This document shows, one piece after another, positions 1 through 64,000 of a DNA stretch of 64,000 nt (position 1 is the stretch's first letter; the number at the start of each line of letters is the position of its first letter). The DNA comes from Tenacibaculum aquimarinum (lineage in GTDB: Bacteria > Bacteroidota > Bacteroidia > Flavobacteriales > Flavobacteriaceae), in the NCBI RefSeq assembly GCF_022478115.1, contig NZ_JAKGSC010000001.1:1178001-1242000 (forward strand), written 5' to 3'. The position numbers were made by a program, and so were the translations under genes. A model generated the notes under the pieces. The model did not search any database. It was not told the origin of the DNA and was given only the letters and a program-made list of their open reading frames with translations.

Positions 1-2
1 AA

Positions 3-251
3 ACTAAAAAGGAAAAAGAAGATCAACACAAATTTTTCTTTTGGTATAAAAAGGAAAACAAACAGTGGATTAAAGATAAATTAAACGCTGTTGGCCGTAC
101 AGATTTATTACAAAAGCTTTTACCAGAAGATAATTCTTGGAGAAAAAATAAAGGCGCTAAAAACGCTAAAAACACGTTTGATGATGCTGTTCCTTTTAAT
201 AAAAGGAAAAAGAAAGCTACAAGAGGTTCTTCTAAGAAGAGAAGAAGGTAA
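3..251 (+). CDS. C-terminal end of an unrecognised basic protein (partial)
   Basis: An open frame runs from the window edge to a TAA at 249-251, giving the last 82 residues of a protein whose start lies outside. The visible part has an aromatic and charged stretch (FFFWYKKENKQWIKDKL), a short helical segment and then a very Lys/Arg-rich tail ending KKRRR, which suggests contact with nucleic acid or ribosomes. I do not recognise the family. It converges on the monooxygenase gene with a 25-base gap. That the frame is coding rests on its length, its uninterrupted reading and its normal codon use. Confidence 0.6.
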   Translation, partial: TKKEKEDQHKFFFWYKKENKQWIKDKLNAVGRTDLLQKLLPEDNSWRKNKGAKNAKNTFDDAVPFNKRKKKATRGSSKKRRR

Positions 252-276
252 AGCGACTATTCATTTTGGTGGTTTT

Positions 277-1725
277 TTAAGATTCCCGATGTTTCCCTCT
301 TGGGCCATCGCCTTTTTTTAGTACAACTTCGGAATGCAATAATTTTGCAGCTTCAGCAGAACTTTTCACTTTAGAAGCACTTCGTTGTATCATTTCTGAT
401 TCAAAATCAGTTAGTACACTTTTTCGGATTCCAATTTCTTTCCATTTAGATAAAGAATTGCAGTTTTTTGCAATTCCGCGAGCTAAATCTAAAGCATCTA
501 ATAAAGCTTGATTTGCACCTTGGCCTTTAAATGGACTCATTGGGTGCGCAGCGTCTCCAATTAATGTTACTTTATGTCCTTTTTCTAATTGTTCTGGTTG
601 TAATAAATCACGGTCATAAACTGGATAACCAGAAATTTGTGTTTCTTTTGTTGCTGCTACAATTTCAGGAATAGGACTGTGCCATTGTGTTCTTTTTTTA
701 GCTTCCTCTTTAAGTGCTTTTGTACCTTTAATATTTAGGTTTTTAGCTTCCTCTTCAGAAATAGGAAAACTTAATTGCCACATAATATTTTCCGAATCGT
801 ACGGCATCATATAGATTCTTTCAAATCCGTTTGCAGTTTGAAATACGGTTGCAGAATCTAACAATGGACTTTCAATGTTTTCTAATTCTTTTAGCGGACA
901 AATTCCTAAAATTACTATACAGCCTAAATAACGAAGAGGAGAAGTTTGTTCATCAATAAGAAATTTTCTTACGGTACTTCTAATTCCGTCAGCTCCAACT
1001 ACTAGATTTGCTTTGGCCGTTTTTATTTCATCATTTACTTGAAATTTCAATTCAATATTCTCGTTGTTATTTTCCTTAAAACTTATTAATTGATGTCCCC
1101 ATTTTATTGATTTACTTTCACCAAGTTGCTTCAATAAAGCTAAACGCAAAGATTGTCTTGCAATATGGATATTTTTGTGTTTTGGAGATACTTTGTCTTC
1201 CGATCTTCCCCATTTTCTAATTCCCCATTCTCCAATAATTTTTCCTTCGGAAGTATGTACAATATGTTTTGTTGAGGTTATTCCTTTTTCTAGTTTTATA
1301 ATTCCCAAACCTGCCATTGCTTTGCTGGCTTGTTGTAAGGTAAGTCCATAGCCTTGAGAACGTGTATTAAAGTCACGGTCTCGTTCATAAAGTGTAAACG
1401 GAATTCCGCGATGTAAACAAGCTACTGCGAGCGCAATGCCTCCAATTCCGCCACCAATTATAGCAATATTTGGGTAGTTTTTTGTGTCAATTAAAGGTTT
1501 TTGTTTAGAAAGAGTTAATCCTGAGCCGTTACATTTAGCACACGTTTGTAATTGACTTTTAGGAGGGATAGGAGCAGTTCCTTCTGAATTAGATTTTTTA
1601 AATTTTTCTAATTCCGCTTTATAGTTCAGTCTTGACTTTTTAGAAAGACGTTGCTTTTTTTTGCCAAAACCTTTACAGTTTTTGCAAATAACCCAAAAAT
1701 TATCTTTGTCCTTAATTTCGCTCAC
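277..1725 (-). CDS. FAD-dependent monooxygenase with N-terminal CxxCxGxG zinc-finger-like segment
   Basis: A class A flavoprotein monooxygenase (482 aa) of the PHBH/UbiH-like fold. The dinucleotide-binding motif GGGIGG is at residues 91-96 with an acidic end (YERD) near 115; the DG motif (GADGIRS) is near 245 and the FAD ribityl-binding motif GDAAHP near 390. Before the flavin domain is an extra region of about 80 residues with two CxxCxGxG motifs (C14/C17 and C62/C65), like half of a DnaJ zinc finger. The start is GTG and overlaps the stop of the upstream methyltransferase by one base (TAGTG), so the pair is translationally coupled. The next in-frame Met falls inside the FAD domain, which supports the GTG start. 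The substrate is unknown; TetX-like or salicylate-type activity cannot be told from sequence. Confidence 0.85.
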   Translation of the reverse strand: MSEIKDKDNFWVICKNCKGFGKKKQRLSKKSRLNYKAELEKFKKSNSEGTAPIPPKSQLQTCAKCNGSGLTLSKQKPLIDTKNYPNIAIIGGGIGGIALAVACLHRGIPFTLYERDRDFNTRSQGYGLTLQQASKAMAGLGIIKLEKGITSTKHIVHTSEGKIIGEWGIRKWGRSEDKVSPKHKNIHIARQSLRLALLKQLGESKSIKWGHQLISFKENNNENIELKFQVNDEIKTAKANLVVGADGIRSTVRKFLIDEQTSPLRYLGCIVILGICPLKELENIESPLLDSATVFQTANGFERIYMMPYDSENIMWQLSFPISEEEAKNLNIKGTKALKEEAKKRTQWHSPIPEIVAATKETQISGYPVYDRDLLQPEQLEKGHKVTLIGDAAHPMSPFKGQGANQALLDALDLARGIAKNCNSLSKWKEIGIRKSVLTDFESEMIQRSASKVKSSAEAAKLLHSEVVLKKGDGPRGKHRES

Positions 1726-2546
1726 TATTTTTTTACTGCTATCATCATATGTGGACTAAAAGGTAATAAATACTCATCGTTTTGAGTGAGGTTTTGTAAT
1801 GCTTTTAAAGTTTTAGATTTTTGTTTATCAATCATATTTGCAAAATACTCGTTATCCAACCATATTATTCCTTCAACAGCAAAAATATTTATAAAGTTTA
1901 AATCTTGTTCTAAAAACTCGGCTTTTAAACCTGCTGGTTTGTGGTAAAAAGCATCAGCTAATAAAAACGGAAAATCTTTTGGGGCATTGTGAATTCCTGT
2001 AGTTAATTCTTTTTTACACATGTCAAAAAAGGAGTTGGCATGAATCATCCCATTCATTAAACCAACAACTGTTGATGCTGTTGCGTTTATTGCAAATCCT
2101 AAAATAATTCCGCCTTTTTTTAGTACTCTTTTAGCTTCTAAAATGGCAGTAACTCTATCTTCTCTTTTTTGTAAATGGTATAAAGGGCCGTGTAGAATTA
2201 CTAAATCTGCAGTATTGTTTTCAAAAGGTAATTTTTTGGCTTCACCAATTGTAACAGAAAATGGGTTTTGTAGTTTTTTGGCTCTTTTTTCAGCTAATTT
2301 TATGTGTTTTAAAACAGGTTCAACTAAATGAACTTTGTGATCTTTTTTAGCCAACCATTCGCTGTATTTTCCAGTTCCGCCACCAACATCAATAATTGTA
2401 GTGTTTTTCTTAGAAATATGAAGTTGAATGAGTTCTTTAATTCGTTCAAATTCAAAAATACCCATTCCTTTTTCTAGTCGGGTTTCTTCTGAAGCTTTGT
2501 TGTAAAAGTTTTCTAATTCTTTACTTATAAGTGTACCTTTTTTCAC
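1725..2546 (-). CDS. class I SAM-dependent methyltransferase
   Basis: A 273-residue Rossmann methyltransferase. The SAM-binding motif I (IIDVGGGTGKY) is near residues 50-60, an acidic residue (VEP) ends the second strand, motif II (DLVILHGPLYHL) is near 115 and the post-II RVLKKGG follows near 140. The first codon is GTG (AAGGTG context); the next Met is at residue 27, and starting there would leave the core intact. It is the first gene of a pair with the FAD monooxygenase, overlapping by one base, so the two may act on the same small molecule. The substrate is not recognisable. Confidence 0.82.
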   Translation of the reverse strand: MKKGTLISKELENFYNKASEETRLEKGMGIFEFERIKELIQLHISKKNTTIIDVGGGTGKYSEWLAKKDHKVHLVEPVLKHIKLAEKRAKKLQNPFSVTIGEAKKLPFENNTADLVILHGPLYHLQKREDRVTAILEAKRVLKKGGIILGFAINATASTVVGLMNGMIHANSFFDMCKKELTTGIHNAPKDFPFLLADAFYHKPAGLKAEFLEQDLNFINIFAVEGIIWLDNEYFANMIDKQKSKTLKALQNLTQNDEYLLPFSPHMMIAVKK

Positions 2547-2620
2547 CTTAAAAATTTAAGATATAAAAGTAATAAATAAAATAAGAGAAATTAGGTTCTA
2601 TGTAAGAAGAAGTTTAGACG

Positions 2621-3751
2621 CTAAGATTTAACTACAGGCTTCTTTTTATATTTTCTTCCATACCATAATAAAATACCAGTAACAGGTAATGTTGCTGTTA
2701 GTAAGCTAATAATAAAAGCGATTATTTTTCCTGTAATTCCACCAATTGCACCAATATGAATATCATAATTCATTCTTAATATTTTATCAGGAATCGTAGC
2801 ATTTTTATACTTTCCATAAATAGCTTCTGATGCTATTTCTTTTAAGGAGTTTTGGTCAAAAAAGCGAAAATCTGAATCATAAAATAACCCTTTACTATTT
2901 GACACTTCAACATAAATACTTTCTTCTTTATCCTTTGGATAATGTAATTCAAAACCTTCTGCATTTGGGCTTTCTTTTTGTAGAATTGGTATTAGCAAAT
3001 CAATTGGTTTAGTTGTATTAGATATTGCAATTGAATCTATATTTTTTGGAATTTCAAAAAACACCTCTTTTTTTCCACCGGTAGATTTGTATACAACGTA
3101 TTTAAGCCAATTATAAGACATAATTGAACCTGTAAAAGCAATAACTAAGGCTAAGGAACAGATGTAAAAACCTGTAACTGTGTGTAAATCGAAATTTTTA
3201 CGTTTCCATTTTGTGGTTTTTTTCCAATCGAATTTTAAACGTTGTTTTAAGTTTTTACGCTTCTTAGGAATCCATAAAATAAAGCCAGAAATAATTATTA
3301 GAACAAAAATTAATATAGATGCACCAACAACTTGTTCTCCAATTTCTTTTGGCAACCAAACACGCATGTGTCCTTTTAAAATAAATGCAAAAAAACCTGT
3401 TGTATGATTATCTACTTGAATAATTTTTCCAGAATAAGGGTTTATAAATACACTTTGGTAAAATTCTGGTTCCGCATCATAAAAAATAACTTCTACAGCG
3501 TCAGTTTTCTTTTTAAATAAGGTTCCATGGACTGTGTTTTCTGGAAAAACAGTTAAGGCAATTTCTTTAGCTTTTGTAACGGTAATTATTGCTGTTTCTT
3601 CTGGTGTTACTGTTTTATAGTCATCATATAAACTTTCAATTTCTTCTCTAAAAGCCCAACAACAGCCTGTTATAGCTACAATAAAAACGATAATACCAGT
3701 TGCTAATCCTAGTATTTTATGAAGTTGAAAAATGAGTTTCTTTGTTTTCAT
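2621..3751 (-). CDS. PepSY-associated inner membrane protein, siderophore uptake partner
   Basis: PepSY_TM family protein (376 aa), related to PiuB/FsrB-type proteins that work with ferric siderophore receptors and may reduce the iron complex. An N-terminal membrane helix (about residues 12-32, LGLATGIIVFIVAITGCCW) is followed by a periplasmic domain, two central helices (about 140-160 and 190-215) and a last helix near 345-365 before a basic tail. A PepSY-like segment lies at about 55-110. It sits 64 bases downstream of the TonB-dependent receptor on the same strand, separated by a perfect 26-base hairpin. The pairing with a siderophore receptor supports the iron role; the substrate is unknown. 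Confidence 0.85.
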   Translation of the reverse strand: MKTKKLIFQLHKILGLATGIIVFIVAITGCCWAFREEIESLYDDYKTVTPEETAIITVTKAKEIALTVFPENTVHGTLFKKKTDAVEVIFYDAEPEFYQSVFINPYSGKIIQVDNHTTGFFAFILKGHMRVWLPKEIGEQVVGASILIFVLIIISGFILWIPKKRKNLKQRLKFDWKKTTKWKRKNFDLHTVTGFYICSLALVIAFTGSIMSYNWLKYVVYKSTGGKKEVFFEIPKNIDSIAISNTTKPIDLLIPILQKESPNAEGFELHYPKDKEESIYVEVSNSKGLFYDSDFRFFDQNSLKEIASEAIYGKYKNATIPDKILRMNYDIHIGAIGGITGKIIAFIISLLTATLPVTGILLWYGRKYKKKPVVKS

Positions 3752-3771
3752 ATTATTAATTTTAACACCAA

Positions 3772-3797
3772 AAGAGCATCATTTAAATGATGCTCTT
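3772..3797 (-). terminator. perfect 13-bp hairpin between receptor and PepSY gene
   Basis: The 26 bases form a perfect inverted repeat (AAGAGCATCATTT and its complement) with no loop beyond the centre. Read on the minus strand it follows the receptor stop and is followed by only four T, so it may be a leaky terminator that lowers the PepSY gene relative to the receptor, or an mRNA 3' end stabiliser. Confidence 0.5.
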
Positions 3798-3815
3798 AAT
3801 TAAGGATTTAATTCT

Positions 3816-6239
3816 TTAAAACTTATATGTGAAGTTTGCTAAAACGGCTCTTGGAGATTGAGGGTTTATGGTAGTCCATCCTTTATAATATTCTTTATCA
3901 AAAAGGTTGTTTACTTTTAAACTTACTCTATATTTTTCTGCTTGATAAAAGATTGATGAATTTGCTATTGTATAACTTGGTAGCATAAAATCTCCTGTAG
4001 AAGTATAGTTTATTGCGGCTCTTTCACTTGCTCCGTTAAATCCAAAACCCATACCAAAACCTTCTAAGTTACCTTTTTGGAACTCATAGTTTGCCCAAAG
4101 ATTGTACAACGTTTCTGGTCCAGCTTCTAAAGGTCTTTTGTTTAATATTTCAGTATTATCAGAAACAGTTGTTTCACTATCATTATTACTAAAACCTGCT
4201 CTAATATTTAACCCGTCTAACGGATTAGCGTTTACTTCAATTTCAAAACCTTTACTAACAACTTCACCACCTTGAATTTTATTGAATACTGAAGATGGAT
4301 CTGTAATTACTCTATCTTTAACATTAATGTTGTAGTAACTTACCGTTGCGTTTAATTTATTTCTAAAAAGATTGGTTTTAAAACCAAATTCAAATTGATT
4401 TGCTTCTTCAGGAGTAAAAGTTTTTAATGTTTGTGGCCCTGCACTTGGGTCTCCAACCAACTGTGGCGCAACATTTGTAAATCCGTTTTGGTAATTAGCA
4501 AAAAGAGAAAGTTTATTTTGAATAGGTTGGTATAATAAACCAAACTTTGGAGAAAAAGTAGTTTGATTAAAATCATCTTCTGAAGTTGTAATATCTCCTT
4601 TATTTTCAAACCTGTCTAATCGTAAACCAACCATTGCAGAAAAGTTATTTGTTAAGTTGATTACATCTGAAGCGTATACACTATAGATTTCATATTCCGA
4701 TTTTGAATTAGAAACACCTTGTGAAGCCAATGCAGCATCTACACCAGAAGTTGATAAAGGATAACTATCTGTTTCTACTGCAGCTGTAAAAGGATTATCT
4801 CCATTAGAGTCCCCATTTGGTGTTACATTTCCGTAAAATGCATAACCAGTTCCGTTATCTGTTTGCGTAGCAGAAAAATAATCTACACCAATTACCATTC
4901 TATTTCTTAAAGAGCCAATTTTAAAATCTCCTATAAAGTTCTGCTGAATATCTGTTGTTTGTGTATTTGCATTTTGCTTATTTATAAATCTAGAAAATGT
5001 ATCTGTTGCAAAAGTTCCAAAATCGAATAAGTAAGAATAATACCCTGTTGTAGAAGTTGCACTTTTAGATATTAATGATTGCGATTTCCAACTATCAGAT
5101 AATTTATAATCCATCTCTAATCTATAATTTTGATTTGGATTTTTTAATGTCAAATCATTACTCGTAAAAGATAATTTATTGTTGTAATTTAATTCATCTA
5201 AGTTGGTAGAATTTTGAGGTGCACTTCTGTTTAAAAATAAGAAAGTAGGATTTGTTTGCTCTGCTTGCGTTATTTCTGCATAAAAAGAAAATGATAATCT
5301 ATTATTCACTTTATATGAAATAGAAGGAGCAACAAAAAATGACTTCATAAAACCAGCATCTTGGAAACTTTGTTGAGTTGTATATGCTGTATTTAATCTA
5401 AAGTAAATATTATCTTCTTCACTTAAGACAGTGTTAAAGTCACCACTAATTTGATTTAATCCAAAAGAACCAGTTGTAAAAGATAATTGTCCTCCGGTTC
5501 CAACATATGGTTTTTTGGTAACTACATTAATTAATCCACCATATGAGCTAACTGCGTTACCAAATAATGTTGCAGAAGGTCCTTTTAAGACCTCAATTCG
5601 TTCAATATTTCCAGGGTTAATAGTTCCATTAGTTAAACCTGGTAAACCATTTACTAATTGTGGCTGAACAGAAAAACCACGCAAAGAATAATAACCAGCG
5701 CCATCTCCACCACGTCCTGTAGAAGTCCAAAGTTGCTCAATACCAGCAGCATTTTTTAATGCGTCATCAAAGTTTGTTACTACTTGAGATTCAAGTAATT
5801 CATTTGTAACTGTACTGTAAACCTGAGTGTTTTCAATGTCCTTTAATGGAAGTTTAGCAACATACGCTGTTTTTTTTCTTGAGAACTTATTGGTTCTTTT
5901 ATTCTGAATAACAACTTCACTTAAAATTTCATTTCCTTCAAAAAGAATTATTGTTTCTAAGTTTTTGGTTTTTTTATTAGAAAGGTTAATATTTATCTCT
6001 TTAGATTTATAACCTAAATATGAAATAAATAATGTGTAATTCCCTTGTTCTACGTTGGGTAAAGAAAATTGCCCATTTTCATTTGTTAGTGTTCCTTTAT
6101 CTGTACCTTTTAAAACAACAGTAACTTGAGATAACGGTTCTTGAGAGTTGTTTTTAACTACTCCGGTAATTGTTTTACTCTGACTATATGTAATAAATGT
6201 TGTTAGTAATAATACTAATGTTATTAGTTGATTTTTCAT
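3816..6239 (-). CDS. TonB-dependent siderophore receptor
   Basis: Outer membrane ferric siderophore receptor (807 aa). A signal peptide ends near residue 20 (TYSQSK). Residues about 20-110 form a carboxypeptidase-regulatory-like beta domain, typical of Bacteroidetes receptors. The plug at about 130-245 has a DALKNAAGIEQLW stretch, then YSLRGFSVQP and the conserved RIEVLKGPSATLFG and GGLINVVTKKP motifs. A 22-strand barrel follows and ends in an aromatic residue (NFTYKF). The plug motifs match the FhuA/FpvA type rather than SusC. The PepSY gene downstream fits iron uptake. No Fur box could be recognised in the upstream region. Confidence 0.93.
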   Translation of the reverse strand: MKNQLITLVLLLTTFITYSQSKTITGVVKNNSQEPLSQVTVVLKGTDKGTLTNENGQFSLPNVEQGNYTLFISYLGYKSKEININLSNKKTKNLETIILFEGNEILSEVVIQNKRTNKFSRKKTAYVAKLPLKDIENTQVYSTVTNELLESQVVTNFDDALKNAAGIEQLWTSTGRGGDGAGYYSLRGFSVQPQLVNGLPGLTNGTINPGNIERIEVLKGPSATLFGNAVSSYGGLINVVTKKPYVGTGGQLSFTTGSFGLNQISGDFNTVLSEEDNIYFRLNTAYTTQQSFQDAGFMKSFFVAPSISYKVNNRLSFSFYAEITQAEQTNPTFLFLNRSAPQNSTNLDELNYNNKLSFTSNDLTLKNPNQNYRLEMDYKLSDSWKSQSLISKSATSTTGYYSYLFDFGTFATDTFSRFINKQNANTQTTDIQQNFIGDFKIGSLRNRMVIGVDYFSATQTDNGTGYAFYGNVTPNGDSNGDNPFTAAVETDSYPLSTSGVDAALASQGVSNSKSEYEIYSVYASDVINLTNNFSAMVGLRLDRFENKGDITTSEDDFNQTTFSPKFGLLYQPIQNKLSLFANYQNGFTNVAPQLVGDPSAGPQTLKTFTPEEANQFEFGFKTNLFRNKLNATVSYYNINVKDRVITDPSSVFNKIQGGEVVSKGFEIEVNANPLDGLNIRAGFSNNDSETTVSDNTEILNKRPLEAGPETLYNLWANYEFQKGNLEGFGMGFGFNGASERAAINYTSTGDFMLPSYTIANSSIFYQAEKYRVSLKVNNLFDKEYYKGWTTINPQSPRAVLANFTYKF

Positions 6240-6279
6240 CTGTTCTTATTAAGACTTAATATAAATAATGTATTTTCGG

Positions 6280-6311
6280 CAAATGTATTTTACAAAAATG
6301 AAATACACAAG
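6280..6311 (-). promoter_or_regulatory. Bacteroidetes-type promoter of the siderophore receptor
   Basis: On the minus strand a TACATTTG box (6280-6287) matches the Bacteroidetes -7 consensus TAnnTTTG, and CTTG (6308-6311) lies 20 bases upstream at the -33 position. The predicted transcript starts near 6273, leaving a leader of about 35 bases before the ATG at 6239. Confidence 0.45.
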
Positions 6312-6421
6312 TTATTTATAATAAATCTAAATAGTAATTTTCAAGTGTCTGAAAACCTTTATTTTAAAGGGAATTTTTTGAATGTATAAGAATGAGTTTG
6401 CTGTAGAATTCTATTTTAAGT

Positions 6422-6793
6422 TCAATTTATATCCACTTCAATAAAAATATCTTGTAACTCTTTTTCTATTGGAAATGATTTTAGAGGTGAAACATTTGCG
6501 CCTCCAGGATTTCCAACAGGTATTTTACCAACAAATGATTTTATGCCTCCAAAGATTAAACGTGGAATTTGCCCAAAGACTTCTTTACTGCTTTTAATTT
6601 TAAAACCAAATTGTAACATTTTCCAATGTACAAAGGTGTGCGCATGCGGATATTTTTGTCCAATTATGTGAGCTCTTTCCAAATGATTCCAAGCTTTTAA
6701 TAAGTTGTTAATTGAATATTCAATTTGGTACTTCTCTAATTCCTTATTGAAATATGGTTGTAGTTTTTTTGGTAGAGAAGTATAGAGTTTCAT
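6422..6793 (-). CDS. DUF3703 family protein
   Basis: A 123-residue soluble protein of the DUF3703 family, with the characteristic LERAHIIGQ stretch near residues 37-45 and a His-rich HAHTFVHWKML stretch near 51-61. The several His residues could bind metal or heme, but no function is established. The gene starts 5 bases after the sigZ stop, so it is probably co-transcribed with the sigma factor. A Gly-rich segment (VGNPGGANVSPLK) lies near 93-105. The family call is from motif memory; a profile search would confirm it. Confidence 0.75.
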   Translation of the reverse strand: MKLYTSLPKKLQPYFNKELEKYQIEYSINNLLKAWNHLERAHIIGQKYPHAHTFVHWKMLQFGFKIKSSKEVFGQIPRLIFGGIKSFVGKIPVGNPGGANVSPLKSFPIEKELQDIFIEVDIN

Positions 6794-6798
6794 TGCAA

Positions 6799-7338
6799 TT
6801 AATTACAAATTTTACAATCTTCTTTCTCTTGAATTTCGCCAACTAAGTTTCCATCATTATTCATTACAAAACCGCAACAATCCATAAAACCTTCCGCAAT
6901 TAATTTACGAGCTCGTTGAATTTGAGATTTTGTAGTGGGTAAACTTTGTTTTAATTGGTTTGCAACTTCTTGTTGCTTTAAGCCTTTAATATCTGACAAA
7001 AACAATGGATCTCTATATTTTTTAGGTAAGTTTTTTAAGATTCCACGAAGACAGTCTTTTTCTGTATGAATGTTTTCTTCAATCTCAGTTTCATTTTCAA
7101 AATTGGCGATTTCAACCGTTTTATTGGCAGATTTCCAGTAATCTAAAATTGAATTTCGTGCAATAGAAAAACACCAAGATTTTAACTTTGTAATGTCTTT
7201 TAACGTCTGTAATTTAGTGTGAATTTTAATAAAAGTATCTTGCAAAACATCATCAGCAATTGTTTTTTCTTTTACTTTACTGATGATAAAATGTTGTAAA
7301 TCTGTATGATATTTAGTCCAAACCTGTTGTGTGGTCAT
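6799..7338 (-). CDS. sigZ: ECF RNA polymerase sigma factor SigZ
   Basis: A 179-residue group 4 sigma factor of the SigZ type. Region 2 covers about residues 8-70 with DDVLQDTFIKIH (29-40) and the -10 recognition helix around KLKSWCFSIARNSILDYWK. Region 4 covers about 97-150 with the helix-turn-helix LKQQEVANQLKQSLPTTKSQIQ. The C-terminal tail carries C154-C155 and C175/C178 (CKIC), a possible metal site of the kind seen in SigZ proteins. No anti-sigma gene is adjacent. A Cys-rich peptide gene lies upstream and a DUF3703 gene downstream in the same direction; the ECF-like promoter at 7549-7576 could drive all three as an autoregulated unit. Confidence 0.87.
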   Translation of the reverse strand: MTTQQVWTKYHTDLQHFIISKVKEKTIADDVLQDTFIKIHTKLQTLKDITKLKSWCFSIARNSILDYWKSANKTVEIANFENETEIEENIHTEKDCLRGILKNLPKKYRDPLFLSDIKGLKQQEVANQLKQSLPTTKSQIQRARKLIAEGFMDCCGFVMNNDGNLVGEIQEKEDCKICN

Positions 7339-7353
7339 TTGTTAGTTATTTAA

Positions 7354-7411
7354 TGTCAGTAGGAGCGTAGTCGAGAACTTATAAGACTTTTCGACTACGC
7401 CCAAGGTGACA
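7354..7411. repeat. REP-like inverted repeat between Cys-rich peptide gene and sigZ
   Basis: A perfect 10-bp stem GCGTAGTCGA (7365-7374) / TCGACTACGC (7391-7400) is flanked by an outer pair TGTCA (7354-7358) / TGACA (7407-7411). Such GTAGTCGA hairpins with TGTCA ends are widespread in flavobacterial intergenic DNA. Here it lies inside a probable operon, where the hairpin could stop or slow transcription or protect the upstream message. Confidence 0.8.
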
Positions 7412-7415
7412 ATAG

Positions 7416-7523
7416 TTAACAATTACAATTGTTGCATGTACAAGTATCACAAGTACAATTTTTACATTCTCCTTTTACACATTCTAAACATGTGCAGCTA
7501 CATTGGTTTTTATAATTTTTCAT
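7416..7523 (-). CDS. Cys-rich metallothionein-like peptide (35 aa)
   Basis: A short frame from ATG at 7523 to TAA at 7416-7418 encodes 35 residues with 11 cysteines (positions 8, 10, 12, 15, 20, 23, 25, 28, 30, 33, 35). They are arranged as CxC, CxxC and CxxxxC pairs (CSCTCLEC, CKNCTCDTCTC, CNNCNC), and there is no aromatic residue except Tyr4. This is the composition of a metallothionein, so binding of soft metals (Cu, Zn, Cd, Ag) is likely. It is preceded by an ECF-type promoter 19 bases or so upstream and followed by sigZ. At this size it is easily missed by gene callers. No known metallothionein family matches from memory. Confidence 0.75.
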   Translation of the reverse strand: MKNYKNQCSCTCLECVKGECKNCTCDTCTCNNCNC

Positions 7524-7548
7524 GATTCTAAATTTATAGTTCACTTAA

Positions 7549-7576
7549 TAGACGTAGAAATTACAAAAAAGATGCA
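7549..7576 (-). promoter_or_regulatory. ECF-type promoter upstream of the Cys-rich peptide gene
   Basis: On the minus strand TGCATC (7571-7576) and CGTCTA (7549-7554) are separated by exactly 16 bases. CGTCTA is the classic -10 element of ECF sigma factors and TGCATC agrees with the TGAAAC-type -35 at four of six positions. The ATG of the peptide gene lies 25 bases downstream. Because sigZ is in the same unit, autoregulation by SigZ is the simplest reading. Confidence 0.5.
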
Positions 7577-7587
7577 AAAAGAATGGA

Positions 7588-9201
7588 TTAATATACTCTT
7601 TCTCCATTTACAAACGTAGAAACGGCTTTTGTTTTTGGTATTTTAGGTCCATCAACTTTCATAATATCTTGACTTAAAATAACAAAATCGGCAAATTTAC
7701 CTACTTCAATAGAACCTTTTTCATTTTCTTCAAAATTAGCATAAGCAGCCCAAATTGTCATTCCTTTTAAGGTTTCTTCTCTGGTTAAAGCATTTTCCAT
7801 TTGATATCCATTTTCAGGATAATTATTAATATCTTTTCTAATTGAAGCCGCATAAAATGTTAAAAACGGATTTACCTGTTCTACAGGAAAATCTGTTCCT
7901 AAAGCAATTTTACCATAATTATTTAATAGCTTTTTAAATGCATAAGCGCCTTTTATTCTTTCTTTACCAACTCTATCTGTTGCCCAATACATATCTGAAG
8001 TTGCGTGTGTTGGTTGAACTGAAGGCAAAATATTATCAAAATTTTTAAAATCTTCAGATGAAATTATTTGTGCATGTTCAATTCTCCAACGCCTGTTTTT
8101 AGCATTTTTTAAAACGTCTTTATAGGTTTTTAATAACCAGGTATTTGCAGAATCTCCAATAGCATGTGTATTCATTTGAAACTCTGAATTAGCAATTTGT
8201 TTTGCAATTTCCTGATATCTTTCAGGAGTATAAATTAATGCCCCAAAATGGTTATCTCTATCTGAATATGGTTTACGCATAGCAGCACCTCTGGAACCTA
8301 AAGCACCATCTCCGTAAATTTTAAACGAACGTACATTTAATCTATCTGTTTTAGAAATACCTTTTTTTATAAAGTAATCAATTTCTTTTTGATTATCTCC
8401 AGAAATCATTGCGTAAATACGCATTTTTAAACTTTTTGCTTGTTGTAAACTGTCAATTAATTCAATGGTTTCTTTATTTATTCCTGCATCATCAACAGTT
8501 GTTAATCCGTAAGAAAATGATATTTTTTGTGCATCTAATAACCCCTGTATAGCTTCTCTTTTTGATGTTTTTGGAAACTTAACAAAATCCATTGCATTAT
8601 CAATTAATACACCTGTTAATTCACCATTCTTGGTAATAATTTCTCCCCCAGAAACTTTGGTGTTTTTGGTAATTCCTGATAAATCTAAAGCGGCTTGATT
8701 AACTAATAATGCATGACCATCAACTCTACCAATAGCAACAGGAATTGTAGGGAATAACTTGTCTAGTTTTTCTTTTGTAGGAAACTCTTTAACATTCCAA
8801 TCATTTTGATCCCAACCACGTCCTGTAATAAAGGTTGTGTTTTTTTCTTTTTGAAAAGCAACTAACTTTTCTAACACTTCATCATAACTTTTTGTGCCTT
8901 CTAAACTTACTTTTTGTTGCTGAAGGCCCATTCTGTAAAAATGACAATGTGCATCAATTAAACCTGGAACAATTGTTTGGTTTTTTGCATCAATAATATT
9001 ATCCGATTGGTATTTTTTCTGAATTTCTTCAGTACTACCAATTGCAATAAATTTTCCATTATGAATTGCAAAAGCTTCTGCTTTCTCAAATTCTGCATTA
9101 ACAGTATATGTATTTGCGTTAATAACTATAGTATCTACAGATTCTTTGTTACAAGAAACTGAAACTAATAAAATACTTAATATGTAAATAATTTTTTTCA
9201 T
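7588..9201 (-). CDS. exported amidohydrolase (YtcJ/AtzC-like)
   Basis: Metal-dependent amidohydrolase of the Amidohydro_3 type (537 aa). It starts with a lipoprotein signal (LLVSVSCNK, lipid Cys near 17), so it is probably anchored in the periplasm or outer membrane. The metal-binding HCH is in VPGLIDAHCHFY near residue 80; GDGALGSRGA near 300, NTHAIGD near 347 and ALGTDFPVEQ near 437 are the other conserved loops. Its start overlaps the stop of the DoxX-like gene by 4 bases (ATGA). The true substrate is unknown; YtcJ-type enzymes act on amide or ester bonds of small molecules. Confidence 0.88.
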   Translation of the reverse strand: MKKIIYILSILLVSVSCNKESVDTIVINANTYTVNAEFEKAEAFAIHNGKFIAIGSTEEIQKKYQSDNIIDAKNQTIVPGLIDAHCHFYRMGLQQQKVSLEGTKSYDEVLEKLVAFQKEKNTTFITGRGWDQNDWNVKEFPTKEKLDKLFPTIPVAIGRVDGHALLVNQAALDLSGITKNTKVSGGEIITKNGELTGVLIDNAMDFVKFPKTSKREAIQGLLDAQKISFSYGLTTVDDAGINKETIELIDSLQQAKSLKMRIYAMISGDNQKEIDYFIKKGISKTDRLNVRSFKIYGDGALGSRGAAMRKPYSDRDNHFGALIYTPERYQEIAKQIANSEFQMNTHAIGDSANTWLLKTYKDVLKNAKNRRWRIEHAQIISSEDFKNFDNILPSVQPTHATSDMYWATDRVGKERIKGAYAFKKLLNNYGKIALGTDFPVEQVNPFLTFYAASIRKDINNYPENGYQMENALTREETLKGMTIWAAYANFEENEKGSIEVGKFADFVILSQDIMKVDGPKIPKTKAVSTFVNGERVY

Positions 9202-9560
9202 GAGTTTAAATAGATTAAGTAAGCTCCATATAATAGTAAAAATTGTAATGGAATCCTTATGGTTGCAAGTTTTTTAGAGCCAATTGCAGGCTTTTCTTTA
9301 GTTAAATCCCAGATATGTAACGGGAGGAAAATGAGCATCAAAATAAAAAAGCAAAGTGCAGCGTTTTTCGCCGATTGATTGAATAATAAACCAAATCCAA
9401 TAGCAATTTCAATAAAACCAGCAATATAATTTACAGTTAACTTAGGTAAAGGTTTTGGGATAAAACCATTAAAAAACGTAGGTTTTTTAAAATGCATATA
9501 ACCTGCATAAATTAAAAATAGCCCAAAAATTACACGAATTACACCTATGAAAACACTCAT
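9198..9560 (-). CDS. DoxX-like small membrane protein
   Basis: A 120-residue protein with four predicted membrane helices (about 5-22, 43-62, 68-85, 100-117), typical of the DoxX/MauE-like superfamily. The IRVIFGLFLIYAGYMHFKKP start and the PKLTVNYIAGFIEIAIGFGLL second helix are the usual signatures. It lies between an M28 peptidase gene (3-base gap) and an amidohydrolase gene (4-base overlap), so the three form one operon. No specific role can be given. Confidence 0.8.
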   Translation of the reverse strand: MSVFIGVIRVIFGLFLIYAGYMHFKKPTFFNGFIPKPLPKLTVNYIAGFIEIAIGFGLLFNQSAKNAALCFFILMLIFLPLHIWDLTKEKPAIGSKKLATIRIPLQFLLLYGAYLIYLNS

Positions 9561-9563
9561 TAA

Positions 9564-10997
9564 TTACGGTTTTAATGTTTCTTGGTTGTATAAATATTTA
9601 TCCATTAAATATACAATACTTGCCATTGAAGCACTACCTAATTCTAACTCTCTTTTGTTTACTTTATCAAATGTATCTGAAGCGGCATGGTGATAATCAA
9701 AATAACGCTGAGAATCTGGTCTGTAACCAACAAGTGTTACGTGATCGTCTTTTAATGGTCCAATATCTGCACCACTTCCTCCTTTAACAATATCGTGTAA
9801 ACCATAAGGTTTTAATAGTTTTTTCCAGCTTTGTAATAAGTGAATATTTTTATCATTTGCGTCAATTGAAAAACCACGAGGTGTATGTCCGCCAGCATCA
9901 GATTCTAACGCACCAATATGTAATTCTCCGTTTTCTTTTGATAAACGAGCGTATTCATGAGCACCACGCATTCCGTTTTCTTCATTCATAAAGAAAACAA
10001 TTCGCAAGGTGTTTTTTGGTTTGATGTTGTTCTTTTTAAACAAATAAGCAACTTCTAAAGATTGAACAATTCCGGTTCCATCATCATGCGCTCCATCACC
10101 TAAATCCCAAGAATCTAAATGACCACCAACAACCATAATTTTATCTGGGTTTTCAGTTCCTTTAATTTCTCCAACAACATTAAAAGATGGAGCATCTGGC
10201 AATGTTTTACAACTTTGCTTTAAGTAGAATTTTAGTTTTGGGTTTTGCTTTAAATGTGCGCTTAAAATTTCTGCTCCACGAGAGCTAATAGCTGCTGATG
10301 GAATATATTGTTCTTCTGGAATATCTCCATAACCCATTGAACCTGTGTGTGGATAATCGTCAATTCCATTTGTCATAGAACGTACAATTACTGCTTTTGC
10401 ACCAAATTTACCAACAGTTGCGGCACCTGCAAAGCGTTGTCCAACACATCCGCCGTAGGCTTTAAATGTATTTATTAAAGTATTATCGAAACGACCGTTA
10501 AAAAACACAATCTTTCCGTTAGCTTTATCTCCTAAATTTTCAGCATCTTCAACGCTTTTTACTTCAATTACTTCTGCTGTAATTCCGTTTGAAGGTGTAG
10601 CAATAGAACCACCTAAAGCACAAACAGGAACGTTTATTTTTTGTCCGTTAAAAGTATAATTAGCAACTTCTTTTTCGCCACGAACCCAATGTGGAACCAT
10701 AACTGGTTGTAACCAAACAGAATCTAAACCAACCTCTTTCATCAGTTTTTCTCCCCAAACTACAGATTTTGCAGCTCCTTCGGAACCGGACAACCTACTT
10801 CCGACATTGCTAGTTAAATCTCGTAACCATTCATACGATTTTCCTTCAGTTAAAGCCGAACTAAATAATTGCTTAATGTTAGTTGAATCTATTTTTTCTT
10901 CCGAAGAAAAAGAAGTGGTGTTTGTGTTGCTTTCTTTTTCTTGTTTACATGAAACAATTAAGATAAAGGCCAAAAGTACTGTTGAAAGTTTTTTCAT
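9564..10997 (-). CDS. M28 family metallopeptidase (carboxypeptidase Q-like lipoprotein)
   Basis: Secreted di-zinc aminopeptidase/carboxypeptidase (477 aa). The lipoprotein signal ends FILIVSCKQ (Cys near 17). A PA-type insert lies at about residues 120-220. Zinc ligands are seen in GGHLDSWD (His near 293), AHDDGTG (Asp near 305), FMNEENG (catalytic and ligand Glu near 338), ALESDAGGH (Asp near 366) and the late DYHHAASDTFD (His near 442). This matches plasma glutamate carboxypeptidase-type M28 enzymes that trim peptides. It is the first gene of the operon with the DoxX-like protein and amidohydrolase. Confidence 0.92.
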   Translation of the reverse strand: MKKLSTVLLAFILIVSCKQEKESNTNTTSFSSEEKIDSTNIKQLFSSALTEGKSYEWLRDLTSNVGSRLSGSEGAAKSVVWGEKLMKEVGLDSVWLQPVMVPHWVRGEKEVANYTFNGQKINVPVCALGGSIATPSNGITAEVIEVKSVEDAENLGDKANGKIVFFNGRFDNTLINTFKAYGGCVGQRFAGAATVGKFGAKAVIVRSMTNGIDDYPHTGSMGYGDIPEEQYIPSAAISSRGAEILSAHLKQNPKLKFYLKQSCKTLPDAPSFNVVGEIKGTENPDKIMVVGGHLDSWDLGDGAHDDGTGIVQSLEVAYLFKKNNIKPKNTLRIVFFMNEENGMRGAHEYARLSKENGELHIGALESDAGGHTPRGFSIDANDKNIHLLQSWKKLLKPYGLHDIVKGGSGADIGPLKDDHVTLVGYRPDSQRYFDYHHAASDTFDKVNKRELELGSASMASIVYLMDKYLYNQETLKP

Positions 10998-11060
10998 TTT
11001 TAGTGGATTTTAAAAAGTAAATCTACAAAAAATAAACTCAGAATTTAGAACGGCATTTTC

Positions 11061-12830
11061 TTAAAAATCAAATTTATAAGTTATTCCTCCTAAAACTTGA
11101 AACCCTTGTACATTGTAGTTGGTAAAACGTAAATAATTGTTGTTAAAGATGTTGTTTATTTTTAAAAATGCTGATAGATTATCGCTAAACTTATAACCAC
11201 CGTTAAGATTTACATCAAAGTATTTTTCTAAATTAATTGGAGTACTTAGTGATGGAAATGCACCTGCAAACGTTACGTCTTTTCTGTTGCTAGCAAAGTA
11301 AATAGTGCTTCCTGCATGCCATTTAGGAGTTGTGTATTTGGCAAATAACTCACTTTTTAGCTTCGGTAAATTCCAAGCAAATTCTTGTTGCTTTGGTTTG
11401 TATGTATTAAACTCTCCGTTTGCACCAATTACCAAGTTTTTAGAAACATCCCATTCTACTTCTCCAAAGAAATTAATGTTTTTTATATCATCATAAACTA
11501 CACTAAATGAATTGCCATATTCATACCCGAAAAAGTTTATTCCGCCAGAAGTAATTGTTGTTCCGTCTGATTTGGAATTATTAATAGAAAATAACGGTTT
11601 ATCTTCAAACTGCTTGTAACTTACACGGGAGTTATAGCTTATGTTTTGTGATAATGTTCCATTAATACCGCCGTAAAAATTATATTTCTCATTAGTTTGT
11701 GTAATGTACTGCGTTGGTGAAATAAACGGATTTTCGTCTGTAAATTGTTTGTAAGAATTTGTGTGCAAATCTCCACCAGCACCAACAAATAAGTTGGCAA
11801 AATTAGCAATTATTGGGTAAGATATTTTTACATCAGGATATACATAAAATTGACTTAAACTGTTTTCAATATCTGAAGTATGGTAAATTTTGGTTCCTAA
11901 CTTTATATCAAAATTATAAAAGTTTAATTTGTAAGATGGGTTTAAACCAGCTGTAAAAAAACTATAGTTAATTTGGTTAGTGTTCTCATAAGATTGGTTA
12001 AAACTTCCGTTTAGGTAATCTAAAGAAACATCTAAGATTATTTCGTTAGCATTACGGAATAATCTATCTAAAGAAAACTGAAATTGAGGAGCAATAGAAA
12101 CTGAAATTTCATTGCTGTCAAATTCATCATTAAAATAAGAAATAGCAACTTTAGCTTGGTTAATATAATTGTCTTCAAAAGCAATTTTACCATGTAAATT
12201 GATAAAACTATAAGCTTGTTGTTCATCTATAGATTCTATAACATTACTATTAAAAGTGGTGTTTGGTAAACCATACCAATTATACTTTTTTTGTTCAAAA
12301 TCTAAACCTACTTTCCAATCGAAATAACGATCTTCTTGTTTGTAATAAAAATTAGCTACTAAATTAGAAAAACTACTATCTAGATCAGTATCTTTTACTG
12401 GATCATTAGATGAAATGTATTTTGCATATAAACCAAAATCGTTCTCAAAACGAGTGCTATGGTGTAAAAAAGTTTCTAAATAAGGTGTTGTATTATTTCC
12501 AAAACCAACAGCAAGGTAATTTTTATATAACTTTTCCCTTTGGCTAAAATCAACACCTTTTAAAGCACCTTTTTTTGGCGAAAATGTCGAAGCAACTGGA
12601 GCAGGAAAAATTTGATAACTAAGCTTCTTTTTCTGACTTTTATCAGAAAGTTTAATCGTTGGTTTCTTCTTAATTTTAAAAGCATCTGTAACTTTAGGAG
12701 TGTAAGATGAAACTACGTTTACAACTTCAGTTTTTATAGTGTCTTTTGCTTTTTTTATAGTGGGTTTATCTTGGGCAAATACAAACTTGCCAGCAAACAT
12801 CAATAGAAATATAAAAAAGTAGTTTTTCAT
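11061..12830 (-). CDS. outer membrane beta-barrel, TonB-receptor-like, without plug
   Basis: A 589-residue exported barrel protein. The signal peptide ends near residue 19 (GKFVFAQDK). The next segment (DTIKTEVVNVVSSYTPKVTD) looks like the beginning of a TonB plug, but no plug domain follows; residues from about 85 are alternating barrel strands, and the C-terminus (GGITYKFDF) is a typical barrel end. It is 57 bases downstream of a large periplasmic TPR protein on the same strand, an arrangement that recurs in Flavobacteriaceae. A role in export or uptake across the outer membrane is inferred only from fold. Confidence 0.8.
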   Translation of the reverse strand: MKNYFFIFLLMFAGKFVFAQDKPTIKKAKDTIKTEVVNVVSSYTPKVTDAFKIKKKPTIKLSDKSQKKKLSYQIFPAPVASTFSPKKGALKGVDFSQREKLYKNYLAVGFGNNTTPYLETFLHHSTRFENDFGLYAKYISSNDPVKDTDLDSSFSNLVANFYYKQEDRYFDWKVGLDFEQKKYNWYGLPNTTFNSNVIESIDEQQAYSFINLHGKIAFEDNYINQAKVAISYFNDEFDSNEISVSIAPQFQFSLDRLFRNANEIILDVSLDYLNGSFNQSYENTNQINYSFFTAGLNPSYKLNFYNFDIKLGTKIYHTSDIENSLSQFYVYPDVKISYPIIANFANLFVGAGGDLHTNSYKQFTDENPFISPTQYITQTNEKYNFYGGINGTLSQNISYNSRVSYKQFEDKPLFSINNSKSDGTTITSGGINFFGYEYGNSFSVVYDDIKNINFFGEVEWDVSKNLVIGANGEFNTYKPKQQEFAWNLPKLKSELFAKYTTPKWHAGSTIYFASNRKDVTFAGAFPSLSTPINLEKYFDVNLNGGYKFSDNLSAFLKINNIFNNNYLRFTNYNVQGFQVLGGITYKFDF

Positions 12831-12887
12831 TTTTTGTTGTTTAAATTCTTCACAATAATACTAATACTGTTACATGCTCATTACGAG

Positions 12888-15800
12888 CTATTTTTGTGGA
12901 GTTACAGATTCGTTTGTTTTGGCTTCGTTGTTTTTTATTGTTCTGAGTTCGCTTGTAGCTTCTTCAATTATATCTTCATATTGGGTAAAGTTTTTAATAA
13001 TATTTTCTAAAATATAAGTAGCTTGGTAAGCATCTTCTAAAGCGTAATAGTTTTTTGCCATTATTACGTAACTTTTTACTCCCCAATATTTGTAAGCAGA
13101 ATAATCTGAAATTAATTTTTGAACAATTTTTGTTGAAGGCTCATATTCTTTATTTTCATGTTTAAAGAATGCATCATAATATAAAGTTTCTGCTTTTAGC
13201 TCTCCAGTTGCAGTTCTTCCAACTTCAATAAAAAACTCTTCAGAAGTGGTGAAATCGCTAGTTTTAAAAGCTGAACGTGCAATTATAATTTTGGCATCTG
13301 CTTCAACAGTTTTTTCAATTTTATTTGTAGTTAAAACTTTTTCGGCATATTCTACAGCCTTTTTATAATCTTCAGCTTCGTAATACCCTTTCATTAAATT
13401 ACTTTGTGCAAAAATTGTGTTTTGTGGGTAATTAGCTTCAATTTCTAATCTTTCTAATAATGGCATTGCGTTAAACCAATCTTCTTTTTCAAGATAAATT
13501 TGAGATAATTTACTTAAAGATTCTTCACTAAATTCACTTTGACTTTGAGAGGTTACATACGTGTAATGCGGAATTGATTTCTCAGTTTGATTATTTTTTA
13601 AATATGATTGTGCTAAGTAAAAATGAGATTTTAAGGCATGTAATCCGTTTGGGAAATTTTGTAAATATTTATCAAAACCTTCAATAGCTTTTTCAGTATT
13701 ATTTTCTAAAAATTTGTTTTCTGCTGCTTCATAACTTGCGTTATCTAAATCTGCATCAGTAACATTTATAAAACTTACATCTTTAACCCAAGCAGCATAT
13801 TCATCTACCTTTCCAATATCTATATAAACATTTCTAGCATTAGTTACAGCCTGTTTTGCTTCGTTAGAATTTGGATATTTAGCAACAATTTCTTTGAATT
13901 TAGATAGTGCTTTTTTGTCTTCATTTGTATTGTAAAATAACAAACCTTGACGCAATAAAACATTTGGATTGTAAGCGCTTTTAGGATAGTTTTTTAACAA
14001 CCTATTGTAAGCATTTTGTGCTTTGTTATTCTCTCTTATTGTTGTGTATGTTGTTCCTAATTGAAAAAGTGCATCGTCTTTTAATTTCGAATTACTTTTT
14101 GTGTTTACAACAGCTAATAAATCTGTTATTTTTTGTTGATAATTGCCAGACAAACCATTACTCATAGCTTTTTGATATTGTGCGTAATCTGCACCAATAC
14201 CGCCATCTTCAATTATTTTATCATAAGAAATAATGGCTTTATTGTATTCTTTTGAAGCATAATAAGAATCTCCTAAACGTAAAAAAGCATCGTCTTTTAA
14301 TTCAATTTCATTATTTTTTTGTGTTGTGTATTGATTAAAATAATGTGCTGATTTTTGATACTCTTTTAATTTAAAATAGCAATAACCAATATTATAGCTT
14401 AACAAGTTATTTTCTGTTGTTTCTGAGCTATCAACCTTTAAAAATAAGTCTAAAGATTTTTGAAAATCACCTAATCTATAATTACTTTCAGCCAACCAAA
14501 AAAGAGCTTTATTTTGCAATTCTAAGTCGTTAGATTGAGTTCCGTTTTCTAAAAAAGACAGCGATTTTTGTAGTTTGTCTTCGTTAAAAAGTTGAATTCC
14601 TCTGTAAAGAGAAACTTCATTTTTTAAGGCGTCATTTTTAAATTTTTTATTCTTTTCTATATAATCTAATGCTCCTTGATAATCTTGCTGATGTAAGAAT
14701 GAAGTAATTAATAATTCATTAATTTCATTGGTTTGAGGAGAATTTGGGTACGTATTTAAATAAGCTTGTAAAACTTCTGGAACACTTTGGTATGGATTAC
14801 CTTCTTCGTAACTTAATTTAGCATAATTTAAAAAAGCATCTTCCTTTACTTTTTTATCAAAATCCATTTCACTTGCGCTCTTAAAAGCATTTAATGCTTC
14901 TGGTTTTTTATCAAGTTTTAAATAACATTCCGCTAATTGGTAGTAAGCATTTTGCGAGACCTTGTTTTTTTGATCTATTATTTTATTGAAGTTTCTAACT
15001 GCGTTTTCGTAATCATTTTGTTTAAAATGAGCAAAACCAAGTTGATAATAATCCGTGTTATTCCAACGACCTTTTTTGCCTTTGTAATTTTGTAAATAAG
15101 GAATTGCCTCTGCGTATTTTTCTAGGTTAAAATAACTTTCTCCAATTATTTTATTAATGTCTGATTGTTGTTTTTTATCAGAATTAGGTAAAATTTTCTT
15201 CCCTATTTCAATAGATTTTTCAAATCTACCCGCTTTAAAACTAATATCTAATAAGTAGTAGTTTGCTTTGTTTTTATAGGTAGCAACATCTGCAATTTCT
15301 GTTAAAGAAGTTTCTGCTAAATCGTAATCTTCTTGTTTGTAAGCAATATAACCATAGTAATACCTTGCATCATCTCCATAACGTTCATTTGATAATAATT
15401 TTTCAAAACGAGTTTTTGCATCATCTACATAGCCAGAAACTAAGAGTGCATAACCCATTTTAAAATTTAAATCGCTTTTATCTTCAGTATTTAAAAGTTT
15501 TTCATCAACTTTAGTGTACCATTTTAAAGAGTGTGCCGCTTTTCTGTTGGCAAAATAATAATTACCAACATTTAAATATGCAAGTTGCTTTTTGTTACTG
15601 TTAGGGTGATTTTCGACAAAATCTAAAACTTTTTTATCAGCGTTGGTCTGATTTAGTTTTATAGCGCACATTGCATCATAATAATCAGCGTTTGCTTTTA
15701 GACTTTGTTTTTCTACAGCAAAATTAGACACTTTTACAAAAAGTTGTTGCGAGGCAGCATACGCTTTGTTATTGTATAAGGTTAAAGCTTCATGGTACTT

Positions 15801-15917
15801 AGCCTTTGTATTAAACTGCATTTCAGTTTCTTGCCCAAAACTATTTAGAAGGCAACATAAAATGAGTGAAAAGCAAAGGAGTTTTTTCTTAAAAATAGTG
15901 TTCATATTTTTTGTCAT
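12888..15917 (-). CDS. large periplasmic tetratricopeptide repeat protein
   Basis: A 1009-residue protein made almost entirely of TPR units (for example YYQLGFAHFKQNDYENAVRN near 290, DDALFQLGTTYTTIRENNKAQ near 615). The signal peptide (KKKLLCFSLILCCLLNSFGQ) fits best if translation begins at the second ATG, residue 5 (15905), rather than at 15917. The repeat scaffold suggests assembly of a cell-envelope complex, and the next gene encodes an outer membrane barrel. It is divergent from ftsE. Repeats of the YbgF/BamD type are similar, but no exact family is recognised. Confidence 0.85.
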   Translation of the reverse strand: MTKNMNTIFKKKLLCFSLILCCLLNSFGQETEMQFNTKAKYHEALTLYNNKAYAASQQLFVKVSNFAVEKQSLKANADYYDAMCAIKLNQTNADKKVLDFVENHPNSNKKQLAYLNVGNYYFANRKAAHSLKWYTKVDEKLLNTEDKSDLNFKMGYALLVSGYVDDAKTRFEKLLSNERYGDDARYYYGYIAYKQEDYDLAETSLTEIADVATYKNKANYYLLDISFKAGRFEKSIEIGKKILPNSDKKQQSDINKIIGESYFNLEKYAEAIPYLQNYKGKKGRWNNTDYYQLGFAHFKQNDYENAVRNFNKIIDQKNKVSQNAYYQLAECYLKLDKKPEALNAFKSASEMDFDKKVKEDAFLNYAKLSYEEGNPYQSVPEVLQAYLNTYPNSPQTNEINELLITSFLHQQDYQGALDYIEKNKKFKNDALKNEVSLYRGIQLFNEDKLQKSLSFLENGTQSNDLELQNKALFWLAESNYRLGDFQKSLDLFLKVDSSETTENNLLSYNIGYCYFKLKEYQKSAHYFNQYTTQKNNEIELKDDAFLRLGDSYYASKEYNKAIISYDKIIEDGGIGADYAQYQKAMSNGLSGNYQQKITDLLAVVNTKSNSKLKDDALFQLGTTYTTIRENNKAQNAYNRLLKNYPKSAYNPNVLLRQGLLFYNTNEDKKALSKFKEIVAKYPNSNEAKQAVTNARNVYIDIGKVDEYAAWVKDVSFINVTDADLDNASYEAAENKFLENNTEKAIEGFDKYLQNFPNGLHALKSHFYLAQSYLKNNQTEKSIPHYTYVTSQSQSEFSEESLSKLSQIYLEKEDWFNAMPLLERLEIEANYPQNTIFAQSNLMKGYYEAEDYKKAVEYAEKVLTTNKIEKTVEADAKIIIARSAFKTSDFTTSEEFFIEVGRTATGELKAETLYYDAFFKHENKEYEPSTKIVQKLISDYSAYKYWGVKSYVIMAKNYYALEDAYQATYILENIIKNFTQYEDIIEEATSELRTIKNNEAKTNESVTPQK

Positions 15918-15964
15918 CTGAAAAGGATAACGCTGTTTTTTAGCTTTTGTTGGATAATTTTTAT

Positions 15965-15994
15965 CAAAATTAACAAAAATGCTATAAAATCAAC
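15965..15994 (-). promoter_or_regulatory. promoter of the TPR-protein gene
   Basis: On the minus strand TAATTTTG (15965-15972) matches TAnnTTTG, with GTTG (15991-15994) 18 bases upstream at the -33 position. It lies back to back with the ftsE promoter in the 112-base divergent region. Confidence 0.45.
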
Positions 15995-16004
15995 TAGAAA
16001 ATGA

Positions 16005-16012
16005 TAGTTTTG
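16005..16012 (+). promoter_or_regulatory. -7 promoter box of ftsE
   Basis: TAGTTTTG matches the Bacteroidetes TAnnTTTG box 18 bases before the ftsE ATG, implying a leader of about ten bases. No clear -33 TTTG is visible. Confidence 0.35.
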
Positions 16013-16029
16013 TATAAACTACTTTTTTA

Positions 16030-16716
16030 ATGACACAACCAGTTTTACATTTAGAAAATGCAGATATTTATCAGCGAGATAATTTAGTGCTATCAAAAGT
16101 AAATTTCACCCTTAATAAAGGAGACTTTTACTATTTAATAGGGAAAACAGGAAGTGGAAAAAGTAGTTTGCTAAAAACTTTATATGGCGATTTAAACCTG
16201 CAACGTGGTTTAGGAACTATTGTAGATTTTGATTTAAAGAAGTTAAAAGAAAAAGATATTCCTTTTTTGAGAAGAAAAATAGGAATTGTTTTTCAAGACT
16301 TTAAATTATTGAACGATAGAAATGTTTTTGAAAACTTAGAATTTGTTTTAAAAGCAACAGGTTGGAAGAATAAAAACGACATGAAAGAAAAAATTCATGA
16401 AGTATTAGGTAAAGTTGGTATTAAAGAAAAATACTACAAAAAACCATTTGAGCTTTCTGGAGGAGAACAACAAAGAGTAGCAATTGCAAGAGCATTGTTA
16501 AACGATCCGGAACTTATTTTAGCAGATGAACCAACTGGTAATTTAGACCCTAAAACTTCATTAGAAGTTATGGAGTTGTTGAACGAAATTCATAAAAGCG
16601 GAAAAACAATTTTAATGGCTACTCACGATTATCAATTGATTGTAAAGTATAAGCAAAAAACGGTAAAATGTGAAGGTGGAGAGTTGTTTGAAGTTGTACA
16701 ACAAGCAGCTGTATAA
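16030..16716 (+). CDS. ftsE: cell division ATP-binding protein FtsE
   Basis: ABC ATPase (228 aa) that with FtsX controls peptidoglycan hydrolases at the septum. Walker [10 protein letters not shown] is at residues 38-46, the Q-loop Gln at 89 (FQDFKLL), the signature LSGGEQQ at 142-148, Walker [12 protein letters not shown] at 163-173 and the switch His in ATHDYQ near 198. The FQDFKLL and DEPTGNLDP stretches are typical of FtsE. The gene for the membrane partner FtsX is not adjacent, as is common in this family of bacteria. The next gene, a glycosyltransferase, overlaps by one base (TAATG). Confidence 0.92.
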
Positions 16717-17594
16717 TGCTTTCTGTTCTAATTACTACATATAATTTAAATACTTTTCCGTTAGTTAAAAAACTGCATGAGCAATTAGAAAGACAACAAA
16801 TTTCTTTTGAAATTATTTGTATTGATGACGCATCAAATTCTGATTTCAATATTAAAAATGAAGCAATAAATTCGCTCACAAATTGCACTTTTCAATCACT
16901 TTCTAAAAATCTTGGAAGAAGTAAACTTCGTAATTTATTGTCACAAAGTGCTAATTTTAATTGGTTATTGTTTTTAGATGGTGACGTTTTACCAACTTCA
17001 ACAAACTTTATAAATAATTACATTGGGGAAACTGAAAAAAATATAGCTTCCGTTTTTTTAGGTGGAATTGCTTACAAAAATGACACCGATAGTTCTCAAC
17101 TTCGTTGGAAGTTAGGTAGAAATGGTGAAGAACAAACTTCAGAAGTAAGAAATAAACACCCATATAATTATTTTTTTACAGCCAATTTTTTGATTAATAA
17201 AAAGGTGTTTCGAACAATTCAGTTTGATGATAATTTAACAAAGTATGGTTATGAAGATTTGTTATTTGCAAAAGAGCTTGAAAGAAAGAGTATAACAATT
17301 AAACATATAGATAATCCTGTTTTTCATTTAGGGATTGATGATAATTTCACCTTTATTAATAAGACAAAGCAAGCTTTAGAAAATTTAAGTGTTTTAGTAT
17401 CTTCTGATAAAATAAAAAATGAAGACACAAAGATTTACAAAACCTATTATAAGCTGAAAAAATATGGATTAGCAAATGCTTTAACTCCATTTATAAGTTT
17501 TTTTGAAAGGAAAGCTGCTAAGAAATCTTCGTTGAACTATTATCACCTTTTCAGGTTAGGATATTTACATGAGATTTTTAAAAATACGAAGTAA
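16716..17594 (+). CDS. family 2 glycosyltransferase
   Basis: GT-A fold glycosyltransferase (292 aa). It begins directly with the fold (LSVLITTYN), has the nucleotide-binding DDAS near residue 39 and the DxD-like LDGDVLP near 88, then an ED motif in YGYEDLLFAKEL near 180 that usually holds the catalytic base. No membrane helix is evident, so it acts in the cytoplasm on an unknown acceptor. The ATG overlaps the ftsE stop by one base. The 3' end overlaps the convergent glycosyltransferase gene by 30 bases. Confidence 0.87.
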   Translation: MLSVLITTYNLNTFPLVKKLHEQLERQQISFEIICIDDASNSDFNIKNEAINSLTNCTFQSLSKNLGRSKLRNLLSQSANFNWLLFLDGDVLPTSTNFINNYIGETEKNIASVFLGGIAYKNDTDSSQLRWKLGRNGEEQTSEVRNKHPYNYFFTANFLINKKVFRTIQFDDNLTKYGYEDLLFAKELERKSITIKHIDNPVFHLGIDDNFTFINKTKQALENLSVLVSSDKIKNEDTKIYKTYYKLKKYGLANALTPFISFFERKAAKKSSLNYYHLFRLGYLHEIFKNTK

Positions 17595-18650
17595 TTTAGG
17601 TTCTTCGTTTTTCCAAACTAATTCTTTTTTAGCTTCTTTAAGTTTATTAGAAAAATCTTTTTCTAATATTTTTTCAATCTGTTTTGCTAATTTTTCGGGA
17701 GTTCTGTCTTTTATAATTTCTCCAACATCATAATCAGTAATCACACGTTTCATTTCAGGTAAATCAGAAACTAAAAGAGGTGTTTCAGCTTGTATATAAT
17801 CAAATATTTTGTTTGGTAAAGCGTACCGATAATTTAAACCTAAATCTTCTTCTAATGAAAGCCCAATATCTGCAAGCGGAGCTAGTTTTTGTAATTCTTT
17901 AGGTGGTTTTCTGCCTAAAAAATGCACTTTTTCTGTTAAGTTTTTTTGTGTAGTTTTCTGTTTTAAATCTGTTAAAATATCGCCACTACCAATAACGACT
18001 AAAAGATGATTTTCTAGAAATTTCATTGCATCTATCATAAGCTCTAAGCCACGACCTTTATTAATTGCGCCTTGATATAAAATGATTTTTTTTTCCTGAG
18101 TATCAAAAGAAAAATTACCTTTTATAATTTCTTTTTCGGTTGGGAAATTCCGAACAACTTTAAAATCAGTTTTATATTTCTCATTATAAATATCGGCAAT
18201 CGATTGACAAACTGTGTAGCGATTTTTTAACTTCGGTAAAATCCAATTCTCTAATTTTAACCAAACTGATTTTACAAATGGTTTGTCAAGTAATTCTGGA
18301 ACTTCTGTAAAAAGTTCGTGGCTATCATAAACAAGTTTTTTACGTTGAATTTTACTAACCAAGAAATTAGCTAAAAGTGTATCTAAATCATTAGAAAGTA
18401 GAATGTCTTTTTTAGAAAAAAGCAGAAAAAAGAACAATCTAAAGTTATATTCAGCATAAAATAAAAATCCAGTATTAAAAAGTAAATTAATTCTTTTTGT
18501 GTTGTATTTTCTATCTAATTTAAAACTATTTGATAGTTTTCTTCCAACTAAAAGAACACTAAAATTATTTTCATGTAATGTATTGCAAACTTTATCTACA
18601 CGTTGGTCGGTAGAAAGGTCATTAGTAACAGAAACAATTATTCTTTTCAA
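17565..18650 (-). CDS. family 4-type glycosyltransferase
   Basis: GT-B fold glycosyltransferase (361 aa). The N-terminal half has SVTNDLSTDQRVDKVCNTL near residue 7 and YDSHELFTEVPEL near 120. The C-terminal domain holds ILYQGAINKGRGLELMIDAM near 195 and the conserved LSLEEDLGLNYRYALPNKIFDYIQAETP region at about 275-305, including the acidic nucleotide-sugar-binding positions. It probably works on a surface glycan. It converges with the GT2 gene, with a 30-base overlap of the coding ends. Confidence 0.88.
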   Translation of the reverse strand: MKRIIVSVTNDLSTDQRVDKVCNTLHENNFSVLLVGRKLSNSFKLDRKYNTKRINLLFNTGFLFYAEYNFRLFFFLLFSKKDILLSNDLDTLLANFLVSKIQRKKLVYDSHELFTEVPELLDKPFVKSVWLKLENWILPKLKNRYTVCQSIADIYNEKYKTDFKVVRNFPTEKEIIKGNFSFDTQEKKIILYQGAINKGRGLELMIDAMKFLENHLLVVIGSGDILTDLKQKTTQKNLTEKVHFLGRKPPKELQKLAPLADIGLSLEEDLGLNYRYALPNKIFDYIQAETPLLVSDLPEMKRVITDYDVGEIIKDRTPEKLAKQIEKILEKDFSNKLKEAKKELVWKNEEPKLLRIFKNLM

Positions 18651-18674
18651 GGGATAGGTTTAAAGCGGCAAGAT

Positions 18675-18707
18675 AAAAAAGAAAACCCACTTCTTTGTAG
18701 AAGTGGG
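18675..18707 (-). terminator. intrinsic terminator upstream of the glycosyltransferase gene
   Basis: A 9-bp stem CCCACTTCT (18686-18694) / AGAAGTGGG (18699-18707) with a four-base loop is followed on the minus strand by a T-rich run (complement of 18675-18685). It would end transcription coming from 18.7-18.9 kb, where no protein gene exists on that strand, just before the glycosyltransferase start at 18650. Confidence 0.6.
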
Positions 18708-18790
18708 AAATTGCTATGAAAAACTATGAAAGAGTGTTTTGCGCACTCTTAGAAATATAGTCGAAATTTAAAACTTTAGCTTACATAAAA
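18675..18790 (-). ncRNA. candidate small RNA or attenuated leader
   Basis: Between the glycosyltransferase and the FAH-family gene (280 bases) there is no credible protein frame. On the minus strand a hairpin AAGAGTG / CACTCTT (about 18730-18752) is followed by a conserved-looking linker and the terminator at 18675-18707. This is the shape of a short terminated transcript: either a free-standing sRNA or a leader that attenuates the glycosyltransferase. The 5' end is not defined; a weak TCAATTTG box lies near 18792-18799. Confidence 0.35.
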
Positions 18791-18930
18791 CCAAATTGAA
18801 GAATAATTATTAAATTGATGATAATTGTGAGTTTCTAGGCAAATTTTTATGATATCAATATCTATTGAAACACAACATACTAATCAATAATTTGTATTTT
18901 TATCACGTTTAACTTTAATACTATTCAAAA

Positions 18931-19545
18931 ATGAAAATATTAGCAATTGGTAAAAATTATGTCAATAATAAATCTGATTTAGAAGCTATTTCTAAAGGCT
19001 CCCAAATGATTTTTTCCAAACCAGAATCAAGTTTATTATTAAATGGTAAAGACTTAGAGTATCCAAGTTTTACTTCAAATCTTTTATATGAAGTAGAGTT
19101 AGTTATTAAAATAGGTAAGTCTGGTAAAAATATTTCTGAAGAAGATGCAATAAGTTTTATTTCTGAAATAGGAATTGGAATAGATTACACAGCAAAAGAT
19201 TTGTTAAATCAAGTAAGAGAAACAAAAGGTCCTTGGGAATTGGCAAAAGGATTTGATGGAGCAGCACCAATTTCTAACTTTATACCCATTTCTAACTTTA
19301 AAAATGTAGAAGACATTAATTTTAAACTCTCTATTAATGGAGAAGAAAAACAAGTTGGTAATACTAGTTTTATGATTTATAATTTTGCGGAAATAATTTC
19401 ATTTACATCAAAATATATGACTTTACAACCTGGAGATTTAATATTTACAGGAACACCAGCAACAGGAGCAGGAGCAAGTTTTAAAGGAGACCATTTACAA
19501 GCTTCCATTGAAGGAGAATTACTTTTAGATTTTAAAGTAGTTTAA
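18931..19545 (+). CDS. fumarylacetoacetate hydrolase family protein
   Basis: A 204-residue enzyme of the FAH superfamily, which holds acylpyruvases, hydratases and decarboxylases of aromatic breakdown. The metal-binding acidic residues are in YEVELVIKIGK near residue 50, and IGIGIDYTAKDL near 85, KGFDGAAPISNF near 108 and GDLIFTGTPATGAG near 172 are the conserved loops. Its short length resembles the YcgM/FAHD1 acylpyruvase type. It ends just before the shared terminator with tmRNA. Exact substrate is not determined. Confidence 0.87.
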   Translation: MKILAIGKNYVNNKSDLEAISKGSQMIFSKPESSLLLNGKDLEYPSFTSNLLYEVELVIKIGKSGKNISEEDAISFISEIGIGIDYTAKDLLNQVRETKGPWELAKGFDGAAPISNFIPISNFKNVEDINFKLSINGEEKQVGNTSFMIYNFAEIISFTSKYMTLQPGDLIFTGTPATGAGASFKGDHLQASIEGELLLDFKVV

Positions 19546-19560
19546 AGTTTAAAAAATAAA

Positions 19561-19591
19561 AAACCCTGTAAACATAGTGATTACAGGGTTT
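19561..19591 (-). terminator. terminator of ssrA, shared with the convergent FAH gene
   Basis: Stem AAACCCTGTAA / TTACAGGGTTT of 11 bp with a nine-base loop. On the minus strand it is followed by a T-rich run (TTTTTTATTTTTT), placing it six bases after the tmRNA 3' end. Confidence 0.8.
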
Positions 19592-19596
19592 GAAAG

Positions 19597-19986
19597 TGGA
19601 GACGCCGAGAATCGAACTCGGGTCCAAACAAGCAGTTCAAAAGCTTTCTACATACTTAGTTCTTTCTTAATTTTCGTCTAAAAACTGATTAAGAACAATC
19701 TGTTATTAGCTTATCTTCTTTAGTTTCAAAAACCTGCCAAAGCTTCAAGTTTTCTATGTTTATTTTTACGATGCCCAAAAGTGAAACGCCATAAACCAAG
19801 GCTGTTCGTGGACATAAAGCTTGCACACCTTGTGTGCCTAGGCCAATCCTACTATAATTCGGATTAAGCAGCTAAAGCGTAGTTATTCTCGCCGTTTAAA
19901 TTGTTGAAATAAGTTTTACGAGCATCATTTCAGTCCTCGGTATGCTTACGTTATCCTTGGTCTTGCTGTCAAAACCAGTCGTCCCC
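19597..19986 (-). ncRNA. ssrA: transfer-messenger RNA (tmRNA)
   Basis: About 390 nt. The 5' end GGGGACGACTGGTTTTGACA (from 19986) and the 3' end CGTCTCCA (to 19597) form the acceptor stem; GTTCGATTCTCGGC is the T-arm. The resume frame at 19893-19864 reads GENNYALAA then stop, the expected flavobacterial tag. The CCA tail is not encoded (the DNA continues CTT after the discriminator A), so it must be added after transcription. tmRNA with SmpB frees stalled ribosomes and tags the incomplete protein for degradation. Confidence 0.95.
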
Positions 19987-19993
19987 AATATGT

Positions 19994-20001
19994 CAAAGAT
20001 T
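19994..20001 (-). promoter_or_regulatory. -7 promoter box of ssrA
   Basis: AATCTTTG on the minus strand matches TAnnTTTG at all but the first base and ends seven bases before the mature 5' GGGG of tmRNA, the right distance for a transcription start. No clear -33 element is visible. Confidence 0.45.
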
Positions 20002-20044
20002 GCAAAAGTTGTGCCGACTTGCATTGAGCCTAGTCGAAATGTTT

Positions 20045-20116
20045 GGGCGTTCGAGCGGGCTTTACACTATATCTTTTTGCGAAAAGCAAAAAGGATGCCG
20101 TTTCAATCCCTAACGC
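20045..20116 (+). repeat. structured intergenic repeat, copy A
   Basis: Begins GGGCGTTCGAGCGGGCTTT and ends CAATCCCTAACGC; the GCGTT/AACGC ends can pair, and an inner stem CTTTTTGC/GCAAAAAG surrounds a GAAAA loop. It lies between the ssrA promoter and the oxidoreductase gene, about 95 bases before that start. A fragment of a different repeat (GAGCCTAGTCGAAATG, about 20026-20041) directly precedes it. Confidence 0.85.
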
Positions 20117-20211
20117 AACTTGTTTGCGGGCAACAAAGATAGCAAAACACGTTTGTACAAACCTACAAAAAACAGTAAATTCGCAACACTTCAAAAAAAC
20201 AAAACCAACGT

Positions 20212-21420
20212 ATGAAATTCGGAATTATAAAAGAACGTAAAAATCCACCAGATAGACGAGTAGTATTTTCACCAGAAAAACTACAAGAAATGCAACAACA
20301 ATTTCCAGAAGCAGAAATTGTGGTAGAAAGTTCAGATATCCGTATTTTTTCAGACGAACAATACAAAAAAGCAGGATTTACCGTAACAGAAGATGTTTCC
20401 GATTGTGATGTTTTGTTAGGCGTAAAAGAAGTTCCGTTAGAAAACTTAATACCTAATAAGAAATATTTTTTCTTCAGTCATACCATAAAAAAGCAACCAT
20501 ACAATCGTAAATTGTTAAAAGCAATTTTAGATAAAAACATAGAACTATTCGACCATGAAACCATCATCAAAGAAAACGGAGCACGTTTAATAGGCTTTGG
20601 TCGTTACGCAGGTTTAGTAGGAGCTTATAATGGATTTAGAGCAATAGGTTTAAGAGAAAATACCTTTAATTTACCAAAAGTAGAAAACCTAGCAGATTTA
20701 GATGCTGTAAAAGCGGAGTTAGATAAAATAACACTTCCTAATTTAAAAATTCTTTTAACCGGAACAGGAAAAGTTGCTTACGGTGCCAAAGAAATTTTAG
20801 ATCATTTAGGTATAAAACAAGTTTCAGACGCTTTGTATTTAACTTCAAAATTTACTGAGCCAGTTTATGTAATGGCAGATGTAATGGAATACGCAAAGCG
20901 TAAAGATGGTAAAGTAGGAGAGAAGTTTGCTTTTTATAAAGATCCAACAGGTTACGAAAGTAACTTTATGCCATATGCAAAAGAAACAGATTATTTTATT
21001 GCAGGTCATTTTTATGGAAATGATGCACCTTATTTATTTACTAGAGAAGATGCAAAACATACAGATTTCAATATAAAATATGTTGCAGATATTTCTTGTG
21101 ATGTAGACGGTCCAGTAGCATCAACATTAAGAGCCTCTACAATTGCAGATCCGTTTTATGGTTATAATGCACAAACAGAAACAGAAGTAGATTTTAAAGA
21201 TACAAAAGCAATTGCTGTAATGGCAGTAGACAATTTACCTTGTGAATTGCCAAAAGATGCAAGTGAAGGTTTTGGAGAAATGTTTTTAAAACATGTAATA
21301 GCAGCATTTTATAATAACGATAAAGACGGGATTTTAGCTCGAGCGCAAATGACAACCAATAAAGGTGAACTAACAGATCGTTTTAGCTATTTACAGGATT
21401 ATGTAACTGGAAAAGAATAA
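20212..21420 (+). CDS. NAD(P)-dependent oxidoreductase, saccharopine/alanine dehydrogenase-like
   Basis: A 402-residue dehydrogenase of the alanine dehydrogenase/PNT N-terminal family, closest in layout to lysine-forming saccharopine dehydrogenase. Residues 1-135 hold KFGIIKERKNPPDRRVVFSP and the conserved SHTIKKQPYN near 90. The nucleotide-binding region has LKILLTGTGKVAYGAKEIL near 183-201, and ISCDVDGPVASTLRASTIADPFYGYN near 302-327 forms the active-site side. Flavobacteria usually make lysine by the diaminopimelate route, so the in vivo substrate is uncertain. The next gene overlaps its stop by one base. Confidence 0.82.
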   Translation: MKFGIIKERKNPPDRRVVFSPEKLQEMQQQFPEAEIVVESSDIRIFSDEQYKKAGFTVTEDVSDCDVLLGVKEVPLENLIPNKKYFFFSHTIKKQPYNRKLLKAILDKNIELFDHETIIKENGARLIGFGRYAGLVGAYNGFRAIGLRENTFNLPKVENLADLDAVKAELDKITLPNLKILLTGTGKVAYGAKEILDHLGIKQVSDALYLTSKFTEPVYVMADVMEYAKRKDGKVGEKFAFYKDPTGYESNFMPYAKETDYFIAGHFYGNDAPYLFTREDAKHTDFNIKYVADISCDVDGPVASTLRASTIADPFYGYNAQTETEVDFKDTKAIAVMAVDNLPCELPKDASEGFGEMFLKHVIAAFYNNDKDGILARAQMTTNKGELTDRFSYLQDYVTGKE

Positions 21421-21635
21421 TGGAGCAAGACAAACAATTTTTAATAGATACTGCCAAAATGAAAATGCCTTATGGTAAATACAAAGGTGTGTATTTGTCA
21501 GATGTTCCAGAAGCGTATATTGTTTGGTATAAAAATCATGGTTTTCCAAAAGGAAAATTGGGTAAAATGATGGGTTTTGTATATGAATTAAAACTAAATG
21601 GTTTAGAAGATATTCTTAGAAAAGTGAGAGCATAA
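21420..21635 (+). CDS. DUF3820 family small protein
   Basis: A 71-residue protein with the DUF3820 pattern: MPYGKYKGVYLSDVPEAYI at about 15-33, then WYKNHGFPKGKLGKMM. Proteins of this family resemble the GKYKG-type domain found at the ends of some exonucleases and are sometimes called quorum-regulated virulence factors, but no activity is proven. The ATG overlaps the stop of the dehydrogenase and its stop overlaps the next start, so the three are co-translated. Confidence 0.78.
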   Translation: MEQDKQFLIDTAKMKMPYGKYKGVYLSDVPEAYIVWYKNHGFPKGKLGKMMGFVYELKLNGLEDILRKVRA

Positions 21636-22003
21636 TGAAACCTGCGGAAGAATATATCTTAACACGTCCAGAACCGTTCAAATCAATTTTATTGCATTTG
21701 CAAATTGTAATTGAAACTAATTTCCCGGAAGTAGAATTACAATACAAATGGAAGATTCCTGTGTATTATTTAAACGGACACCAATTGTGCTATATAAATG
21801 CATCTTTAAAAAAAGGATTTGTAGATGTTGGTTTTTGGGCTAAAAATATTTTAGAAGAATACTCAAATCTTATGGTTTCAGAAGGTAGAACTGTTGTGAA
21901 ATCTTTGCGTTATACTTCTATTGAAGATATTGATAATGAACTTTTATTAAAAGTGCTAAAAGAAGTTAGTTTACACAACCATAAAGGGTTTTATAAGAAA
22001 TAA
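21635..22003 (+). CDS. DUF1801 family protein
   Basis: A 122-residue protein of the DUF1801 (YdhG-like) fold. It shows the usual AEEYILTRPEPFKSILLHLQIVI start, the central KWKIPVYYLNGHQLCYINASLKKG strand pair near 47-70 and VGFWAKN near 74. The role is unknown; members are often called iron chaperone-like. The start overlaps the DUF3820 stop by one base. It converges with the transglutaminase gene with a two-base gap. Confidence 0.78.
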   Translation: MKPAEEYILTRPEPFKSILLHLQIVIETNFPEVELQYKWKIPVYYLNGHQLCYINASLKKGFVDVGFWAKNILEEYSNLMVSEGRTVVKSLRYTSIEDIDNELLLKVLKEVSLHNHKGFYKK

Positions 22004-22005
22004 AG

Positions 22006-22959
22006 CTATTGGATTAGAAACTCTAAAACCACATTACCATCAATAATTAAATAGACTTCTTTGCTTAATTCTGGTGGAATTATTTTAATAAAACCTGTTG
22101 AATTTTTTAAATTAACTATTGGTTTTTGAGCGTATCTGCTTCCTTTAAAACCTAGAAATACTTTTTGAGTGCTCTCTAGATTTTTAATCTGAAATTCAAT
22201 ATAACCTTCTTTATTCTTCTTAATAATTCCACTTGTTGGAGAAGTTAATACTAAGTTTGTGTTTAAAAACTGGTGATTATAAATAGGTTGCTTATAAAAC
22301 TCTGATTTACTTATTCCCTTAACTCGCAATTGCCAAAGAGTTAGTTCTGTAAAATGAGTAAAGGATAGCTTATCCTTTGGAATATCAAAAAAGTACTGGT
22401 TAAAACTACGTTTCCATTTTCCGTTTTCTTCGTGTCCTGCGCCCCAAGTAGCATCAAAATACTTCCATTCGCCATTAATTTTCACAGCATTCCAAGCATG
22501 ATTTGGAGTGGAAATAGGTTTTCCTATTTCTTGAGAAGAGTTTCTAATATATCCTTTTATAAATTCGTTTTCGATATTAAGTAGTGTGCAAATTTTAGAA
22601 AAAACTCTAGCATAACCTTCACAAACTGCTTTTCTAGAAGAAAGTGTTTCAGAAACAATTTGATTGTTTAATGCGGTTATTTTTTGCTGTTTTTCTTCTT
22701 CCGAAGAATAGCTAAAAGAATAGCTGGTTTTAGTCGGACTGTAATATTCAGCTAAATCGTAACGTATGTTTTGTGTTAACCAAGTATAAGTTGCTCTTAC
22801 TTTTTCTAAATCAGAATTAAAATCTTTTGAAATTAAGTTGGCTAATTTTTCAGCAGAAACAAGTTTAGGGTAATTTTTTACTCTAGCATTAATTGTACTA
22901 AAATCTTGTGCAACAGCAGAAATTGAAATTAGAAAAAAGAAAAAGAAAAGTTGCTTCAT
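22006..22959 (-). CDS. exported transglutaminase-like protein
   Basis: A 317-residue secreted protein with a cysteine-protease-fold transglutaminase core. The signal peptide ends near residue 17 (SISAVAQDF). The catalytic Cys is in SRKAVCEGYARVF near 113, the His in TPNHAWNAVK near 154 and the Asp in WKYFDATWGAG near 168. A C-terminal beta domain (about 230-317) follows. It resembles the transglutaminase/protease-like proteins found in many Bacteroidetes; whether it crosslinks or cleaves is unknown. An upstream kdsA gene on the same strand is 41 bases away. Confidence 0.87.
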   Translation of the reverse strand: MKQLFFFFFLISISAVAQDFSTINARVKNYPKLVSAEKLANLISKDFNSDLEKVRATYTWLTQNIRYDLAEYYSPTKTSYSFSYSSEEEKQQKITALNNQIVSETLSSRKAVCEGYARVFSKICTLLNIENEFIKGYIRNSSQEIGKPISTPNHAWNAVKINGEWKYFDATWGAGHEENGKWKRSFNQYFFDIPKDKLSFTHFTELTLWQLRVKGISKSEFYKQPIYNHQFLNTNLVLTSPTSGIIKKNKEGYIEFQIKNLESTQKVFLGFKGSRYAQKPIVNLKNSTGFIKIIPPELSKEVYLIIDGNVVLEFLIQ

Positions 22960-23000
22960 ATTTGAATTTATATAACAACTTTGCTGAGCAAAAATTGTGC

Positions 23001-23819
23001 CTATAATTTATTTACAGTTTTTCTAATGGCAACTAAGTTAGTTAATAGTTTTTCTAAGTAGTTTAAATCTAACATGTTTGCTCCGTCAGATTTTGCATTT
23101 GCAGGATCAAAATGAGTTTCAATAAACAAACCATCTACGTTATTTACAACACCAGCGCGTGCAATTGTTTCAATCATATCTGGTCTACCACCTGTAACAC
23201 CGCTTGTTTGATTAGGTTGTTGTAAAGAATGTGTAACATCTAAAATTGTTGGCGCAAATTGGCGCATTTCAGGAATTCCTCTAAAATCAACTATCATATC
23301 TTGGTAACCAAACATAGTTCCTCTATCAGTTATCCAGGCTTTTTCAGAACCACTATCTTTTACTTTTTGAACTGCATGTTTCATCGCAGCAGGACTCATA
23401 AATTGTCCTTTCTTTAAGTTTACAACTTTACCTGTTTTTGCAGCAGCAACTACTAAATCTGTTTGACGTACTAAAAAAGCAGGAATTTGCAAAACATCTA
23501 CATATTCAGCAGCTTTAATTGCATCAGAAACTTCATGAATATCGGTAACTGTTGGTACGTTAAAAGTTTCAGAAACTTTACGTAAAATTTTTAAGGCTTT
23601 TTCATCCCCAATTCCGGTAAAACTATCAATTCTACTTCTATTTGCTTTCTTAAAGCTTCCTTTAAAGATATAAGGAATCTCTAATTTATCTGTTATAGAA
23701 ATTACTTTTTCAGCAATACGCATTGCCATTTCTTCACTTTCTATGGCGCAAGGACCAGCAAGTAAAAAAAAGTTATTAGAATCTGTATGTTTTATATTTG
23801 GAACTAAAGATAAATTCAT
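23001..23819 (-). CDS. kdsA: 3-deoxy-8-phosphooctulonate synthase
   Basis: KDO-8-phosphate synthase (272 aa), which joins phosphoenolpyruvate and arabinose 5-phosphate for lipopolysaccharide core synthesis. Recognisable motifs: LLAGPCAIES near 20, KGSFKKANRS near 55, TDIHEVSDA near 90, LQIPAFLVRQTDL near 108, KKGQFMSP near 135 and DVTHSLQQPN near 192, with SDGANMLDL near the end. I place the start at the ATG at 23819; the frame stays open six codons further to a TTG, but the ATG start gives the usual family length. Confidence 0.95.
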   Translation of the reverse strand: MNLSLVPNIKHTDSNNFFLLAGPCAIESEEMAMRIAEKVISITDKLEIPYIFKGSFKKANRSRIDSFTGIGDEKALKILRKVSETFNVPTVTDIHEVSDAIKAAEYVDVLQIPAFLVRQTDLVVAAAKTGKVVNLKKGQFMSPAAMKHAVQKVKDSGSEKAWITDRGTMFGYQDMIVDFRGIPEMRQFAPTILDVTHSLQQPNQTSGVTGGRPDMIETIARAGVVNNVDGLFIETHFDPANAKSDGANMLDLNYLEKLLTNLVAIRKTVNKL

Positions 23820-23887
23820 GGTAAATATTTTGTGCAAAAATACGAATTTTAATTAGCTATCTTTAACCTTTTAAAAATGTATTCAAA

Positions 23888-24880
23888 ATGAAAAAAATCA
23901 CATTAATTTTAAGTGCCTTAGTAATTTTTATTTCTTGTAAAGAAACTAAAAGTGTAACCAGTCAAAATAAGTCTAATGTTGTAGAAAAAGCACAAGCTAC
24001 AATTGATAGTGTAATGGTAAGAAAACACTTGTATACCTTGGCTTCGGATGAAATGGAAGGTAGAGGTACAGGAACTCCAGGAATAGAAAAAGCAGCAGTT
24101 TATATAGAAAATGAGTTTAAACGCATCGGTTTAAAAACGTTTAAAGACCTGACAGATTATCGTCAAACATTCACTTTTAAAAATAGAAGGACAGGTGAAG
24201 ATATTACAAGTAGTAATATTGTTGGTGTTCTAGAAGGTAAAAGTAAAAAGGAAGAAATTGTAATAGTTTCTGCACATTACGATCATTTAGGAATGAAAAA
24301 AGATGGCGAAGGAGATTTAATTTTTAACGGTGCAAATGATGATGCTTCTGGAGTAGCGGGAGTTTTAACATTAGCAGAATATTTTAAAAGTGTTGGGAAC
24401 GAAAGGACAATTGTTTTTGTAGCTTTTACGGCAGAAGAAATGGGGTTAATTGGTTCTAAAGAATTTGGAAAAGGAATTGATGCTTCTAAGTTTGTAGCAG
24501 GAATTAACCTAGAAATGATTGGTAAAACACCAAGTTTTGGCCCAAATACAGCTTGGTTAACTGGTTTTGAACGTTCAGATTTTGGTAAGATAATTCAGAA
24601 GAATTTAGTAGGAACAGGTTATCAATTATTTCCAGATCCATATAAGAAATTCAACTTATTTTTTAGATCAGACAATGCATCTTTAGCACGTTTAGGAGTT
24701 CCTTCTCATACATTTTCTACAACGCCAATTGATGTAGATAAAGATTACCATAAAGTATCTGACGAAGCAGAAACTTTAAATATGACTGTGGTTACCCAAA
24801 CCATACAAGCAGTTGCAAAAGGAACTGAAAGTATTATTAACGGAAAAGACACACCTACAAGAGTGGTGATAAAAGAGTAA
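23888..24880 (+). CDS. M28 family metallopeptidase lipoprotein
   Basis: A 330-residue secreted zinc aminopeptidase. The lipoprotein signal ends LVIFISCKE (Cys near 18). Zinc ligands are visible in VSAHYDHLGM (His near 129), GANDDASGVAG (Asp near 150), TAEEMGLIGS (Glu near 183) and SHTFSTTP near the end. There is no PA insert, unlike the larger M28 protein at 9564-10997. It stands between the divergent kdsA and a subtilase gene and probably digests peptides outside the cell. Confidence 0.92.
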   Translation: MKKITLILSALVIFISCKETKSVTSQNKSNVVEKAQATIDSVMVRKHLYTLASDEMEGRGTGTPGIEKAAVYIENEFKRIGLKTFKDLTDYRQTFTFKNRRTGEDITSSNIVGVLEGKSKKEEIVIVSAHYDHLGMKKDGEGDLIFNGANDDASGVAGVLTLAEYFKSVGNERTIVFVAFTAEEMGLIGSKEFGKGIDASKFVAGINLEMIGKTPSFGPNTAWLTGFERSDFGKIIQKNLVGTGYQLFPDPYKKFNLFFRSDNASLARLGVPSHTFSTTPIDVDKDYHKVSDEAETLNMTVVTQTIQAVAKGTESIINGKDTPTRVVIKE

Positions 24881-24981
24881 TTATGTAATTCGTATTTTTA
24901 ATGGTTTTTATTTTTTAAATTGTTAAAATTTTCACAATATTTTTGTTATATTCGTGAGATTTTAATTTTAAACCCTCAATT

Positions 24982-26475
24982 ATGAAAAAACTAATTTACC
25001 TATTAACAGTACTATTATTTGTTGTTTCGTGTTCTAATGATGAAATTTTAGAGCAACAAACAATAGATAATCAAGAACTACTCTCAAGAGCAGATATTAA
25101 TAAAATTATAGATAATTCACTTGAAACTACAGGAGATTTCGATTGGTCTAAAGCAGAAGCAAAAACAATCTACAGTGCAGTTAAATTGGGTGATGGAATT
25201 CTAACGATTGGTTACGGTAATTCATCTGATGAGTTTGCAAAATCATCAACTTCAAAAGATTTAAAAGATGAAATTCTAAATGTAATTTATCAAACAGAAG
25301 AATTAACTAGCACAAAAGCTAGAAATGAAGCAGAAATTTTTTCACATCAAGACATAAATGTATTTGATGTAAAAATTGAAAATTTTGCAACGGTTCAAAA
25401 ACTATTACAAGAAGGTAAAGTACGTTATATAGAACCTGGGGATTATCAATATTTTGAACAAGACAATAATACGCAAGCGCGTTCTTCAGGTTCTGGATGT
25501 GGTTATGAAACAGCAACGTTAGCAACTGCAGATTATAGAACAGTATCTCCAGGAGCAAGAGTTCCTTGGTCTTTTGATGCACATAACATTCCTGCAGCTT
25601 GGAATCATAGTACAGGAGCAGGTGTTACAGTTGCTGTTGTAGATTCTGGTTTGTCTCCTCAACAAAGCTTAATGAACCAAGATTTTAATGATGGAGATTC
25701 TTCAGGAAGATTTGTTCAAAAATATGGAACCTTTGTAGATTCTTGGTGGTCTTGGTCTAATAATTACGATGGAGTACACGATAAATGTGGTCATGGAACA
25801 AGCATGGCTTCAGTTGCAACAGCACCAAGAAATAATAATAATTTACCAGTTGGTGTAGCTTACAATGCAAATTTAGTTTCTTACAGAGCAGTAGAAAATG
25901 TAATAATTAACGATTATCATGAAAAAAGAGGAGTTTCAGAAGCATTAACAGCTTTAGGAAAACGTAGCGATGTTAAAGTAATTTCTATGTCAATAGGTTC
26001 TCCATTTAGTATTGGTAAAGTAAAAGACGCCGTTAAATATGCGTATGGTAAAGGTAAAATGATAATTGCTGCAGGAGGAACATCTACAAGTTTTACAACT
26101 TGGTATGGAGTAATTTTTCCAGCAAGTATGAGTGAAACTGTAGCCGTAACAGGTGTAAAAGAAGGTCAATACAATAAATGTGATGTTTGTCATACAGGAT
26201 CGGCAATAGATTTTACCGTACAAATGCAACGTACAAATGGTACAAGTAATAAAGTACCAGTTTTAAGTTACTATAATGGTCAAGCTAATTATGTAGGCGG
26301 TTCTTCTGTAGCAACAGCAACAACAGCAGGTATTGCAGCATTGGTTTGGGCAAAACACCCAACTTGGTCTCGCACACAAGTATTAAATAAAATGAAGCAA
26401 TCTGCAGATTTTTATCCAAGTAAACACTCTAAATATGGTTATGGAAACATAGATGCTTTAGAGGCGGTTCAATAA
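24982..26475 (+). CDS. S8 family serine protease (subtilase) lipoprotein
   Basis: Secreted subtilisin-like protease (497 aa). The lipoprotein signal ends LLFVVSCSND. A fervidolysin-like propeptide spans about 45-160. The catalytic triad is Asp in VAVVDSGLS (about 219), His in CGHGTSMAS (about 270) and Ser in VGGSSVATATT (about 441). Cys pairs (SGCGYET, DKCGHG, CDVCHT) may form disulfides. No C-terminal Por secretion sorting domain follows the catalytic domain; the protein ends shortly after it. A TATATTCG box upstream (about 24948) is a weak promoter candidate. Confidence 0.93.
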   Translation: MKKLIYLLTVLLFVVSCSNDEILEQQTIDNQELLSRADINKIIDNSLETTGDFDWSKAEAKTIYSAVKLGDGILTIGYGNSSDEFAKSSTSKDLKDEILNVIYQTEELTSTKARNEAEIFSHQDINVFDVKIENFATVQKLLQEGKVRYIEPGDYQYFEQDNNTQARSSGSGCGYETATLATADYRTVSPGARVPWSFDAHNIPAAWNHSTGAGVTVAVVDSGLSPQQSLMNQDFNDGDSSGRFVQKYGTFVDSWWSWSNNYDGVHDKCGHGTSMASVATAPRNNNNLPVGVAYNANLVSYRAVENVIINDYHEKRGVSEALTALGKRSDVKVISMSIGSPFSIGKVKDAVKYAYGKGKMIIAAGGTSTSFTTWYGVIFPASMSETVAVTGVKEGQYNKCDVCHTGSAIDFTVQMQRTNGTSNKVPVLSYYNGQANYVGGSSVATATTAGIAALVWAKHPTWSRTQVLNKMKQSADFYPSKHSKYGYGNIDALEAVQ

Positions 26476-26497
26476 TAAACAACTAACTGAACCTAAA

Positions 26498-26527
26498 AGT
26501 CTTGTAAGAAATTACAAGGCTTTTTTT
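26498..26527 (+). terminator. terminator of the subtilase gene
   Basis: Stem AGTCTTGTAA / TTACAAGGCT with one G-T pair and a GAAA loop, followed by seven or more T. It lies 22 bases after the subtilase stop. Confidence 0.85.
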
Positions 26528-26552
26528 ATGGAATAATTTTTGTTTTATATTT

Positions 26553-26628
26553 GGGCGTTCGAGCGGGCTTTCCATTATATCTTTTTTTGAGAAAAACAAA
26601 AAAAGGATGTCATTACAATCCCCAACGC
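26553..26628 (+). repeat. structured intergenic repeat, copy B
   Basis: Shares GGGCGTTCGAGCGGGCTTTC with copies A and C and ends CAATCCCCAACGC; inner stem CTTTTTTTG / CAAAAAAAG. It lies between the subtilase terminator and the DUF4136 gene, 33 bases before that start. A TATATTTG box (26546-26553) overlaps its left end. Confidence 0.85.
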
Positions 26629-26661
26629 AAAACCTAGCAATCAATAAAAAAAAGATAAAAA

Positions 26662-27186
26662 ATGAAACATTTAAAATACTTTTTACTACTCTTAATTGTG
26701 GCCTGTTCTTCACCAAAAATTGTGTATGATTATGATACACAAGAAGATTTTACTACATATAAAACCTTTAATTTTTTTAGCGACGCAGGAAAAGGATTAA
26801 ACGATTTTGATATAAAAAGAATAGAATCAATCATAGAAAACACACTTAATAAACAGGGTTTAAAGTTATCAGAAACACCAGATTTTTATATTAATTATTC
26901 AGCTAAAGAAGTAGAAAAAGAAGAAGACAATAATGTAGGAGTTGGAATTGGAGGAGGAAACGGCGGATTTGGAATTGGTGTTTCAACAGGTATTTCACTT
27001 GGTGCAGAAAAAATATTGCAGCAATTAACAGTAGATTTTGTTTCGGCTAAAGAAGATCAATTATTTTGGCAATCTATATCAGAAAGTTTAATAAAACTAA
27101 AAGCCAAGCCAGAAGAAAAAACTAAACATTATCAATCTTTATTACCAAAAGTGTTTTCTGAATTTCCACCAAAAAAGAAACAGTAA
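26662..27186 (+). CDS. DUF4136 lipoprotein
   Basis: A 174-residue outer membrane or periplasmic lipoprotein. The signal ends LLIVACSSP (Cys near 15). DUF4136 features are the IVYDYDTQEDFTTYKTFNFF start of the mature protein, the IENTLNKQGLKLSETPDFYINYS strand-helix region and a Gly-rich loop (VGIGGGNGGFGIGVSTG, about 94-110) in the middle. The function of this family is unknown. The next gene overlaps by one base. Confidence 0.85.
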   Translation: MKHLKYFLLLLIVACSSPKIVYDYDTQEDFTTYKTFNFFSDAGKGLNDFDIKRIESIIENTLNKQGLKLSETPDFYINYSAKEVEKEEDNNVGVGIGGGNGGFGIGVSTGISLGAEKILQQLTVDFVSAKEDQLFWQSISESLIKLKAKPEEKTKHYQSLLPKVFSEFPPKKKQ

Positions 27187-27536
27187 TGGCGTATAATGAG
27201 TTTTTAGCAGACCGAGTATCTCAATTTTTTAGAGAAAAGAGCATTCATTATAATGCAAAAAAAATGTTTGGCGGATTTGTTTTTATGGTTGACGATAAAA
27301 TGTGTGTTGGTGTAATGAAAGACCAAATTATGGCCAGGATTAATCCAGATGTTTTTGAAGCTTCGCTATTAAAAGAAGGCTGTAAACCCATGGATTTTAC
27401 TGGAAAGAAAATGAAAGGCTTTGTTTATTTAAGTGATGAAGCCATAGATTTAGAAGAAGATTTACACTATTGGTTACAACTAGCATTAGATTTTAATCCG
27501 TTAGCAAAAGCAAGTAAAAAAAAGAAAATCCTCTAA
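27186..27536 (+). CDS. TfoX/Sxy N-terminal domain protein
   Basis: A 116-residue protein covering only the TfoX N-terminal domain: KKMFGGFVFMVDDKMCVGVM near 26-45, MARINPDVFEASL near 50-62 and MDFTGKKMKGFVYL near 70-83. In gammaproteobacteria TfoX controls competence genes, but single-domain relatives in Bacteroidetes have no proven role. The ATG overlaps the DUF4136 stop by one base, so they are probably expressed together. Confidence 0.83.
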   Translation: MAYNEFLADRVSQFFREKSIHYNAKKMFGGFVFMVDDKMCVGVMKDQIMARINPDVFEASLLKEGCKPMDFTGKKMKGFVYLSDEAIDLEEDLHYWLQLALDFNPLAKASKKKKIL

Positions 27537-27558
27537 ATTATTTTTTAGAGGATTTTTT
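27526..27558. terminator. bidirectional terminator
   Basis: Stem AAATCCTCTAAA / TTTAGAGGATTT with A-runs on one side and T-runs on the other, lying between the convergent TfoX-like and barrel genes. It overlaps the TfoX-like stop codon. Confidence 0.85.
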
Positions 27559-27578
27559 ATATTGTAATAAGAGTTTTC

Positions 27579-28025
27579 TTAAAACTGATACTTTACAGAA
27601 AGAGCAACATCAGAATTTAAACCACTTAAACCTCCAGAAATTCCAATTTCTGGTCTGTAATCTACAGAAAGTAAAATTGGCGCATCAAAATCGTATTCAA
27701 TACCAACAACACCAGCAGCATAAATTCCAGTTCCACCAGCAGAAACAATTCCACCACCAGCACCAGTATACCAGTTAAACTTGTCTTCTAAATTCCAAAC
27801 CCATTGGTATAAACCAGTAGCTTTAAAATTAGTAAACTCATTAGCCAAACCTAAATCAATCTCTAAACGATTGTTTTCTCCTAATGCTCTTTGGTAGGTA
27901 ATTTCTCCACCAACACCGTTTCCACCACTAAAGCGTAAACCAATTGCATTTTCAGAAATATCTTGTGCATTTACAGAAAAAGCTCCTGCGATTATTAATC
28001 CTAAACTTAAAAGTATTTTTTTCAT
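27579..28025 (-). CDS. small outer membrane beta-barrel protein
   Basis: A 148-residue exported protein with signal peptide MKKILLSLGLIIAGAFSVNA and then about eight alternating strands ending KYQF. The mature part is rich in Gly and aromatic residues (GGNGVGGEITYQRAL, YTGAGGGIVSAGGTG), as in OmpW/OmpX-like barrels. I choose the ATG at 28025; the frame extends nine codons further to a TTG, but that would bury the signal peptide. A TATATTTG promoter box lies just upstream. Confidence 0.82.
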   Translation of the reverse strand: MKKILLSLGLIIAGAFSVNAQDISENAIGLRFSGGNGVGGEITYQRALGENNRLEIDLGLANEFTNFKATGLYQWVWNLEDKFNWYTGAGGGIVSAGGTGIYAAGVVGIEYDFDAPILLSVDYRPEIGISGGLSGLNSDVALSVKYQF

Positions 28026-28049
28026 AATTGTATTTTTAATATGAGGTTG

Positions 28050-28057
28050 CAAATATA
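28050..28057 (-). promoter_or_regulatory. -7 promoter box of the small barrel gene
   Basis: TATATTTG on the minus strand matches TAnnTTTG exactly, 24 bases before the chosen ATG. The -33 element is not clear. It sits in the short gap after the alpha-2-macroglobulin stop, so the barrel gene probably has its own transcript. Confidence 0.4.
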
Positions 28058-28062
28058 CAACG

Positions 28063-31000
28063 CTATTTTACATTAATTCTAATTCCTTTACTATTACTAC
28101 TAAATTCTGGAGCATACATACTTTGTATAGTTGTAATTCCGTTGCTAAAATTACCAGCATTATTTACACGAACATCGTATTCAAAAACATAGACTCCTTT
28201 AGGTAAACGATCAAAAAAGAAATTTGTTGCCGCATCTTTTGTGCTTTCATAATACCCTAATCCATCTTGCCATTTATATTGAGATAAAACATTTATTGGT
28301 TCTACTCCAGAAGCTCGCATGTCTTTCATGTGAATAAATTCCATTTCTCTATCTACTTTCAATTCAATACGAACAGTAACTAAATCACCAATATTTAATG
28401 TCGTTTCGCTTTTAATTTCTTGTAACTCTTTTCCTGTATCAGAATTTACTTTTAAAAATAATTTCTTATTTAATTTAAGAGGAGTTTCAGCTGAAGTAAT
28501 TTTATCTAAATCTTCAAAATATTGCCAATACAAACCGCCCCAAGCAATTCCGCTTCCTTTTTTAGCAATTGTTACATCTGCCATTTTTGGTGTAATTTCT
28601 TGCGCATTCCAAGACGTTTTAAAATAACCTGTTCCAGCTTCTACAGCAACACCTTTCATTTTAGAAGGTTCAATTTTTATATCACCTAAATTAATATCAA
28701 CCATATCGGTAATTGAAATCCAATCGCTTCCGTTTAACAATAAAGCATATACAGCTTCAGAAGTTGCTTTGGTTGTTTTCCATTGATTCGTTTGTTTGTT
28801 TTTTAACAGCCAAATTTTTAAATTATCAATAGTATTAATGTCATTTTTAATCTCAGAAAACGTTTCAATCATCAATGCTTGTGTTTCTACAGGTGCTTGA
28901 TAATAGTAATAACCAGCAGTGTTTTCTTTCCAATACATTCCTAATTCATCTGAAGTAATACTATTTTCTTCTAACGATTTTACAATTTTATTCGCAATAG
29001 ATTTTTCACCAGTTCTATATTGAATCAATGCAATTTGCCCTTTTGCATACAAATTGTAATCGTTCCAATAGGTTGCAGATTGTTGTGTGTAATAATCAAC
29101 AGCTTCTCTGGTTTTCTTGTTGAATTGTTTTTCAACATAAAAACTACGCATGTATAAATATTGTAAGGCGAAATAACTAAGGTGATTTTGTTTTAAGAAG
29201 TCTTCATACTTTTTCTGACCGTTTTTTGCTTTAATTTTTGCGGCTCTTTTTAATAAGTCATCGTATTTTTCAACAATTTCTTCATCTAAAAATTGAACAG
29301 CCTTATCAAGCATTTTACGCGTGTCTTTATCTAAATCTGTTACACCTAATTTTTGTAAATGTCCAAAACCAGATGCTATGTGATTTGTAATAAAAGCACT
29401 CGGATATCTTCCTCCTTTAAACCATGGAAAACCACCAGAATTCATCTGAATTTCTTGTAATTTATTGATGGATTTTGTTTGCTCGTTTTTCATCTTAGAT
29501 AAATCGAATAACAAGGCAATTCGTTTCTTTTGTTCCGTTTCCGACTGCGCATCACGCAACCAAGGTGTTTCTTGAATGATTAACGATTTTAACTCTTGGT
29601 TTTTTTCTAAATTACTTAATAAAGCCTCACTCGATTTCCATTTATTAAATACTTCTTGAATTTTCGGATTAGAATTTGCAACATAAGTTGCCAATGTATT
29701 TGCGTAATATCTAGAGAATGTTTGTTCTGCACATTCATACGGGTATTCCATTAAATACGGCAAAGCTTGTATTGCGTACCAAGCAGGATTAGAAGTCATT
29801 TCTAACGTTAACTTATGGTTTTGTAAGGTTGATGAAGTGTTATTCTTCAACTTATCTAACGTAAATGTTTTTGTTTGATTAGAACGAATCCACATTGGCA
29901 GCGTTTCTGTAACCAACATTCTGTTTGTTAAAACAGGCAATGCATTTTGTTCTCCGTCAGAAAAATCACCTGCTTTTGCAATTACTTTATATTGAATAGC
30001 TCCTATGTTTTTAGGAATTGATAATGTCCACGAAACGTTTGTGTTTCCGTTTTTGTCTACAGTGAAATTTTTATTTTTTTCTACATTGTTTAAATCGGTA
30101 TTAATTTCTGCTCCTGTAATTGCATTGGTAAGCTGTAATTGTGCAAAACCGTTTAACGTTTTCTCTGTTAAGTTACTGATTTTTGAACTGAAAACAATTT
30201 TATCTCCTTCACGTAAAAAGCGCGGCGCATTTGGCACAACCATTAACTCTTTTTGTGTTACTGTTGTTAGTGTTTTAGTTGCCGATTGCAATGTTTTTGT
30301 ATGTGCTAATAATTGTAATTTCCAACGTGTTAATGCTTCTGGAGCAGTAAAGTTGAAACTTACATTTCCTTTTTTATCGGTTTGTAATTGCGGGAAAAAG
30401 AAGGCGGTTTCTTGTAGGTTTTTTCTAATTTTAATTCCATCGATAGAAAATTTAATCTTCTCTTTTTGTTCTGAAATTTGATTCTCTTTCTTTAAAATTG
30501 CTCCGGTATTAGCAACTTTAGTTTCTGTAGCGTAGCCAGAAACTACAACTTCATCTAATGCCATACCATCATTTTCAATTACCTCAATACTCTCAGGAAT
30601 TGGAGAACTCTTCCTCATCATTTTACTCCTAATCATCATGTTTCTAATATTCCCAAAATAAAAGCCAAACCAATTGAATGCATCATATTGGTTACTTGGA
30701 GCAGAATAATAATTGTTGTTGTAATTTCTAATATGAAAACTAGTATTACCAAAACTATGGTTTGCAGAACTTCTATTGTAAGAATAATACGTTGCAGGCT
30801 GCTGTATTGGATTAAATTGCCAATTATGTTGTTTAAATTCATCTAAAGAAGCATCGTACATTGAGGCTAAAACTTCTGCTGCAACTTTATCGTTTTTGTC
30901 ATTTTTAATGGTAAAACTCCAAGTTTGTTCAGCTCCAGGTTGTAATTTGTCTCTAAAGGTTTTAGTTTCTATAGTAATCGATTCCTCTTTTTTATTCGAA

Positions 31001-34000
31001 ACATTTATAATTAAGTTTCCACTGTCAAAATCGTTGTAATTTACATAATGATAACGAATTGCAAAACCGCCAATATCTTCTTTTTTAACAGGTATTTTTA
31101 ACGTCTTAATTTCATTATTTAAATGAATAATATGTGTTTTATCAATCTTGTGATTGCGTTCAACTTGTACAATAATAGTAATGTCTTTGGAAGCCGAACC
31201 AATTTTTAATTCAACATTTTCTCCAACTGAATAGCTGTTTTTATTTGGATTTATAGTAAATAATTTACTGTCCGCAACTGTTCCTTCCGAAGGACTAAAA
31301 ACCGTAAAACGCGCTTCTTCTTTTACTTTTTTACCAAATTTATCTTGCGATTCCACTATAGCAATATAGTTTCCTGAAAGCCATTTTTTAATTCGGTTTA
31401 GTTCAATCTCTTTAGATTTTTCTGTATCAAATTTCTTTTCAAAAACGAGTTTTCCTTTTCCCCAATTTCTATCATCAGCTTCATCATTTGTATACGGTTC
31501 ATGTGGAAACAGTTTTCTAAATTCAGTTTCAGAAATATCTTGATAATCTGGCGCGTTCCAAGAGCGTTTTCTTAACGGATTTTTAGGTGCTTGTAATTTG
31601 TGAATTTTTAAAGTTCCTTTAGCAGCTACAAATTCACCATTTAGGTTTTCTGTTGTAATAGTTACACTATTATTTTTTTCGTTTTTATTAATTTTTTGAG
31701 CAATTGAAAGTTTTGCAATCAAAGCATGATAGCCAACTTTTACTGTTGTAGTTGCACTTCGCGTTTCTCCATTTACATCCGTAACATCGGCAGAGATTTC
31801 ATAGGTGAAAATTGGTAAACTTTCTTTTGAAACACTTTCGTCTGGCATTGCTTTAAAGGTGATTTTAAATTCGCCTTTAGCATCTGTAATATTTTCTCCG
31901 TGCGTAATTTCTTGTGCTTCCGAAGAGAAATTTGGTCGTCTCCAATACCACCAACTTGGATACTGTACTTTTCTATGCACGCGATATACAACTTTTGCAT
32001 CCGTAATATTTGAACCTGCAAATGCTTTTGCAAATCCGTTTATGGTAATACTATCATTTAATTTAAAGGTTTCTGTAGTTGGTTTAAATTCCGTTTTAAA
32101 CTTTGGGCGTTTGTATTCTTCAACTGAAATTGTTATTTCATTATCGTAACTAAATCGCCAATCTTCATTATCAAAAAAGGCGCTGTCTTTATCGCTTTCT
32201 TCAATTTCAATTGAGTATTCACCTGTTAAACCATTATTTGGAAGTGTAAACTCTCCAGCAACCGAACCAAATTCATTTAGTTTTAATTCTAAAGTTTTTA
32301 CTTCTTGATCATTAACATCAGATAAAATTACTTTCACATATTCATTTGTGAAAACTTCAGATTTATCAAATTGTTTTTTTAATACAATTGCTTTAAAATA
32401 AACAGTTTGTCCTGGTCTGTAAATACTTCTGTCAGTAAAAATAAAAGGTTTTATTTCTATTGCATCATCAACCTTTTTGTTCGAATTATCGCGATGTTGG
32501 TATAAGTAATAATCACCAAAAGTTGCAGTATCGTTATTATGATTGACTGTGATAACAACTTGATTATGACGATCAGCACTTTTATAGCTGAAAAATCCGT
32601 TTTTATCGGTAGTAAAATTCTTGTTTATTGGCCTATTATATCTGCTAGTATTGTAGTTTTTAAGATTTATAGAAGCATTTTTAATTGGTTTTCCGTTATT
32701 TCTATCTACAATTTGATACGAGTAAATTTCGTTATTATTGGCTTCAACTAAGGCTAAGTTTGTAACCTGAATATTTGCAGTTCCAAAGATTGATTTGTGA
32801 TTTAAATCAGCACTTTCAGAAGCAATAATTAAATAACTTCCTTGTGCCATTTTTGGAACAATAACTTCCGTTGTGTGTTGAAGGAAATCGTTTTCATTTC
32901 TTAAACCTGCGTTCCAAGAAGTTACTTTATCAAGTTTATTTATAAAATTTATTTTAGCAGAATCTTGATGCGTTCTGTTTAGTTTCTCTAACTGCGTTTT
33001 ATTAATTTTATATGCTGAAAAATTGAGCTTTTCAATATTTTTATAATTGATTAATAAACGAGAATTAGCGTTAATTGGCACATACTTTTCTGAAGTTATA
33101 TGTAAACTTTTATTCTTTATTTTTGCTTTTAATGCAATACACTTTTTTGCACCATTACTTTCTGGAAATTTTTCAATTATTGAATTACAAATTGCTAATG
33201 CTTTTTTGTTTTTAAAACGATGTTCTGTATTGTTTTCTACGGAATAAGAATTTGCTTGTTGATGATAAATTTGCGCAATTTCGAAAGCATATAATCCGCT
33301 TTCTTCGTTGTTTTTATGTTTTTCTTGAGATGCTTTTAAGGTTTGTAGGAAAATAATTTCTTTATTATTGAAAGTTGCGTGTTGTTTTACAAATTGTAAA
33401 CGTTGTAAATCTACATCAACCAAAGCTTTTGGGTTTTTATCTGCTAAATGAAAACCAATTAAATCTTGATAGATTTTTAATGCATTAAACTCTAAAGACA
33501 AACTGTCTTTTGTTTCTAAATTTAAATTAGAAAATGTAGTTGCTTCGCCTAAAAAGTTAGCATTGTCAATTGTAAATTGATAAGCGGGTTTTGTAATATT
33601 ATTTTCTGGAGTTTTATAAAATGATAAAGCATTATGTGCTAGAAAATCATACAAAGTTGATCTGTATTCTTTAGAACCTTTTACAACATGTAAAATAGCT
33701 GCAAATTGATGTACATCAACTTTTTGTAGTAATAGTTTTTCTTCTAAAGAAGCTTCGTAATAAGAATGAATTTCTGTGAAAAGTGTATTTAAATCCCATG
33801 TTCTAAAGTCATTCTCATCAACTTTTTCGCTAGTTTTTGTACGTTGGTAAAACTTCCATCTATTTTGAGTAAAATATTGCCAATGCAAGTTGGCTAATAC
33901 ATTTTGTAGTACGTTTTTTGTTGGAAAACTACTTTTTTCAATCTGACTTTTAAATTGATTGATGACTTTTAATTGCGCATCTTCTTCCAAAATTAAAGCA

Positions 34001-34218
34001 AACTTGCTTTTGTAGAATAGTGTTTTTACTATTTGCGGAGAATTATTGTTCTTTTCCGCTTTAGCGTAAATATCTTCAACAACTTTTAATGCCGATTTCG
34101 GTAAGTTTTCAACTTCAAACTTGTGTACTTTTTCCCACAAATTTGTAAAGTTTTCTTGAGCGTTCATTTTGGTTGCAAATAATAATATCATCAGTAGTAA
34201 AGGTGCAGTTCTTTTCAT
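28063..34218 (-). CDS. alpha-2-macroglobulin family protein
   Basis: A very large (2051 aa) exported protease-trap protein. The signal peptide ends near residue 20 (FATKMNAQEN). A helical/TPR-like N-terminal region (about 25-370) precedes the macroglobulin domains; the MG2 segment FTDRSIYRPGQTVYFKAIVLKK is near 605. The thioester motif CAEQ is at residues 1496-1499 in an alpha/alpha toroid. The A2M domain with LTRWKLQLLAHT lies near 1300. Between the MG domains a loop at 1221-1231 reads LDEVVVSGYAT, just like the start of a SusC-type plug. The thioester traps proteases covalently; many bacterial homologues guard the periplasm. No penicillin-binding protein gene is paired with it. Confidence 0.93.
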   Translation of the reverse strand: MKRTAPLLLMILLFATKMNAQENFTNLWEKVHKFEVENLPKSALKVVEDIYAKAEKNNNSPQIVKTLFYKSKFALILEEDAQLKVINQFKSQIEKSSFPTKNVLQNVLANLHWQYFTQNRWKFYQRTKTSEKVDENDFRTWDLNTLFTEIHSYYEASLEEKLLLQKVDVHQFAAILHVVKGSKEYRSTLYDFLAHNALSFYKTPENNITKPAYQFTIDNANFLGEATTFSNLNLETKDSLSLEFNALKIYQDLIGFHLADKNPKALVDVDLQRLQFVKQHATFNNKEIIFLQTLKASQEKHKNNEESGLYAFEIAQIYHQQANSYSVENNTEHRFKNKKALAICNSIIEKFPESNGAKKCIALKAKIKNKSLHITSEKYVPINANSRLLINYKNIEKLNFSAYKINKTQLEKLNRTHQDSAKINFINKLDKVTSWNAGLRNENDFLQHTTEVIVPKMAQGSYLIIASESADLNHKSIFGTANIQVTNLALVEANNNEIYSYQIVDRNNGKPIKNASINLKNYNTSRYNRPINKNFTTDKNGFFSYKSADRHNQVVITVNHNNDTATFGDYYLYQHRDNSNKKVDDAIEIKPFIFTDRSIYRPGQTVYFKAIVLKKQFDKSEVFTNEYVKVILSDVNDQEVKTLELKLNEFGSVAGEFTLPNNGLTGEYSIEIEESDKDSAFFDNEDWRFSYDNEITISVEEYKRPKFKTEFKPTTETFKLNDSITINGFAKAFAGSNITDAKVVYRVHRKVQYPSWWYWRRPNFSSEAQEITHGENITDAKGEFKITFKAMPDESVSKESLPIFTYEISADVTDVNGETRSATTTVKVGYHALIAKLSIAQKINKNEKNNSVTITTENLNGEFVAAKGTLKIHKLQAPKNPLRKRSWNAPDYQDISETEFRKLFPHEPYTNDEADDRNWGKGKLVFEKKFDTEKSKEIELNRIKKWLSGNYIAIVESQDKFGKKVKEEARFTVFSPSEGTVADSKLFTINPNKNSYSVGENVELKIGSASKDITIIVQVERNHKIDKTHIIHLNNEIKTLKIPVKKEDIGGFAIRYHYVNYNDFDSGNLIINVSNKKEESITIETKTFRDKLQPGAEQTWSFTIKNDKNDKVAAEVLASMYDASLDEFKQHNWQFNPIQQPATYYSYNRSSANHSFGNTSFHIRNYNNNYYSAPSNQYDAFNWFGFYFGNIRNMMIRSKMMRKSSPIPESIEVIENDGMALDEVVVSGYATETKVANTGAILKKENQISEQKEKIKFSIDGIKIRKNLQETAFFFPQLQTDKKGNVSFNFTAPEALTRWKLQLLAHTKTLQSATKTLTTVTQKELMVVPNAPRFLREGDKIVFSSKISNLTEKTLNGFAQLQLTNAITGAEINTDLNNVEKNKNFTVDKNGNTNVSWTLSIPKNIGAIQYKVIAKAGDFSDGEQNALPVLTNRMLVTETLPMWIRSNQTKTFTLDKLKNNTSSTLQNHKLTLEMTSNPAWYAIQALPYLMEYPYECAEQTFSRYYANTLATYVANSNPKIQEVFNKWKSSEALLSNLEKNQELKSLIIQETPWLRDAQSETEQKKRIALLFDLSKMKNEQTKSINKLQEIQMNSGGFPWFKGGRYPSAFITNHIASGFGHLQKLGVTDLDKDTRKMLDKAVQFLDEEIVEKYDDLLKRAAKIKAKNGQKKYEDFLKQNHLSYFALQYLYMRSFYVEKQFNKKTREAVDYYTQQSATYWNDYNLYAKGQIALIQYRTGEKSIANKIVKSLEENSITSDELGMYWKENTAGYYYYQAPVETQALMIETFSEIKNDINTIDNLKIWLLKNKQTNQWKTTKATSEAVYALLLNGSDWISITDMVDINLGDIKIEPSKMKGVAVEAGTGYFKTSWNAQEITPKMADVTIAKKGSGIAWGGLYWQYFEDLDKITSAETPLKLNKKLFLKVNSDTGKELQEIKSETTLNIGDLVTVRIELKVDREMEFIHMKDMRASGVEPINVLSQYKWQDGLGYYESTKDAATNFFFDRLPKGVYVFEYDVRVNNAGNFSNGITTIQSMYAPEFSSNSKGIRINVK

Positions 34219-34289
34219 AATTTAAATGTTTAACAAATCAAAAGACCAATTTTTTATAAAAATACACAATCTAAATTGCGTGAATAGGG

Positions 34290-34323
34290 CTTTTTAATGC
34301 GTAAACGTAACTTTTTAATGAGT
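34290..34323. promoter_or_regulatory. pair of direct repeats in the a2m-mpl divergent region
   Basis: CTTTTTAATGCGT (34290-34302) and CTTTTTAATGAGT (34311-34323) differ at one of 13 positions and are 21 bases apart, two turns of the helix. This spacing suits a dimeric regulator binding one face of DNA. No regulator is known. Confidence 0.4.
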
Positions 34324-34359
34324 TTCGGTTTAAAGATAGTTAAATCTACTTTGGTTTTG

Positions 34360-34367
34360 TATTTTTG
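34360..34367 (+). promoter_or_regulatory. -7 promoter box of mpl
   Basis: TATTTTTG matches TAnnTTTG 40 bases before the mpl ATG. The -33 element is unclear. The direct repeats at 34290-34323 lie upstream, in the position of an activator or repressor site. Confidence 0.4.
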
Positions 34368-34406
34368 ATTTTTGTTGAAAATTCATCAATTATAAATTAT
34401 TAGTAA

Positions 34407-35759
34407 ATGAAAATTCATTTTATAGCCATTGGCGGAAGTGCAATGCACAACTTAGCAATTGCATTACACCAAAAAGGATACCAAATTACGGGAAGTGACG
34501 ATACAATTCACGATCCTTCTAAATCTCGTTTAGCAAAATATAATTTGTTGCCAGAAGAGTTTGGTTGGTTTCCAGAGAAAATAAATTCAAATTTAGATGC
34601 AATTATTCTTGGAATGCATGCTAAAAAGGATAATCCTGAGTTAAAAATAGCACAAGAATTAGGGTTGAAAATATATTCGTATCCAGAGTTTTTATATGAA
34701 CAATCTAAAAACAAAACGCGTGTTGTTATTGGTGGTTCTCATGGGAAAACTACAATTACATCTATGATTTTACATGTGTTAAATTATCATGATAAAAAAG
34801 TAGATTACATGGTTGGAGCGCAATTAGAAGGTTTTGAAACCATGGTACATTTAACCGAAGAAAACGAGTTTATTGTTTTAGAAGGTGATGAGTATTTAAG
34901 TTCTCCGATTGATATGCGTCCAAAGTTTCATTTATACAAACCAAATATTGCGTTGTTAAGCGGAATTGCTTGGGATCATATAAATGTTTTCCCTACGTTT
35001 GAAAACTATGTAGAACAGTTTTCAATTTTTACAGATTCTTTAGTTAATGGCGGAATTATGGTCTATAACGAAGAAGATACCATAGTTAAAGAAGTAGTAG
35101 AATCTTCTAACAATCATATTAAAAAATACGAGTATAACACACCAAAACATTCCATAGAAAACGGAATTACCTTTTTAGAAACTGAGGAAGGAGATTTACC
35201 GTTAGAAATCTTCGGAAATCATAATTTACAAAACTTAGCAGGAGCAAAGTGGATTTGCCAACACATGGGAATCGATGAAGACGATTTTTATGAAGCTATT
35301 GTAACTTTTAAAGGAGCAAGCAAGCGTTTAGAAAAGATTGCAGAGAATAGTTCTACAGTAATTTTTAAAGATTTTGCGCACAGTCCAAGTAAAGTTTCTG
35401 CAACTACAACTGCGGTTAAAAATCAATATAACAACAGAACAGTTTTAGCGTGCTTAGAATTACACACGTACTCTAGTTTAAATGCAGATTTTTTGGCGGA
35501 GTACAAAGGCGCTTTAGATAATGCAGATAAAGCAGTCGTTTTTTACTCGCCACATGCAGTAAAAATAAAGCAACTAGAAGAAGTATCGGAACAACAAATT
35601 GCCAATGCTTTTGAAAAAGATGATTTAATTATTTATACTAATCCGCAAGAGTTTAAAGAGTTCCTGTTTCAACAAGATTTAAAAAACAAAGCTGTTTTAT
35701 TAATGAGTTCAGGTAATTATGGAGGATTAGATTTTGAGGAAGTTAAAAATCTAGTATAA
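34407..35759 (+). CDS. mpl: UDP-N-acetylmuramate:tripeptide ligase (Mpl)
   Basis: Peptidoglycan recycling ligase (450 aa) that attaches recovered L-Ala-D-Glu-diaminopimelate to UDP-MurNAc. The Mur-ligase N-terminal domain has IHFIAIGGSAMHNLA at 3-17 and GSDD near 30. The ATP loop is GGSHGKTTITSM near 106-117, and the central DEYLSSPIDMRPKFHLYKPNIALLSGI region is about 168-195. The C-terminal domain shows FKDFAHSPSKV near 325. The HxxD-like and HSP motifs favour Mpl over MurC. It is monocistronic, between divergent a2m and a quinone reductase gene. Confidence 0.92.
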   Translation: MKIHFIAIGGSAMHNLAIALHQKGYQITGSDDTIHDPSKSRLAKYNLLPEEFGWFPEKINSNLDAIILGMHAKKDNPELKIAQELGLKIYSYPEFLYEQSKNKTRVVIGGSHGKTTITSMILHVLNYHDKKVDYMVGAQLEGFETMVHLTEENEFIVLEGDEYLSSPIDMRPKFHLYKPNIALLSGIAWDHINVFPTFENYVEQFSIFTDSLVNGGIMVYNEEDTIVKEVVESSNNHIKKYEYNTPKHSIENGITFLETEEGDLPLEIFGNHNLQNLAGAKWICQHMGIDEDDFYEAIVTFKGASKRLEKIAENSSTVIFKDFAHSPSKVSATTTAVKNQYNNRTVLACLELHTYSSLNADFLAEYKGALDNADKAVVFYSPHAVKIKQLEEVSEQQIANAFEKDDLIIYTNPQEFKEFLFQQDLKNKAVLLMSSGNYGGLDFEEVKNLV

Positions 35760-35822
35760 ATCAGTTGTCAGTTTTTTTAGTTTTAAGAATCACTATATTT
35801 ATTGAAATTATAAACCAACACT

Positions 35823-36803
35823 ATGAAAGCCATTGTTTGTAGCCAATTCGGATTACCAAATACCTTAGAGTTTAAAGAAACTGAAACTCCTCAACCAAAA
35901 GAAGGAGAAATTTTAATTACCGTAAAAGCGTGTAGTGTAAACTTTCCAGATACTTTAATTATACAAGGAAAATATCAATTTAGACCAGAATTTCCTTTTT
36001 CGCCAGGAAGTGATGTAGCTGGAATCGTAGAAAAAGTTGGAGATAATGTAAAACACTTTAAAGTTGGCGATGAAGTTGTTGGTTTTATTCCATTTGGAGG
36101 TTTTGCAGAAAAAGCAATTGTAAAAGCAACCGATTGTTTTCCAAAACCAAAAGGAATGTCTATGGTAAATGCTTCGGCTTTTCTTTTGGCTTACGGAACA
36201 TCGTACCACGCTTTAAAAGACAGAGCAAAATTGAAAGAAGGCGAAACCGTTTTAATTTTAGGAGCTTCTGGAGGTGTTGGTTTAACGGCGTTGGAGTTAG
36301 CAAAATTAATGGGAGCAAAAGTAATTGCTGCAGCTTCTTCTGATGAAAAACTAGCATTATGTAAGCAGTTTGGAGCAGATGAAGTAATCAATTATTCCGA
36401 AGAAAGTTTAAAAGACCGCGTAAAAGAATTAACAAACGGAAAAGGAGTTGACGTAATTTACGATCCTGTTGGTGGGCATTTTTCTGAATTGGCTTTAAGA
36501 GCCATTGCATGGAAAGGAAGACATTTAGTAATCGGTTTTGCAAATGGAGAAATCCCAAAGATTCCAATCAATTTAACCTTATTAAAAGGCGCAAGTATTG
36601 TAGGTGTTTTTTGGGGAGCATTTGCACAAAAAGAACCAAAAAAGAGTTTAGAAAACATTCAACAATTACTAACTTGGTTTGTAAAAGGTGATGTAAAACC
36701 ACATATAGATAAAACCTATTCTTTAGAAAATGCGCCAAAAGCATTGGAAGACATGATGCAGCGTAAAGTAAAAGGTAAAATTGTAATTGATATGGAGTTA
36801 TAG
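35823..36803 (+). CDS. NADPH:quinone oxidoreductase family protein
   Basis: Medium-chain reductase without structural zinc (326 aa), like quinone oxidoreductase (QOR). The GroES-like half has ACSVNFPDTLIIQGKYQFRPEFPF near 39-60 and GSDVAGIVEKVGDNV near 62. The nucleotide-binding half has LILGASGGVGLTALELAKL at about 143-161, with the AXXGXXG motif, and VIYDPVGGHFSE near 215. No zinc-lobe cysteines are present. It probably uses NADPH to reduce quinones or enones. It stands alone between mpl and a convergent endonuclease gene. Confidence 0.9.
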   Translation: MKAIVCSQFGLPNTLEFKETETPQPKEGEILITVKACSVNFPDTLIIQGKYQFRPEFPFSPGSDVAGIVEKVGDNVKHFKVGDEVVGFIPFGGFAEKAIVKATDCFPKPKGMSMVNASAFLLAYGTSYHALKDRAKLKEGETVLILGASGGVGLTALELAKLMGAKVIAAASSDEKLALCKQFGADEVINYSEESLKDRVKELTNGKGVDVIYDPVGGHFSELALRAIAWKGRHLVIGFANGEIPKIPINLTLLKGASIVGVFWGAFAQKEPKKSLENIQQLLTWFVKGDVKPHIDKTYSLENAPKALEDMMQRKVKGKIVIDMEL

Positions 36804-36804
36804 A

Positions 36805-37605
36805 CTATCTAAAACTCCAGCCTTTATAGTCGTTAGAAGCCTCTAGTTTAGTTTCAATTTCATCAGGTAATTCAGGAAAAAAATCGATGCCTGTTTTTTG
36901 CTCCAATTCATCAATAGAAATAACAAATTCGTATAAAGGCTTGTTACTTTCTTTGTGAGGCATTAAAAATGCAATTGCTTTAATTTGTGGTTGTGTATAA
37001 TCTAATAAAACTTTGTAAAACTCATTTGGAACCGCAACTTTATCGTTTCCAATAGTTTTCATTTTTCCTTTTAAAACACCACCAGTTACAACAAATAAAT
37101 GGTCGTATTTCTTAGCCCAGTAACGTGTTTTTTGTTCTAAACGATTCCAAATTCCTGCATTAAAATCGTGTTTTTGAGGAGAAATATTAGACGTTAAAAA
37201 TGTTTCATTAAAACTATCTTCTGTTAGTTTTCTATCTCCAGCAGGACATAAATGTCCGCGATCATAACCAGAGTTTTTATAGCTTCTCCAATGAGCAGCC
37301 GTTGTTTTTACTTTTTTATCTACATAAAAATAAGGTCGCTTTCTATCCGTATAAACAATGTCTTTTTTGTCTAAAGAATACGCAACCCATTCTGCCTGTT
37401 CATGCTTTTCTGAATACGATAAATTATAACCACTATGCTGTACAATTTGTCCTGTTGTTGATGTCGGAAAATAGTTAAATCCTGTCGTATTAACTACTAC
37501 ATCATTAGAAATTACAGAGGTTGTATTTTCATTTCTCTCCTGAAAATAGTAAACAGTTAATAAGACAACTAAGGCAATGGCAGATATAATTCTCTTCTTA
37601 TTCAT
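36805..37605 (-). CDS. DNA/RNA non-specific endonuclease
   Basis: A 266-residue NUC1/Serratia-type beta-beta-alpha-metal nuclease with an N-terminal membrane anchor or signal (ISAIALVVLLTVYYF, about 6-20). The catalytic DRGH is in GYDRGHLCPAGD near 115-126 and the metal-binding Asn in NISPQKHDFNAGIWNRLE near 140-157. These enzymes cut extracellular DNA and RNA to nucleotides that can be taken up. It lies 3 bases after a thioesterase gene on the same strand, so the pair may share a transcript, and converges with the quinone reductase gene. Confidence 0.92.
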   Translation of the reverse strand: MNKKRIISAIALVVLLTVYYFQERNENTTSVISNDVVVNTTGFNYFPTSTTGQIVQHSGYNLSYSEKHEQAEWVAYSLDKKDIVYTDRKRPYFYVDKKVKTTAAHWRSYKNSGYDRGHLCPAGDRKLTEDSFNETFLTSNISPQKHDFNAGIWNRLEQKTRYWAKKYDHLFVVTGGVLKGKMKTIGNDKVAVPNEFYKVLLDYTQPQIKAIAFLMPHKESNKPLYEFVISIDELEQKTGIDFFPELPDEIETKLEASNDYKGWSFR

Positions 37606-37608
37606 TTG

Positions 37609-38052
37609 TTATTTTTTTAGTATTATTTCTTCAAAATCCTCAGTTTTTTCAGCATCTTTAAAAAGTTCTTGAAACTTTGTTGGCGGAACTGTTAATTTCC
37701 TTTTCACTAGGTCTAACCAAGCTCCGTAAACTGTAATAACTGCCGATAATTTTCCTGCTTCATTAAACACTTCGTGCTGTAATTTCCAACGTTCTCCGTT
37801 GCTAGATAAACCTAAAACTTTAACATTGGCCGAAATATTTTCTCCTAAATGAATTTCTTTTAAAAAACGAGTATTCTCTTCAAATAAAATAGGGCCAATT
37901 TTCTCTTTGCCAAAGTCTTTTATAGTAATGTCTTTTTCTTTAAAATAACGCAATCTAACTTCCGCAGCATAATCATTATAAGACGTGTGTCGCATGTGAA
38001 TATTGGCATCAAAATCTGCCCAACGTGTTGTAAAATTTACCGTAAAACTCAT
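37609..38052 (-). CDS. hotdog-fold acyl-CoA thioesterase
   Basis: A 147-residue 4-hydroxybenzoyl-CoA thioesterase-like protein. The typical TTRWADFDANIHMRHTSYNDYAAEVRLRY start (about 8-36) contains the catalytic Asp and the helix of the hotdog fold; the FEENTRFLKEIHLGENISANVKV strands follow. Such single-domain enzymes hydrolyse acyl-CoA or acyl-ACP. The gene starts 40 bases downstream of the copy C repeat. Confidence 0.87.
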   Translation of the reverse strand: MSFTVNFTTRWADFDANIHMRHTSYNDYAAEVRLRYFKEKDITIKDFGKEKIGPILFEENTRFLKEIHLGENISANVKVLGLSSNGERWKLQHEVFNEAGKLSAVITVYGAWLDLVKRKLTVPPTKFQELFKDAEKTEDFEEIILKK

Positions 38053-38091
38053 TGTTATCTTTTTTTAGAAATGCGAAAATACATTTTTTTT

Positions 38092-38200
38092 GGGCGTTCG
38101 AGCGGGCTTTCCACACTCGCTTTTTTTTGTTTTGTATTTCTACTTCGTTCAATAACCAAAACAAAAAAAGAGCTCAAACAAATGCTGCAATCCCTAACGC
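38092..38200 (+). repeat. structured intergenic repeat, copy C
   Basis: Begins GGGCGTTCGAGCGGGCTTTCC and ends CAATCCCTAACGC like copies A and B but has a longer inner stem (CTTTTTTTGTTTTG / CAAAACAAAAAAAAG on the complementary strand). Its inner flanks match copy D instead: TTTGTTTGAGCTCTTTT and AAAAAAGCGAGT occur in both. It fills the 159-base gap between the permease end and the thioesterase start. Confidence 0.85.
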
Positions 38201-38211
38201 GGGCGTACTTA

Positions 38212-39273
38212 CTAACTTTTTACATCAAGAGCATCTCTTAGTGCATTACCAACCAACATAAATGCCATTACCAAACTCATAATTGCCAAACCAGGAATTA
38301 CAGCCAAATAAGGTTTTCCTAAAATAATATAATTATAATGATTTTTAATCATTGCTCCCCAAGAAGGCGTTGGCGGTTGTGCACCAATTCCTAAGAAACT
38401 TAAACCACTTTCTATTAAAATTGCTCCAGCAAAATTTGCAGCAGAAATTACAATTACTGGCGCAATAATATTTGGTAAAATATGCTTAAAAATAATTCTA
38501 AAATCAGAAAAACCTAATGCTTTAGCAGCTTCTACATATTGTTGTTGTTTGGTAGTTATTACTTGTCCACGAACAACTCTAGCAACTTCTACCCACATCG
38601 TTAAACCAACAGCAATAAATACCTGCCAATAGCCTTTTCCTAAAGCAAGAGTTATTGCAATAACCAATAAAAGCGTTGGAATTGACCACGTAATATTAAT
38701 AAACCACATAATAATAGTGTCTACTTTTCCTCCAAAATAACCCGCAATTGCGCCAATTGGAATTCCAATTAAAAGTGAAATAAACACTGCAATAAAACCA
38801 ATAAAAAATGAGATTCTTGCGCCAATTAATAACCTGCTTAATAAATCTCTTCCATATTTATCGGTACCAAAATAAAAGGTTCTTTGTTCAATATTTTTAG
38901 AATACGAGGCTGGATATTCCTTTGTTAATCCGTCAGAAAAGGTAATTACTTGTAGTTTGTTTCCTTCAGTTTTATGAGATTTTATTGGGATTTCAGTAGA
39001 AGAAATCTGTTTGCCATATATAAACTTATTAAACCAAGATTGTGTGCTTTCTTCTTCCGAAGGTATTGAAAGTATTTCTACAGAAAAACCAGGTTTTTTA
39101 GAATGAATTTCAACATGCATTTGGTTGGCTGAGTTGCTGTTATCTGGTGCTAAAACGTAACAGAAAACGGCAATAAATCCACAGAGAATAATATACCAAA
39201 AGCTCACAACTCCTGTTTTGTTTTTCTTAAATTTTTGAATGGCTAGTTGCCAAAGTGAGTTGGAATTATTCAT
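38212..39273 (-). CDS. ABC transporter permease, OppC/DppC type
   Basis: Inner membrane permease (353 aa) of a peptide or nickel-type importer. An N-terminal membrane helix (VVSFWYIILCGFIAVFCYVLAP, about 19-40) is followed by a long extracytoplasmic segment (about 45-125), which is larger than in E. coli OppC, then FYFGTDKYGRDLLSRLLIGAR and five helices. The EAA loop EAAKALGFSDFRIIFKHILPN (about 240-260) contacts the ATPase. The partner OppB permease, ATPases and binding protein are not in this window. Confidence 0.88.
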   Translation of the reverse strand: MNNSNSLWQLAIQKFKKNKTGVVSFWYIILCGFIAVFCYVLAPDNSNSANQMHVEIHSKKPGFSVEILSIPSEEESTQSWFNKFIYGKQISSTEIPIKSHKTEGNKLQVITFSDGLTKEYPASYSKNIEQRTFYFGTDKYGRDLLSRLLIGARISFFIGFIAVFISLLIGIPIGAIAGYFGGKVDTIIMWFINITWSIPTLLLVIAITLALGKGYWQVFIAVGLTMWVEVARVVRGQVITTKQQQYVEAAKALGFSDFRIIFKHILPNIIAPVIVISAANFAGAILIESGLSFLGIGAQPPTPSWGAMIKNHYNYIILGKPYLAVIPGLAIMSLVMAFMLVGNALRDALDVKS

Positions 39274-39297
39274 TAAAACAAATGTAATAAAGAAATG

Positions 39298-39332
39298 TTA
39301 GATGAGATTCTGAAACAAGTTCACAATGACAA
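39298..39332. repeat. fragment of a flavobacterial dispersed repeat
   Basis: GAGATTCTGAAACAAGTTCA followed by AATGACA resembles one half of a common flavobacterial intergenic repeat ending in TGACA. Only this single half is present in the 67-base gap between the permease and hydroxylase genes. The call rests on recall of the motif, not on a second copy here. Confidence 0.45.
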
Positions 39333-39340
39333 AAAATAGT

Positions 39341-40225
39341 TTATTTTTTGCCTAACGGATACATTTCTTGATGAATGAAATCTTTTGGGAAATCTTCTTC
39401 ACCTTCAAAGCCTAATTCTATATCGCGTCCTGAATGCGGAATGTAATTGGTCTTAAAAATATAATCCCAAATACTTAGCGTAATTCCGAAGTTTACACCA
39501 TTTTTTCTTCCCTCAGGTAATTCTTTTGCATGATGCCAAATGTGCATTTTCGGGTTGTTTAAAATATATTTTAAAAAACCATAATCCCAATTAATATTAG
39601 CGTGATTTAAATGCCCAATTGTAATATTAAAAAAGTGAACTATTGCAACATCTTGCGCTGTAAATCCACCCATAATTGCTAGTGGAATATATTTCATGGA
39701 GTTGTACAAAACAGGTTCCATCCAATGATAACGTAGATGTGCAGCAAATCCCATTTCTTTTACGGAGTGATGTACTTTGTGGAAATTCCAAAGGAATTCA
39801 TATTTATGCAGCAATGTATGTGTAAACCATTGCACAAAATCAATAATTATAAAGAATACAAAAAGACGTAACCAAATAGGGAACGTATTAACATCAAAAA
39901 CCTGAAAATTACTAATTGACAAACCAACAATTCCTAAAATGTCATTAAAAAATTGTGCAGCGGTATTTGATAAGGCAATTAGTACAATTAAGTTCAATAA
40001 AAAGAAATTAAAGAACATATAAAATGCATCTAACCAAAAATCTTTTCTAAATAATGATTGGTTTTTTCGCCAAGGAAAAATAGCTTCTAAAGCCCAAACA
40101 ACTAAAGAGATTATAATTAATCCGTAAAAATAATTCTCCCAATTTAATTCCATTAAAACAGATTGTTTAATGTAATTCCAATAATCGGAATAGGAGTTTT
40201 TTATGATGTCGAGGTATTTGTTCAT
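39341..40225 (-). CDS. sterol desaturase/fatty acid hydroxylase family membrane protein
   Basis: A di-iron membrane hydroxylase (294 aa). Four hydrophobic segments (about 27-45, 63-90, 120-135, 165-190) surround His boxes HTLLH near 133, HKVHH near 150 and HIWHH near 227, with an additional NHANINWDY near 200. These match the FA_hydroxylase (sterol desaturase) family. The substrate could be a fatty acid, sterol-like lipid or carotenoid. I begin at the ATG at 40225; the frame opens two codons earlier with TTG. Confidence 0.88.
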   Translation of the reverse strand: MNKYLDIIKNSYSDYWNYIKQSVLMELNWENYFYGLIIISLVVWALEAIFPWRKNQSLFRKDFWLDAFYMFFNFFLLNLIVLIALSNTAAQFFNDILGIVGLSISNFQVFDVNTFPIWLRLFVFFIIIDFVQWFTHTLLHKYEFLWNFHKVHHSVKEMGFAAHLRYHWMEPVLYNSMKYIPLAIMGGFTAQDVAIVHFFNITIGHLNHANINWDYGFLKYILNNPKMHIWHHAKELPEGRKNGVNFGITLSIWDYIFKTNYIPHSGRDIELGFEGEEDFPKDFIHQEMYPLGKK

Positions 40226-40374
40226 AAACAAAAAACGTTTACTTCAAAGTTAATGAATTAAACTATTTAAAATTATATTTCATTTGTTAAGAATTAAAAT
40301 TTAGATGTTCAGGAGTTTATTTAAAAATTAAAATCTAAACTGTATATTTACATCTATTGCAAAATAGAAAATAA

Positions 40375-42117
40375 ATGAAATTAGAAAGAGTTGTAATTGA
40401 AGATTTTAAATCAATTAAAAAATTAAATGTAACCTTACATGAGCTTATGTGTTTTGTGGGTAAAAATGAATCTGGGAAATCATCAATTTTAGAAGCAATT
40501 AGTTTTTTAAATTTTCCAAAATATAAATTAACCCAAGAATTAACAAATAAGAATTCTACAAGATATGATAAAGATGAGTTTCCTCTAATAACCGGTTATT
40601 TTGAATTAGATGAAGTAGATATTTTAGAGATTGAAAGATTAATGCCTGAAGTTAAAACCCCGGGAAATATTGAAGTTAATAAAATAAATTATAATTTTAA
40701 ATGGTTTAGAATTAAAATAAATGGAAATAAATTAGAAGACGTAAAGCTTGATTTCGTTTATGGGAATAATAAGTTTATATCACTTTCTGATAGGTATGAA
40801 GCACAGCCTTTATTAGTGAAGAAAAATGAGTTTTTTAATAAGTTTATTCCTCATATAGAATTATTTGTTGGAGATAAAATTACTTTCCAACCAATAACAC
40901 TTCAGCAAATAACACAAAAACAAGTTGATTTTGAAAGTTACGAAAGACTTTTTGCTATAGGAGGAATTATTTCGCCATCTAAGTTAAATCCAGGGAATAT
41001 TGAAAAATTATCTGATAAACTTCATACAGCAAGTGAAAAGATAACAGATTTATTTAGAAAGAATTACAGTCAGGATAAATCGATTAAAATTAATATTCAA
41101 TATATAGGGACACAATTTTTAATAAAATTTACAGACAGTTCAAAAAGAACTTATAGCCTTAAAGAAAAAAGCTTAGGATTTCAGTATTTCTTTGCATTTT
41201 TAATAAATAAAATATATCTAAATAAAATAATTAAAAGGCAAAACATATTTTTGTTAGATGAGCCTGGTACATCACTTCATCCAGAAGGAGCGAGAGACTT
41301 GATAAATATTTTCGAACAAATTTCAGATAATGACCAAGTTTTATATACAACACATAATCCTTTTTTATCTTATAGGAAAAAACCAGATAATTTAATTTTA
41401 GCAAGAAAAGATGAACAAAAAGGAACAGAATTAGTTACTAAAGTTTATACTAATAAATATCAAATTCTTAGAAAAGAATTGGGTTTATTACTTAACGATT
41501 CTTTTTTAGTAAATGATGTGAATTTAGTTGTAGAAGGTAATGCAGATAAGTATATATTACATTATTTAATTCATGAAGATGAAGATTTTGAGCCACTAAC
41601 TTGGGTGCATATTTATAGTGCTGATACAGCTTCAGAAGTAATTCCATCTGTTAGATATTTGAATAGTTTGGATTTGAAAGGTGCAGTTTTATTAGATTCT
41701 GATGCTGCTGGAATAAAAGAAACAAGAAAACCTAAATTTAAAAAGTATATTACTGATTCAAAAAAATGGAGCTGTTTGACTTTAGATGAGAATTTTAAAG
41801 ATGGTGCAGAAAGAACAATTGAAGATATGCTTTTAAATAATAAATATGTTGAAGCGTATAATGAGTATTATAAAGAAGAAGATGCTGTAGAATGGAAAAA
41901 AGATTTTGAACCTTTAAGTTTAGAAAAGTACTCTTTACCAATATTAGATCAAATTAATGCTCATTTTAAAGAGTATGCAGACGGAGGAATTAATAAAATA
42001 GCTATTCTTAGAAAGTTTACAAGATTGAACTCTTATGATGCCAATACAGACTCATATAAAGATTTGAAAAATATTTTATTAGAAATTCAAAGTCGAATTT
42101 TAAAATTAAATAATTAA
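40375..42117 (+). CDS. OLD-family ATP-dependent endonuclease
   Basis: A 580-residue ABC-type ATPase fused to a TOPRIM nuclease. Walker A GKNESGKSS is at 29-37, Walker B FLLDEP near 295, the ABC His in YTTHNPFLSY near 328. The TOPRIM part has the Glu of NLVVEGNADKYIL near 385 and the DxD of LLDSDAAGI near 440. OLD proteins cut DNA and often defend against phages. The UvrD-like helicase that would make this a Gabija pair is absent; both neighbours are unrelated. The gene looks even richer in A/T than its surroundings and has a TATATTTA box upstream (40343-40350), suggesting an independently moving gene. Confidence 0.87.
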   Translation: MKLERVVIEDFKSIKKLNVTLHELMCFVGKNESGKSSILEAISFLNFPKYKLTQELTNKNSTRYDKDEFPLITGYFELDEVDILEIERLMPEVKTPGNIEVNKINYNFKWFRIKINGNKLEDVKLDFVYGNNKFISLSDRYEAQPLLVKKNEFFNKFIPHIELFVGDKITFQPITLQQITQKQVDFESYERLFAIGGIISPSKLNPGNIEKLSDKLHTASEKITDLFRKNYSQDKSIKINIQYIGTQFLIKFTDSSKRTYSLKEKSLGFQYFFAFLINKIYLNKIIKRQNIFLLDEPGTSLHPEGARDLINIFEQISDNDQVLYTTHNPFLSYRKKPDNLILARKDEQKGTELVTKVYTNKYQILRKELGLLLNDSFLVNDVNLVVEGNADKYILHYLIHEDEDFEPLTWVHIYSADTASEVIPSVRYLNSLDLKGAVLLDSDAAGIKETRKPKFKKYITDSKKWSCLTLDENFKDGAERTIEDMLLNNKYVEAYNEYYKEEDAVEWKKDFEPLSLEKYSLPILDQINAHFKEYADGGINKIAILRKFTRLNSYDANTDSYKDLKNILLEIQSRILKLNN

Positions 42118-42130
42118 ATGTTATAAATAA

Positions 42131-42163
42131 AAAACCTTTCTGAAATTACAGAAAGGTTTTTTG
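42131..42163. terminator. bidirectional terminator after the OLD gene and arsM
   Basis: Stem AAAACCTTTCTG / CAGAAAGGTTTT with a six-base loop, T-run on both strands. It separates the OLD gene from the convergent arsM. Confidence 0.85.
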
Positions 42164-42185
42164 ATGTTTTAATATGGATTATCGC

Positions 42186-43154
42186 CTAGCAACATCCGCC
42201 TCCATCATAATGAAAAGTAGATTCTGAGAAATAAATATCATCTCTACCTAAAGCTTGTAAATCTCCAGCAGTTTTATCGCAAATTGCAATTGGTTGGTTT
42301 TTTAATAATGTGTGCCCTTTTCCGTCATCAAAGAAATCTTCGTCTCCATAATAAATAGCCGCTTTTCCTGTAAAAATACAAGGTCCGTCTGCTGGCATTG
42401 GATCTTTAATTGCAGCAACTTCAATAGATTCTATGTAAATTAATTCGTCTGTTGGGTAATTTTTTGGATCTAATATTCTGTAAGGTTTTCTGGCTCTAAT
42501 TTCAATAGTTCCAAAACCAGCATCTGTTAAAGCTTTTACATAATCGGCAATCGATAAACTTCCGCTTAAACACAATGCACGTAAACGTTCGTCGTTACGC
42601 AATTCGTCATTCATTGGTTGTTCGCAAGTTGGATCGCTCATTACTAAACGACCATGAGGTTTTAAAACTCGGTACATTTCTGCAATCGCCTTTTTTAAAT
42701 CGTCTGACTTAAAAATATTGAATAAACAATTCTGAGCTGCAACATCTATAGAATTATCTTCAACAGGTAAGTCCATTGCGTCACCTTTGCGTAAATCAAC
42801 AAAGTCAGATTTAAACCAATCGTTTTGTTCTTCAGCAATTTTAAAGTTTTTACGTGATGCTTCCAACATCTCATCAACAACATCTAAACCAATTACACCG
42901 CCTTTATTTCTATTGAAATACGCGAATTGTAACAATTCCATTCCGCCGCCAACGCCAACATATAGCATTTTTGGGTTGTTAGTTAAATCGCGAGCATGCA
43001 CAGTAGAACCACAACCGTAGTTCATTTCTTGCATAATACGCGGAATTTTTAATCCTGGTAATTCCCAAACAGGGTTTGTAGTACAGCAAAGTCCAACATC
43101 TGGAGTTAAGGCTGCTTCTTTATAAACGTTGTGTGTGGTTTCTAAGTAACTCAT
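42186..43154 (-). CDS. arsM: arsenosugar biosynthesis arsenite methyltransferase ArsM
   Basis: SAM-dependent As(III) methyltransferase (322 aa). The arsenic-binding Cys positions are visible: C23-C24 in GLCCTTNP, C48 in NYGCGST, and C143 in AQNCLFN. The SAM motif is MLYVGVGGGMELL near 63-75, with IGLDVVDEML next and GDAMDLPVEDNSID near 124-137. The C-terminus ends GGGCC, another potential arsenic-holding pair. It methylates arsenite using SAM; in this operon the product is probably passed to ArsS. An 84-base gap containing a hairpin repeat separates it from the purine nucleoside phosphorylase gene. Confidence 0.93.
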   Translation of the reverse strand: MSYLETTHNVYKEAALTPDVGLCCTTNPVWELPGLKIPRIMQEMNYGCGSTVHARDLTNNPKMLYVGVGGGMELLQFAYFNRNKGGVIGLDVVDEMLEASRKNFKIAEEQNDWFKSDFVDLRKGDAMDLPVEDNSIDVAAQNCLFNIFKSDDLKKAIAEMYRVLKPHGRLVMSDPTCEQPMNDELRNDERLRALCLSGSLSIADYVKALTDAGFGTIEIRARKPYRILDPKNYPTDELIYIESIEVAAIKDPMPADGPCIFTGKAAIYYGDEDFFDDGKGHTLLKNQPIAICDKTAGDLQALGRDDIYFSESTFHYDGGGCC

Positions 43155-43168
43155 TTATTTCTTGGGTT

Positions 43169-43236
43169 TGTCATTGCGAGGAAGTATGACGTGGCAATCT
43201 CATTAAAGAGATTCCTTTACTTCGTTCGGAATGACA
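43169..43236. repeat. REP-like inverted repeat before arsM
   Basis: Outer arms TGTCATTGCGAGGAAG and the complement of CTTCGTTCGGAATGACA pair imperfectly; inner arms GCAATCTC / GAGATTCC form the tip. The TGTCATTGCGAG end is typical of a dispersed flavobacterial repeat. It lies inside the arsenosugar operon and could dampen arsM transcription or mark an RNA processing site. Confidence 0.75.
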
Positions 43237-43238
43237 TT

Positions 43239-44054
43239 TTATAATTTTAAAATCAATTCTTTAAATAATGTTATCATTTTTGGTTCAGCTTGACCAGCAA
43301 TAGCAATGATTTCTTCAATATTTACAGGTTGTAGATTTTTAGGATCACATTCGTCTGTTAAAACAGAAATTGCTGCACACGCTAAATTTAATTGTTTTGC
43401 AACAATAACTTCTGGAACGGTACTCATACCAACTGCATCTGCTTCTAAAATTTGCAACATTCTATATTCTGCTCTTGTTTCTAATTGCGGGCCAACAACA
43501 CTTGCGTACATTCCTTCGTGCAATTGTATGTCGTTGTCCGAAGCAATTTCTTTCAGTTTAGTGTTTATTTTTTTTGAATATGGTTCTAACATATCTGCAA
43601 AAATATTTCCAAAATCGTTTGCACCTTTAAACGCTAGAGGAGAACCTCCTTGTAAATTTAAATGATCTTCTAATAGCATTAAATCTCCTTTTTTATAAGA
43701 AAGATTGATTGCGCCAGCTGCATTTGAAATTAATAAAGTAGAAATTCCTAAACCGTGCATTGTTCTAATTCCGTAGGTTACTTCCCAAAGATTATAGCCT
43801 TCATATACATGAAAACGACCAGCCATCACCAATACTTTTTTTCCAGATAAAGTTCCGTAAATTAATTTTCCTGAATGAAACTCAACCGTTGCTTGTGGAA
43901 AATTTGGGATTTCTGAATAGGCAATTTCTTTTTCGATTTCTATTTCGTTAACTAATTTTCCTAAACCTGTTCCTAGAACAATTCCTATTTGTGGATTTGT
44001 AATTCCATTTGATTTTAAAAAATCGATTGTTTCTTGTAGTTGCTGTTTTTTCAT
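43239..44054 (-). CDS. purine nucleoside phosphorylase (arsenosugar cluster)
   Basis: Trimeric-type PNP/MTAP family enzyme (271 aa). The phosphate loop is GTGLGKLVNEI near 28-38 and the FHVYEGYNLWEV stretch lies near 80-92; LISNAAGAIN near 107, GPQLETRAEYRM near 184 and VGMSTVPEVIVA near 203 are all present. At the purine-recognition site it reads T233-D-E-C-D237. Inosine-specific PNP has Asn here, while methylthioadenosine phosphorylase has TDYD; so a 6-amino purine is expected. In this operon that fits removal of adenine from the 5'-deoxy-5'-dimethylarsinoyl-adenosine made by ArsS. It overlaps the glycosyltransferase gene by 4 bases. Confidence 0.88.
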   Translation of the reverse strand: MKKQQLQETIDFLKSNGITNPQIGIVLGTGLGKLVNEIEIEKEIAYSEIPNFPQATVEFHSGKLIYGTLSGKKVLVMAGRFHVYEGYNLWEVTYGIRTMHGLGISTLLISNAAGAINLSYKKGDLMLLEDHLNLQGGSPLAFKGANDFGNIFADMLEPYSKKINTKLKEIASDNDIQLHEGMYASVVGPQLETRAEYRMLQILEADAVGMSTVPEVIVAKQLNLACAAISVLTDECDPKNLQPVNIEEIIAIAGQAEPKMITLFKELILKL

Positions 44055-44653
44055 TTTAGAAATTTTTGAAATGCTGGATGATTTTCGATGTCTTCAATAA
44101 CATCAACATCATTTAATTCTTGCAACAAATGTACGTTTACTTTTTTTAAATCGTTAAGCGTTTCTGCTCTTACAGTAGAGGTTCCCCAAGCTTTGTTTTC
44201 AAAAATATTAGGTTGTAAAGTTTTCATTCCTAAAAGATAATAACCTCCATCTTCAGCAGGTCCAAGAATAGCATCGTTTGTGTTTAATTTAGAAAAAGCA
44301 TCTTCAATAATTGAAGGTGATAAATCGTATAAATCACTACCAATAATCATTACTTTTTGGTAACCAGCTTCAAAAGAATTTTTGAATGCGTTTTGCATTC
44401 TAAAACCTAAATCTTCGCCAAATTGTTGGTGTTTTTGATAAATATTAGAATTCCAAATATCGTTTTCTCTAATTTTTACGGAATAATAAACTGCTTTATC
44501 ACATGTTAAATTTTGAGTGATTTCTTTGGTTTTATTGAGTAGAAACTTATAAATTTCTAAGGCAGTTTCATCTCCAACGGATTTAGCTAATCTTGTTTTC
44601 GCTTTACCTAATTCTGGATTTCTAGTAAAGATTAATAATAAGTTTTTACTCAT
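44051..44653 (-). CDS. TIGR04282-type glycosyltransferase of arsenosugar synthesis
   Basis: A 200-residue GT-A fold transferase of the TIGR04282/DUF2064 type. The nucleotide-binding start NLLLIFTRNPELGKAKTRL is at 4-22, the acidic site is in KVMIIGSDLYDL near 97-108 and GPAEDGGYYLLGMK near 134. In arsenosugar clusters it is thought to add the aglycone or move the arsenoribose after adenine removal. Its start overlaps the rhodanese stop by 8 bases, and its stop overlaps the PNP start. Confidence 0.87.
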   Translation of the reverse strand: MSKNLLLIFTRNPELGKAKTRLAKSVGDETALEIYKFLLNKTKEITQNLTCDKAVYYSVKIRENDIWNSNIYQKHQQFGEDLGFRMQNAFKNSFEAGYQKVMIIGSDLYDLSPSIIEDAFSKLNTNDAILGPAEDGGYYLLGMKTLQPNIFENKAWGTSTVRAETLNDLKKVNVHLLQELNDVDVIEDIENHPAFQKFLK

Positions 44654-45140
44654 ATACTTTTTCGCCTTTTAAAAGCCATTTACTCCATTCTTTAGAAAAA
44701 GCATGTACTTTTTCTGTTTCTTTTCCTTTAGAATTGTATACTTTTTGATTGTGGTTTTTCCATTCGAAAATTCCACCATATAAGTTTAGTACATTTTTAT
44801 AGCCCGCTTTTTTAAGTTGTTCAGCAACATCTTCAGAACGGACTCCAAGTGAACAATACACAACTACTTTTGCGTTTTTATTCGGAAGCTTTTTAATGGT
44901 TTTCTTAAGGTTGAATTTGTCATAACCAACAAATAATGCGTTTTCTAAATGACTGGTTTTAAATTCGTTTTTCTCACGTGCGTCTAATAAAACAACATCA
45001 TTAGAAATGGTTTTTAAACTATCAACAGAAATGTAGGGTATACTTTCGGTGTTGTAATTCTTTAATAAGTCTTTCAAGTTATTTTGAGAGAATGAGTTGA
45101 TAGAAATCAATAAGAAAAAGAAAATGAGTTTTTTCATCAT
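44646..45140 (-). CDS. exported rhodanese-like protein
   Basis: A 164-residue protein with signal peptide (LIFFFLLISINSFSQ) and a single rhodanese domain. The active-site loop holds C96 in VVYCSLGVRSEDVA, and LLDAREKNEFKTSHLENA (51-68) is the second conserved stretch. It may move sulfur or act as an arsenate reductase-like (Acr2/Cdc25 fold) protein, but the six-residue CSLGVR loop is the rhodanese size. It is embedded in the arsenosugar operon, 6 bases after the ArsS gene. Confidence 0.87.
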   Translation of the reverse strand: MMKKLIFFFLLISINSFSQNNLKDLLKNYNTESIPYISVDSLKTISNDVVLLDAREKNEFKTSHLENALFVGYDKFNLKKTIKKLPNKNAKVVVYCSLGVRSEDVAEQLKKAGYKNVLNLYGGIFEWKNHNQKVYNSKGKETEKVHAFSKEWSKWLLKGEKVYE

Positions 45141-45146
45141 ATAAAT

Positions 45147-46199
45147 TTAAGCAACAACTCCTTGGCAACTACTTCCTGCGCCAGCGGTACAACCATAACA
45201 GTGCTGATTTATAATAATATTTCTATCCTGTAACAATTCTTCATTGTATTCAGAAATGTGTTTTACCTTAGAATTTACTTTTAAATTCAGCATTTGATTA
45301 AAATCGCAATCGTATAAATTTCCGTCCCAACTTATGGATAATGTATTTGTACACATTACGTTTTCTACTGCTACAGGATTATAAGCTTCAACCAAAGAAT
45401 ACATGTATTCTTCATAATTTTCAGAAGCAATTAAATAATCTAAAAATCTACTGATTGGTAAATTTGTGATTGCAAACAAACTATGAAAGTCAATATTAAA
45501 ATCGTCTTTCAATGCTTTCTTGAAATCGTTTTCTAACGCCATTTGATCTCCAGGTAAAAAAGCTCCAGACGGATTATAAACTAAATCTAATTTTAAGTTA
45601 GAACCTTCAATTCCGTATCCGACTTCATTTAGCATTTGTAATGCTTTAATAGATTTATCAAAAACACCATCACCACGTTGCTTGTCGGTTTTTCCACGTG
45701 TCCAATGTGGCATTGAAGAAACTACATGAACATTATGTTTTTTGAAAAACTCTGGTAAATCATAATATTTTTTATTGGCTCTAATAATTGTTAAATTAGA
45801 ACGTACAATAAAATCTTTTATTCCAGCTTTAGAAGCTTCCTCAACAAACCATCTGAAATTAGGATTCATTTCTGGTGCGCCACCAGTTAAATCTAGTGTA
45901 TGCGCTTCTGTTTTTTTAATGACATCTAAGCATTGTTGCATGGTTTCAATCGTCATTATTTCTTTACGATCTGGACCAGCATCTACATGACAATGTGCGC
46001 AAACTTGATTGCACATGTACCCTAAATTAATTTGAAGAATTTCTAATTTTTTAGGACGAAGCGGAAACTGATTTGTTTCTTTTATTTTGTTTGCAAACGT
46101 TGGCAATTCTCCGTCAGCGAAAATTCCGTTTGAAAGAATTTCCATTTGACGTTGTGTGTTTGCTAAATCGTTATTTCTTGCTTGAAGAGATTTCTTCAT
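45147..46199 (-). CDS. arsS: arsenosugar biosynthesis radical SAM protein ArsS
   Basis: Radical SAM enzyme (350 aa). The [4Fe-4S] ligands are C63, C67 and C70 in NLGYMCNQVCAHCH; LDLTGGAPEMNP (about 99-110) is the SAM-binding GGE-like strand. The C-terminal DUF3641-type domain has more Cys: MCTNTLS and YDCDFNQ near 280-300 and C334, C337, C345 at the end. ArsS attaches the 5'-deoxyadenosyl radical to dimethylated arsenic, making 5'-deoxy-5'-dimethylarsinoyl-adenosine. It follows the peroxidase-like gene by one base. This gene and arsM define the pathway. Confidence 0.94.
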   Translation of the reverse strand: MKKSLQARNNDLANTQRQMEILSNGIFADGELPTFANKIKETNQFPLRPKKLEILQINLGYMCNQVCAHCHVDAGPDRKEIMTIETMQQCLDVIKKTEAHTLDLTGGAPEMNPNFRWFVEEASKAGIKDFIVRSNLTIIRANKKYYDLPEFFKKHNVHVVSSMPHWTRGKTDKQRGDGVFDKSIKALQMLNEVGYGIEGSNLKLDLVYNPSGAFLPGDQMALENDFKKALKDDFNIDFHSLFAITNLPISRFLDYLIASENYEEYMYSLVEAYNPVAVENVMCTNTLSISWDGNLYDCDFNQMLNLKVNSKVKHISEYNEELLQDRNIIINQHCYGCTAGAGSSCQGVVA

Positions 46200-46200
46200 T

Positions 46201-46536
46201 TTACATTTCTAATTTATTCACTTTGTTCATCATTTGAACTCCATGCACTAAAGTTGCGCCACTTTTTATGGCAGCACCAACGTGAATTGCTTCCATCATT
46301 TGTTCTTTAGTAATACCACGTTGTAAACTGTCTTTTGTATAAGCATCTATACAATATGGACATTGTTCCGTGTGTGCAACTGCTAAAGCAATTAAAGATT
46401 TTTCACGAGCTGTTAAAGCGCCTTCTTCAAAGACTTTTCCGTAATAGTCAAAGAATTTATTTCCAAGTTCTTCGTTCCATTCTGTAATCTTTCCGAATTT
46501 GCGTAAATCGGCAGGATCGTAATATGTTTTAGACAT
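46201..46536 (-). CDS. arsenosugar-associated peroxidase-like (AhpD/CMD fold) protein
   Basis: A 111-residue carboxymuconolactone-decarboxylase-fold protein. The redox pair is C59/C62 in EQCPYCIDAYTKDS. AhpD enzymes carry a His four residues after the second Cys; here that position is Tyr66, so classical peroxidase chemistry may differ. It lies one base before arsS, the usual place for this family in arsenosugar clusters. A role in redox control of arsenic or thiols is inferred from the operon only. Confidence 0.88.
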   Translation of the reverse strand: MSKTYYDPADLRKFGKITEWNEELGNKFFDYYGKVFEEGALTAREKSLIALAVAHTEQCPYCIDAYTKDSLQRGITKEQMMEAIHVGAAIKSGATLVHGVQMMNKVNKLEM

Positions 46537-46610
46537 TTTGTTTTATTTCTGTTGAAAAGTAAAAGTACTAATTGTTTTCAATATTGCTCTACTAAATCTA
46601 GTAATGCTAA

Positions 46611-47321
46611 CTACTTTCCATTAAGATTCCAATTGTAAGGTAAATAATGAATTTTGGCATCTTTATTTACTTTTTCTGTAGCGTATTTATTAATGAAATC
46701 GATGACAGATCCATTTTTGGTAAAATCTTCTTTAAACCAGTTGAATATTTCTGAAAGATGAACAGTACTCTTTTTATTTAATTTGTTTTTGCTGCTATCA
46801 TTAACAAAAGCAACCATTAGTTTGTCTAATTCGACATTAATATTTTCTTCTGTAAAAGCCTTATTGTGTAATTTAGGACAAGAACCAGAGGCGCAATTTA
46901 CTCCAACATGAACTCTAGGGTCAAACAAATCTTTACGTAAAATTTTGTGTTCAAGATGATCTAAGGTATGTGTGTTTCCTCCAACTTTTACAAATGGAAT
47001 TTTCCAAGCAATGTTGCCTTTTTCCTTAATGTCGGTTATACTTTTTAATGGATAATTATTTAAAATTAATTTTAGAGTATATGCATTATAAGCATTTATC
47101 CAAAAGGCTTTTTGTTTGTTTGTAGACCAAGATTTATCTGGAGATGTAGAAGCTAAATAAGTTAAGTAACTGTCTAGTTTAGTTTCGTTTGCTTTTAAAC
47201 CTTTGTAATCTACATTTCCTTGTTTGCTAACATGTTTTTGTAATAACTCGTTAAATATTGAAGTTTGAGCGTTTACAGAGATGAATAAAAAAGTAAATGC
47301 AATAAATAATATGTTTTTCAT
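46611..47321 (-). CDS. exported DUF547 protein
   Basis: A 236-residue secreted DUF547 protein. The signal peptide ends near residue 18 (FISVNAQTS). Conserved features are AFWINAYNAYTLKLILNNYP (about 70-89), GNTHTLDHLEHKILR (about 113-127) and VNCASGSCPKL (about 139-149), with Cys and His spacing that hints at a cysteine-hydrolase-like site. DUF547 has no established activity. It lies 74 bases upstream of the peroxidase-like gene and may be the first gene of the arsenosugar operon. Confidence 0.84.
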   Translation of the reverse strand: MKNILFIAFTFLFISVNAQTSIFNELLQKHVSKQGNVDYKGLKANETKLDSYLTYLASTSPDKSWSTNKQKAFWINAYNAYTLKLILNNYPLKSITDIKEKGNIAWKIPFVKVGGNTHTLDHLEHKILRKDLFDPRVHVGVNCASGSCPKLHNKAFTEENINVELDKLMVAFVNDSSKNKLNKKSTVHLSEIFNWFKEDFTKNGSVIDFINKYATEKVNKDAKIHYLPYNWNLNGK

Positions 47322-47376
47322 TTTGTTTGTTTTAATCTTCTTTTTAGACGAATGCTTTATTTAAAGATTACAAAAA

Positions 47377-48081
47377 CTAATCCAAAATTTCTTCACCCAC
47401 TTTTAAATTGAATTTTCTTCGGAAAAGATACACAATTCCGTATAAGATAGGTGTGTCTAAAGCGGCAATTATTACTTTAAATAGAAATCCGCTTATTAAT
47501 AATGATGTAAAAATACTCCAAGGTAAAATACCAAAAATAGATAATAATGAAACTACTGTAAAGGTGTCTATAAATTGAGAAGCAAAGGTTGAAAAGTTAT
47601 TACGCAACCAAAGATGCTTTCCTTTTGTTAATTTTTTCCAGAAATGAAAAATTCTAATATCTATAAACTGTGCAAATAAATAAGCCAACATGGATGCTAA
47701 AACAGCTAAAGAAGATAAACCAAAAACTTGATGAAAAGTACCATCATTTATTGGAGAATTATCGATTGCTGGCGCTAAGTCTGCTACTAAAATAATTAAC
47801 ATGGAGAAAAAAGACGCAAAAATACCCGCAATAACAACTTGGTTAGCTTTCTTTTTTCCGTAGATTTCTGATAAAATATCTGTGATTAAAAAAGTAATTG
47901 GATAGGGAAGTATTCCTACAGAAATTTCGAATCGATACAAACCAAACGGTTCCCAGTAAAAGAATTTCTGAAATATTAAGTTTGATGCTACTAAAGAAGC
48001 AATAAACAATGCAGCTAGAATTAGATAAATATTTTGGGCAAGATTTTTGTTTTCTAGTGTCATAGAACGAAAATAATACAT
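47377..48081 (-). CDS. queuosine precursor transporter (YhhQ family)
   Basis: A 234-residue membrane protein with six predicted helices, of the YhhQ/VUT_1 family that imports preQ0 or preQ1 for queuosine synthesis. The signature YRFEISVGILPYPITFLITDILSEIYGKKKAN lies at about 44-75 (shown in part: PYPITFLITDILSEIYG). A second in-frame ATG six codons downstream (48063) is also possible. The gene is 55 bases before the DUF547 gene. No preQ1 riboswitch was recognised in the upstream 200 bases. Confidence 0.87.
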   Translation of the reverse strand: MYYFRSMTLENKNLAQNIYLILAALFIASLVASNLIFQKFFYWEPFGLYRFEISVGILPYPITFLITDILSEIYGKKKANQVVIAGIFASFFSMLIILVADLAPAIDNSPINDGTFHQVFGLSSLAVLASMLAYLFAQFIDIRIFHFWKKLTKGKHLWLRNNFSTFASQFIDTFTVVSLLSIFGILPWSIFTSLLISGFLFKVIIAALDTPILYGIVYLFRRKFNLKVGEEILD

Positions 48082-48145
48082 TTAGACTATTTGATTGTTA
48101 GAAATATAGATTTTTAGAAATGATAACTGAAGTTAGCAAACAAGT

Positions 48146-48222
48146 TTAGCCCTGATTGAGCGGTTTGTTTGAGCTCTTTTGAGGAACGAAAAAAGCGAGT
48201 AGCGAAAGCAGGAAATAGCTTC
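48146..48222 (+). repeat. structured intergenic repeat, copy D (variant)
   Basis: Starts TTAGCCCTGATTGAGCGG and ends GGAAATAGCTTC. Its interior matches the complement of copy C: TTTGTTTGAGCTCTTTT (17 identical) and AAAAAAGCGAGT. It lies 66 bases before fabD, and its right end reaches the -33 region of the probable fabD promoter. Confidence 0.75.
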
Positions 48223-48235
48223 AAATTAAAATGAT

Positions 48236-48243
48236 TATTTTTG
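48236..48243 (+). promoter_or_regulatory. -7 promoter box of fabD
   Basis: TATTTTTG matches TAnnTTTG, 45 bases before the fabD ATG. The -33 position falls at about 48212-48217, inside the end of repeat copy D. Confidence 0.42.
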
Positions 48244-48288
48244 CAGCATCAAATAAACAGTTAAACTAATAAACGATTAAACATATTT

Positions 48289-49176
48289 ATGAAAGCATAT
48301 ATTTTTCCAGGTCAAGGAGCGCAATTTACAGGAATGGGATTGGATTTGTACGAGAATTATCCGTTAGCGCAAGAACTGTTTGAGAAAGCAAACGCAATTT
48401 TAGGATTTTCTATAACAGATGTAATGTTTGAAGGAACCGCAGAAGAGTTAAAGCAAACTAAGGTTACACAGCCAGCAATATTTTTGCATTCTGTTATTTT
48501 GGCAAAAGTTTTAGGAGATTCTTTTAAGCCAGAAATGGTTGCTGGACATTCTTTAGGAGAATTATCGGCATTGGTTGCTAATGGAGTTTTATCTTTTGAA
48601 GATGGATTAACGTTAGTGTCTAAACGTGCTTTGGCAATGCAAAAAGCTTGTGAAATTGCTCCATCTACAATGGCTGCAGTTTTAGGTTTAGATGATAAAA
48701 TTGTTGAAGATACTTGTGCAGAAATTGATGGAGTTGTAGTTGCTGCAAATTATAACTGTCCTGGACAATTAGTAATTTCAGGCGAAGTTTCGGCAATTGA
48801 AAAAGCGTGTGAAGTATTGACAGAAAAAGGTGCAAGAAGAGCATTGGTTTTACCTGTTGGTGGTGCATTTCATTCACCAATGATGGAACCTGCAAGAGAA
48901 GAATTAGCGGCTGCAATTGAGGCAACTGTATTTAATGAACCTACTTGTGCTGTGTATCAGAATGTACCAGCAAAAGCGGTTACAAATCCTGCTGAAATTA
49001 AAGAGAATTTAATGAAACAATTAACTGCGCCTGTAAAATGGACGCAATGTGTACAATCTATGATTGCTGATGGAGGAACTGAATTTATAGAAGTGGGTCC
49101 AGGTAAAGTTTTACAAGGTTTAATGCGTAAGATTGATAGATCTGTTGCTGCTTCTGGTGCGAGTTTAGAGGCTTAA
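48289..49176 (+). CDS. fabD: malonyl CoA-acyl carrier protein transacylase
   Basis: FabD (295 aa) loads malonyl onto ACP for fatty acid synthesis. The nucleophile elbow GHSLGELSAL is near 86-95; FPGQGAQFTGMG is near 5-16. The second conserved His is in GGAFHSPMME near 200, and the Arg of SKRALAMQKAC is near 116. The length and motifs are typical. The gene is monocistronic with its own promoter box and a terminator right after it. Confidence 0.95.
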   Translation: MKAYIFPGQGAQFTGMGLDLYENYPLAQELFEKANAILGFSITDVMFEGTAEELKQTKVTQPAIFLHSVILAKVLGDSFKPEMVAGHSLGELSALVANGVLSFEDGLTLVSKRALAMQKACEIAPSTMAAVLGLDDKIVEDTCAEIDGVVVAANYNCPGQLVISGEVSAIEKACEVLTEKGARRALVLPVGGAFHSPMMEPAREELAAAIEATVFNEPTCAVYQNVPAKAVTNPAEIKENLMKQLTAPVKWTQCVQSMIADGGTEFIEVGPGKVLQGLMRKIDRSVAASGASLEA

Positions 49177-49196
49177 AAAATATTCTATAAAAAAAC

Positions 49197-49228
49197 AAAA
49201 ACCGAACTATACAGTTCGGTTTTTTTTG
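49197..49228. terminator. bidirectional terminator after fabD
   Basis: Stem ACCGAACT / AGTTCGGT with flanking A and T runs (AAAACCGAACT...AGTTCGGTTTTTTTT), between the convergent fabD and membrane-protein genes. Confidence 0.88.
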
Positions 49229-49231
49229 CTT

Positions 49232-49633
49232 CTATAGTTTAATATCTAACTCGGCTTCAATTTTTTCTTTAGTTGGTTTTACTAAGAATAGATATAATAT
49301 TAGTAAAAGTCCAAATATTGCTAATTCTGGTTTTAAGAATAATATTAAAAATGCGCCACCTTCTAAAATTGCCCAACGAACAATTGAAGCTGTTTGGTAT
49401 TGCATCAGTTTTTGTTCTTTAGACTGTTTTTTCTCTATTTTTGATAGTAGGTTTTTAAATACAAAGTTACTTGCTAAAACTGCAATTGCAGGAATAAATA
49501 TATAATATAAATTTTCTCCTTCTAATGTAGGAATGGTAATGTTTAATATGTCGCCAATTATAAAATAAGCTAATACAAGTCCAGCTATTAATGCAAAATG
49601 AATAATTTTTATTATTCTTAGTTGAGTTTCCAT
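49232..49633 (-). CDS. conserved four-helix membrane protein of unknown function
   Basis: A 133-residue protein with hydrophobic segments at about 8-26, 43-60, 85-98 and 104-120, separated by a Lys-rich cytoplasmic loop (KNLLSKIEKKQSKEQKLMQY). I do not recognise a named family; similar four-helix proteins are common downstream of sugar-epimerase genes in Flavobacteriaceae. It follows galE by 3 bases and so is probably co-expressed. Confidence 0.75.
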   Translation of the reverse strand: METQLRIIKIIHFALIAGLVLAYFIIGDILNITIPTLEGENLYYIFIPAIAVLASNFVFKNLLSKIEKKQSKEQKLMQYQTASIVRWAILEGGAFLILFLKPELAIFGLLLILYLFLVKPTKEKIEAELDIKL

Positions 49634-49636
49634 AGT

Positions 49637-50647
49637 TTATAATTGTTTTTGTTGCCAATTCCAGGCAGATTTTAGAGCTTCTTCTAATGTTTTTTCTGTT
49701 TTCCAATTAAGCTCATTGAAAGCGAGTGTTGTGTCTGCATATGCAGAAGTTACATCTCCAGAACGTCTTTCAACAATTTTATAATTTAGTTTTTGATTGG
49801 TAATTTTTTCAAAAGTTTGTATGATTTCTAATACAGAAGTTCCTTTTCCTGTACCAATATTAAAAACTTCAAAATTGCTTTTATTTTTTTTGTTGATGAG
49901 CCTTTCTAATGCAGAAATATGTGCTTTAGCTAAATCGACAACGTGTATATAATCACGTATTGCTGTTCCGTCTTTAGTTGGATAATCTTCTCCAAAAACC
50001 GATAATTGTTCTCTTATTCCTGCTGCAGTTTGTGTTACATATGGAATTAAATTCTGTGGAACGCCCAAAGGTAATTCACCAATTTCAGCACTTTCATGTG
50101 CGCCAATCGGATTAAAATAACGTAATGCAATTGCGTCTAAATTATTAGAAACACAGCTTTCATTGATTATTTTTTCGCCCATCTGTTTGGTTTCTCCATA
50201 CGTAGATTCCGCAGGTTTTAAAGCTGCGTTTTCTGTAATTGGTAACTCATCTGCTTGCCCATAAACGGTACACGAAGAGCTGAAAATTAAATTATTTAGA
50301 TTTCTATTTTTAATTTCCGCTAATAGATTCGCTAAGCCATTAACATTATTTTCAAAATACTCTTTAGGTTTTTGAACGCTTTCGCTTACACTTTTTAAAG
50401 CAGCGAAATGAATTATTCCATCAACTTTCTCAGTGTCAAAAAAACTTTTTAAAGCTTCTTTATTACGAATGTCAATATTGTAAAAACTTGGTTTTAAATT
50501 TGTTATGGATTTTATTTGTTCTAAAACTTCAATTTTAGAATTGGAAAGATTGTCTATAATAACAACTCTAAATCCAACTTTTTGAAGCTCCACGACCGTA
50601 TGAGAACCTATAAAACCTAAACCACCAGTTACAAGAATATTTTTCAT
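49637..50647 (-). CDS. galE: UDP-glucose 4-epimerase
   Basis: Short-chain dehydrogenase-type epimerase (336 aa), converting UDP-glucose and UDP-galactose. The NAD-binding TGGLGFIGSH is at 7-16. The catalytic Ser is in FSSSCTVYG near 124-131 and the YxxxK pair in STYGETKQMGE near 150-156. The substrate part has ALRYFNPIGAHESAEIGE near 178-195 and GTAIRDYIHVVDLA near 232-245. The product supplies surface polysaccharide synthesis. It follows a DegT aminotransferase gene with a terminator-like hairpin in between. Confidence 0.93.
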   Translation of the reverse strand: MKNILVTGGLGFIGSHTVVELQKVGFRVVIIDNLSNSKIEVLEQIKSITNLKPSFYNIDIRNKEALKSFFDTEKVDGIIHFAALKSVSESVQKPKEYFENNVNGLANLLAEIKNRNLNNLIFSSSCTVYGQADELPITENAALKPAESTYGETKQMGEKIINESCVSNNLDAIALRYFNPIGAHESAEIGELPLGVPQNLIPYVTQTAAGIREQLSVFGEDYPTKDGTAIRDYIHVVDLAKAHISALERLINKKNKSNFEVFNIGTGKGTSVLEIIQTFEKITNQKLNYKIVERRSGDVTSAYADTTLAFNELNWKTEKTLEEALKSAWNWQQKQL

Positions 50648-50660
50648 TTGATAAAAATAA

Positions 50661-50687
50661 AAAACTCTTGGTTTCCCAAGAGTTTTT
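50661..50687 (-). terminator. terminator after the DegT aminotransferase gene
   Basis: Stem CTCTTGG / CCAAGAG with TTTC loop flanked by A and T runs; on the minus strand it follows the aminotransferase stop (50691) and precedes galE. galE transcription must then either read through or start anew. Confidence 0.75.
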
Positions 50688-50690
50688 TGT

Positions 50691-51821
50691 TTATTTATTT
50701 AAGTATTCTAAAACCGAATCGGTTATATGTTTTAATTGTTCTTCGTCTAATTCTGTTTGCATTGGTAAAGAAATTACACTTGCACATAGTTTTTCGGTAA
50801 CAGGAAAATCTCCTTCTTTATATCTAGGATCAGTATAGGCATCTTGTAAATGCAACGGAATTGGATAATAAATCATCGCTGGAACTCCTTTTTCAGATAA
50901 GAAGGCTCTCATATCTTCTCTGTTAACACCGTTAAGTTGTAGTGTATATTGGTGAAAAACATGGTTAGAAAACGGAACTCTCACAGGTGTTTTTACTTTC
51001 GAATGATTTGCAAACGCATTATCATAGTAATCTGCAGCTTTGTTTCTCTCTGTTGAGTAGTTGTCTAATTCACGTAATTTAATACGTAAAATAGCTGCTT
51101 GTATAGAGTCTAATCTAGAATTTACACCAACTCTATTATGTATGTATTGTTTAGATTGTCCGTGATTAGCGGTTTGTCTAAGTTTAATAGCTAACTCATC
51201 ATCATTGGTAAAAATTGCACCACCATCTCCATAACACCCTAAATTTTTAGAAGGGAAAAAAGATGTACAACCAATTGTTCCGATTGTTCCTGCTTTTTGT
51301 TTACTTCCGTCTTTAAAAGTATAGTCACAACCAATTGCTTGTGCTGTGTCTTCAATAACGTATAAATTATGCTTTTTTGCAACTTCCATAATTGCTTCCA
51401 TGTTGGCAGCTTGTCCAAATAAATGAACAGGTACAATTGCTTTTGTTTTTGGTGTAATTGCTCTTTCTATAGCTTCAACATCAATATCAAAAGTATCTGG
51501 ATACACATCAACTAAAACTGGCTTTAATTTTAATAATGCAATAACTTCTGCTGTAGCTACGTATGTAAAGTTTGCGGTAATTACTTCATCATCTGGCTGT
51601 AAATCTAAAGCCATCATGGCAACTTGTAACGCATCTGTACCGTTGGCACAAGGAATTACGTGTTTTACATCTAAGTAATTTTCTAGTTCTTTTTGAAAAC
51701 TTTTAACTTCTGGTCCATTAATGTATTGCGTAGATCTAATAACATTTAATACGGCAGAATCTATTTCTTCTTGTATTTTTTTATATTGACTTTTCAAGTC
51801 AACCATTTGAATTGGTCTCAT
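50691..51821 (-). CDS. DegT/DnrJ/EryC1/StrS-type sugar aminotransferase
   Basis: PLP-dependent aminotransferase (376 aa) that transfers an amino group to a keto-sugar nucleotide. The PLP lysine is in TSFFPSKNLGCYGDGGAIFTND near 190. Conserved stretches include PVDVYPDTFDID near 108, VPVHLFGQAANME near 136, VIEDTAQAIG near 159 and NSRLDSIQAAILRIKL near 236. The product is likely an amino sugar for surface glycans such as the O-antigen. Other genes of that pathway are not nearby, except galE downstream. Confidence 0.92.
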   Translation of the reverse strand: MRPIQMVDLKSQYKKIQEEIDSAVLNVIRSTQYINGPEVKSFQKELENYLDVKHVIPCANGTDALQVAMMALDLQPDDEVITANFTYVATAEVIALLKLKPVLVDVYPDTFDIDVEAIERAITPKTKAIVPVHLFGQAANMEAIMEVAKKHNLYVIEDTAQAIGCDYTFKDGSKQKAGTIGTIGCTSFFPSKNLGCYGDGGAIFTNDDELAIKLRQTANHGQSKQYIHNRVGVNSRLDSIQAAILRIKLRELDNYSTERNKAADYYDNAFANHSKVKTPVRVPFSNHVFHQYTLQLNGVNREDMRAFLSEKGVPAMIYYPIPLHLQDAYTDPRYKEGDFPVTEKLCASVISLPMQTELDEEQLKHITDSVLEYLNK

Positions 51822-51890
51822 AAAATGCGATTTTTATAACAGTTCAAAAATACAATTATTTTCTGTTATCTTTGGAATTAAATTTATCAA

Positions 51891-54275
51891 ATGAAACTAT
51901 TTAAAAAGGCCGTAAAAGTAATTTTTATTTTATTAATCCTTCTTGTTGCTGGTGCTTGGATTTTCTCAAGAACTTTGCATCCAACTTATAATGGAGAATT
52001 AGAATTAACGAATATTTCTGATAAAGTTACTGTGTATTATGATGAGGTTGGTGTTCCGCATATTAACGCAGAAAACCAACAAGATGCTTATGTAGCTTTG
52101 GGTTATGTGCATGCGCAAGATAGGCTTTGGCAAATGGAATTAATTAGAAGAATTTCTGCTGGTAGGTTAGCAGAACTTTTTGGTAAAGATCTAGTAAGAA
52201 CAGATAAGTTTTTCTCTGGTTTAGGTATTGAAGAAGCTGCTGAAAAAACAATTGAAAACTTAGATAAAAATTCAAACGCATATAAACTTACGGAAGCATA
52301 TTTAAATGGAATAAATCAATTTATTAGGGAAGGAACAACACCTTTGGAGTTTCATTTAATAGGATTAGAAAAAGAGGAATATACTGTAAAAGATATATAT
52401 AATGTTTTCGGTTACATGGCTTTTAGTTTTGCGGTTGCGCATAAAACAGATCCAATGCTTACCGAAGTAAAAGAAAAATTAGGTGACGCATATTTTAATG
52501 AATTAGTAGGTGCTGAATTCCAGAATTTAACCTTAATTAAAAACGAAAAAAATCCAGAATTGAAAGCAGATTTTGCAGCTTCAATGAATGTTTTGTTAGA
52601 AAAGCTACCAATTTCTCCTTTTATAGGAAGTAATTCTTGGGTTATTGGAGCAGAGAAAACTAAAAACGGAAAAGTAATTTTTGCAAATGATCCACATATT
52701 GGATTTTCGCAACCATCTGTTTGGTATCAAAATCATATAAAAACACCAGATTATGAAATGTATGGTTTCAATTTGGCTTTAACGCCGTTTCCATTGTTAG
52801 GACACAATAAAAATTATGCATACGGATTAACAATGTTTGAAAATGATGATGTTGATTTTTATTACGAAAAAAACAATCTGAATAATTCTTTAGAATACAA
52901 AACTCCAAATGGATTTCAGCAATACAAGTTGATAGATAAACTTATAAAAGTTAAAGGAGAAGTAGATACAACCTATCAAGTTAAAGTTAGTAAACACGGG
53001 CCAATAATGAATGGTTTAATTGATTTTATTGACGATGAGCGCCCAATAGCAATGCAATGGATTTATACCAAATTGAACAATCAATTGTTAGAGGTTGGTT
53101 ATGATATTTCTCACGCACAAAATTTATCAGAATTTAAAGTTGGAGCAAGTAAATTACACGCACCAGGTTTAAATATTATGTATGGAGATTCCAAAAGTAA
53201 TATTGCGTGGTTTGCTTCTGGAAAGCTCTATAAATATAGAGATTCTTTATACACAAAAACAATTTTAGATGGTGCTTCTGGTAAAGATGAAATTGTTGAA
53301 TATTTAGATTTTGAGGAAAATCCACAAGCTATAAACCCGAGTTTGAATTATGTGTATTCAGCAAATAATCAGCCAGATTCTATTGCCGGAAAATTATATC
53401 CTGGTTATTATTTAGCAGAAAATAGAGCAAGAAGAATTGTAGATTTATTAGCGCCAAAAAACGATTGGACAAAAGAAGAAGTGGCAACAATGTTGTATGA
53501 TGTTGTATCACCTTCAGCGCCTGACGTAATAGCAAGTTTCACAAATTCTTTAGATTTAGAAAATGTTTCTGCAAGTGAAAGGAAAGCTATTGATATACTT
53601 AAAAAGTGGAATGGTTATTACGGGAAAGATGAAGTTGCTCCGGTAATTTATAATCGTTTTGTGTACGAATTTCAGAAAAACACTTTTAAAGATGAAATGG
53701 GCAAAGCTTATAGTCAATTTGTAAATACACCATTTGTAGAAAAAGTCTTACCGGTACAAGCAGCTAAGGAAAACTCTGTTTGGTGGGATGATGTTTCTAC
53801 AAAAGACAAAATTGAAACGAAACAAGAAATTATTTCAAAATCGTTCACAAACACATTTAAATTTTTACAAAATCAGTTAGGTGAAAATGTCGAAGATTGG
53901 AAGTGGAATCGCGTTGCTTCTGTTGAGTATGAGCATGCAATTGGTAAAGCTGGCGGATTACTACGTTCTTTTTTTAATGTTGGTCCGTTTAAAACAAATG
54001 GTGGAGATCAAGTAATAAATAACCAAATTTTTAGTATTGATAGCACTGGTGTTTATAAAATTACTGCTGGACCTTCAACACGAAGAGTTGTAGATTTTTC
54101 TGATGTAGATAATAGTTTAGCAATTTTACCCACAGGGCAATCTGGTAATGTTTTTAGTGAGCATTATAAAGACCAAGCTCAAAAATACGTAGATGGTGAA
54201 TTTGTTAAAATGAAGATTAATCAGAAGGAAATAGAACAATCAGAAAATAAATTGGTATTTTTTCCTAAGAAGTAA
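51891..54275 (+). CDS. penicillin acylase family Ntn-hydrolase
   Basis: A 794-residue Ntn-hydrolase precursor of the penicillin acylase/AHL acylase family. An N-terminal membrane or signal segment (AVKVIFILLILLVAGAWIF, about 7-25) exports it. The alpha chain follows (VPHINAENQQDAYVALGYVHAQDRLWQMEL). Self-cleavage exposes Ser247 of GSNSWVIG as the nucleophile; the beta chain has FANDPHIGF and FPLLGHNKNYAYGLT. The Asn of NGGDQVINN and Arg of the late part complete the site. Substrates of these enzymes include acyl-homoserine lactones, but this is not decided here. Confidence 0.92.
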   Translation: MKLFKKAVKVIFILLILLVAGAWIFSRTLHPTYNGELELTNISDKVTVYYDEVGVPHINAENQQDAYVALGYVHAQDRLWQMELIRRISAGRLAELFGKDLVRTDKFFSGLGIEEAAEKTIENLDKNSNAYKLTEAYLNGINQFIREGTTPLEFHLIGLEKEEYTVKDIYNVFGYMAFSFAVAHKTDPMLTEVKEKLGDAYFNELVGAEFQNLTLIKNEKNPELKADFAASMNVLLEKLPISPFIGSNSWVIGAEKTKNGKVIFANDPHIGFSQPSVWYQNHIKTPDYEMYGFNLALTPFPLLGHNKNYAYGLTMFENDDVDFYYEKNNLNNSLEYKTPNGFQQYKLIDKLIKVKGEVDTTYQVKVSKHGPIMNGLIDFIDDERPIAMQWIYTKLNNQLLEVGYDISHAQNLSEFKVGASKLHAPGLNIMYGDSKSNIAWFASGKLYKYRDSLYTKTILDGASGKDEIVEYLDFEENPQAINPSLNYVYSANNQPDSIAGKLYPGYYLAENRARRIVDLLAPKNDWTKEEVATMLYDVVSPSAPDVIASFTNSLDLENVSASERKAIDILKKWNGYYGKDEVAPVIYNRFVYEFQKNTFKDEMGKAYSQFVNTPFVEKVLPVQAAKENSVWWDDVSTKDKIETKQEIISKSFTNTFKFLQNQLGENVEDWKWNRVASVEYEHAIGKAGGLLRSFFNVGPFKTNGGDQVINNQIFSIDSTGVYKITAGPSTRRVVDFSDVDNSLAILPTGQSGNVFSEHYKDQAQKYVDGEFVKMKINQKEIEQSENKLVFFPKK

Positions 54276-54279
54276 TTTA

Positions 54280-54304
54280 AAAGTCAGAATTTATTTCTGA
54301 CTTT
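54280..54304. terminator. hairpin between convergent penicillin-acylase and small gene
   Basis: Stem AAAGTCAGAA / TTTCTGACTTT with a short loop; it overlaps the end of the small coding region on the minus strand. The T-run on the plus strand is short, so efficiency is uncertain. Confidence 0.5.
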
Positions 54305-54581
54305 CATTTTTATTCATTTCCAGTTTCAATAAGCTGTCTTGTGTTTTTAAGATTTTTAACTCAGTTCTAGTAATAGAATCTATGCGTCTTTTTGTTTCGT
54401 ATGAAGTTGTGTCGGCTAGACTAATGTTATCTTCTATCCAGCTTCTTTGTTTGTCCATGATTTCTTCACCTTTACTTAATGAAATTTCATTATAGTTGGC
54501 TAAAACCGTGTAAGAAAAAATAGCAATTCCAATTATTAAAACTGTAATTACTGTAAGCGTATATTTTATTTTTTTGCTCAT
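54291..54581 (-). CDS. small protein with N-terminal membrane anchor
   Basis: A 96-residue protein with one membrane helix (YTLTVITVLIIGIAIFSYTVLA, about 7-28) and a charged, mostly helical tail that could form a coiled coil (SYETKRRIDSITRTELKILKT). I do not recognise a family. It follows the nitroreductase gene by 4 bases and is the last gene of the alkB-containing operon. Confidence 0.6.
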   Translation of the reverse strand: MSKKIKYTLTVITVLIIGIAIFSYTVLANYNEISLSKGEEIMDKQRSWIEDNISLADTTSYETKRRIDSITRTELKILKTQDSLLKLEMNKNESQK

Positions 54582-54585
54582 TTTA

Positions 54586-55320
54586 TTAAATTACTTTGTA
54601 AATTTCTTCAAACGGAATTCTAAAACGTTCTCCGTAAATACCTTCTGGTTTTCTGATTCCGCAAGACACAATCATATTTATTTCTGCACTTCGCGGAATA
54701 TTTAATAATCGTTTTACGCGCCAAGTATCAGAACCTTCCATTGGGCAAGTATCGTAATTTTCTGCCGCCATTGAAAGCATAAATGTTTGTGCTGCTAATC
54801 CGCAAGTTTTGTGTGCTACAATTCGCATGTCACTATTTCTAACTTCGCGATACATCGGTTTGAATAAGCCAGTAATTAAAATCATTAAATATTTAAAGAA
54901 ACCAACAATTCCGAAGAAATCAAAATACGCAAACGGAATAATTTTCCCGTAATAATTTCTTGCAACTTTTTCTCTGCTTTTTTGTTCTGATTTTGGATTG
55001 TTTTTTCCGAACATTTTATCTAACATAGATAAGTTTGCTTTTGCACGTTTTCGCCATAAATCTTTTCTAACCACAAAAACAACCAATTCTTGAGCAGTTT
55101 TTGCAGCATTTTGGTTGAAACACATTGGTGCAATTTTAGCAATAGTTTCTTTGTTTGTAATATGAATAAACTCCCACAACTGCATATTACTACTTGTTGG
55201 TGCTAAACTAGCTTGCTCTAAACATTTTTTTACAATGTTAGAGTCTATTGGCTTTTCTGAATCGTAAACTCTTACAGAACGACGATAATTTATAGCTTCT
55301 GAAACTGTTTTTTCTTGCAT
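54586..55320 (-). CDS. nitroreductase family flavoprotein
   Basis: FMN-dependent nitroreductase-fold protein (244 aa). The FMN-binding start EAINYRRSVRVYDSEKPID is at 8-26 and ASLAPTSSNMQLWEF at 33-47; the central insert with MLDKMFGKNNPKSEQKSRE is longer than usual. A hydrophobic segment lies near 134-156 (FFGIVGFFKYLMILITGLF), so it may be membrane-associated. The substrate is unknown. One base separates it from the upstream aldehyde dehydrogenase gene, so it may reduce a product of the alkane pathway. Confidence 0.85.
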   Translation of the reverse strand: MQEKTVSEAINYRRSVRVYDSEKPIDSNIVKKCLEQASLAPTSSNMQLWEFIHITNKETIAKIAPMCFNQNAAKTAQELVVFVVRKDLWRKRAKANLSMLDKMFGKNNPKSEQKSREKVARNYYGKIIPFAYFDFFGIVGFFKYLMILITGLFKPMYREVRNSDMRIVAHKTCGLAAQTFMLSMAAENYDTCPMEGSDTWRVKRLLNIPRSAEINMIVSCGIRKPEGIYGERFRIPFEEIYKVI

Positions 55321-55321
55321 G

Positions 55322-56695
55322 TTAAGAAATCTTCATTAAGGTTTTTAGTTGTTTTAATTTCCCTGTGTAAGGTGCGTAGCGTGTTGGTATGTCTAACCAG
55401 TTTCCTCTAGTAACAACTCCTTTTTTATGTGAAAAAGTGACGAATGTTTGTTTTCCATGATAACCTCCAATTCCACTTTCTCCAACGCCACCAAAAGGTA
55501 ATCTATGATTTGCGAAATGAACAGTTGTATCGTTTATAGTTCCGCCTCCAAAAGAATATTTAGCAATCATTTTTTTAGCAAAACTTTTCTTTGAAGTAAA
55601 AACATAAAGCGCTAATGGTTTGTCATATTTGCCGATTATTGCATCAAAATCTTGCTCTGTTTTATAAGAAATCATTGGAAAAATAGGCCCAAAAATTTCT
55701 CCTTTCATAACTTCGCTATCTAAGCTAGGTTCATCAATTAAAGTTGGGGCAATGTAATTATCTTCTCTATTGGTTTCTCCTCCAATTAAACAGTTTTCGT
55801 TTTCTAGCATTAGCGCTAAACGGTCAAAGTTTTTGGTATTTACAATTCTTGGATAGTCTTCTGTCGCTTGTGGATTTTCTCCATAAGCTCTAAAGATTTC
55901 CTCTTTAAAATGAGTGATAAATTTATCTTTTACAGATTTGTGAATCAATAAGTAATCAGGAGCAATACAAGTTTGTCCGCCGTTTATAAACTTACCCCAA
56001 ACCAAGCGTTTTGCGGCTAATTTTATATTAGCAGTTCCATCTACAATACAAGGGCTTTTTCCGCCCAATTCTAATGTAACAGGAGTTAAATGTTCAGCAG
56101 CAGCTTTGGCAACAATTTTACCAACTGGAACACTTCCTGTAAAGAAAATATAATCCCAACGTTGTGCTAATAATTCTTGAGATGTTGATACTCCTCCTTC
56201 AACTACTGTAACATGATTTTTATCAAAAACAGCTTCAACAATTTCATTGGTAAGTTTACTAACATTTGGTGTTAATTCTGAAGGTTTTAAAACTACGGTG
56301 TTTCCTGCGGCTATTGCTCCAATTAGTGGTGCAAAAGCTAGTTGATATGGATAATTCCAAGGCGCAATAATTAACGTTGTTCCGTAAGGTTCGCTATAAA
56401 TTTTTGCTGAAGAAGGAAAGTTCAACATTGATGGTAAAACACGTTTTGGTTTGCTCCAAGAATGTATGTTTTTTAAGGTCATTTTTAGTTCTGCCAAAAC
56501 AATTGATGTTTCAGTCATTACAGCTTCGTATTCAGATTTCTTAAAATCGTTATATAAAGCTTTTACAATATCGTTTTCTCTTTTTATGAGTTCTTTTTGA
56601 AGCTTTTTTAGAGCATTTTTTCTAAAAGAAATATCTTTGGTTTTTTGTGTAGAAAAATAGTTTTTTTGCGATTGTACTAATTCAGAAATACTCAT
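55322..56695 (-). CDS. aldehyde dehydrogenase (fatty aldehyde type)
   Basis: A 457-residue class 3-type aldehyde dehydrogenase. NAD binding is shown by IIAPWNYPYQLAFAPL near 107-122 and the GSVPVGKIV motif near 188. The catalytic Glu is in TLELGGKSP near 209, the nucleophile Cys in GQTCIAPDY near 243. The C-terminus is tightly conserved (FGGVGESGIGGYHG). It lies 3 bases after alkB, so oxidation of fatty aldehydes to acids is the probable role. The CALDH/FALDH class fits the length. Confidence 0.93.
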   Translation of the reverse strand: MSISELVQSQKNYFSTQKTKDISFRKNALKKLQKELIKRENDIVKALYNDFKKSEYEAVMTETSIVLAELKMTLKNIHSWSKPKRVLPSMLNFPSSAKIYSEPYGTTLIIAPWNYPYQLAFAPLIGAIAAGNTVVLKPSELTPNVSKLTNEIVEAVFDKNHVTVVEGGVSTSQELLAQRWDYIFFTGSVPVGKIVAKAAAEHLTPVTLELGGKSPCIVDGTANIKLAAKRLVWGKFINGGQTCIAPDYLLIHKSVKDKFITHFKEEIFRAYGENPQATEDYPRIVNTKNFDRLALMLENENCLIGGETNREDNYIAPTLIDEPSLDSEVMKGEIFGPIFPMISYKTEQDFDAIIGKYDKPLALYVFTSKKSFAKKMIAKYSFGGGTINDTTVHFANHRLPFGGVGESGIGGYHGKQTFVTFSHKKGVVTRGNWLDIPTRYAPYTGKLKQLKTLMKIS

Positions 56696-56698
56696 AAA

Positions 56699-57730
56699 TT
56701 AAATTTCTTTTAGTTTTTTATTCATTAAATTAAACCATAATGGTGGAAATAGAGAAAGTAACATCATGCCAGGATAACCTGTTGGCATTTGTGGACTTTC
56801 GGGTAATGTTTTTAAAAGTTGATAATGCTTTGCTCCATTATAATGATGATCGGAATGACGAGATAGGTTAAATAGCATTGCTTGCCCAATTACGTGGTCA
56901 GAATTCCAAGAATGTGTTCTTTTAACACGTTCGTAACGCCCGTGTTCATTCTGTTTTCTAAGTAGTCCGTAATGTTCTATATAGTTTACAGTTTCTAGTT
57001 GTAAAATTCCAAAAATTGCTGCTGCCAAAAATGCTAGCGTTACAAAACTTCCGAAGAAAAAGTAAATTCCGCCTACTAAAATGAAGTTGCAAATTGTGTA
57101 AATTATCATTCTATTTTGGATGTGAAACCAACTTCTTTCACTGTTTTTTAAACGAGTATTTTCAGCGTTCCAAGCTTGGCTGTAACTTTGAAAGTGAGAG
57201 CGAATCCAAAAAAGGTATAAAATTTCTCCTTTTCTTGCTGTAGCTGCATCCTTTGGAGTTGCTACATTAAAATGATGTCCAGCATTGTGGTAAGGTAAAA
57301 AATGTGTGTTTAAAGAAGTTAGTAATAAAATTTCTCCTAAAAATTCATCAAATCTATTGTTTCTATGGCCTAATTCATGACCAACGTTGAGTCCTATTGC
57401 TCCACACATTAATCCCATTGCGGTTATTCTTCCAATAATTTCAAAAGTTGCTAAATCTGTTTCTTGAATTGCAACAAAAAACCATCCTAAAAATAGAACT
57501 TGGATAAGTACGGTTGCGTATAATATTGATGTATAAATTTTGTTTTCCTTCTCTTTTTGCTCTTCATCTTTTGTGAAATTTTCTTTATTTGGGTTAAAGA
57601 ATAATTCTAGTAAAGGAATAAGTCCAAAGAAGGTTATTAAAGGTAAAAAAGTAAGCCAGCCAGTACTTGTAAAAGCGATAAAAACGGTGATTGGTAAAAT
57701 GGAAATTGATAAATACTTAAGGGCTTTCAT
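56699..57730 (-). CDS. alkB: alkane 1-monooxygenase (AlkB type)
   Basis: Membrane di-iron alkane hydroxylase (343 aa) with about six helices. The His boxes are HELGHR near 118, HNAGHH near 148 and HSDHHYNG near 295; the family signature NYIEHYGL lies near 251. These eight or nine histidines bind the iron pair that oxidises the terminal methyl of n-alkanes. The protein starts with helices (LSISILPITVFIAFT) and has a cytoplasmic loop with FTKDEEQKEKENK near 53-65. Rubredoxin and rubredoxin reductase genes are not seen next to it. Followed directly by an aldehyde dehydrogenase. Confidence 0.93.
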   Translation of the reverse strand: MKALKYLSISILPITVFIAFTSTGWLTFLPLITFFGLIPLLELFFNPNKENFTKDEEQKEKENKIYTSILYATVLIQVLFLGWFFVAIQETDLATFEIIGRITAMGLMCGAIGLNVGHELGHRNNRFDEFLGEILLLTSLNTHFLPYHNAGHHFNVATPKDAATARKGEILYLFWIRSHFQSYSQAWNAENTRLKNSERSWFHIQNRMIIYTICNFILVGGIYFFFGSFVTLAFLAAAIFGILQLETVNYIEHYGLLRKQNEHGRYERVKRTHSWNSDHVIGQAMLFNLSRHSDHHYNGAKHYQLLKTLPESPQMPTGYPGMMLLSLFPPLWFNLMNKKLKEI

Positions 57731-57755
57731 GTTTTAAATTTGTCTAATATACAAA

Positions 57756-58442
57756 TTACAAACAAGCATCCCAAATAGGGTCTTTTGGTGTTGGAGAAGT
57801 TAATTTTATTAATTCTTTACTTACTGGATGAATAAACTCAATTTTACGAGCGTGTAAATGAATACTTCCATCTTTATTGCTGCGCTTTGCGCCGTATTTT
57901 AAATCACCTTTTATAATTGATCCAATAGTAGAAAGCTGTACTCTAATTTGATGATGACGCCCAGTTTCTAAATCAACTTCTAATAAAGAATAATTGTCTA
58001 ATTTTTTTAGTAATTGATAATGTAAAGTTGCTTTTTTACTTCCATCAATTTCTTTGGAGTATGCAGTTGATTTGTTGTTTTTGGGGTTTTTCTTTAAAAA
58101 ATTTATCAGCGAATCTTTTTCTTTCTTTGGAAATTTTTCAACAACTGCCCAATAGGTTTTTTTTATTGTTTTTTCGCGAAGCATTTTATTTAAACGCTCT
58201 AAGGCTTTAGAGGTTCTTGCAAAAATTACAATTCCAGAAGTTGGTCTGTCTAATCGGTGAACTGTGCCTAGAAAAACTGCTCCAGGTTTATTGTACTTGT
58301 CTTTTATGTATTCTTTTACAACGTCGCTAAGTGGTTTGTCTCCAGTTTTGTCACCTTGAACAATATCTCCAGCGCGTTTATTAACAATTACTAAATGATT
58401 GTCTTCGTGTAAAACCTGTAAGTTTTCTTTGGTAGAGTGCAT
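57756..58442 (-). CDS. RluA-family pseudouridine synthase
   Basis: A 228-residue RNA pseudouridine synthase. The catalytic Asp is in VHRLDRPTSGIVIFARTSKA (about 61-80), with NKRAGDIVQGD near 22-32 and LETGRHHQIRVQLSTIG near 157-173. There is no N-terminal S4 domain, so the target is uncertain; the length resembles TruC/RluC-like short forms. It is 25 bases before alkB and 4 bases after engB, so it belongs to the same minus-strand run. Confidence 0.9.
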   Translation of the reverse strand: MHSTKENLQVLHEDNHLVIVNKRAGDIVQGDKTGDKPLSDVVKEYIKDKYNKPGAVFLGTVHRLDRPTSGIVIFARTSKALERLNKMLREKTIKKTYWAVVEKFPKKEKDSLINFLKKNPKNNKSTAYSKEIDGSKKATLHYQLLKKLDNYSLLEVDLETGRHHQIRVQLSTIGSIIKGDLKYGAKRSNKDGSIHLHARKIEFIHPVSKELIKLTSPTPKDPIWDACL

Positions 58443-58446
58443 AGAT

Positions 58447-59058
58447 TTATTTAAAATCTTTAGCTACGTCTTTATTTATTCCGTCAATAAATTCTAAAAA
58501 TTCTTCACGTCCAAAACTTGTAGATGAAGAGGTTACAAATGAAGTAGGAATTGGGTCCCAAAAATTTGCTAATTTCTTTTTGTATGCATTAATTTGATTG
58601 TTCAATTTAGAGCTACCTAATTTATCTGCTTTTGTGAAAACAATACAAAATGGAATCTGATTGTCTCCTAGAAACTGCATAAACTCTAAATCAATCTTTT
58701 GCGGATCGTGACGAGAATCTATTAAGACAAATGTGCAAACTAACTGCTCGCGTTCTTTGAAGTAGTTTTCTATAAAAAATTGAAAAATGGTACGTTTCTT
58801 TTTAGAAATTTGAGCGTAACCATAACCAGGTAAATCTACTAAAAACCAATCGTTATTAATCTTAAAATGATTTATAAGTTGAGTTTTTCCGGGTTTTCCG
58901 GAAATTTTAGCTAATTCTTTACGTTCCATTAACATGTTAATTAATGAAGATTTACCAACATTAGAACGACCTATAAAAGCATATTCTGGAATTCTATCCT
59001 TTGGTGCTTTGGTAACATTACTGTTACTCATTATAAACTCTGCAGATTTTATTTTCAT
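58447..59058 (-). CDS. engB: ribosome biogenesis GTPase EngB (YihA/YsxC)
   Basis: A 203-residue Era-like GTPase needed for 50S assembly. The G1 motif is GRSNVGKSSLIN near 31-42, G2 GKPGKTQLIN near 57-66, G3 DLPGYGYA near 75-82, G4 TKADKLG near 142 and G5 TSSST near 175. The order and spacing are typical of EngB. It lies between an alpha/beta hydrolase gene (8-base gap) and rluA-like gene in a compact operon. The start has two close Met; the first (MKIKSAEFIM) is used. Confidence 0.94.
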   Translation of the reverse strand: MKIKSAEFIMSNSNVTKAPKDRIPEYAFIGRSNVGKSSLINMLMERKELAKISGKPGKTQLINHFKINNDWFLVDLPGYGYAQISKKKRTIFQFFIENYFKEREQLVCTFVLIDSRHDPQKIDLEFMQFLGDNQIPFCIVFTKADKLGSSKLNNQINAYKKKLANFWDPIPTSFVTSSSTSFGREEFLEFIDGINKDVAKDFK

Positions 59059-59066
59059 CCTGTTGT

Positions 59067-59831
59067 TTAGATGTTTTTTTCGGTTAACCAGTTTTCTAAA
59101 ACTTGGTTAAATTCTTCTGGTCTTTCCATCATTGCTGCGTGTCCACATTTATCAATCCAAAATAAATCTGAATCTGGTAAATGTTTATGAAAATCATTTG
59201 CAACTTCTGGAGGAGTTACTGAGTCTTGTTTTCCCCAGATTAAACAAGTTGGCTGTTTCATGTTTGGTAAGTCTTTAGCCATGTTATGTCTTACTGCGCT
59301 TTTTGCAATAGCTAAAGTTTTTAACAGTGTATTTCTGTCATTAATTACCCCGTAAACTTCATCAATTAATTCTTCGGTTGCAACTTCAGGGTCGTAAAAT
59401 ACTTCACGTGTTTTATTGGCTACAAATTCCTTGTCGCCTCTTCTTGGGTAATTATTTCCCATAGAATTTTCATATAAACCAGAACTTCCAGTTAATACCA
59501 ATCCTGCAACATCTTTCGGATATTGTTTAATGTAGTAAAGTGCTATATGTCCTCCAAGAGAATTTCCTAATAAAACAACATCTTCTAGTTTTTTATGCTC
59601 TATAAAATCATGTAAGAAATTAGCTAAGTTCTTAACATTTGTTTTTAATAGCGGAAGTGTGTATAAAGGTAATTCAGGAATTAAAACTTTATAGCCTTTT
59701 TTTGAAAAATGATCAAAGGTGTCGCCAAAATTACTTAAAGCTCCCATAAGTCCATGCAATACAATAATTGCTCTTCCTTCTCCAGCTTCAGCGTACGTAA
59801 ACTTTCCTTCTGTTTTTAAATTGTTTGTCAT
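59067..59831 (-). CDS. alpha/beta hydrolase
   Basis: A 254-residue alpha/beta hydrolase. The oxyanion region is VLHGLMGALSNF near 24-35, the nucleophile elbow LGNSLGGHIAL with Ser near 92, the acid Asp in IWGKQDSVTPPE near 203-214 and the His in CGHAAMMERPEE near 232-243. Related proteins include epoxide hydrolases, dienelactone hydrolases and lipases. It is the first gene of the run that ends with the alkB module. Confidence 0.9.
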   Translation of the reverse strand: MTNNLKTEGKFTYAEAGEGRAIIVLHGLMGALSNFGDTFDHFSKKGYKVLIPELPLYTLPLLKTNVKNLANFLHDFIEHKKLEDVVLLGNSLGGHIALYYIKQYPKDVAGLVLTGSSGLYENSMGNNYPRRGDKEFVANKTREVFYDPEVATEELIDEVYGVINDRNTLLKTLAIAKSAVRHNMAKDLPNMKQPTCLIWGKQDSVTPPEVANDFHKHLPDSDLFWIDKCGHAAMMERPEEFNQVLENWLTEKNI

Positions 59832-59970
59832 TTATATTGTGGGTTTGACATAAACGCAAATATAGTTTTTTTTTATTCATGATTAAATCATTTTTAAAAT
59901 TAGGGTTTTCAACATAAAATCCAGAGTCAAACTGTTGTAAACATTGAAAAAGGTTAAATTTATCAACAAT

Positions 59971-59998
59971 GTGGTAAATTGTGGTAAAAAGTGGTAAA
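59971..59998 (+). promoter_or_regulatory. probable MraZ operator (three direct repeats)
   Basis: GTGGTAAATT, GTGGTAAAAA and GTGGTAAATA are three consecutive 10-base repeats. The core TGGTA recurs three times with five-base spacers, the same pattern as the TGGGN-N5 boxes bound by MraZ in E. coli. It lies 40-70 bases before mraZ and just upstream of the -7 box. Confidence 0.75.
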
Positions 59999-60005
59999 TA
60001 ATTTA

Positions 60006-60013
60006 TATTTTTG
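60006..60013 (+). promoter_or_regulatory. -7 promoter box of the mraZ operon
   Basis: TATTTTTG matches TAnnTTTG 27 bases before the GTG start. The MraZ repeats occupy the -33 side, so binding there would block the polymerase. Confidence 0.5.
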
Positions 60014-60039
60014 AATATTGATAAATTGATATTTATATA

Positions 60040-60507
60040 GTGATAAACTTAATTGGAACATACGAGTGTAAAGCCGATGCTAAAGGAAGACTGATGATGA
60101 CATCAGCTTTTAAGAAGCAACTTGCGCCTGTGTTACAAGAGGGTTTTGTTGTTAAGAGAGCGGTTTTTCAGCCTTGTTTAGAGTTGTATCCAATGAAGGA
60201 ATGGAACTTAATGATGGAGAAAATCAATAAGTTAAACAGGTTTGTTAAAAAGAATAATGATTTTATCCGTCGTTTTACGGCAGGTGTGAAAGTAGTTGAA
60301 ATGGATGCTTCTGGAAGAATTTTAATTCCTAAAGATTTATGTCATTTTGCGGGAATTCAAAAACAAGTAGTGCTTTCTTCAGCAGTTAATATTATTGAGA
60401 TTTGGGATAAAGACAAGTACGAGAAAGCTATTGATGATGCCGCTGTAGATTTTGCGGATTTAGCAGAGGAAGTAATGGGAAATACAGATGTAGATGAGTT
60501 ATCATAA
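60040..60507 (+). CDS. mraZ: transcriptional regulator MraZ
   Basis: A 155-residue MraZ with two AbrB-like swapped-hairpin domains, each with a DAKGR or DASGR motif: ECKADAKGRLMMTSAF near 9-24 and VVEMDASGRILIPKDL near 86-101. It represses its own dcw operon. The start codon is GTG at 60040 (MINLIGTYE); no earlier ATG fits. The stop lies inside rsmH, which begins 14 bases upstream of it. Confidence 0.95.
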   Translation: MINLIGTYECKADAKGRLMMTSAFKKQLAPVLQEGFVVKRAVFQPCLELYPMKEWNLMMEKINKLNRFVKKNNDFIRRFTAGVKVVEMDASGRILIPKDLCHFAGIQKQVVLSSAVNIIEIWDKDKYEKAIDDAAVDFADLAEEVMGNTDVDELS

Positions 60508-61393
60508 TCCAGTTTTATTACACGAAAGTATTGATGCTCTTGATATTAAGGAAGATGGGGTTTATGTAGATGTTACCTTCGGTGGAGGTGGTCATTCTAG
60601 AGAAATATTAAGTCGATTAGGTAAAAAAGGAAGATTGTTTGCTTTTGATCAAGATCCAGATGCGTTAGAGAATAAAATTGATGACGAGAGATTTGTGTTG
60701 ATTGCAGAAAATTTTAGGTACATATCAAGGTTTTTAAGGTTTTACGGAATAAGTAAAGTTGATGGGGTTTTGGCAGATTTGGGAGTTTCATCTCATCAGT
60801 TTGATGTTGCAGAGCGTGGTTTTTCTACGCGTTTTGATGCGGATTTAGATATGAGAATGGATCAGAATTCGAAAAAATCAGCAAAATTCATTATCAATAA
60901 ATATAGTGAAGAAAGGCTTGCGGACATTTTGTTTTTATATGGCGAGTTAAGAAACGGAAGAGCATTGTCTAAAAAGATAGTTGCATCAAGAAAAGAACAA
61001 GAAATTAGAACAAGTTTTCAGTTGAAGGAAGTGTTACAAGAGTTTCTTCCGAAGGCAAAAGAACATAAGATATTAGCTCAGATATTTCAAGCAGTTAGAA
61101 TTGAGGTAAATCAAGAGTTAGAAGTATTAAAAGAGTTTTTAGAGCAAATCCCCCAGCTCTTAAAACCAGAAGGAAGATTAAGTGTAATCTCATATCATTC
61201 TTTAGAAGATAGATTAGTTAAGAGATTTATACAGATGGGTAAATTTAGCGGCGAGCCAGAAAAGGATTTTTTTGGTAACACTAGTGAACCTTTGAAGAAA
61301 GTTGGCAAATTGATAATTCCAACCCCTGAGGAAATCAAATTGAACAACAGGGCTCGAAGCGCTAAGTTAAGAATAGCAACTTTAAAGAAGTAA
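60494..61393 (+). CDS. rsmH: 16S rRNA (cytosine-N4) methyltransferase RsmH
   Basis: Methylates C1402 of 16S rRNA with SAM (299 aa). The start YHNPVLLHESID, the SAM motif VDVTFGGGGHSREIL near 27-41, FDQDPDAL near 54, GVLADLGVSSHQFD near 96-109 and the SYHSLEDRLVK stretch near 232-242 are diagnostic. It overlaps mraZ by 14 bases. Position second in the dcw cluster is universal. Confidence 0.96.
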   Translation: MSYHNPVLLHESIDALDIKEDGVYVDVTFGGGGHSREILSRLGKKGRLFAFDQDPDALENKIDDERFVLIAENFRYISRFLRFYGISKVDGVLADLGVSSHQFDVAERGFSTRFDADLDMRMDQNSKKSAKFIINKYSEERLADILFLYGELRNGRALSKKIVASRKEQEIRTSFQLKEVLQEFLPKAKEHKILAQIFQAVRIEVNQELEVLKEFLEQIPQLLKPEGRLSVISYHSLEDRLVKRFIQMGKFSGEPEKDFFGNTSEPLKKVGKLIIPTPEEIKLNNRARSAKLRIATLKK

Positions 61394-61394
61394 A

Positions 61395-61724
61395 ATGAAT
61401 AAGGTCAAAAAGAACGTGTATGGTATTCTTCGAGGAAGTTTTCTTACAGATGAATCTGCGTTTAAAAATTGGCGAATAATCATATTTATAGTTGGGTTGT
61501 TGTTAATAATGATTTCTAGCGCTCACAGAGCGGATGAAAAAGTAGTGAAAATAGCAACACTTAATAAGAAGAAAAGGGAATTACATGCAGAGTTTGTAGA
61601 TACTGGTACTATTTTAACTAGAATGAAAATGGAAAGTAGTATTCGGAAAAAAGTTAAGCCAACAGGTTTAGAAACAGCAAAAACGCCTCCCCAAAAAATA
61701 AAAGTAACCATTAATAAAGAGTAA
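61395..61724 (+). CDS. ftsL: FtsL-like division protein
   Basis: A 109-residue bitopic membrane protein. A cytoplasmic start (about 1-26) is followed by a membrane helix (IIIFIVGLLLIMISSAH, about 28-44) and a periplasmic coiled-coil part with heptad-like Leu/Ile (ATLNKKKRELHAEFVDTGTILTR) and a Lys/Pro-rich tail. The sequence is weakly conserved in all FtsL. Identification is from its position between rsmH and ftsI and its fold; it should complex with FtsB and FtsQ. One base separates it from rsmH. Confidence 0.88.
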   Translation: MNKVKKNVYGILRGSFLTDESAFKNWRIIIFIVGLLLIMISSAHRADEKVVKIATLNKKKRELHAEFVDTGTILTRMKMESSIRKKVKPTGLETAKTPPQKIKVTINKE

Positions 61725-61728
61725 AAAG

Positions 61729-63714
61729 TTGAAAACGTTAAAAAAAAGCATATTAAATAAACTTTACGCAGTGGCGGGTTTAATGGCGCTTTTTTTTATT
61801 GCGATACTTTTTAAAATCTTTAATCTTCAATATGTTGATGGTGATAAGTATAGGAAACTTTCTGAGGAAATAACCGAAAGAAACGATACAATTTTTGCCA
61901 ATAGAGGTAATGTGTATGCTTCTGATGGTAATTTATTGGCGACTTCAATGTCAAAGTATACTATTAGAATGGATGTTGTTGCGGTTAAGTCTGAAGTATT
62001 TGAGAAAAATATAAAAGAGCTTTCTAAGTCATTATCTAATATGTTGGGTAAATCTGTTAGTCACTATCAAAATAAACTTCGCGAAGCTAAAAAAAGAAAA
62101 AACAGGTATTTGTTAATTGCTAGAAACGTTGGTTATAATGACTACGTTAAAATGAAAAGCTTTCCTATTTTTAAATTAGGTGTTTATAGAGGTGGTTTTA
62201 TTGCCGAACAAAAAACTGTACGAGCACATCCAATTGGTAAAATTGCTGAAAGAACAATTGGTTATGATGATCATAGGGGAGGAGCTGGAATTGAAGGTGC
62301 TTTTGCTTCTTATATGGAAGGAGAAAATGGTTGGCGTTTAAAGCAGAAAATAGCAAAAAACCAGTGGAAGCCTATTAATGATGTAAATGAGAAGGAGCCA
62401 ATTGACGGTAGAGATGTAATTACAACAATAGATGTAAATATTCAAGATGTTACGCATCATGCGTTGTTAAGGCAGTTGGAATATTTTGAAGCTGAACATG
62501 GTTGTGCCATAGTAATGGAAACCAAAACAGGAGAGATTAAAGCTATTGCTAATTTAGGAAGAACATCTAAAGGGAAATATTACGAAAAAAGAAATTATGC
62601 TGTTTGGGAAAGTCATGAACCAGGTTCTACTTTTAAGTTAGCAAGTTTAATGGCTGCTTTAGAGGATAAAGTTGTAGATACTTCAACTGTAATTGATACG
62701 GAAAAAGGAAGAATTTTTATTCACGGTAAAAAAGTAGAGGATAGCCAGCGTGGAGGTTATGGTAAAATATCTTTGGCACGTACTTTTGAGGTTTCTTCTA
62801 ATGTTGGTATTGTAAAGGCAATAAGAAAACATTACGATAAAAATCCGAAAAAATTTACTGATAGATTGAGTTCTTTTGGGTTGGATGAAATGACGGGTGT
62901 AAAAATTAAAGGTGAAGGAAAACCATATATTCCGCTTCCTTCAGATAAGAAAAGATGGAATAAAATTTCTCTAGAATGGATGGCTTGGGGTTATGGAGTT
63001 TCTTTAACACCATTACAAACATTGACATTCTACAACGCTGTTGCTAACGATGGAGAAATGGTAAAGCCACGTTTTATAAAAGAGCTTCGTGTTGGTAGTA
63101 AGGTTGAAAAACGTTTTGATAAAGTAGTTTTAAAGAAGAAAATAGCATCACAAGTTACTATTGATAAAGTACGTAAAGTGATGGAAAATGTAGTTAAAAA
63201 AGGAACTGCAGATAACATATATTCCCCTAACTTTTCGATGGCAGGAAAAACAGGAACGGCAAAAAAGGTTGTTAATGGTGCTTATTCTAATAAGAACTAT
63301 GTGGCTTCATTTGCTGGTTTCTTCCCTGTGAAAAATCCAAAATATTCTTGCATTGTAGTTGTTCATGATCCTAAAAAAGAGAAGGGTTATTACGGAGCAA
63401 TTGTGGCAGCGCCCGTTTTTAAAGAAATAGCACAAAAGATTTACACAACTACGCCAATAAATAATCAAGCTGTATCAGATACGGTTTCAATAAAAGGTAT
63501 AGATAAAGATTATAGAAGTTATTACACTAGACTGCAAAAAGCTACCAAGAAAGTGCCGAATGTAAAAGGTATGAGTGGTATGGATGCTATTTCATTATTG
63601 GAAAACATTGGGTTAAATGTTCAGTTTTCTGGAACGGGAAAAGTAACCTATCAATCATTAACTATTGGTCAGGAGTTTAAGAAAGGAAATACAATCATTT
63701 TAAAGCTATCATAA
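61729..63714 (+). CDS. ftsI: penicillin-binding protein, septal transpeptidase FtsI (PBP3)
   Basis: Septal transpeptidase (661 aa). A single N-terminal helix (LYAVAGLMALFFIAILFKIF, about 12-31) anchors it. The dimerisation domain contains RGNVYASDGNLLATS near 58-72 and AHPIGKIAERTIG near 165-177. The active-site serine S300 is in GSTFK (299-303), SSN is near 357 and KTG near 507. A C-terminal PASTA domain (about 608-661, VPNVKGMSGMDA) follows, as in many Bacteroidetes. The start codon is TTG at 61729; the next Met (residue 19) would cut into the anchor. It is 4 bases after ftsL. Confidence 0.95.
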   Translation: MKTLKKSILNKLYAVAGLMALFFIAILFKIFNLQYVDGDKYRKLSEEITERNDTIFANRGNVYASDGNLLATSMSKYTIRMDVVAVKSEVFEKNIKELSKSLSNMLGKSVSHYQNKLREAKKRKNRYLLIARNVGYNDYVKMKSFPIFKLGVYRGGFIAEQKTVRAHPIGKIAERTIGYDDHRGGAGIEGAFASYMEGENGWRLKQKIAKNQWKPINDVNEKEPIDGRDVITTIDVNIQDVTHHALLRQLEYFEAEHGCAIVMETKTGEIKAIANLGRTSKGKYYEKRNYAVWESHEPGSTFKLASLMAALEDKVVDTSTVIDTEKGRIFIHGKKVEDSQRGGYGKISLARTFEVSSNVGIVKAIRKHYDKNPKKFTDRLSSFGLDEMTGVKIKGEGKPYIPLPSDKKRWNKISLEWMAWGYGVSLTPLQTLTFYNAVANDGEMVKPRFIKELRVGSKVEKRFDKVVLKKKIASQVTIDKVRKVMENVVKKGTADNIYSPNFSMAGKTGTAKKVVNGAYSNKNYVASFAGFFPVKNPKYSCIVVVHDPKKEKGYYGAIVAAPVFKEIAQKIYTTTPINNQAVSDTVSIKGIDKDYRSYYTRLQKATKKVPNVKGMSGMDAISLLENIGLNVQFSGTGKVTYQSLTIGQEFKKGNTIILKLS

Positions 63715-63715
63715 A

Positions 63716-64000
63716 TTGAAGATTTTAAAAGACATATTATATAAGGTTTCTGTTGATGCTGTTTTTGGCGCAACAGATATTGCTGTGTCTGCAATTCATT
63801 TTGATAGTAGGAAAGTGGAGAGAGATAATGTTTTTGTTGCGCAAAAAGGTGTATTGTCAGATGGTCATCAGTTTATAGATAAAGCAATTAATTTAGGAGC
63901 GACAGTGGTTATTTGTGAGGCTATTCCTTCAGAAAAATTAACTGGAATTACCTATGTGCAAGTTCAAGATTCGGATGTTGCTTTGGCAATAATGGCTTCC
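63716..64000 (+). CDS. murE: UDP-MurNAc-tripeptide synthetase MurE, N-terminal part
   Basis: The first 95 residues of a Mur ligase, running off the window. It begins with TTG one base after the ftsI stop (LKILKDILYKV). The substrate-binding half shows AIHFDSRKVERDNVFVAQKG at about 27-46 and DGHQFIDKAINLGATVVIC near 50-68, the usual MurE N-terminal fold for UDP-MurNAc. The ATP-binding region lies outside. Amino acid choice (diaminopimelate or lysine) cannot be seen here, but diaminopimelate is usual for this group. Confidence 0.92.
   Translation, partial: MKILKDILYKVSVDAVFGATDIAVSAIHFDSRKVERDNVFVAQKGVLSDGHQFIDKAINLGATVVICEAIPSEKLTGITYVQVQDSDVALAIMAS

Follow-up and report, generated by a model that had tools for sequence, protein, structure and literature searches.

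The question raised by this locus is whether a minute, cysteine-rich reading frame next to the gene for an ECF sigma factor in Tenacibaculum aquimarinum is a genuine gene under the control of that sigma factor, and whether the sigma factor could itself perceive metals. The original prediction, made for a stretch of 64,000 nucleotides (the window), regarded the frame, sigZ and a DUF3703 gene as one metal-stress unit behind an ECF-type promoter, with SigZ perhaps sensing metal through its own cysteines.

Organization of the locus

All parts of the unit are located on the minus strand, in the order promoter, peptide gene, 77-nt spacer, sigma factor gene, 5 nt and DUF3703 gene. The putative ECF-type promoter, TGCATC-TTTTTTGTAATTTCTA-CGTCTA (7549..7576), is just preceded by the stop of an amidohydrolase gene (ending at 7588) and lies 25 nt before the ATG of the peptide gene (7416..7523, ATG at 7523, stop codon TAA at 7416-7418), which codes for a metallothionein-like peptide of 35 aa with 11 Cys in CxC and CxxC pairs. 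The spacer (7339..7415) contains a strong hairpin (-25.3 kcal/mol, z -6.0) and is followed by the gene for a SigZ-related ECF sigma factor of 179 aa (6799..7338) and by that for a DUF3703 protein of 123 aa (6422..6793), which contains a cluster of conserved His and whose gene has no promoter motif of its own. The Cys-rich frame, sigZ and the DUF3703 gene are all positioned as originally predicted, with gaps of 77 and 5 nt, and the expected TGCATC-N16-CGTCTA promoter ahead of the peptide gene turned out to be the sole TGCATC-N15-17-CGTCTA in the window. The pattern TGCATCTTTTTN8-14GTCTA occurs only once in the whole genome, namely at this locus. Scans for sigma-70 and terminator consensus sequences yielded no excess over shuffles, and no anti-sigma gene is present beside the unit, a statement which applies to the locus only.

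The SigZ family, first named in Bacillus subtilis, is by far the best family for the sigma factor of the window, yet the scores stay below the cut-offs of both models (NF007215, 169.8 bits with a cut-off of 212; TIGR02959, 159.5 bits with a cut-off of 168.65). The four Cys residues predicted near its C-terminus (C154, C155, C175, and C178) are present, in addition to C56 and C96, and five of these (C96, C154, C155, C175, and C178) are invariant across 27 aligned orthologues. They form a tail of the pattern CC-x19-CxxC, with Cys96 located before region 4. In a structure model of the sigma factor, the tail is poorly resolved (pLDDT 61-77), too poorly to reveal a metal site, and none is given in the model summary.

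Conservation of the peptide, the pairing and the promoter

Ten shuffled versions of the window did not contain any Cys-rich frame of the peptide's kind; the two other Cys-rich frames in the real window were taken for noise. Across 41 aligned peptides, drawn from 43 distinct ones, nine of the 11 Cys columns are invariant and the remaining two are conserved in at least 90% of the sequences. A set of 69 distinct peptide sequences gave a pN of 0.166 vs. a pS of 0.765 for all codons; because this set had been selected for Cys spacing, the invariance of the Cys residues exists there by construction, and the figures for the non-Cys codons alone (pN 0.286 vs. pS 0.639) are those free of selection bias. 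As judged from these values, purifying selection is acting on the peptide. An origin of the frame as a chance ORF is ruled out by its conservation, by pN being lower than pS, and by the conserved promoter and spacing described below.

Sequence searches of Pfam, NCBIfam and PDB gave no match for the peptide: no Pfam family was hit by any of the 41 family members at E values up to 10, a PDB search with the peptide profile remained empty, and so did a plasmid search with one peptide of the family. The structural-class criteria for metallothioneins are satisfied, i.e., a short chain, a high content of Cys in CxC and CxxC pairs and conserved Cys spacing, and no catalogued metallothionein family was matched (Pfam for the 41 members, PDB). 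The bacterial metallothioneins SmtA and MymT are very short proteins in which about 30% of the residues are Cys, arranged as CxC and CxxC pairs; the peptide resembles them in its shortness and its Cys pairs, but there is no sequence match to known metallothionein families. Metal binding by the peptide is an inference without binding data. A peptide of the same type was also observed as an orphan in a Flavobacteriaceae MAG (L128, 3995-4102), with no sigZ match within 8 kb and no promoter motif.

Peptide and sigma factor are strictly paired. Within 58 genomes of the genus (that of the window included), both the peptide and a sigma factor orthologue, called at an identity of at least 66%, occur in 41 and neither of them in 17, and the peptide gene lies upstream of the sigma factor gene on the same strand at all 41 loci, at a distance of ~170 nt or less in 40 of these. 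A profile scan of a further genome collection, which shares several organisms or contigs with the same-genus set, revealed 21 peptide loci, 20 of which have sigZ just downstream. They are distributed over Polaribacter, Tenacibaculum, Lutibacter, Kordia, Lacinutrix, Flaviramulus, Flavicella, Aureibaculum, and other genera; the close relatives of the window unit are found in Polaribacter, such as P. aquimarinus (L109) with a sigma factor of 85% identity. The original prediction would have been refuted by the frame missing beside sigZ in related genomes or carrying stop codons there, but it is intact at 41 of 41 loci of the genus and paired at 20 of the 21 further ones. The search it had proposed, for short Cys-rich frames and the promoter motif upstream of sigZ in relatives, recovered both (41/41 and 62/65, respectively).

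Some deviating arrangements were seen. In one genome (G005), a PEMT/ICMT-family methyltransferase gene, whose product we take to resemble CzcN, is inserted between the peptide gene and sigZ (L052, 5394-5999), and in another (G004, L005/L045) a second sigZ copy, broken by stop codons, lies ~1 kb downstream of the intact one. Distant sigma factor paralogues of 31-41% identity occur in some genomes of the genus; in the only two examined (L044 and L047), the tail follows another pattern, C-x19-C-ELP, and a Cys-rich mini-gene is absent.

The promoter analysis was based on 65 distinct upstream regions, which remained from 68 after omission of three with another peptide type (L082, L089, and L097). 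In 62 of these, at least 15 of the 16 fixed positions are matched at one fixed spacing, while the best shuffled score was 13. In 97 genomes of the genus, the pattern TGCATCTTTTTN11-13GTCTA was found in 80 copies in 61 genomes, compared to three for the reversed-pattern control, and no copy was present in 29 genomes without the peptide. According to their listed places, 60 copies precede the peptide gene, nine lie upstream of that position by another 381-391 nt and the remaining 11 are at other places, which leaves 69 of 80 at the peptide-sigma locus. Six of the nine copies further upstream were confirmed as putative DUF3703 promoters, these six being the only ones read. Two of the three off-locus copies that were examined lie inside an upstream reading frame, and the one at L225 stands ahead of a gene for a CDF cation transporter (226.6 bits, cut-off 82.35), its end 15 nt from the start codon. 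By these counts, the putative promoter is conserved and largely specific to the locus. That SigZ drives the TGCATC-N16-CGTCTA promoter is inferred.

The hairpin between the peptide and sigma factor genes also recurs. After subtraction of five rows without a detected sigZ start and six with a spacer under 30 nt, 54 spacers of at least 30 nt were left from the 65 rows, and 48 of them contain a hairpin with a z of -3 or lower, as compared to three of 68 control stretches; six rows have a peptide-sigma spacer of just 2-3 nt. The stems appear by eye to be unrelated in sequence between lineages, and a few are terminator-like. The hairpin of the window lacks the T-run of a terminator. It is regarded as a candidate for an attenuator or an mRNA-stabilising end, and we infer that such spacers may serve to yield more peptide than sigma factor.

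DUF3703 and other genes behind the promoter

The assignment of the third gene is clear, since its product matches PF12487 with 142.3 bits (cut-off 22.3). The expectation of a His-rich protein was not borne out, with only five His in 123 residues, but all five are clustered in a single stretch of 20 residues (37-56), and 32-33 of 33 relatives retain H37, H42, H52, and H56. The proposed three-gene unit stands with respect to the pairing of the peptide and sigZ, but not with respect to DUF3703 as a fixed member, which is ruled out: its gene is located upstream of the peptide gene at 20 of 41 loci, downstream of sigZ in the window only, and was not found at the other 20. This count relies on the window protein as query with E values up to 1e-3, 30 of the 41 loci cover only ~1.5 kb per side, and divergent copies may have escaped. 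DUF3703 is an optional add-on, and its place in the window is unusual. Most of the distinct DUF3703 genes of the relatives (22 of 26) carry their own copy of the putative promoter, which begins at a distance of 39-49 nt from the start codon; near matches to the motif are visible by eye in the remaining four. In a phylogenetic tree, the window DUF3703 groups with a DUF3703 from an Adhaeribacter plasmid (support 95/88), apart from the 26 copies of the relatives, whose fork has a support of 91/82; the deep part of the tree is unsure because of long branches. This separate placement suggests that DUF3703 may have entered the unit on at least two occasions.

Matches to DUF3703 were found in 99 plasmid records. 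Metal-resistance genes lie within 6-7 kb of DUF3703 in all six contexts viewed, which were hand-picked among 30 of these records: one contains CusA/CzcA with a P-type ATPase and Fur, one a P-type ATPase and a CDF protein at 3 kb or more, one a MerR-MerTP-CadR-CDF cluster, two contain cation transporters and one ArsR with a P-type ATPase.

A view beyond the genus is provided by a SigZ-family search in 148 genomes of the phylum and a sigma-alignment search in 395 genomes of the class, which together gave 45 loci after the window genus and duplicates had been dropped. These were split into 36 and nine loci at a threshold of three tail Cys, which was our own choice. Of the 36 Cys-tailed SigZ-family loci, 15 are accompanied by a Cys-rich mini-gene at up to 1 kb, which at 13 of them is encoded on the same strand and no more than 160 nt away; a promoter by a looser pattern is present at 19, either feature at 23 and both at 11, while 21 are without the mini-gene and 13 lack both. 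At the nine loci with fewer than three tail Cys, six of which are weak SigZ matches, there is neither a mini-gene nor a promoter. Of 30 control ECF loci (TIGR02985), one has a mini-gene, on the opposite strand, and none has the promoter, which rules out the motif as a general ECF promoter. The enrichment of mini-genes (15/36 vs. 1/39) corresponds to a Fisher p of 3e-5. The mini-gene at L093 is of the window type, whereas the others vary from lineage to lineage, both in length and in the spacing of their Cys; they lie up- or downstream of the sigma factor gene, and several of the downstream ones have a promoter copy of their own. In four weaker SigZ-family matches (L098-L101), the sigma factor has a short Cys-rich tail with DCxC at its end, and both promoter and mini-gene are lacking; these matches perhaps represent another class of metal-sensing ECF sigma factors. 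As judged from the available genomes, the pairing of the sigma factor with a Cys-rich output is far wider than the particular make-up of the window.

The genes led by the motif in these lineages are diverse. In 19 hand-picked genomes, 18 of which have a SigZ-family match, with G087 as the exception, TGCGTCYTTTYN10-11CGTCT occurs in 16 copies in 12 genomes (reversed control, one). Seven copies lead the sigma factor gene itself, four a Cys-rich mini-gene and one an ArsM gene (L197, 326.7 bits, cut-off 263), and the remaining four lead, one each, a PAP2-family gene (L193), a gene for a 116-aa protein before sigZ (L198), no clear gene (L199) or, 5 kb from sigZ, a gene for a secreted-like protein of 487 aa (L206). 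A gene-blind scan of 296 genomes of the phylum with TGCGTCTTTTTN10-11CGTCT gave 10 matches in nine genomes and none for the reversed control, and all 10 lie within ~0.7 kb of a SigZ-type sigma factor gene. The scan is not wholly independent, since six of these genomes (G160, G182, G212, G240, G317, and G368) had already been seen, but a SigZ-type sigma factor is also nearby in all three genomes new to the motif (G337, G358, and G385). The sigma factor has a Cys-rich tail in eight of the nine scan genomes. The motif leads genes for arsenite methyltransferases (NF008823, 363.8 and 303.7 bits, cut-off 263) at L239 and L240, whose sigma factors pass both SigZ cut-offs, so that ArsM is found behind the motif in three genomes in total; at L238 it leads ArsI/CadI (145.2 bits, cut-off 116), with an ACR3 arsenite exporter (402.5 bits, cut-off 282.8) encoded behind it, and at L236 a MATE-like transporter, as assigned by eye. 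The exception is L237 (G337), where the SigZ models are the best ones but below cut-off, the full Cys tail is missing and the motif leads a PhzF-family gene; this case does not fit a metal reading. That not all motif-led genes are related to metals, as seen from the PhzF-family gene, the PAP2-family gene at L193, the MATE-like transporter gene at L236, the genes at L198 and L206 and the copy without a clear gene at L199, counts as evidence against such a reading.

Proposed metal sensing and alternative explanations

The comparisons establish a link between the SigZ-type sigma factor, the Cys-rich peptide and the putative TGCRTCTTTTT-N-CGTCT promoter, supported by conservation, by co-occurrence and by genome-wide specificity, and they show that the same predicted promoter type leads DUF3703 in relatives and other detoxification genes in other lineages. 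The metal-stress role proposed at the outset gains independent support from the plasmid contexts of DUF3703 (six of six) and from the promoter-led genes for arsenite methyltransferase, ArsI/CadI-ACR3 and CDF proteins. We consider it likely that the whole represents an autoregulated unit for metal(loid) detoxification that has no anti-sigma gene next to it and in which the sigma factor itself senses the metal, with both the sensing and the metal binding being inferred. An excess of a thiophilic ion, which may be Cd, Zn, As(III), Hg or Cu and remains undecided, would bind to the CC-x19-CxxC tail, perhaps together with Cys96, and render the sigma factor competent for its own promoter. RNA polymerase would then yield much peptide mRNA and less sigZ-DUF3703 mRNA past the spacer hairpin, and the peptide would chelate the ion as a metallothionein, removing the inducer and closing the loop. 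The arsenic genes point to As(III), the neighbours of DUF3703 and the CDF gene to Cd, Zn, Pb or Hg, and no choice is made between them. The dependence on SigZ, the induction by metal, the sensing by the cysteines of the sigma factor, the chelation by the peptide and the closure of the loop are inferences, for which there are no expression, metal-binding or genetic data. Also weighing against the proposed unit are the Cys-tailed loci outside the genus that lack the mini-gene (21/36) or both features (13/36), the 11 off-locus motif copies in the genus, the orphan peptide at L128 and the departures from the CorE pattern described below.

Precedents for such a sensor exist. As far as the accessible parts of the literature indicate, CorE and CorE2, two ECF sigma factors of Myxococcus xanthus assigned formerly to ECF44 and now to ECF238, have a Cys-rich C-terminal domain, lack an anti-sigma factor and answer to Cu or Cd/Zn (PMC3107203; PMC8999054). 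A response to metals is also discussed for ECF238 (PMC8103513). The window sigma factor resembles them as an ECF sigma factor with a C-terminal Cys-rich extension, no linked anti-sigma factor and putative targets in metal detoxification (PMC3107203; PMC8999054; PMC9023288), but the targets named for CorE and CorE2 in the text available are copper oxidase and ATPase genes, with no metallothionein peptide. It satisfies the CorE-like criterion of a Cys-rich extension after region 4, but its tail, CC-x19-CxxC, does not match the spacing of CorE (C-x4-C-x2-C-x-C) or CorE2 (CC-x3-C-x2-C-x-C) (PMC9023288), and the CXC motif in the linker between regions 2 and 4, which according to the accessible text is kept only in former ECF44 members (PMC8999054), is absent, with Cys96 as the single Cys before region 4. 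Because of the different tail spacing and the missing linker motif, it is not classed as CorE-like; it may well work like CorE, and it probably senses metal via its own Cys tail, as inferred from the sequence. A further parallel, again from partial text, is OrbS of Burkholderia cenocepacia, an on-board iron sensor that is tuned to metal, without an anti-sigma factor, by four Cys following closely on region 4.2; unlike the proposed case, OrbS is inhibited by Fe(II), through its tail, and its output consists of siderophore genes (PMC9023288).

Among the alternative explanations, one would assign the sensing to the peptide, which in its metal-free or zinc-loaded form would act as a mini anti-sigma factor holding SigZ until metal or oxidation frees it. 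The strict one-to-one pairing and adjacency of both genes would suit this arrangement, and zinc-dependent anti-sigma factors are a known theme, according to the part of the literature available (PMC8999054). We nevertheless think it improbable, as the tail of the sigma factor is itself strongly conserved and the partners in other lineages are differently spaced Cys-rich peptides or arsM, arsI or PAP2-family genes; partners as varied as these fit outputs better than one conserved anti-sigma partner. A unit for thiol or disulfide stress, with the sigma tail as a redox switch, the peptide as a thiol or zinc buffer and metals of secondary importance, is suggested by the vicinal Cys in the tail and by the existence of redox-controlled sigma systems (PMC8999054, seen in part). 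We think it equally improbable in view of the metal(loid) genes among those linked to the promoter (ArsM, ArsI/CadI-ACR3, CDF) and of the metal-resistance genes near DUF3703, and none of the promoter-led genes examined was recognised as coding for a thioredoxin or a peroxidase. Control of the sigma factor only by its amount or by an unlinked anti-sigma factor, with a merely structural Cys tail and another signal, is hardly to be expected: although nothing shows directly that the tail senses metal and the absence of an anti-sigma gene is established beside the unit only, the Cys tail and the output tend to go together, because the SigZ loci with few tail Cys had neither mini-gene nor promoter (0/9, including the six weak SigZ matches).

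The proposed self-sensing unit also differs from known metallothionein systems in its control. SmtA is run by the repressor SmtB. MymT is run by the repressor RicR, as stated in the accessible part of PMC10141476. Compared with these repressor-controlled metallothioneins, the peptide of the window is instead encoded beside a sigma factor. No description of such a sigma-peptide unit was found in the openly licensed literature, as far as it was available, nor was anything found there on DUF3703 or on SigZ with Cys-rich features. In the parts available, a table from 2023 gives the function of SigZ of B. subtilis merely as "ECF" (PMC10141391), and a paper on Acidithiobacillia lists SigZ without stating a metal role (PMC12194929).

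Since few metal-sensing sigma factors (CorE, CorE2, and OrbS) have been studied, to judge from the partial sources, the unit is of interest as a compact sigma-peptide loop. Its sharp promoter motif can be used for finding the regulon in other Bacteroidota genomes; the unit offers a set of very short candidate metallothioneins, of which the window type has no Pfam family, and gives a first hint at the role of DUF3703. In a wider reading, for which we see the arguments as evenly balanced, Cys-tailed SigZ proteins would be phylum-wide one-protein metal(loid) sensors with one promoter type, which have repeatedly acquired unrelated, possibly newborn metallothionein peptides as their main output, or arsM, arsI-ACR3, CDF or DUF3703 genes instead. 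A turnover of the peptide partners under a constant promoter would represent a natural case of repeated peptide-gene origin, and the phylum-wide sensor, if true, would give the SigZ family a function.
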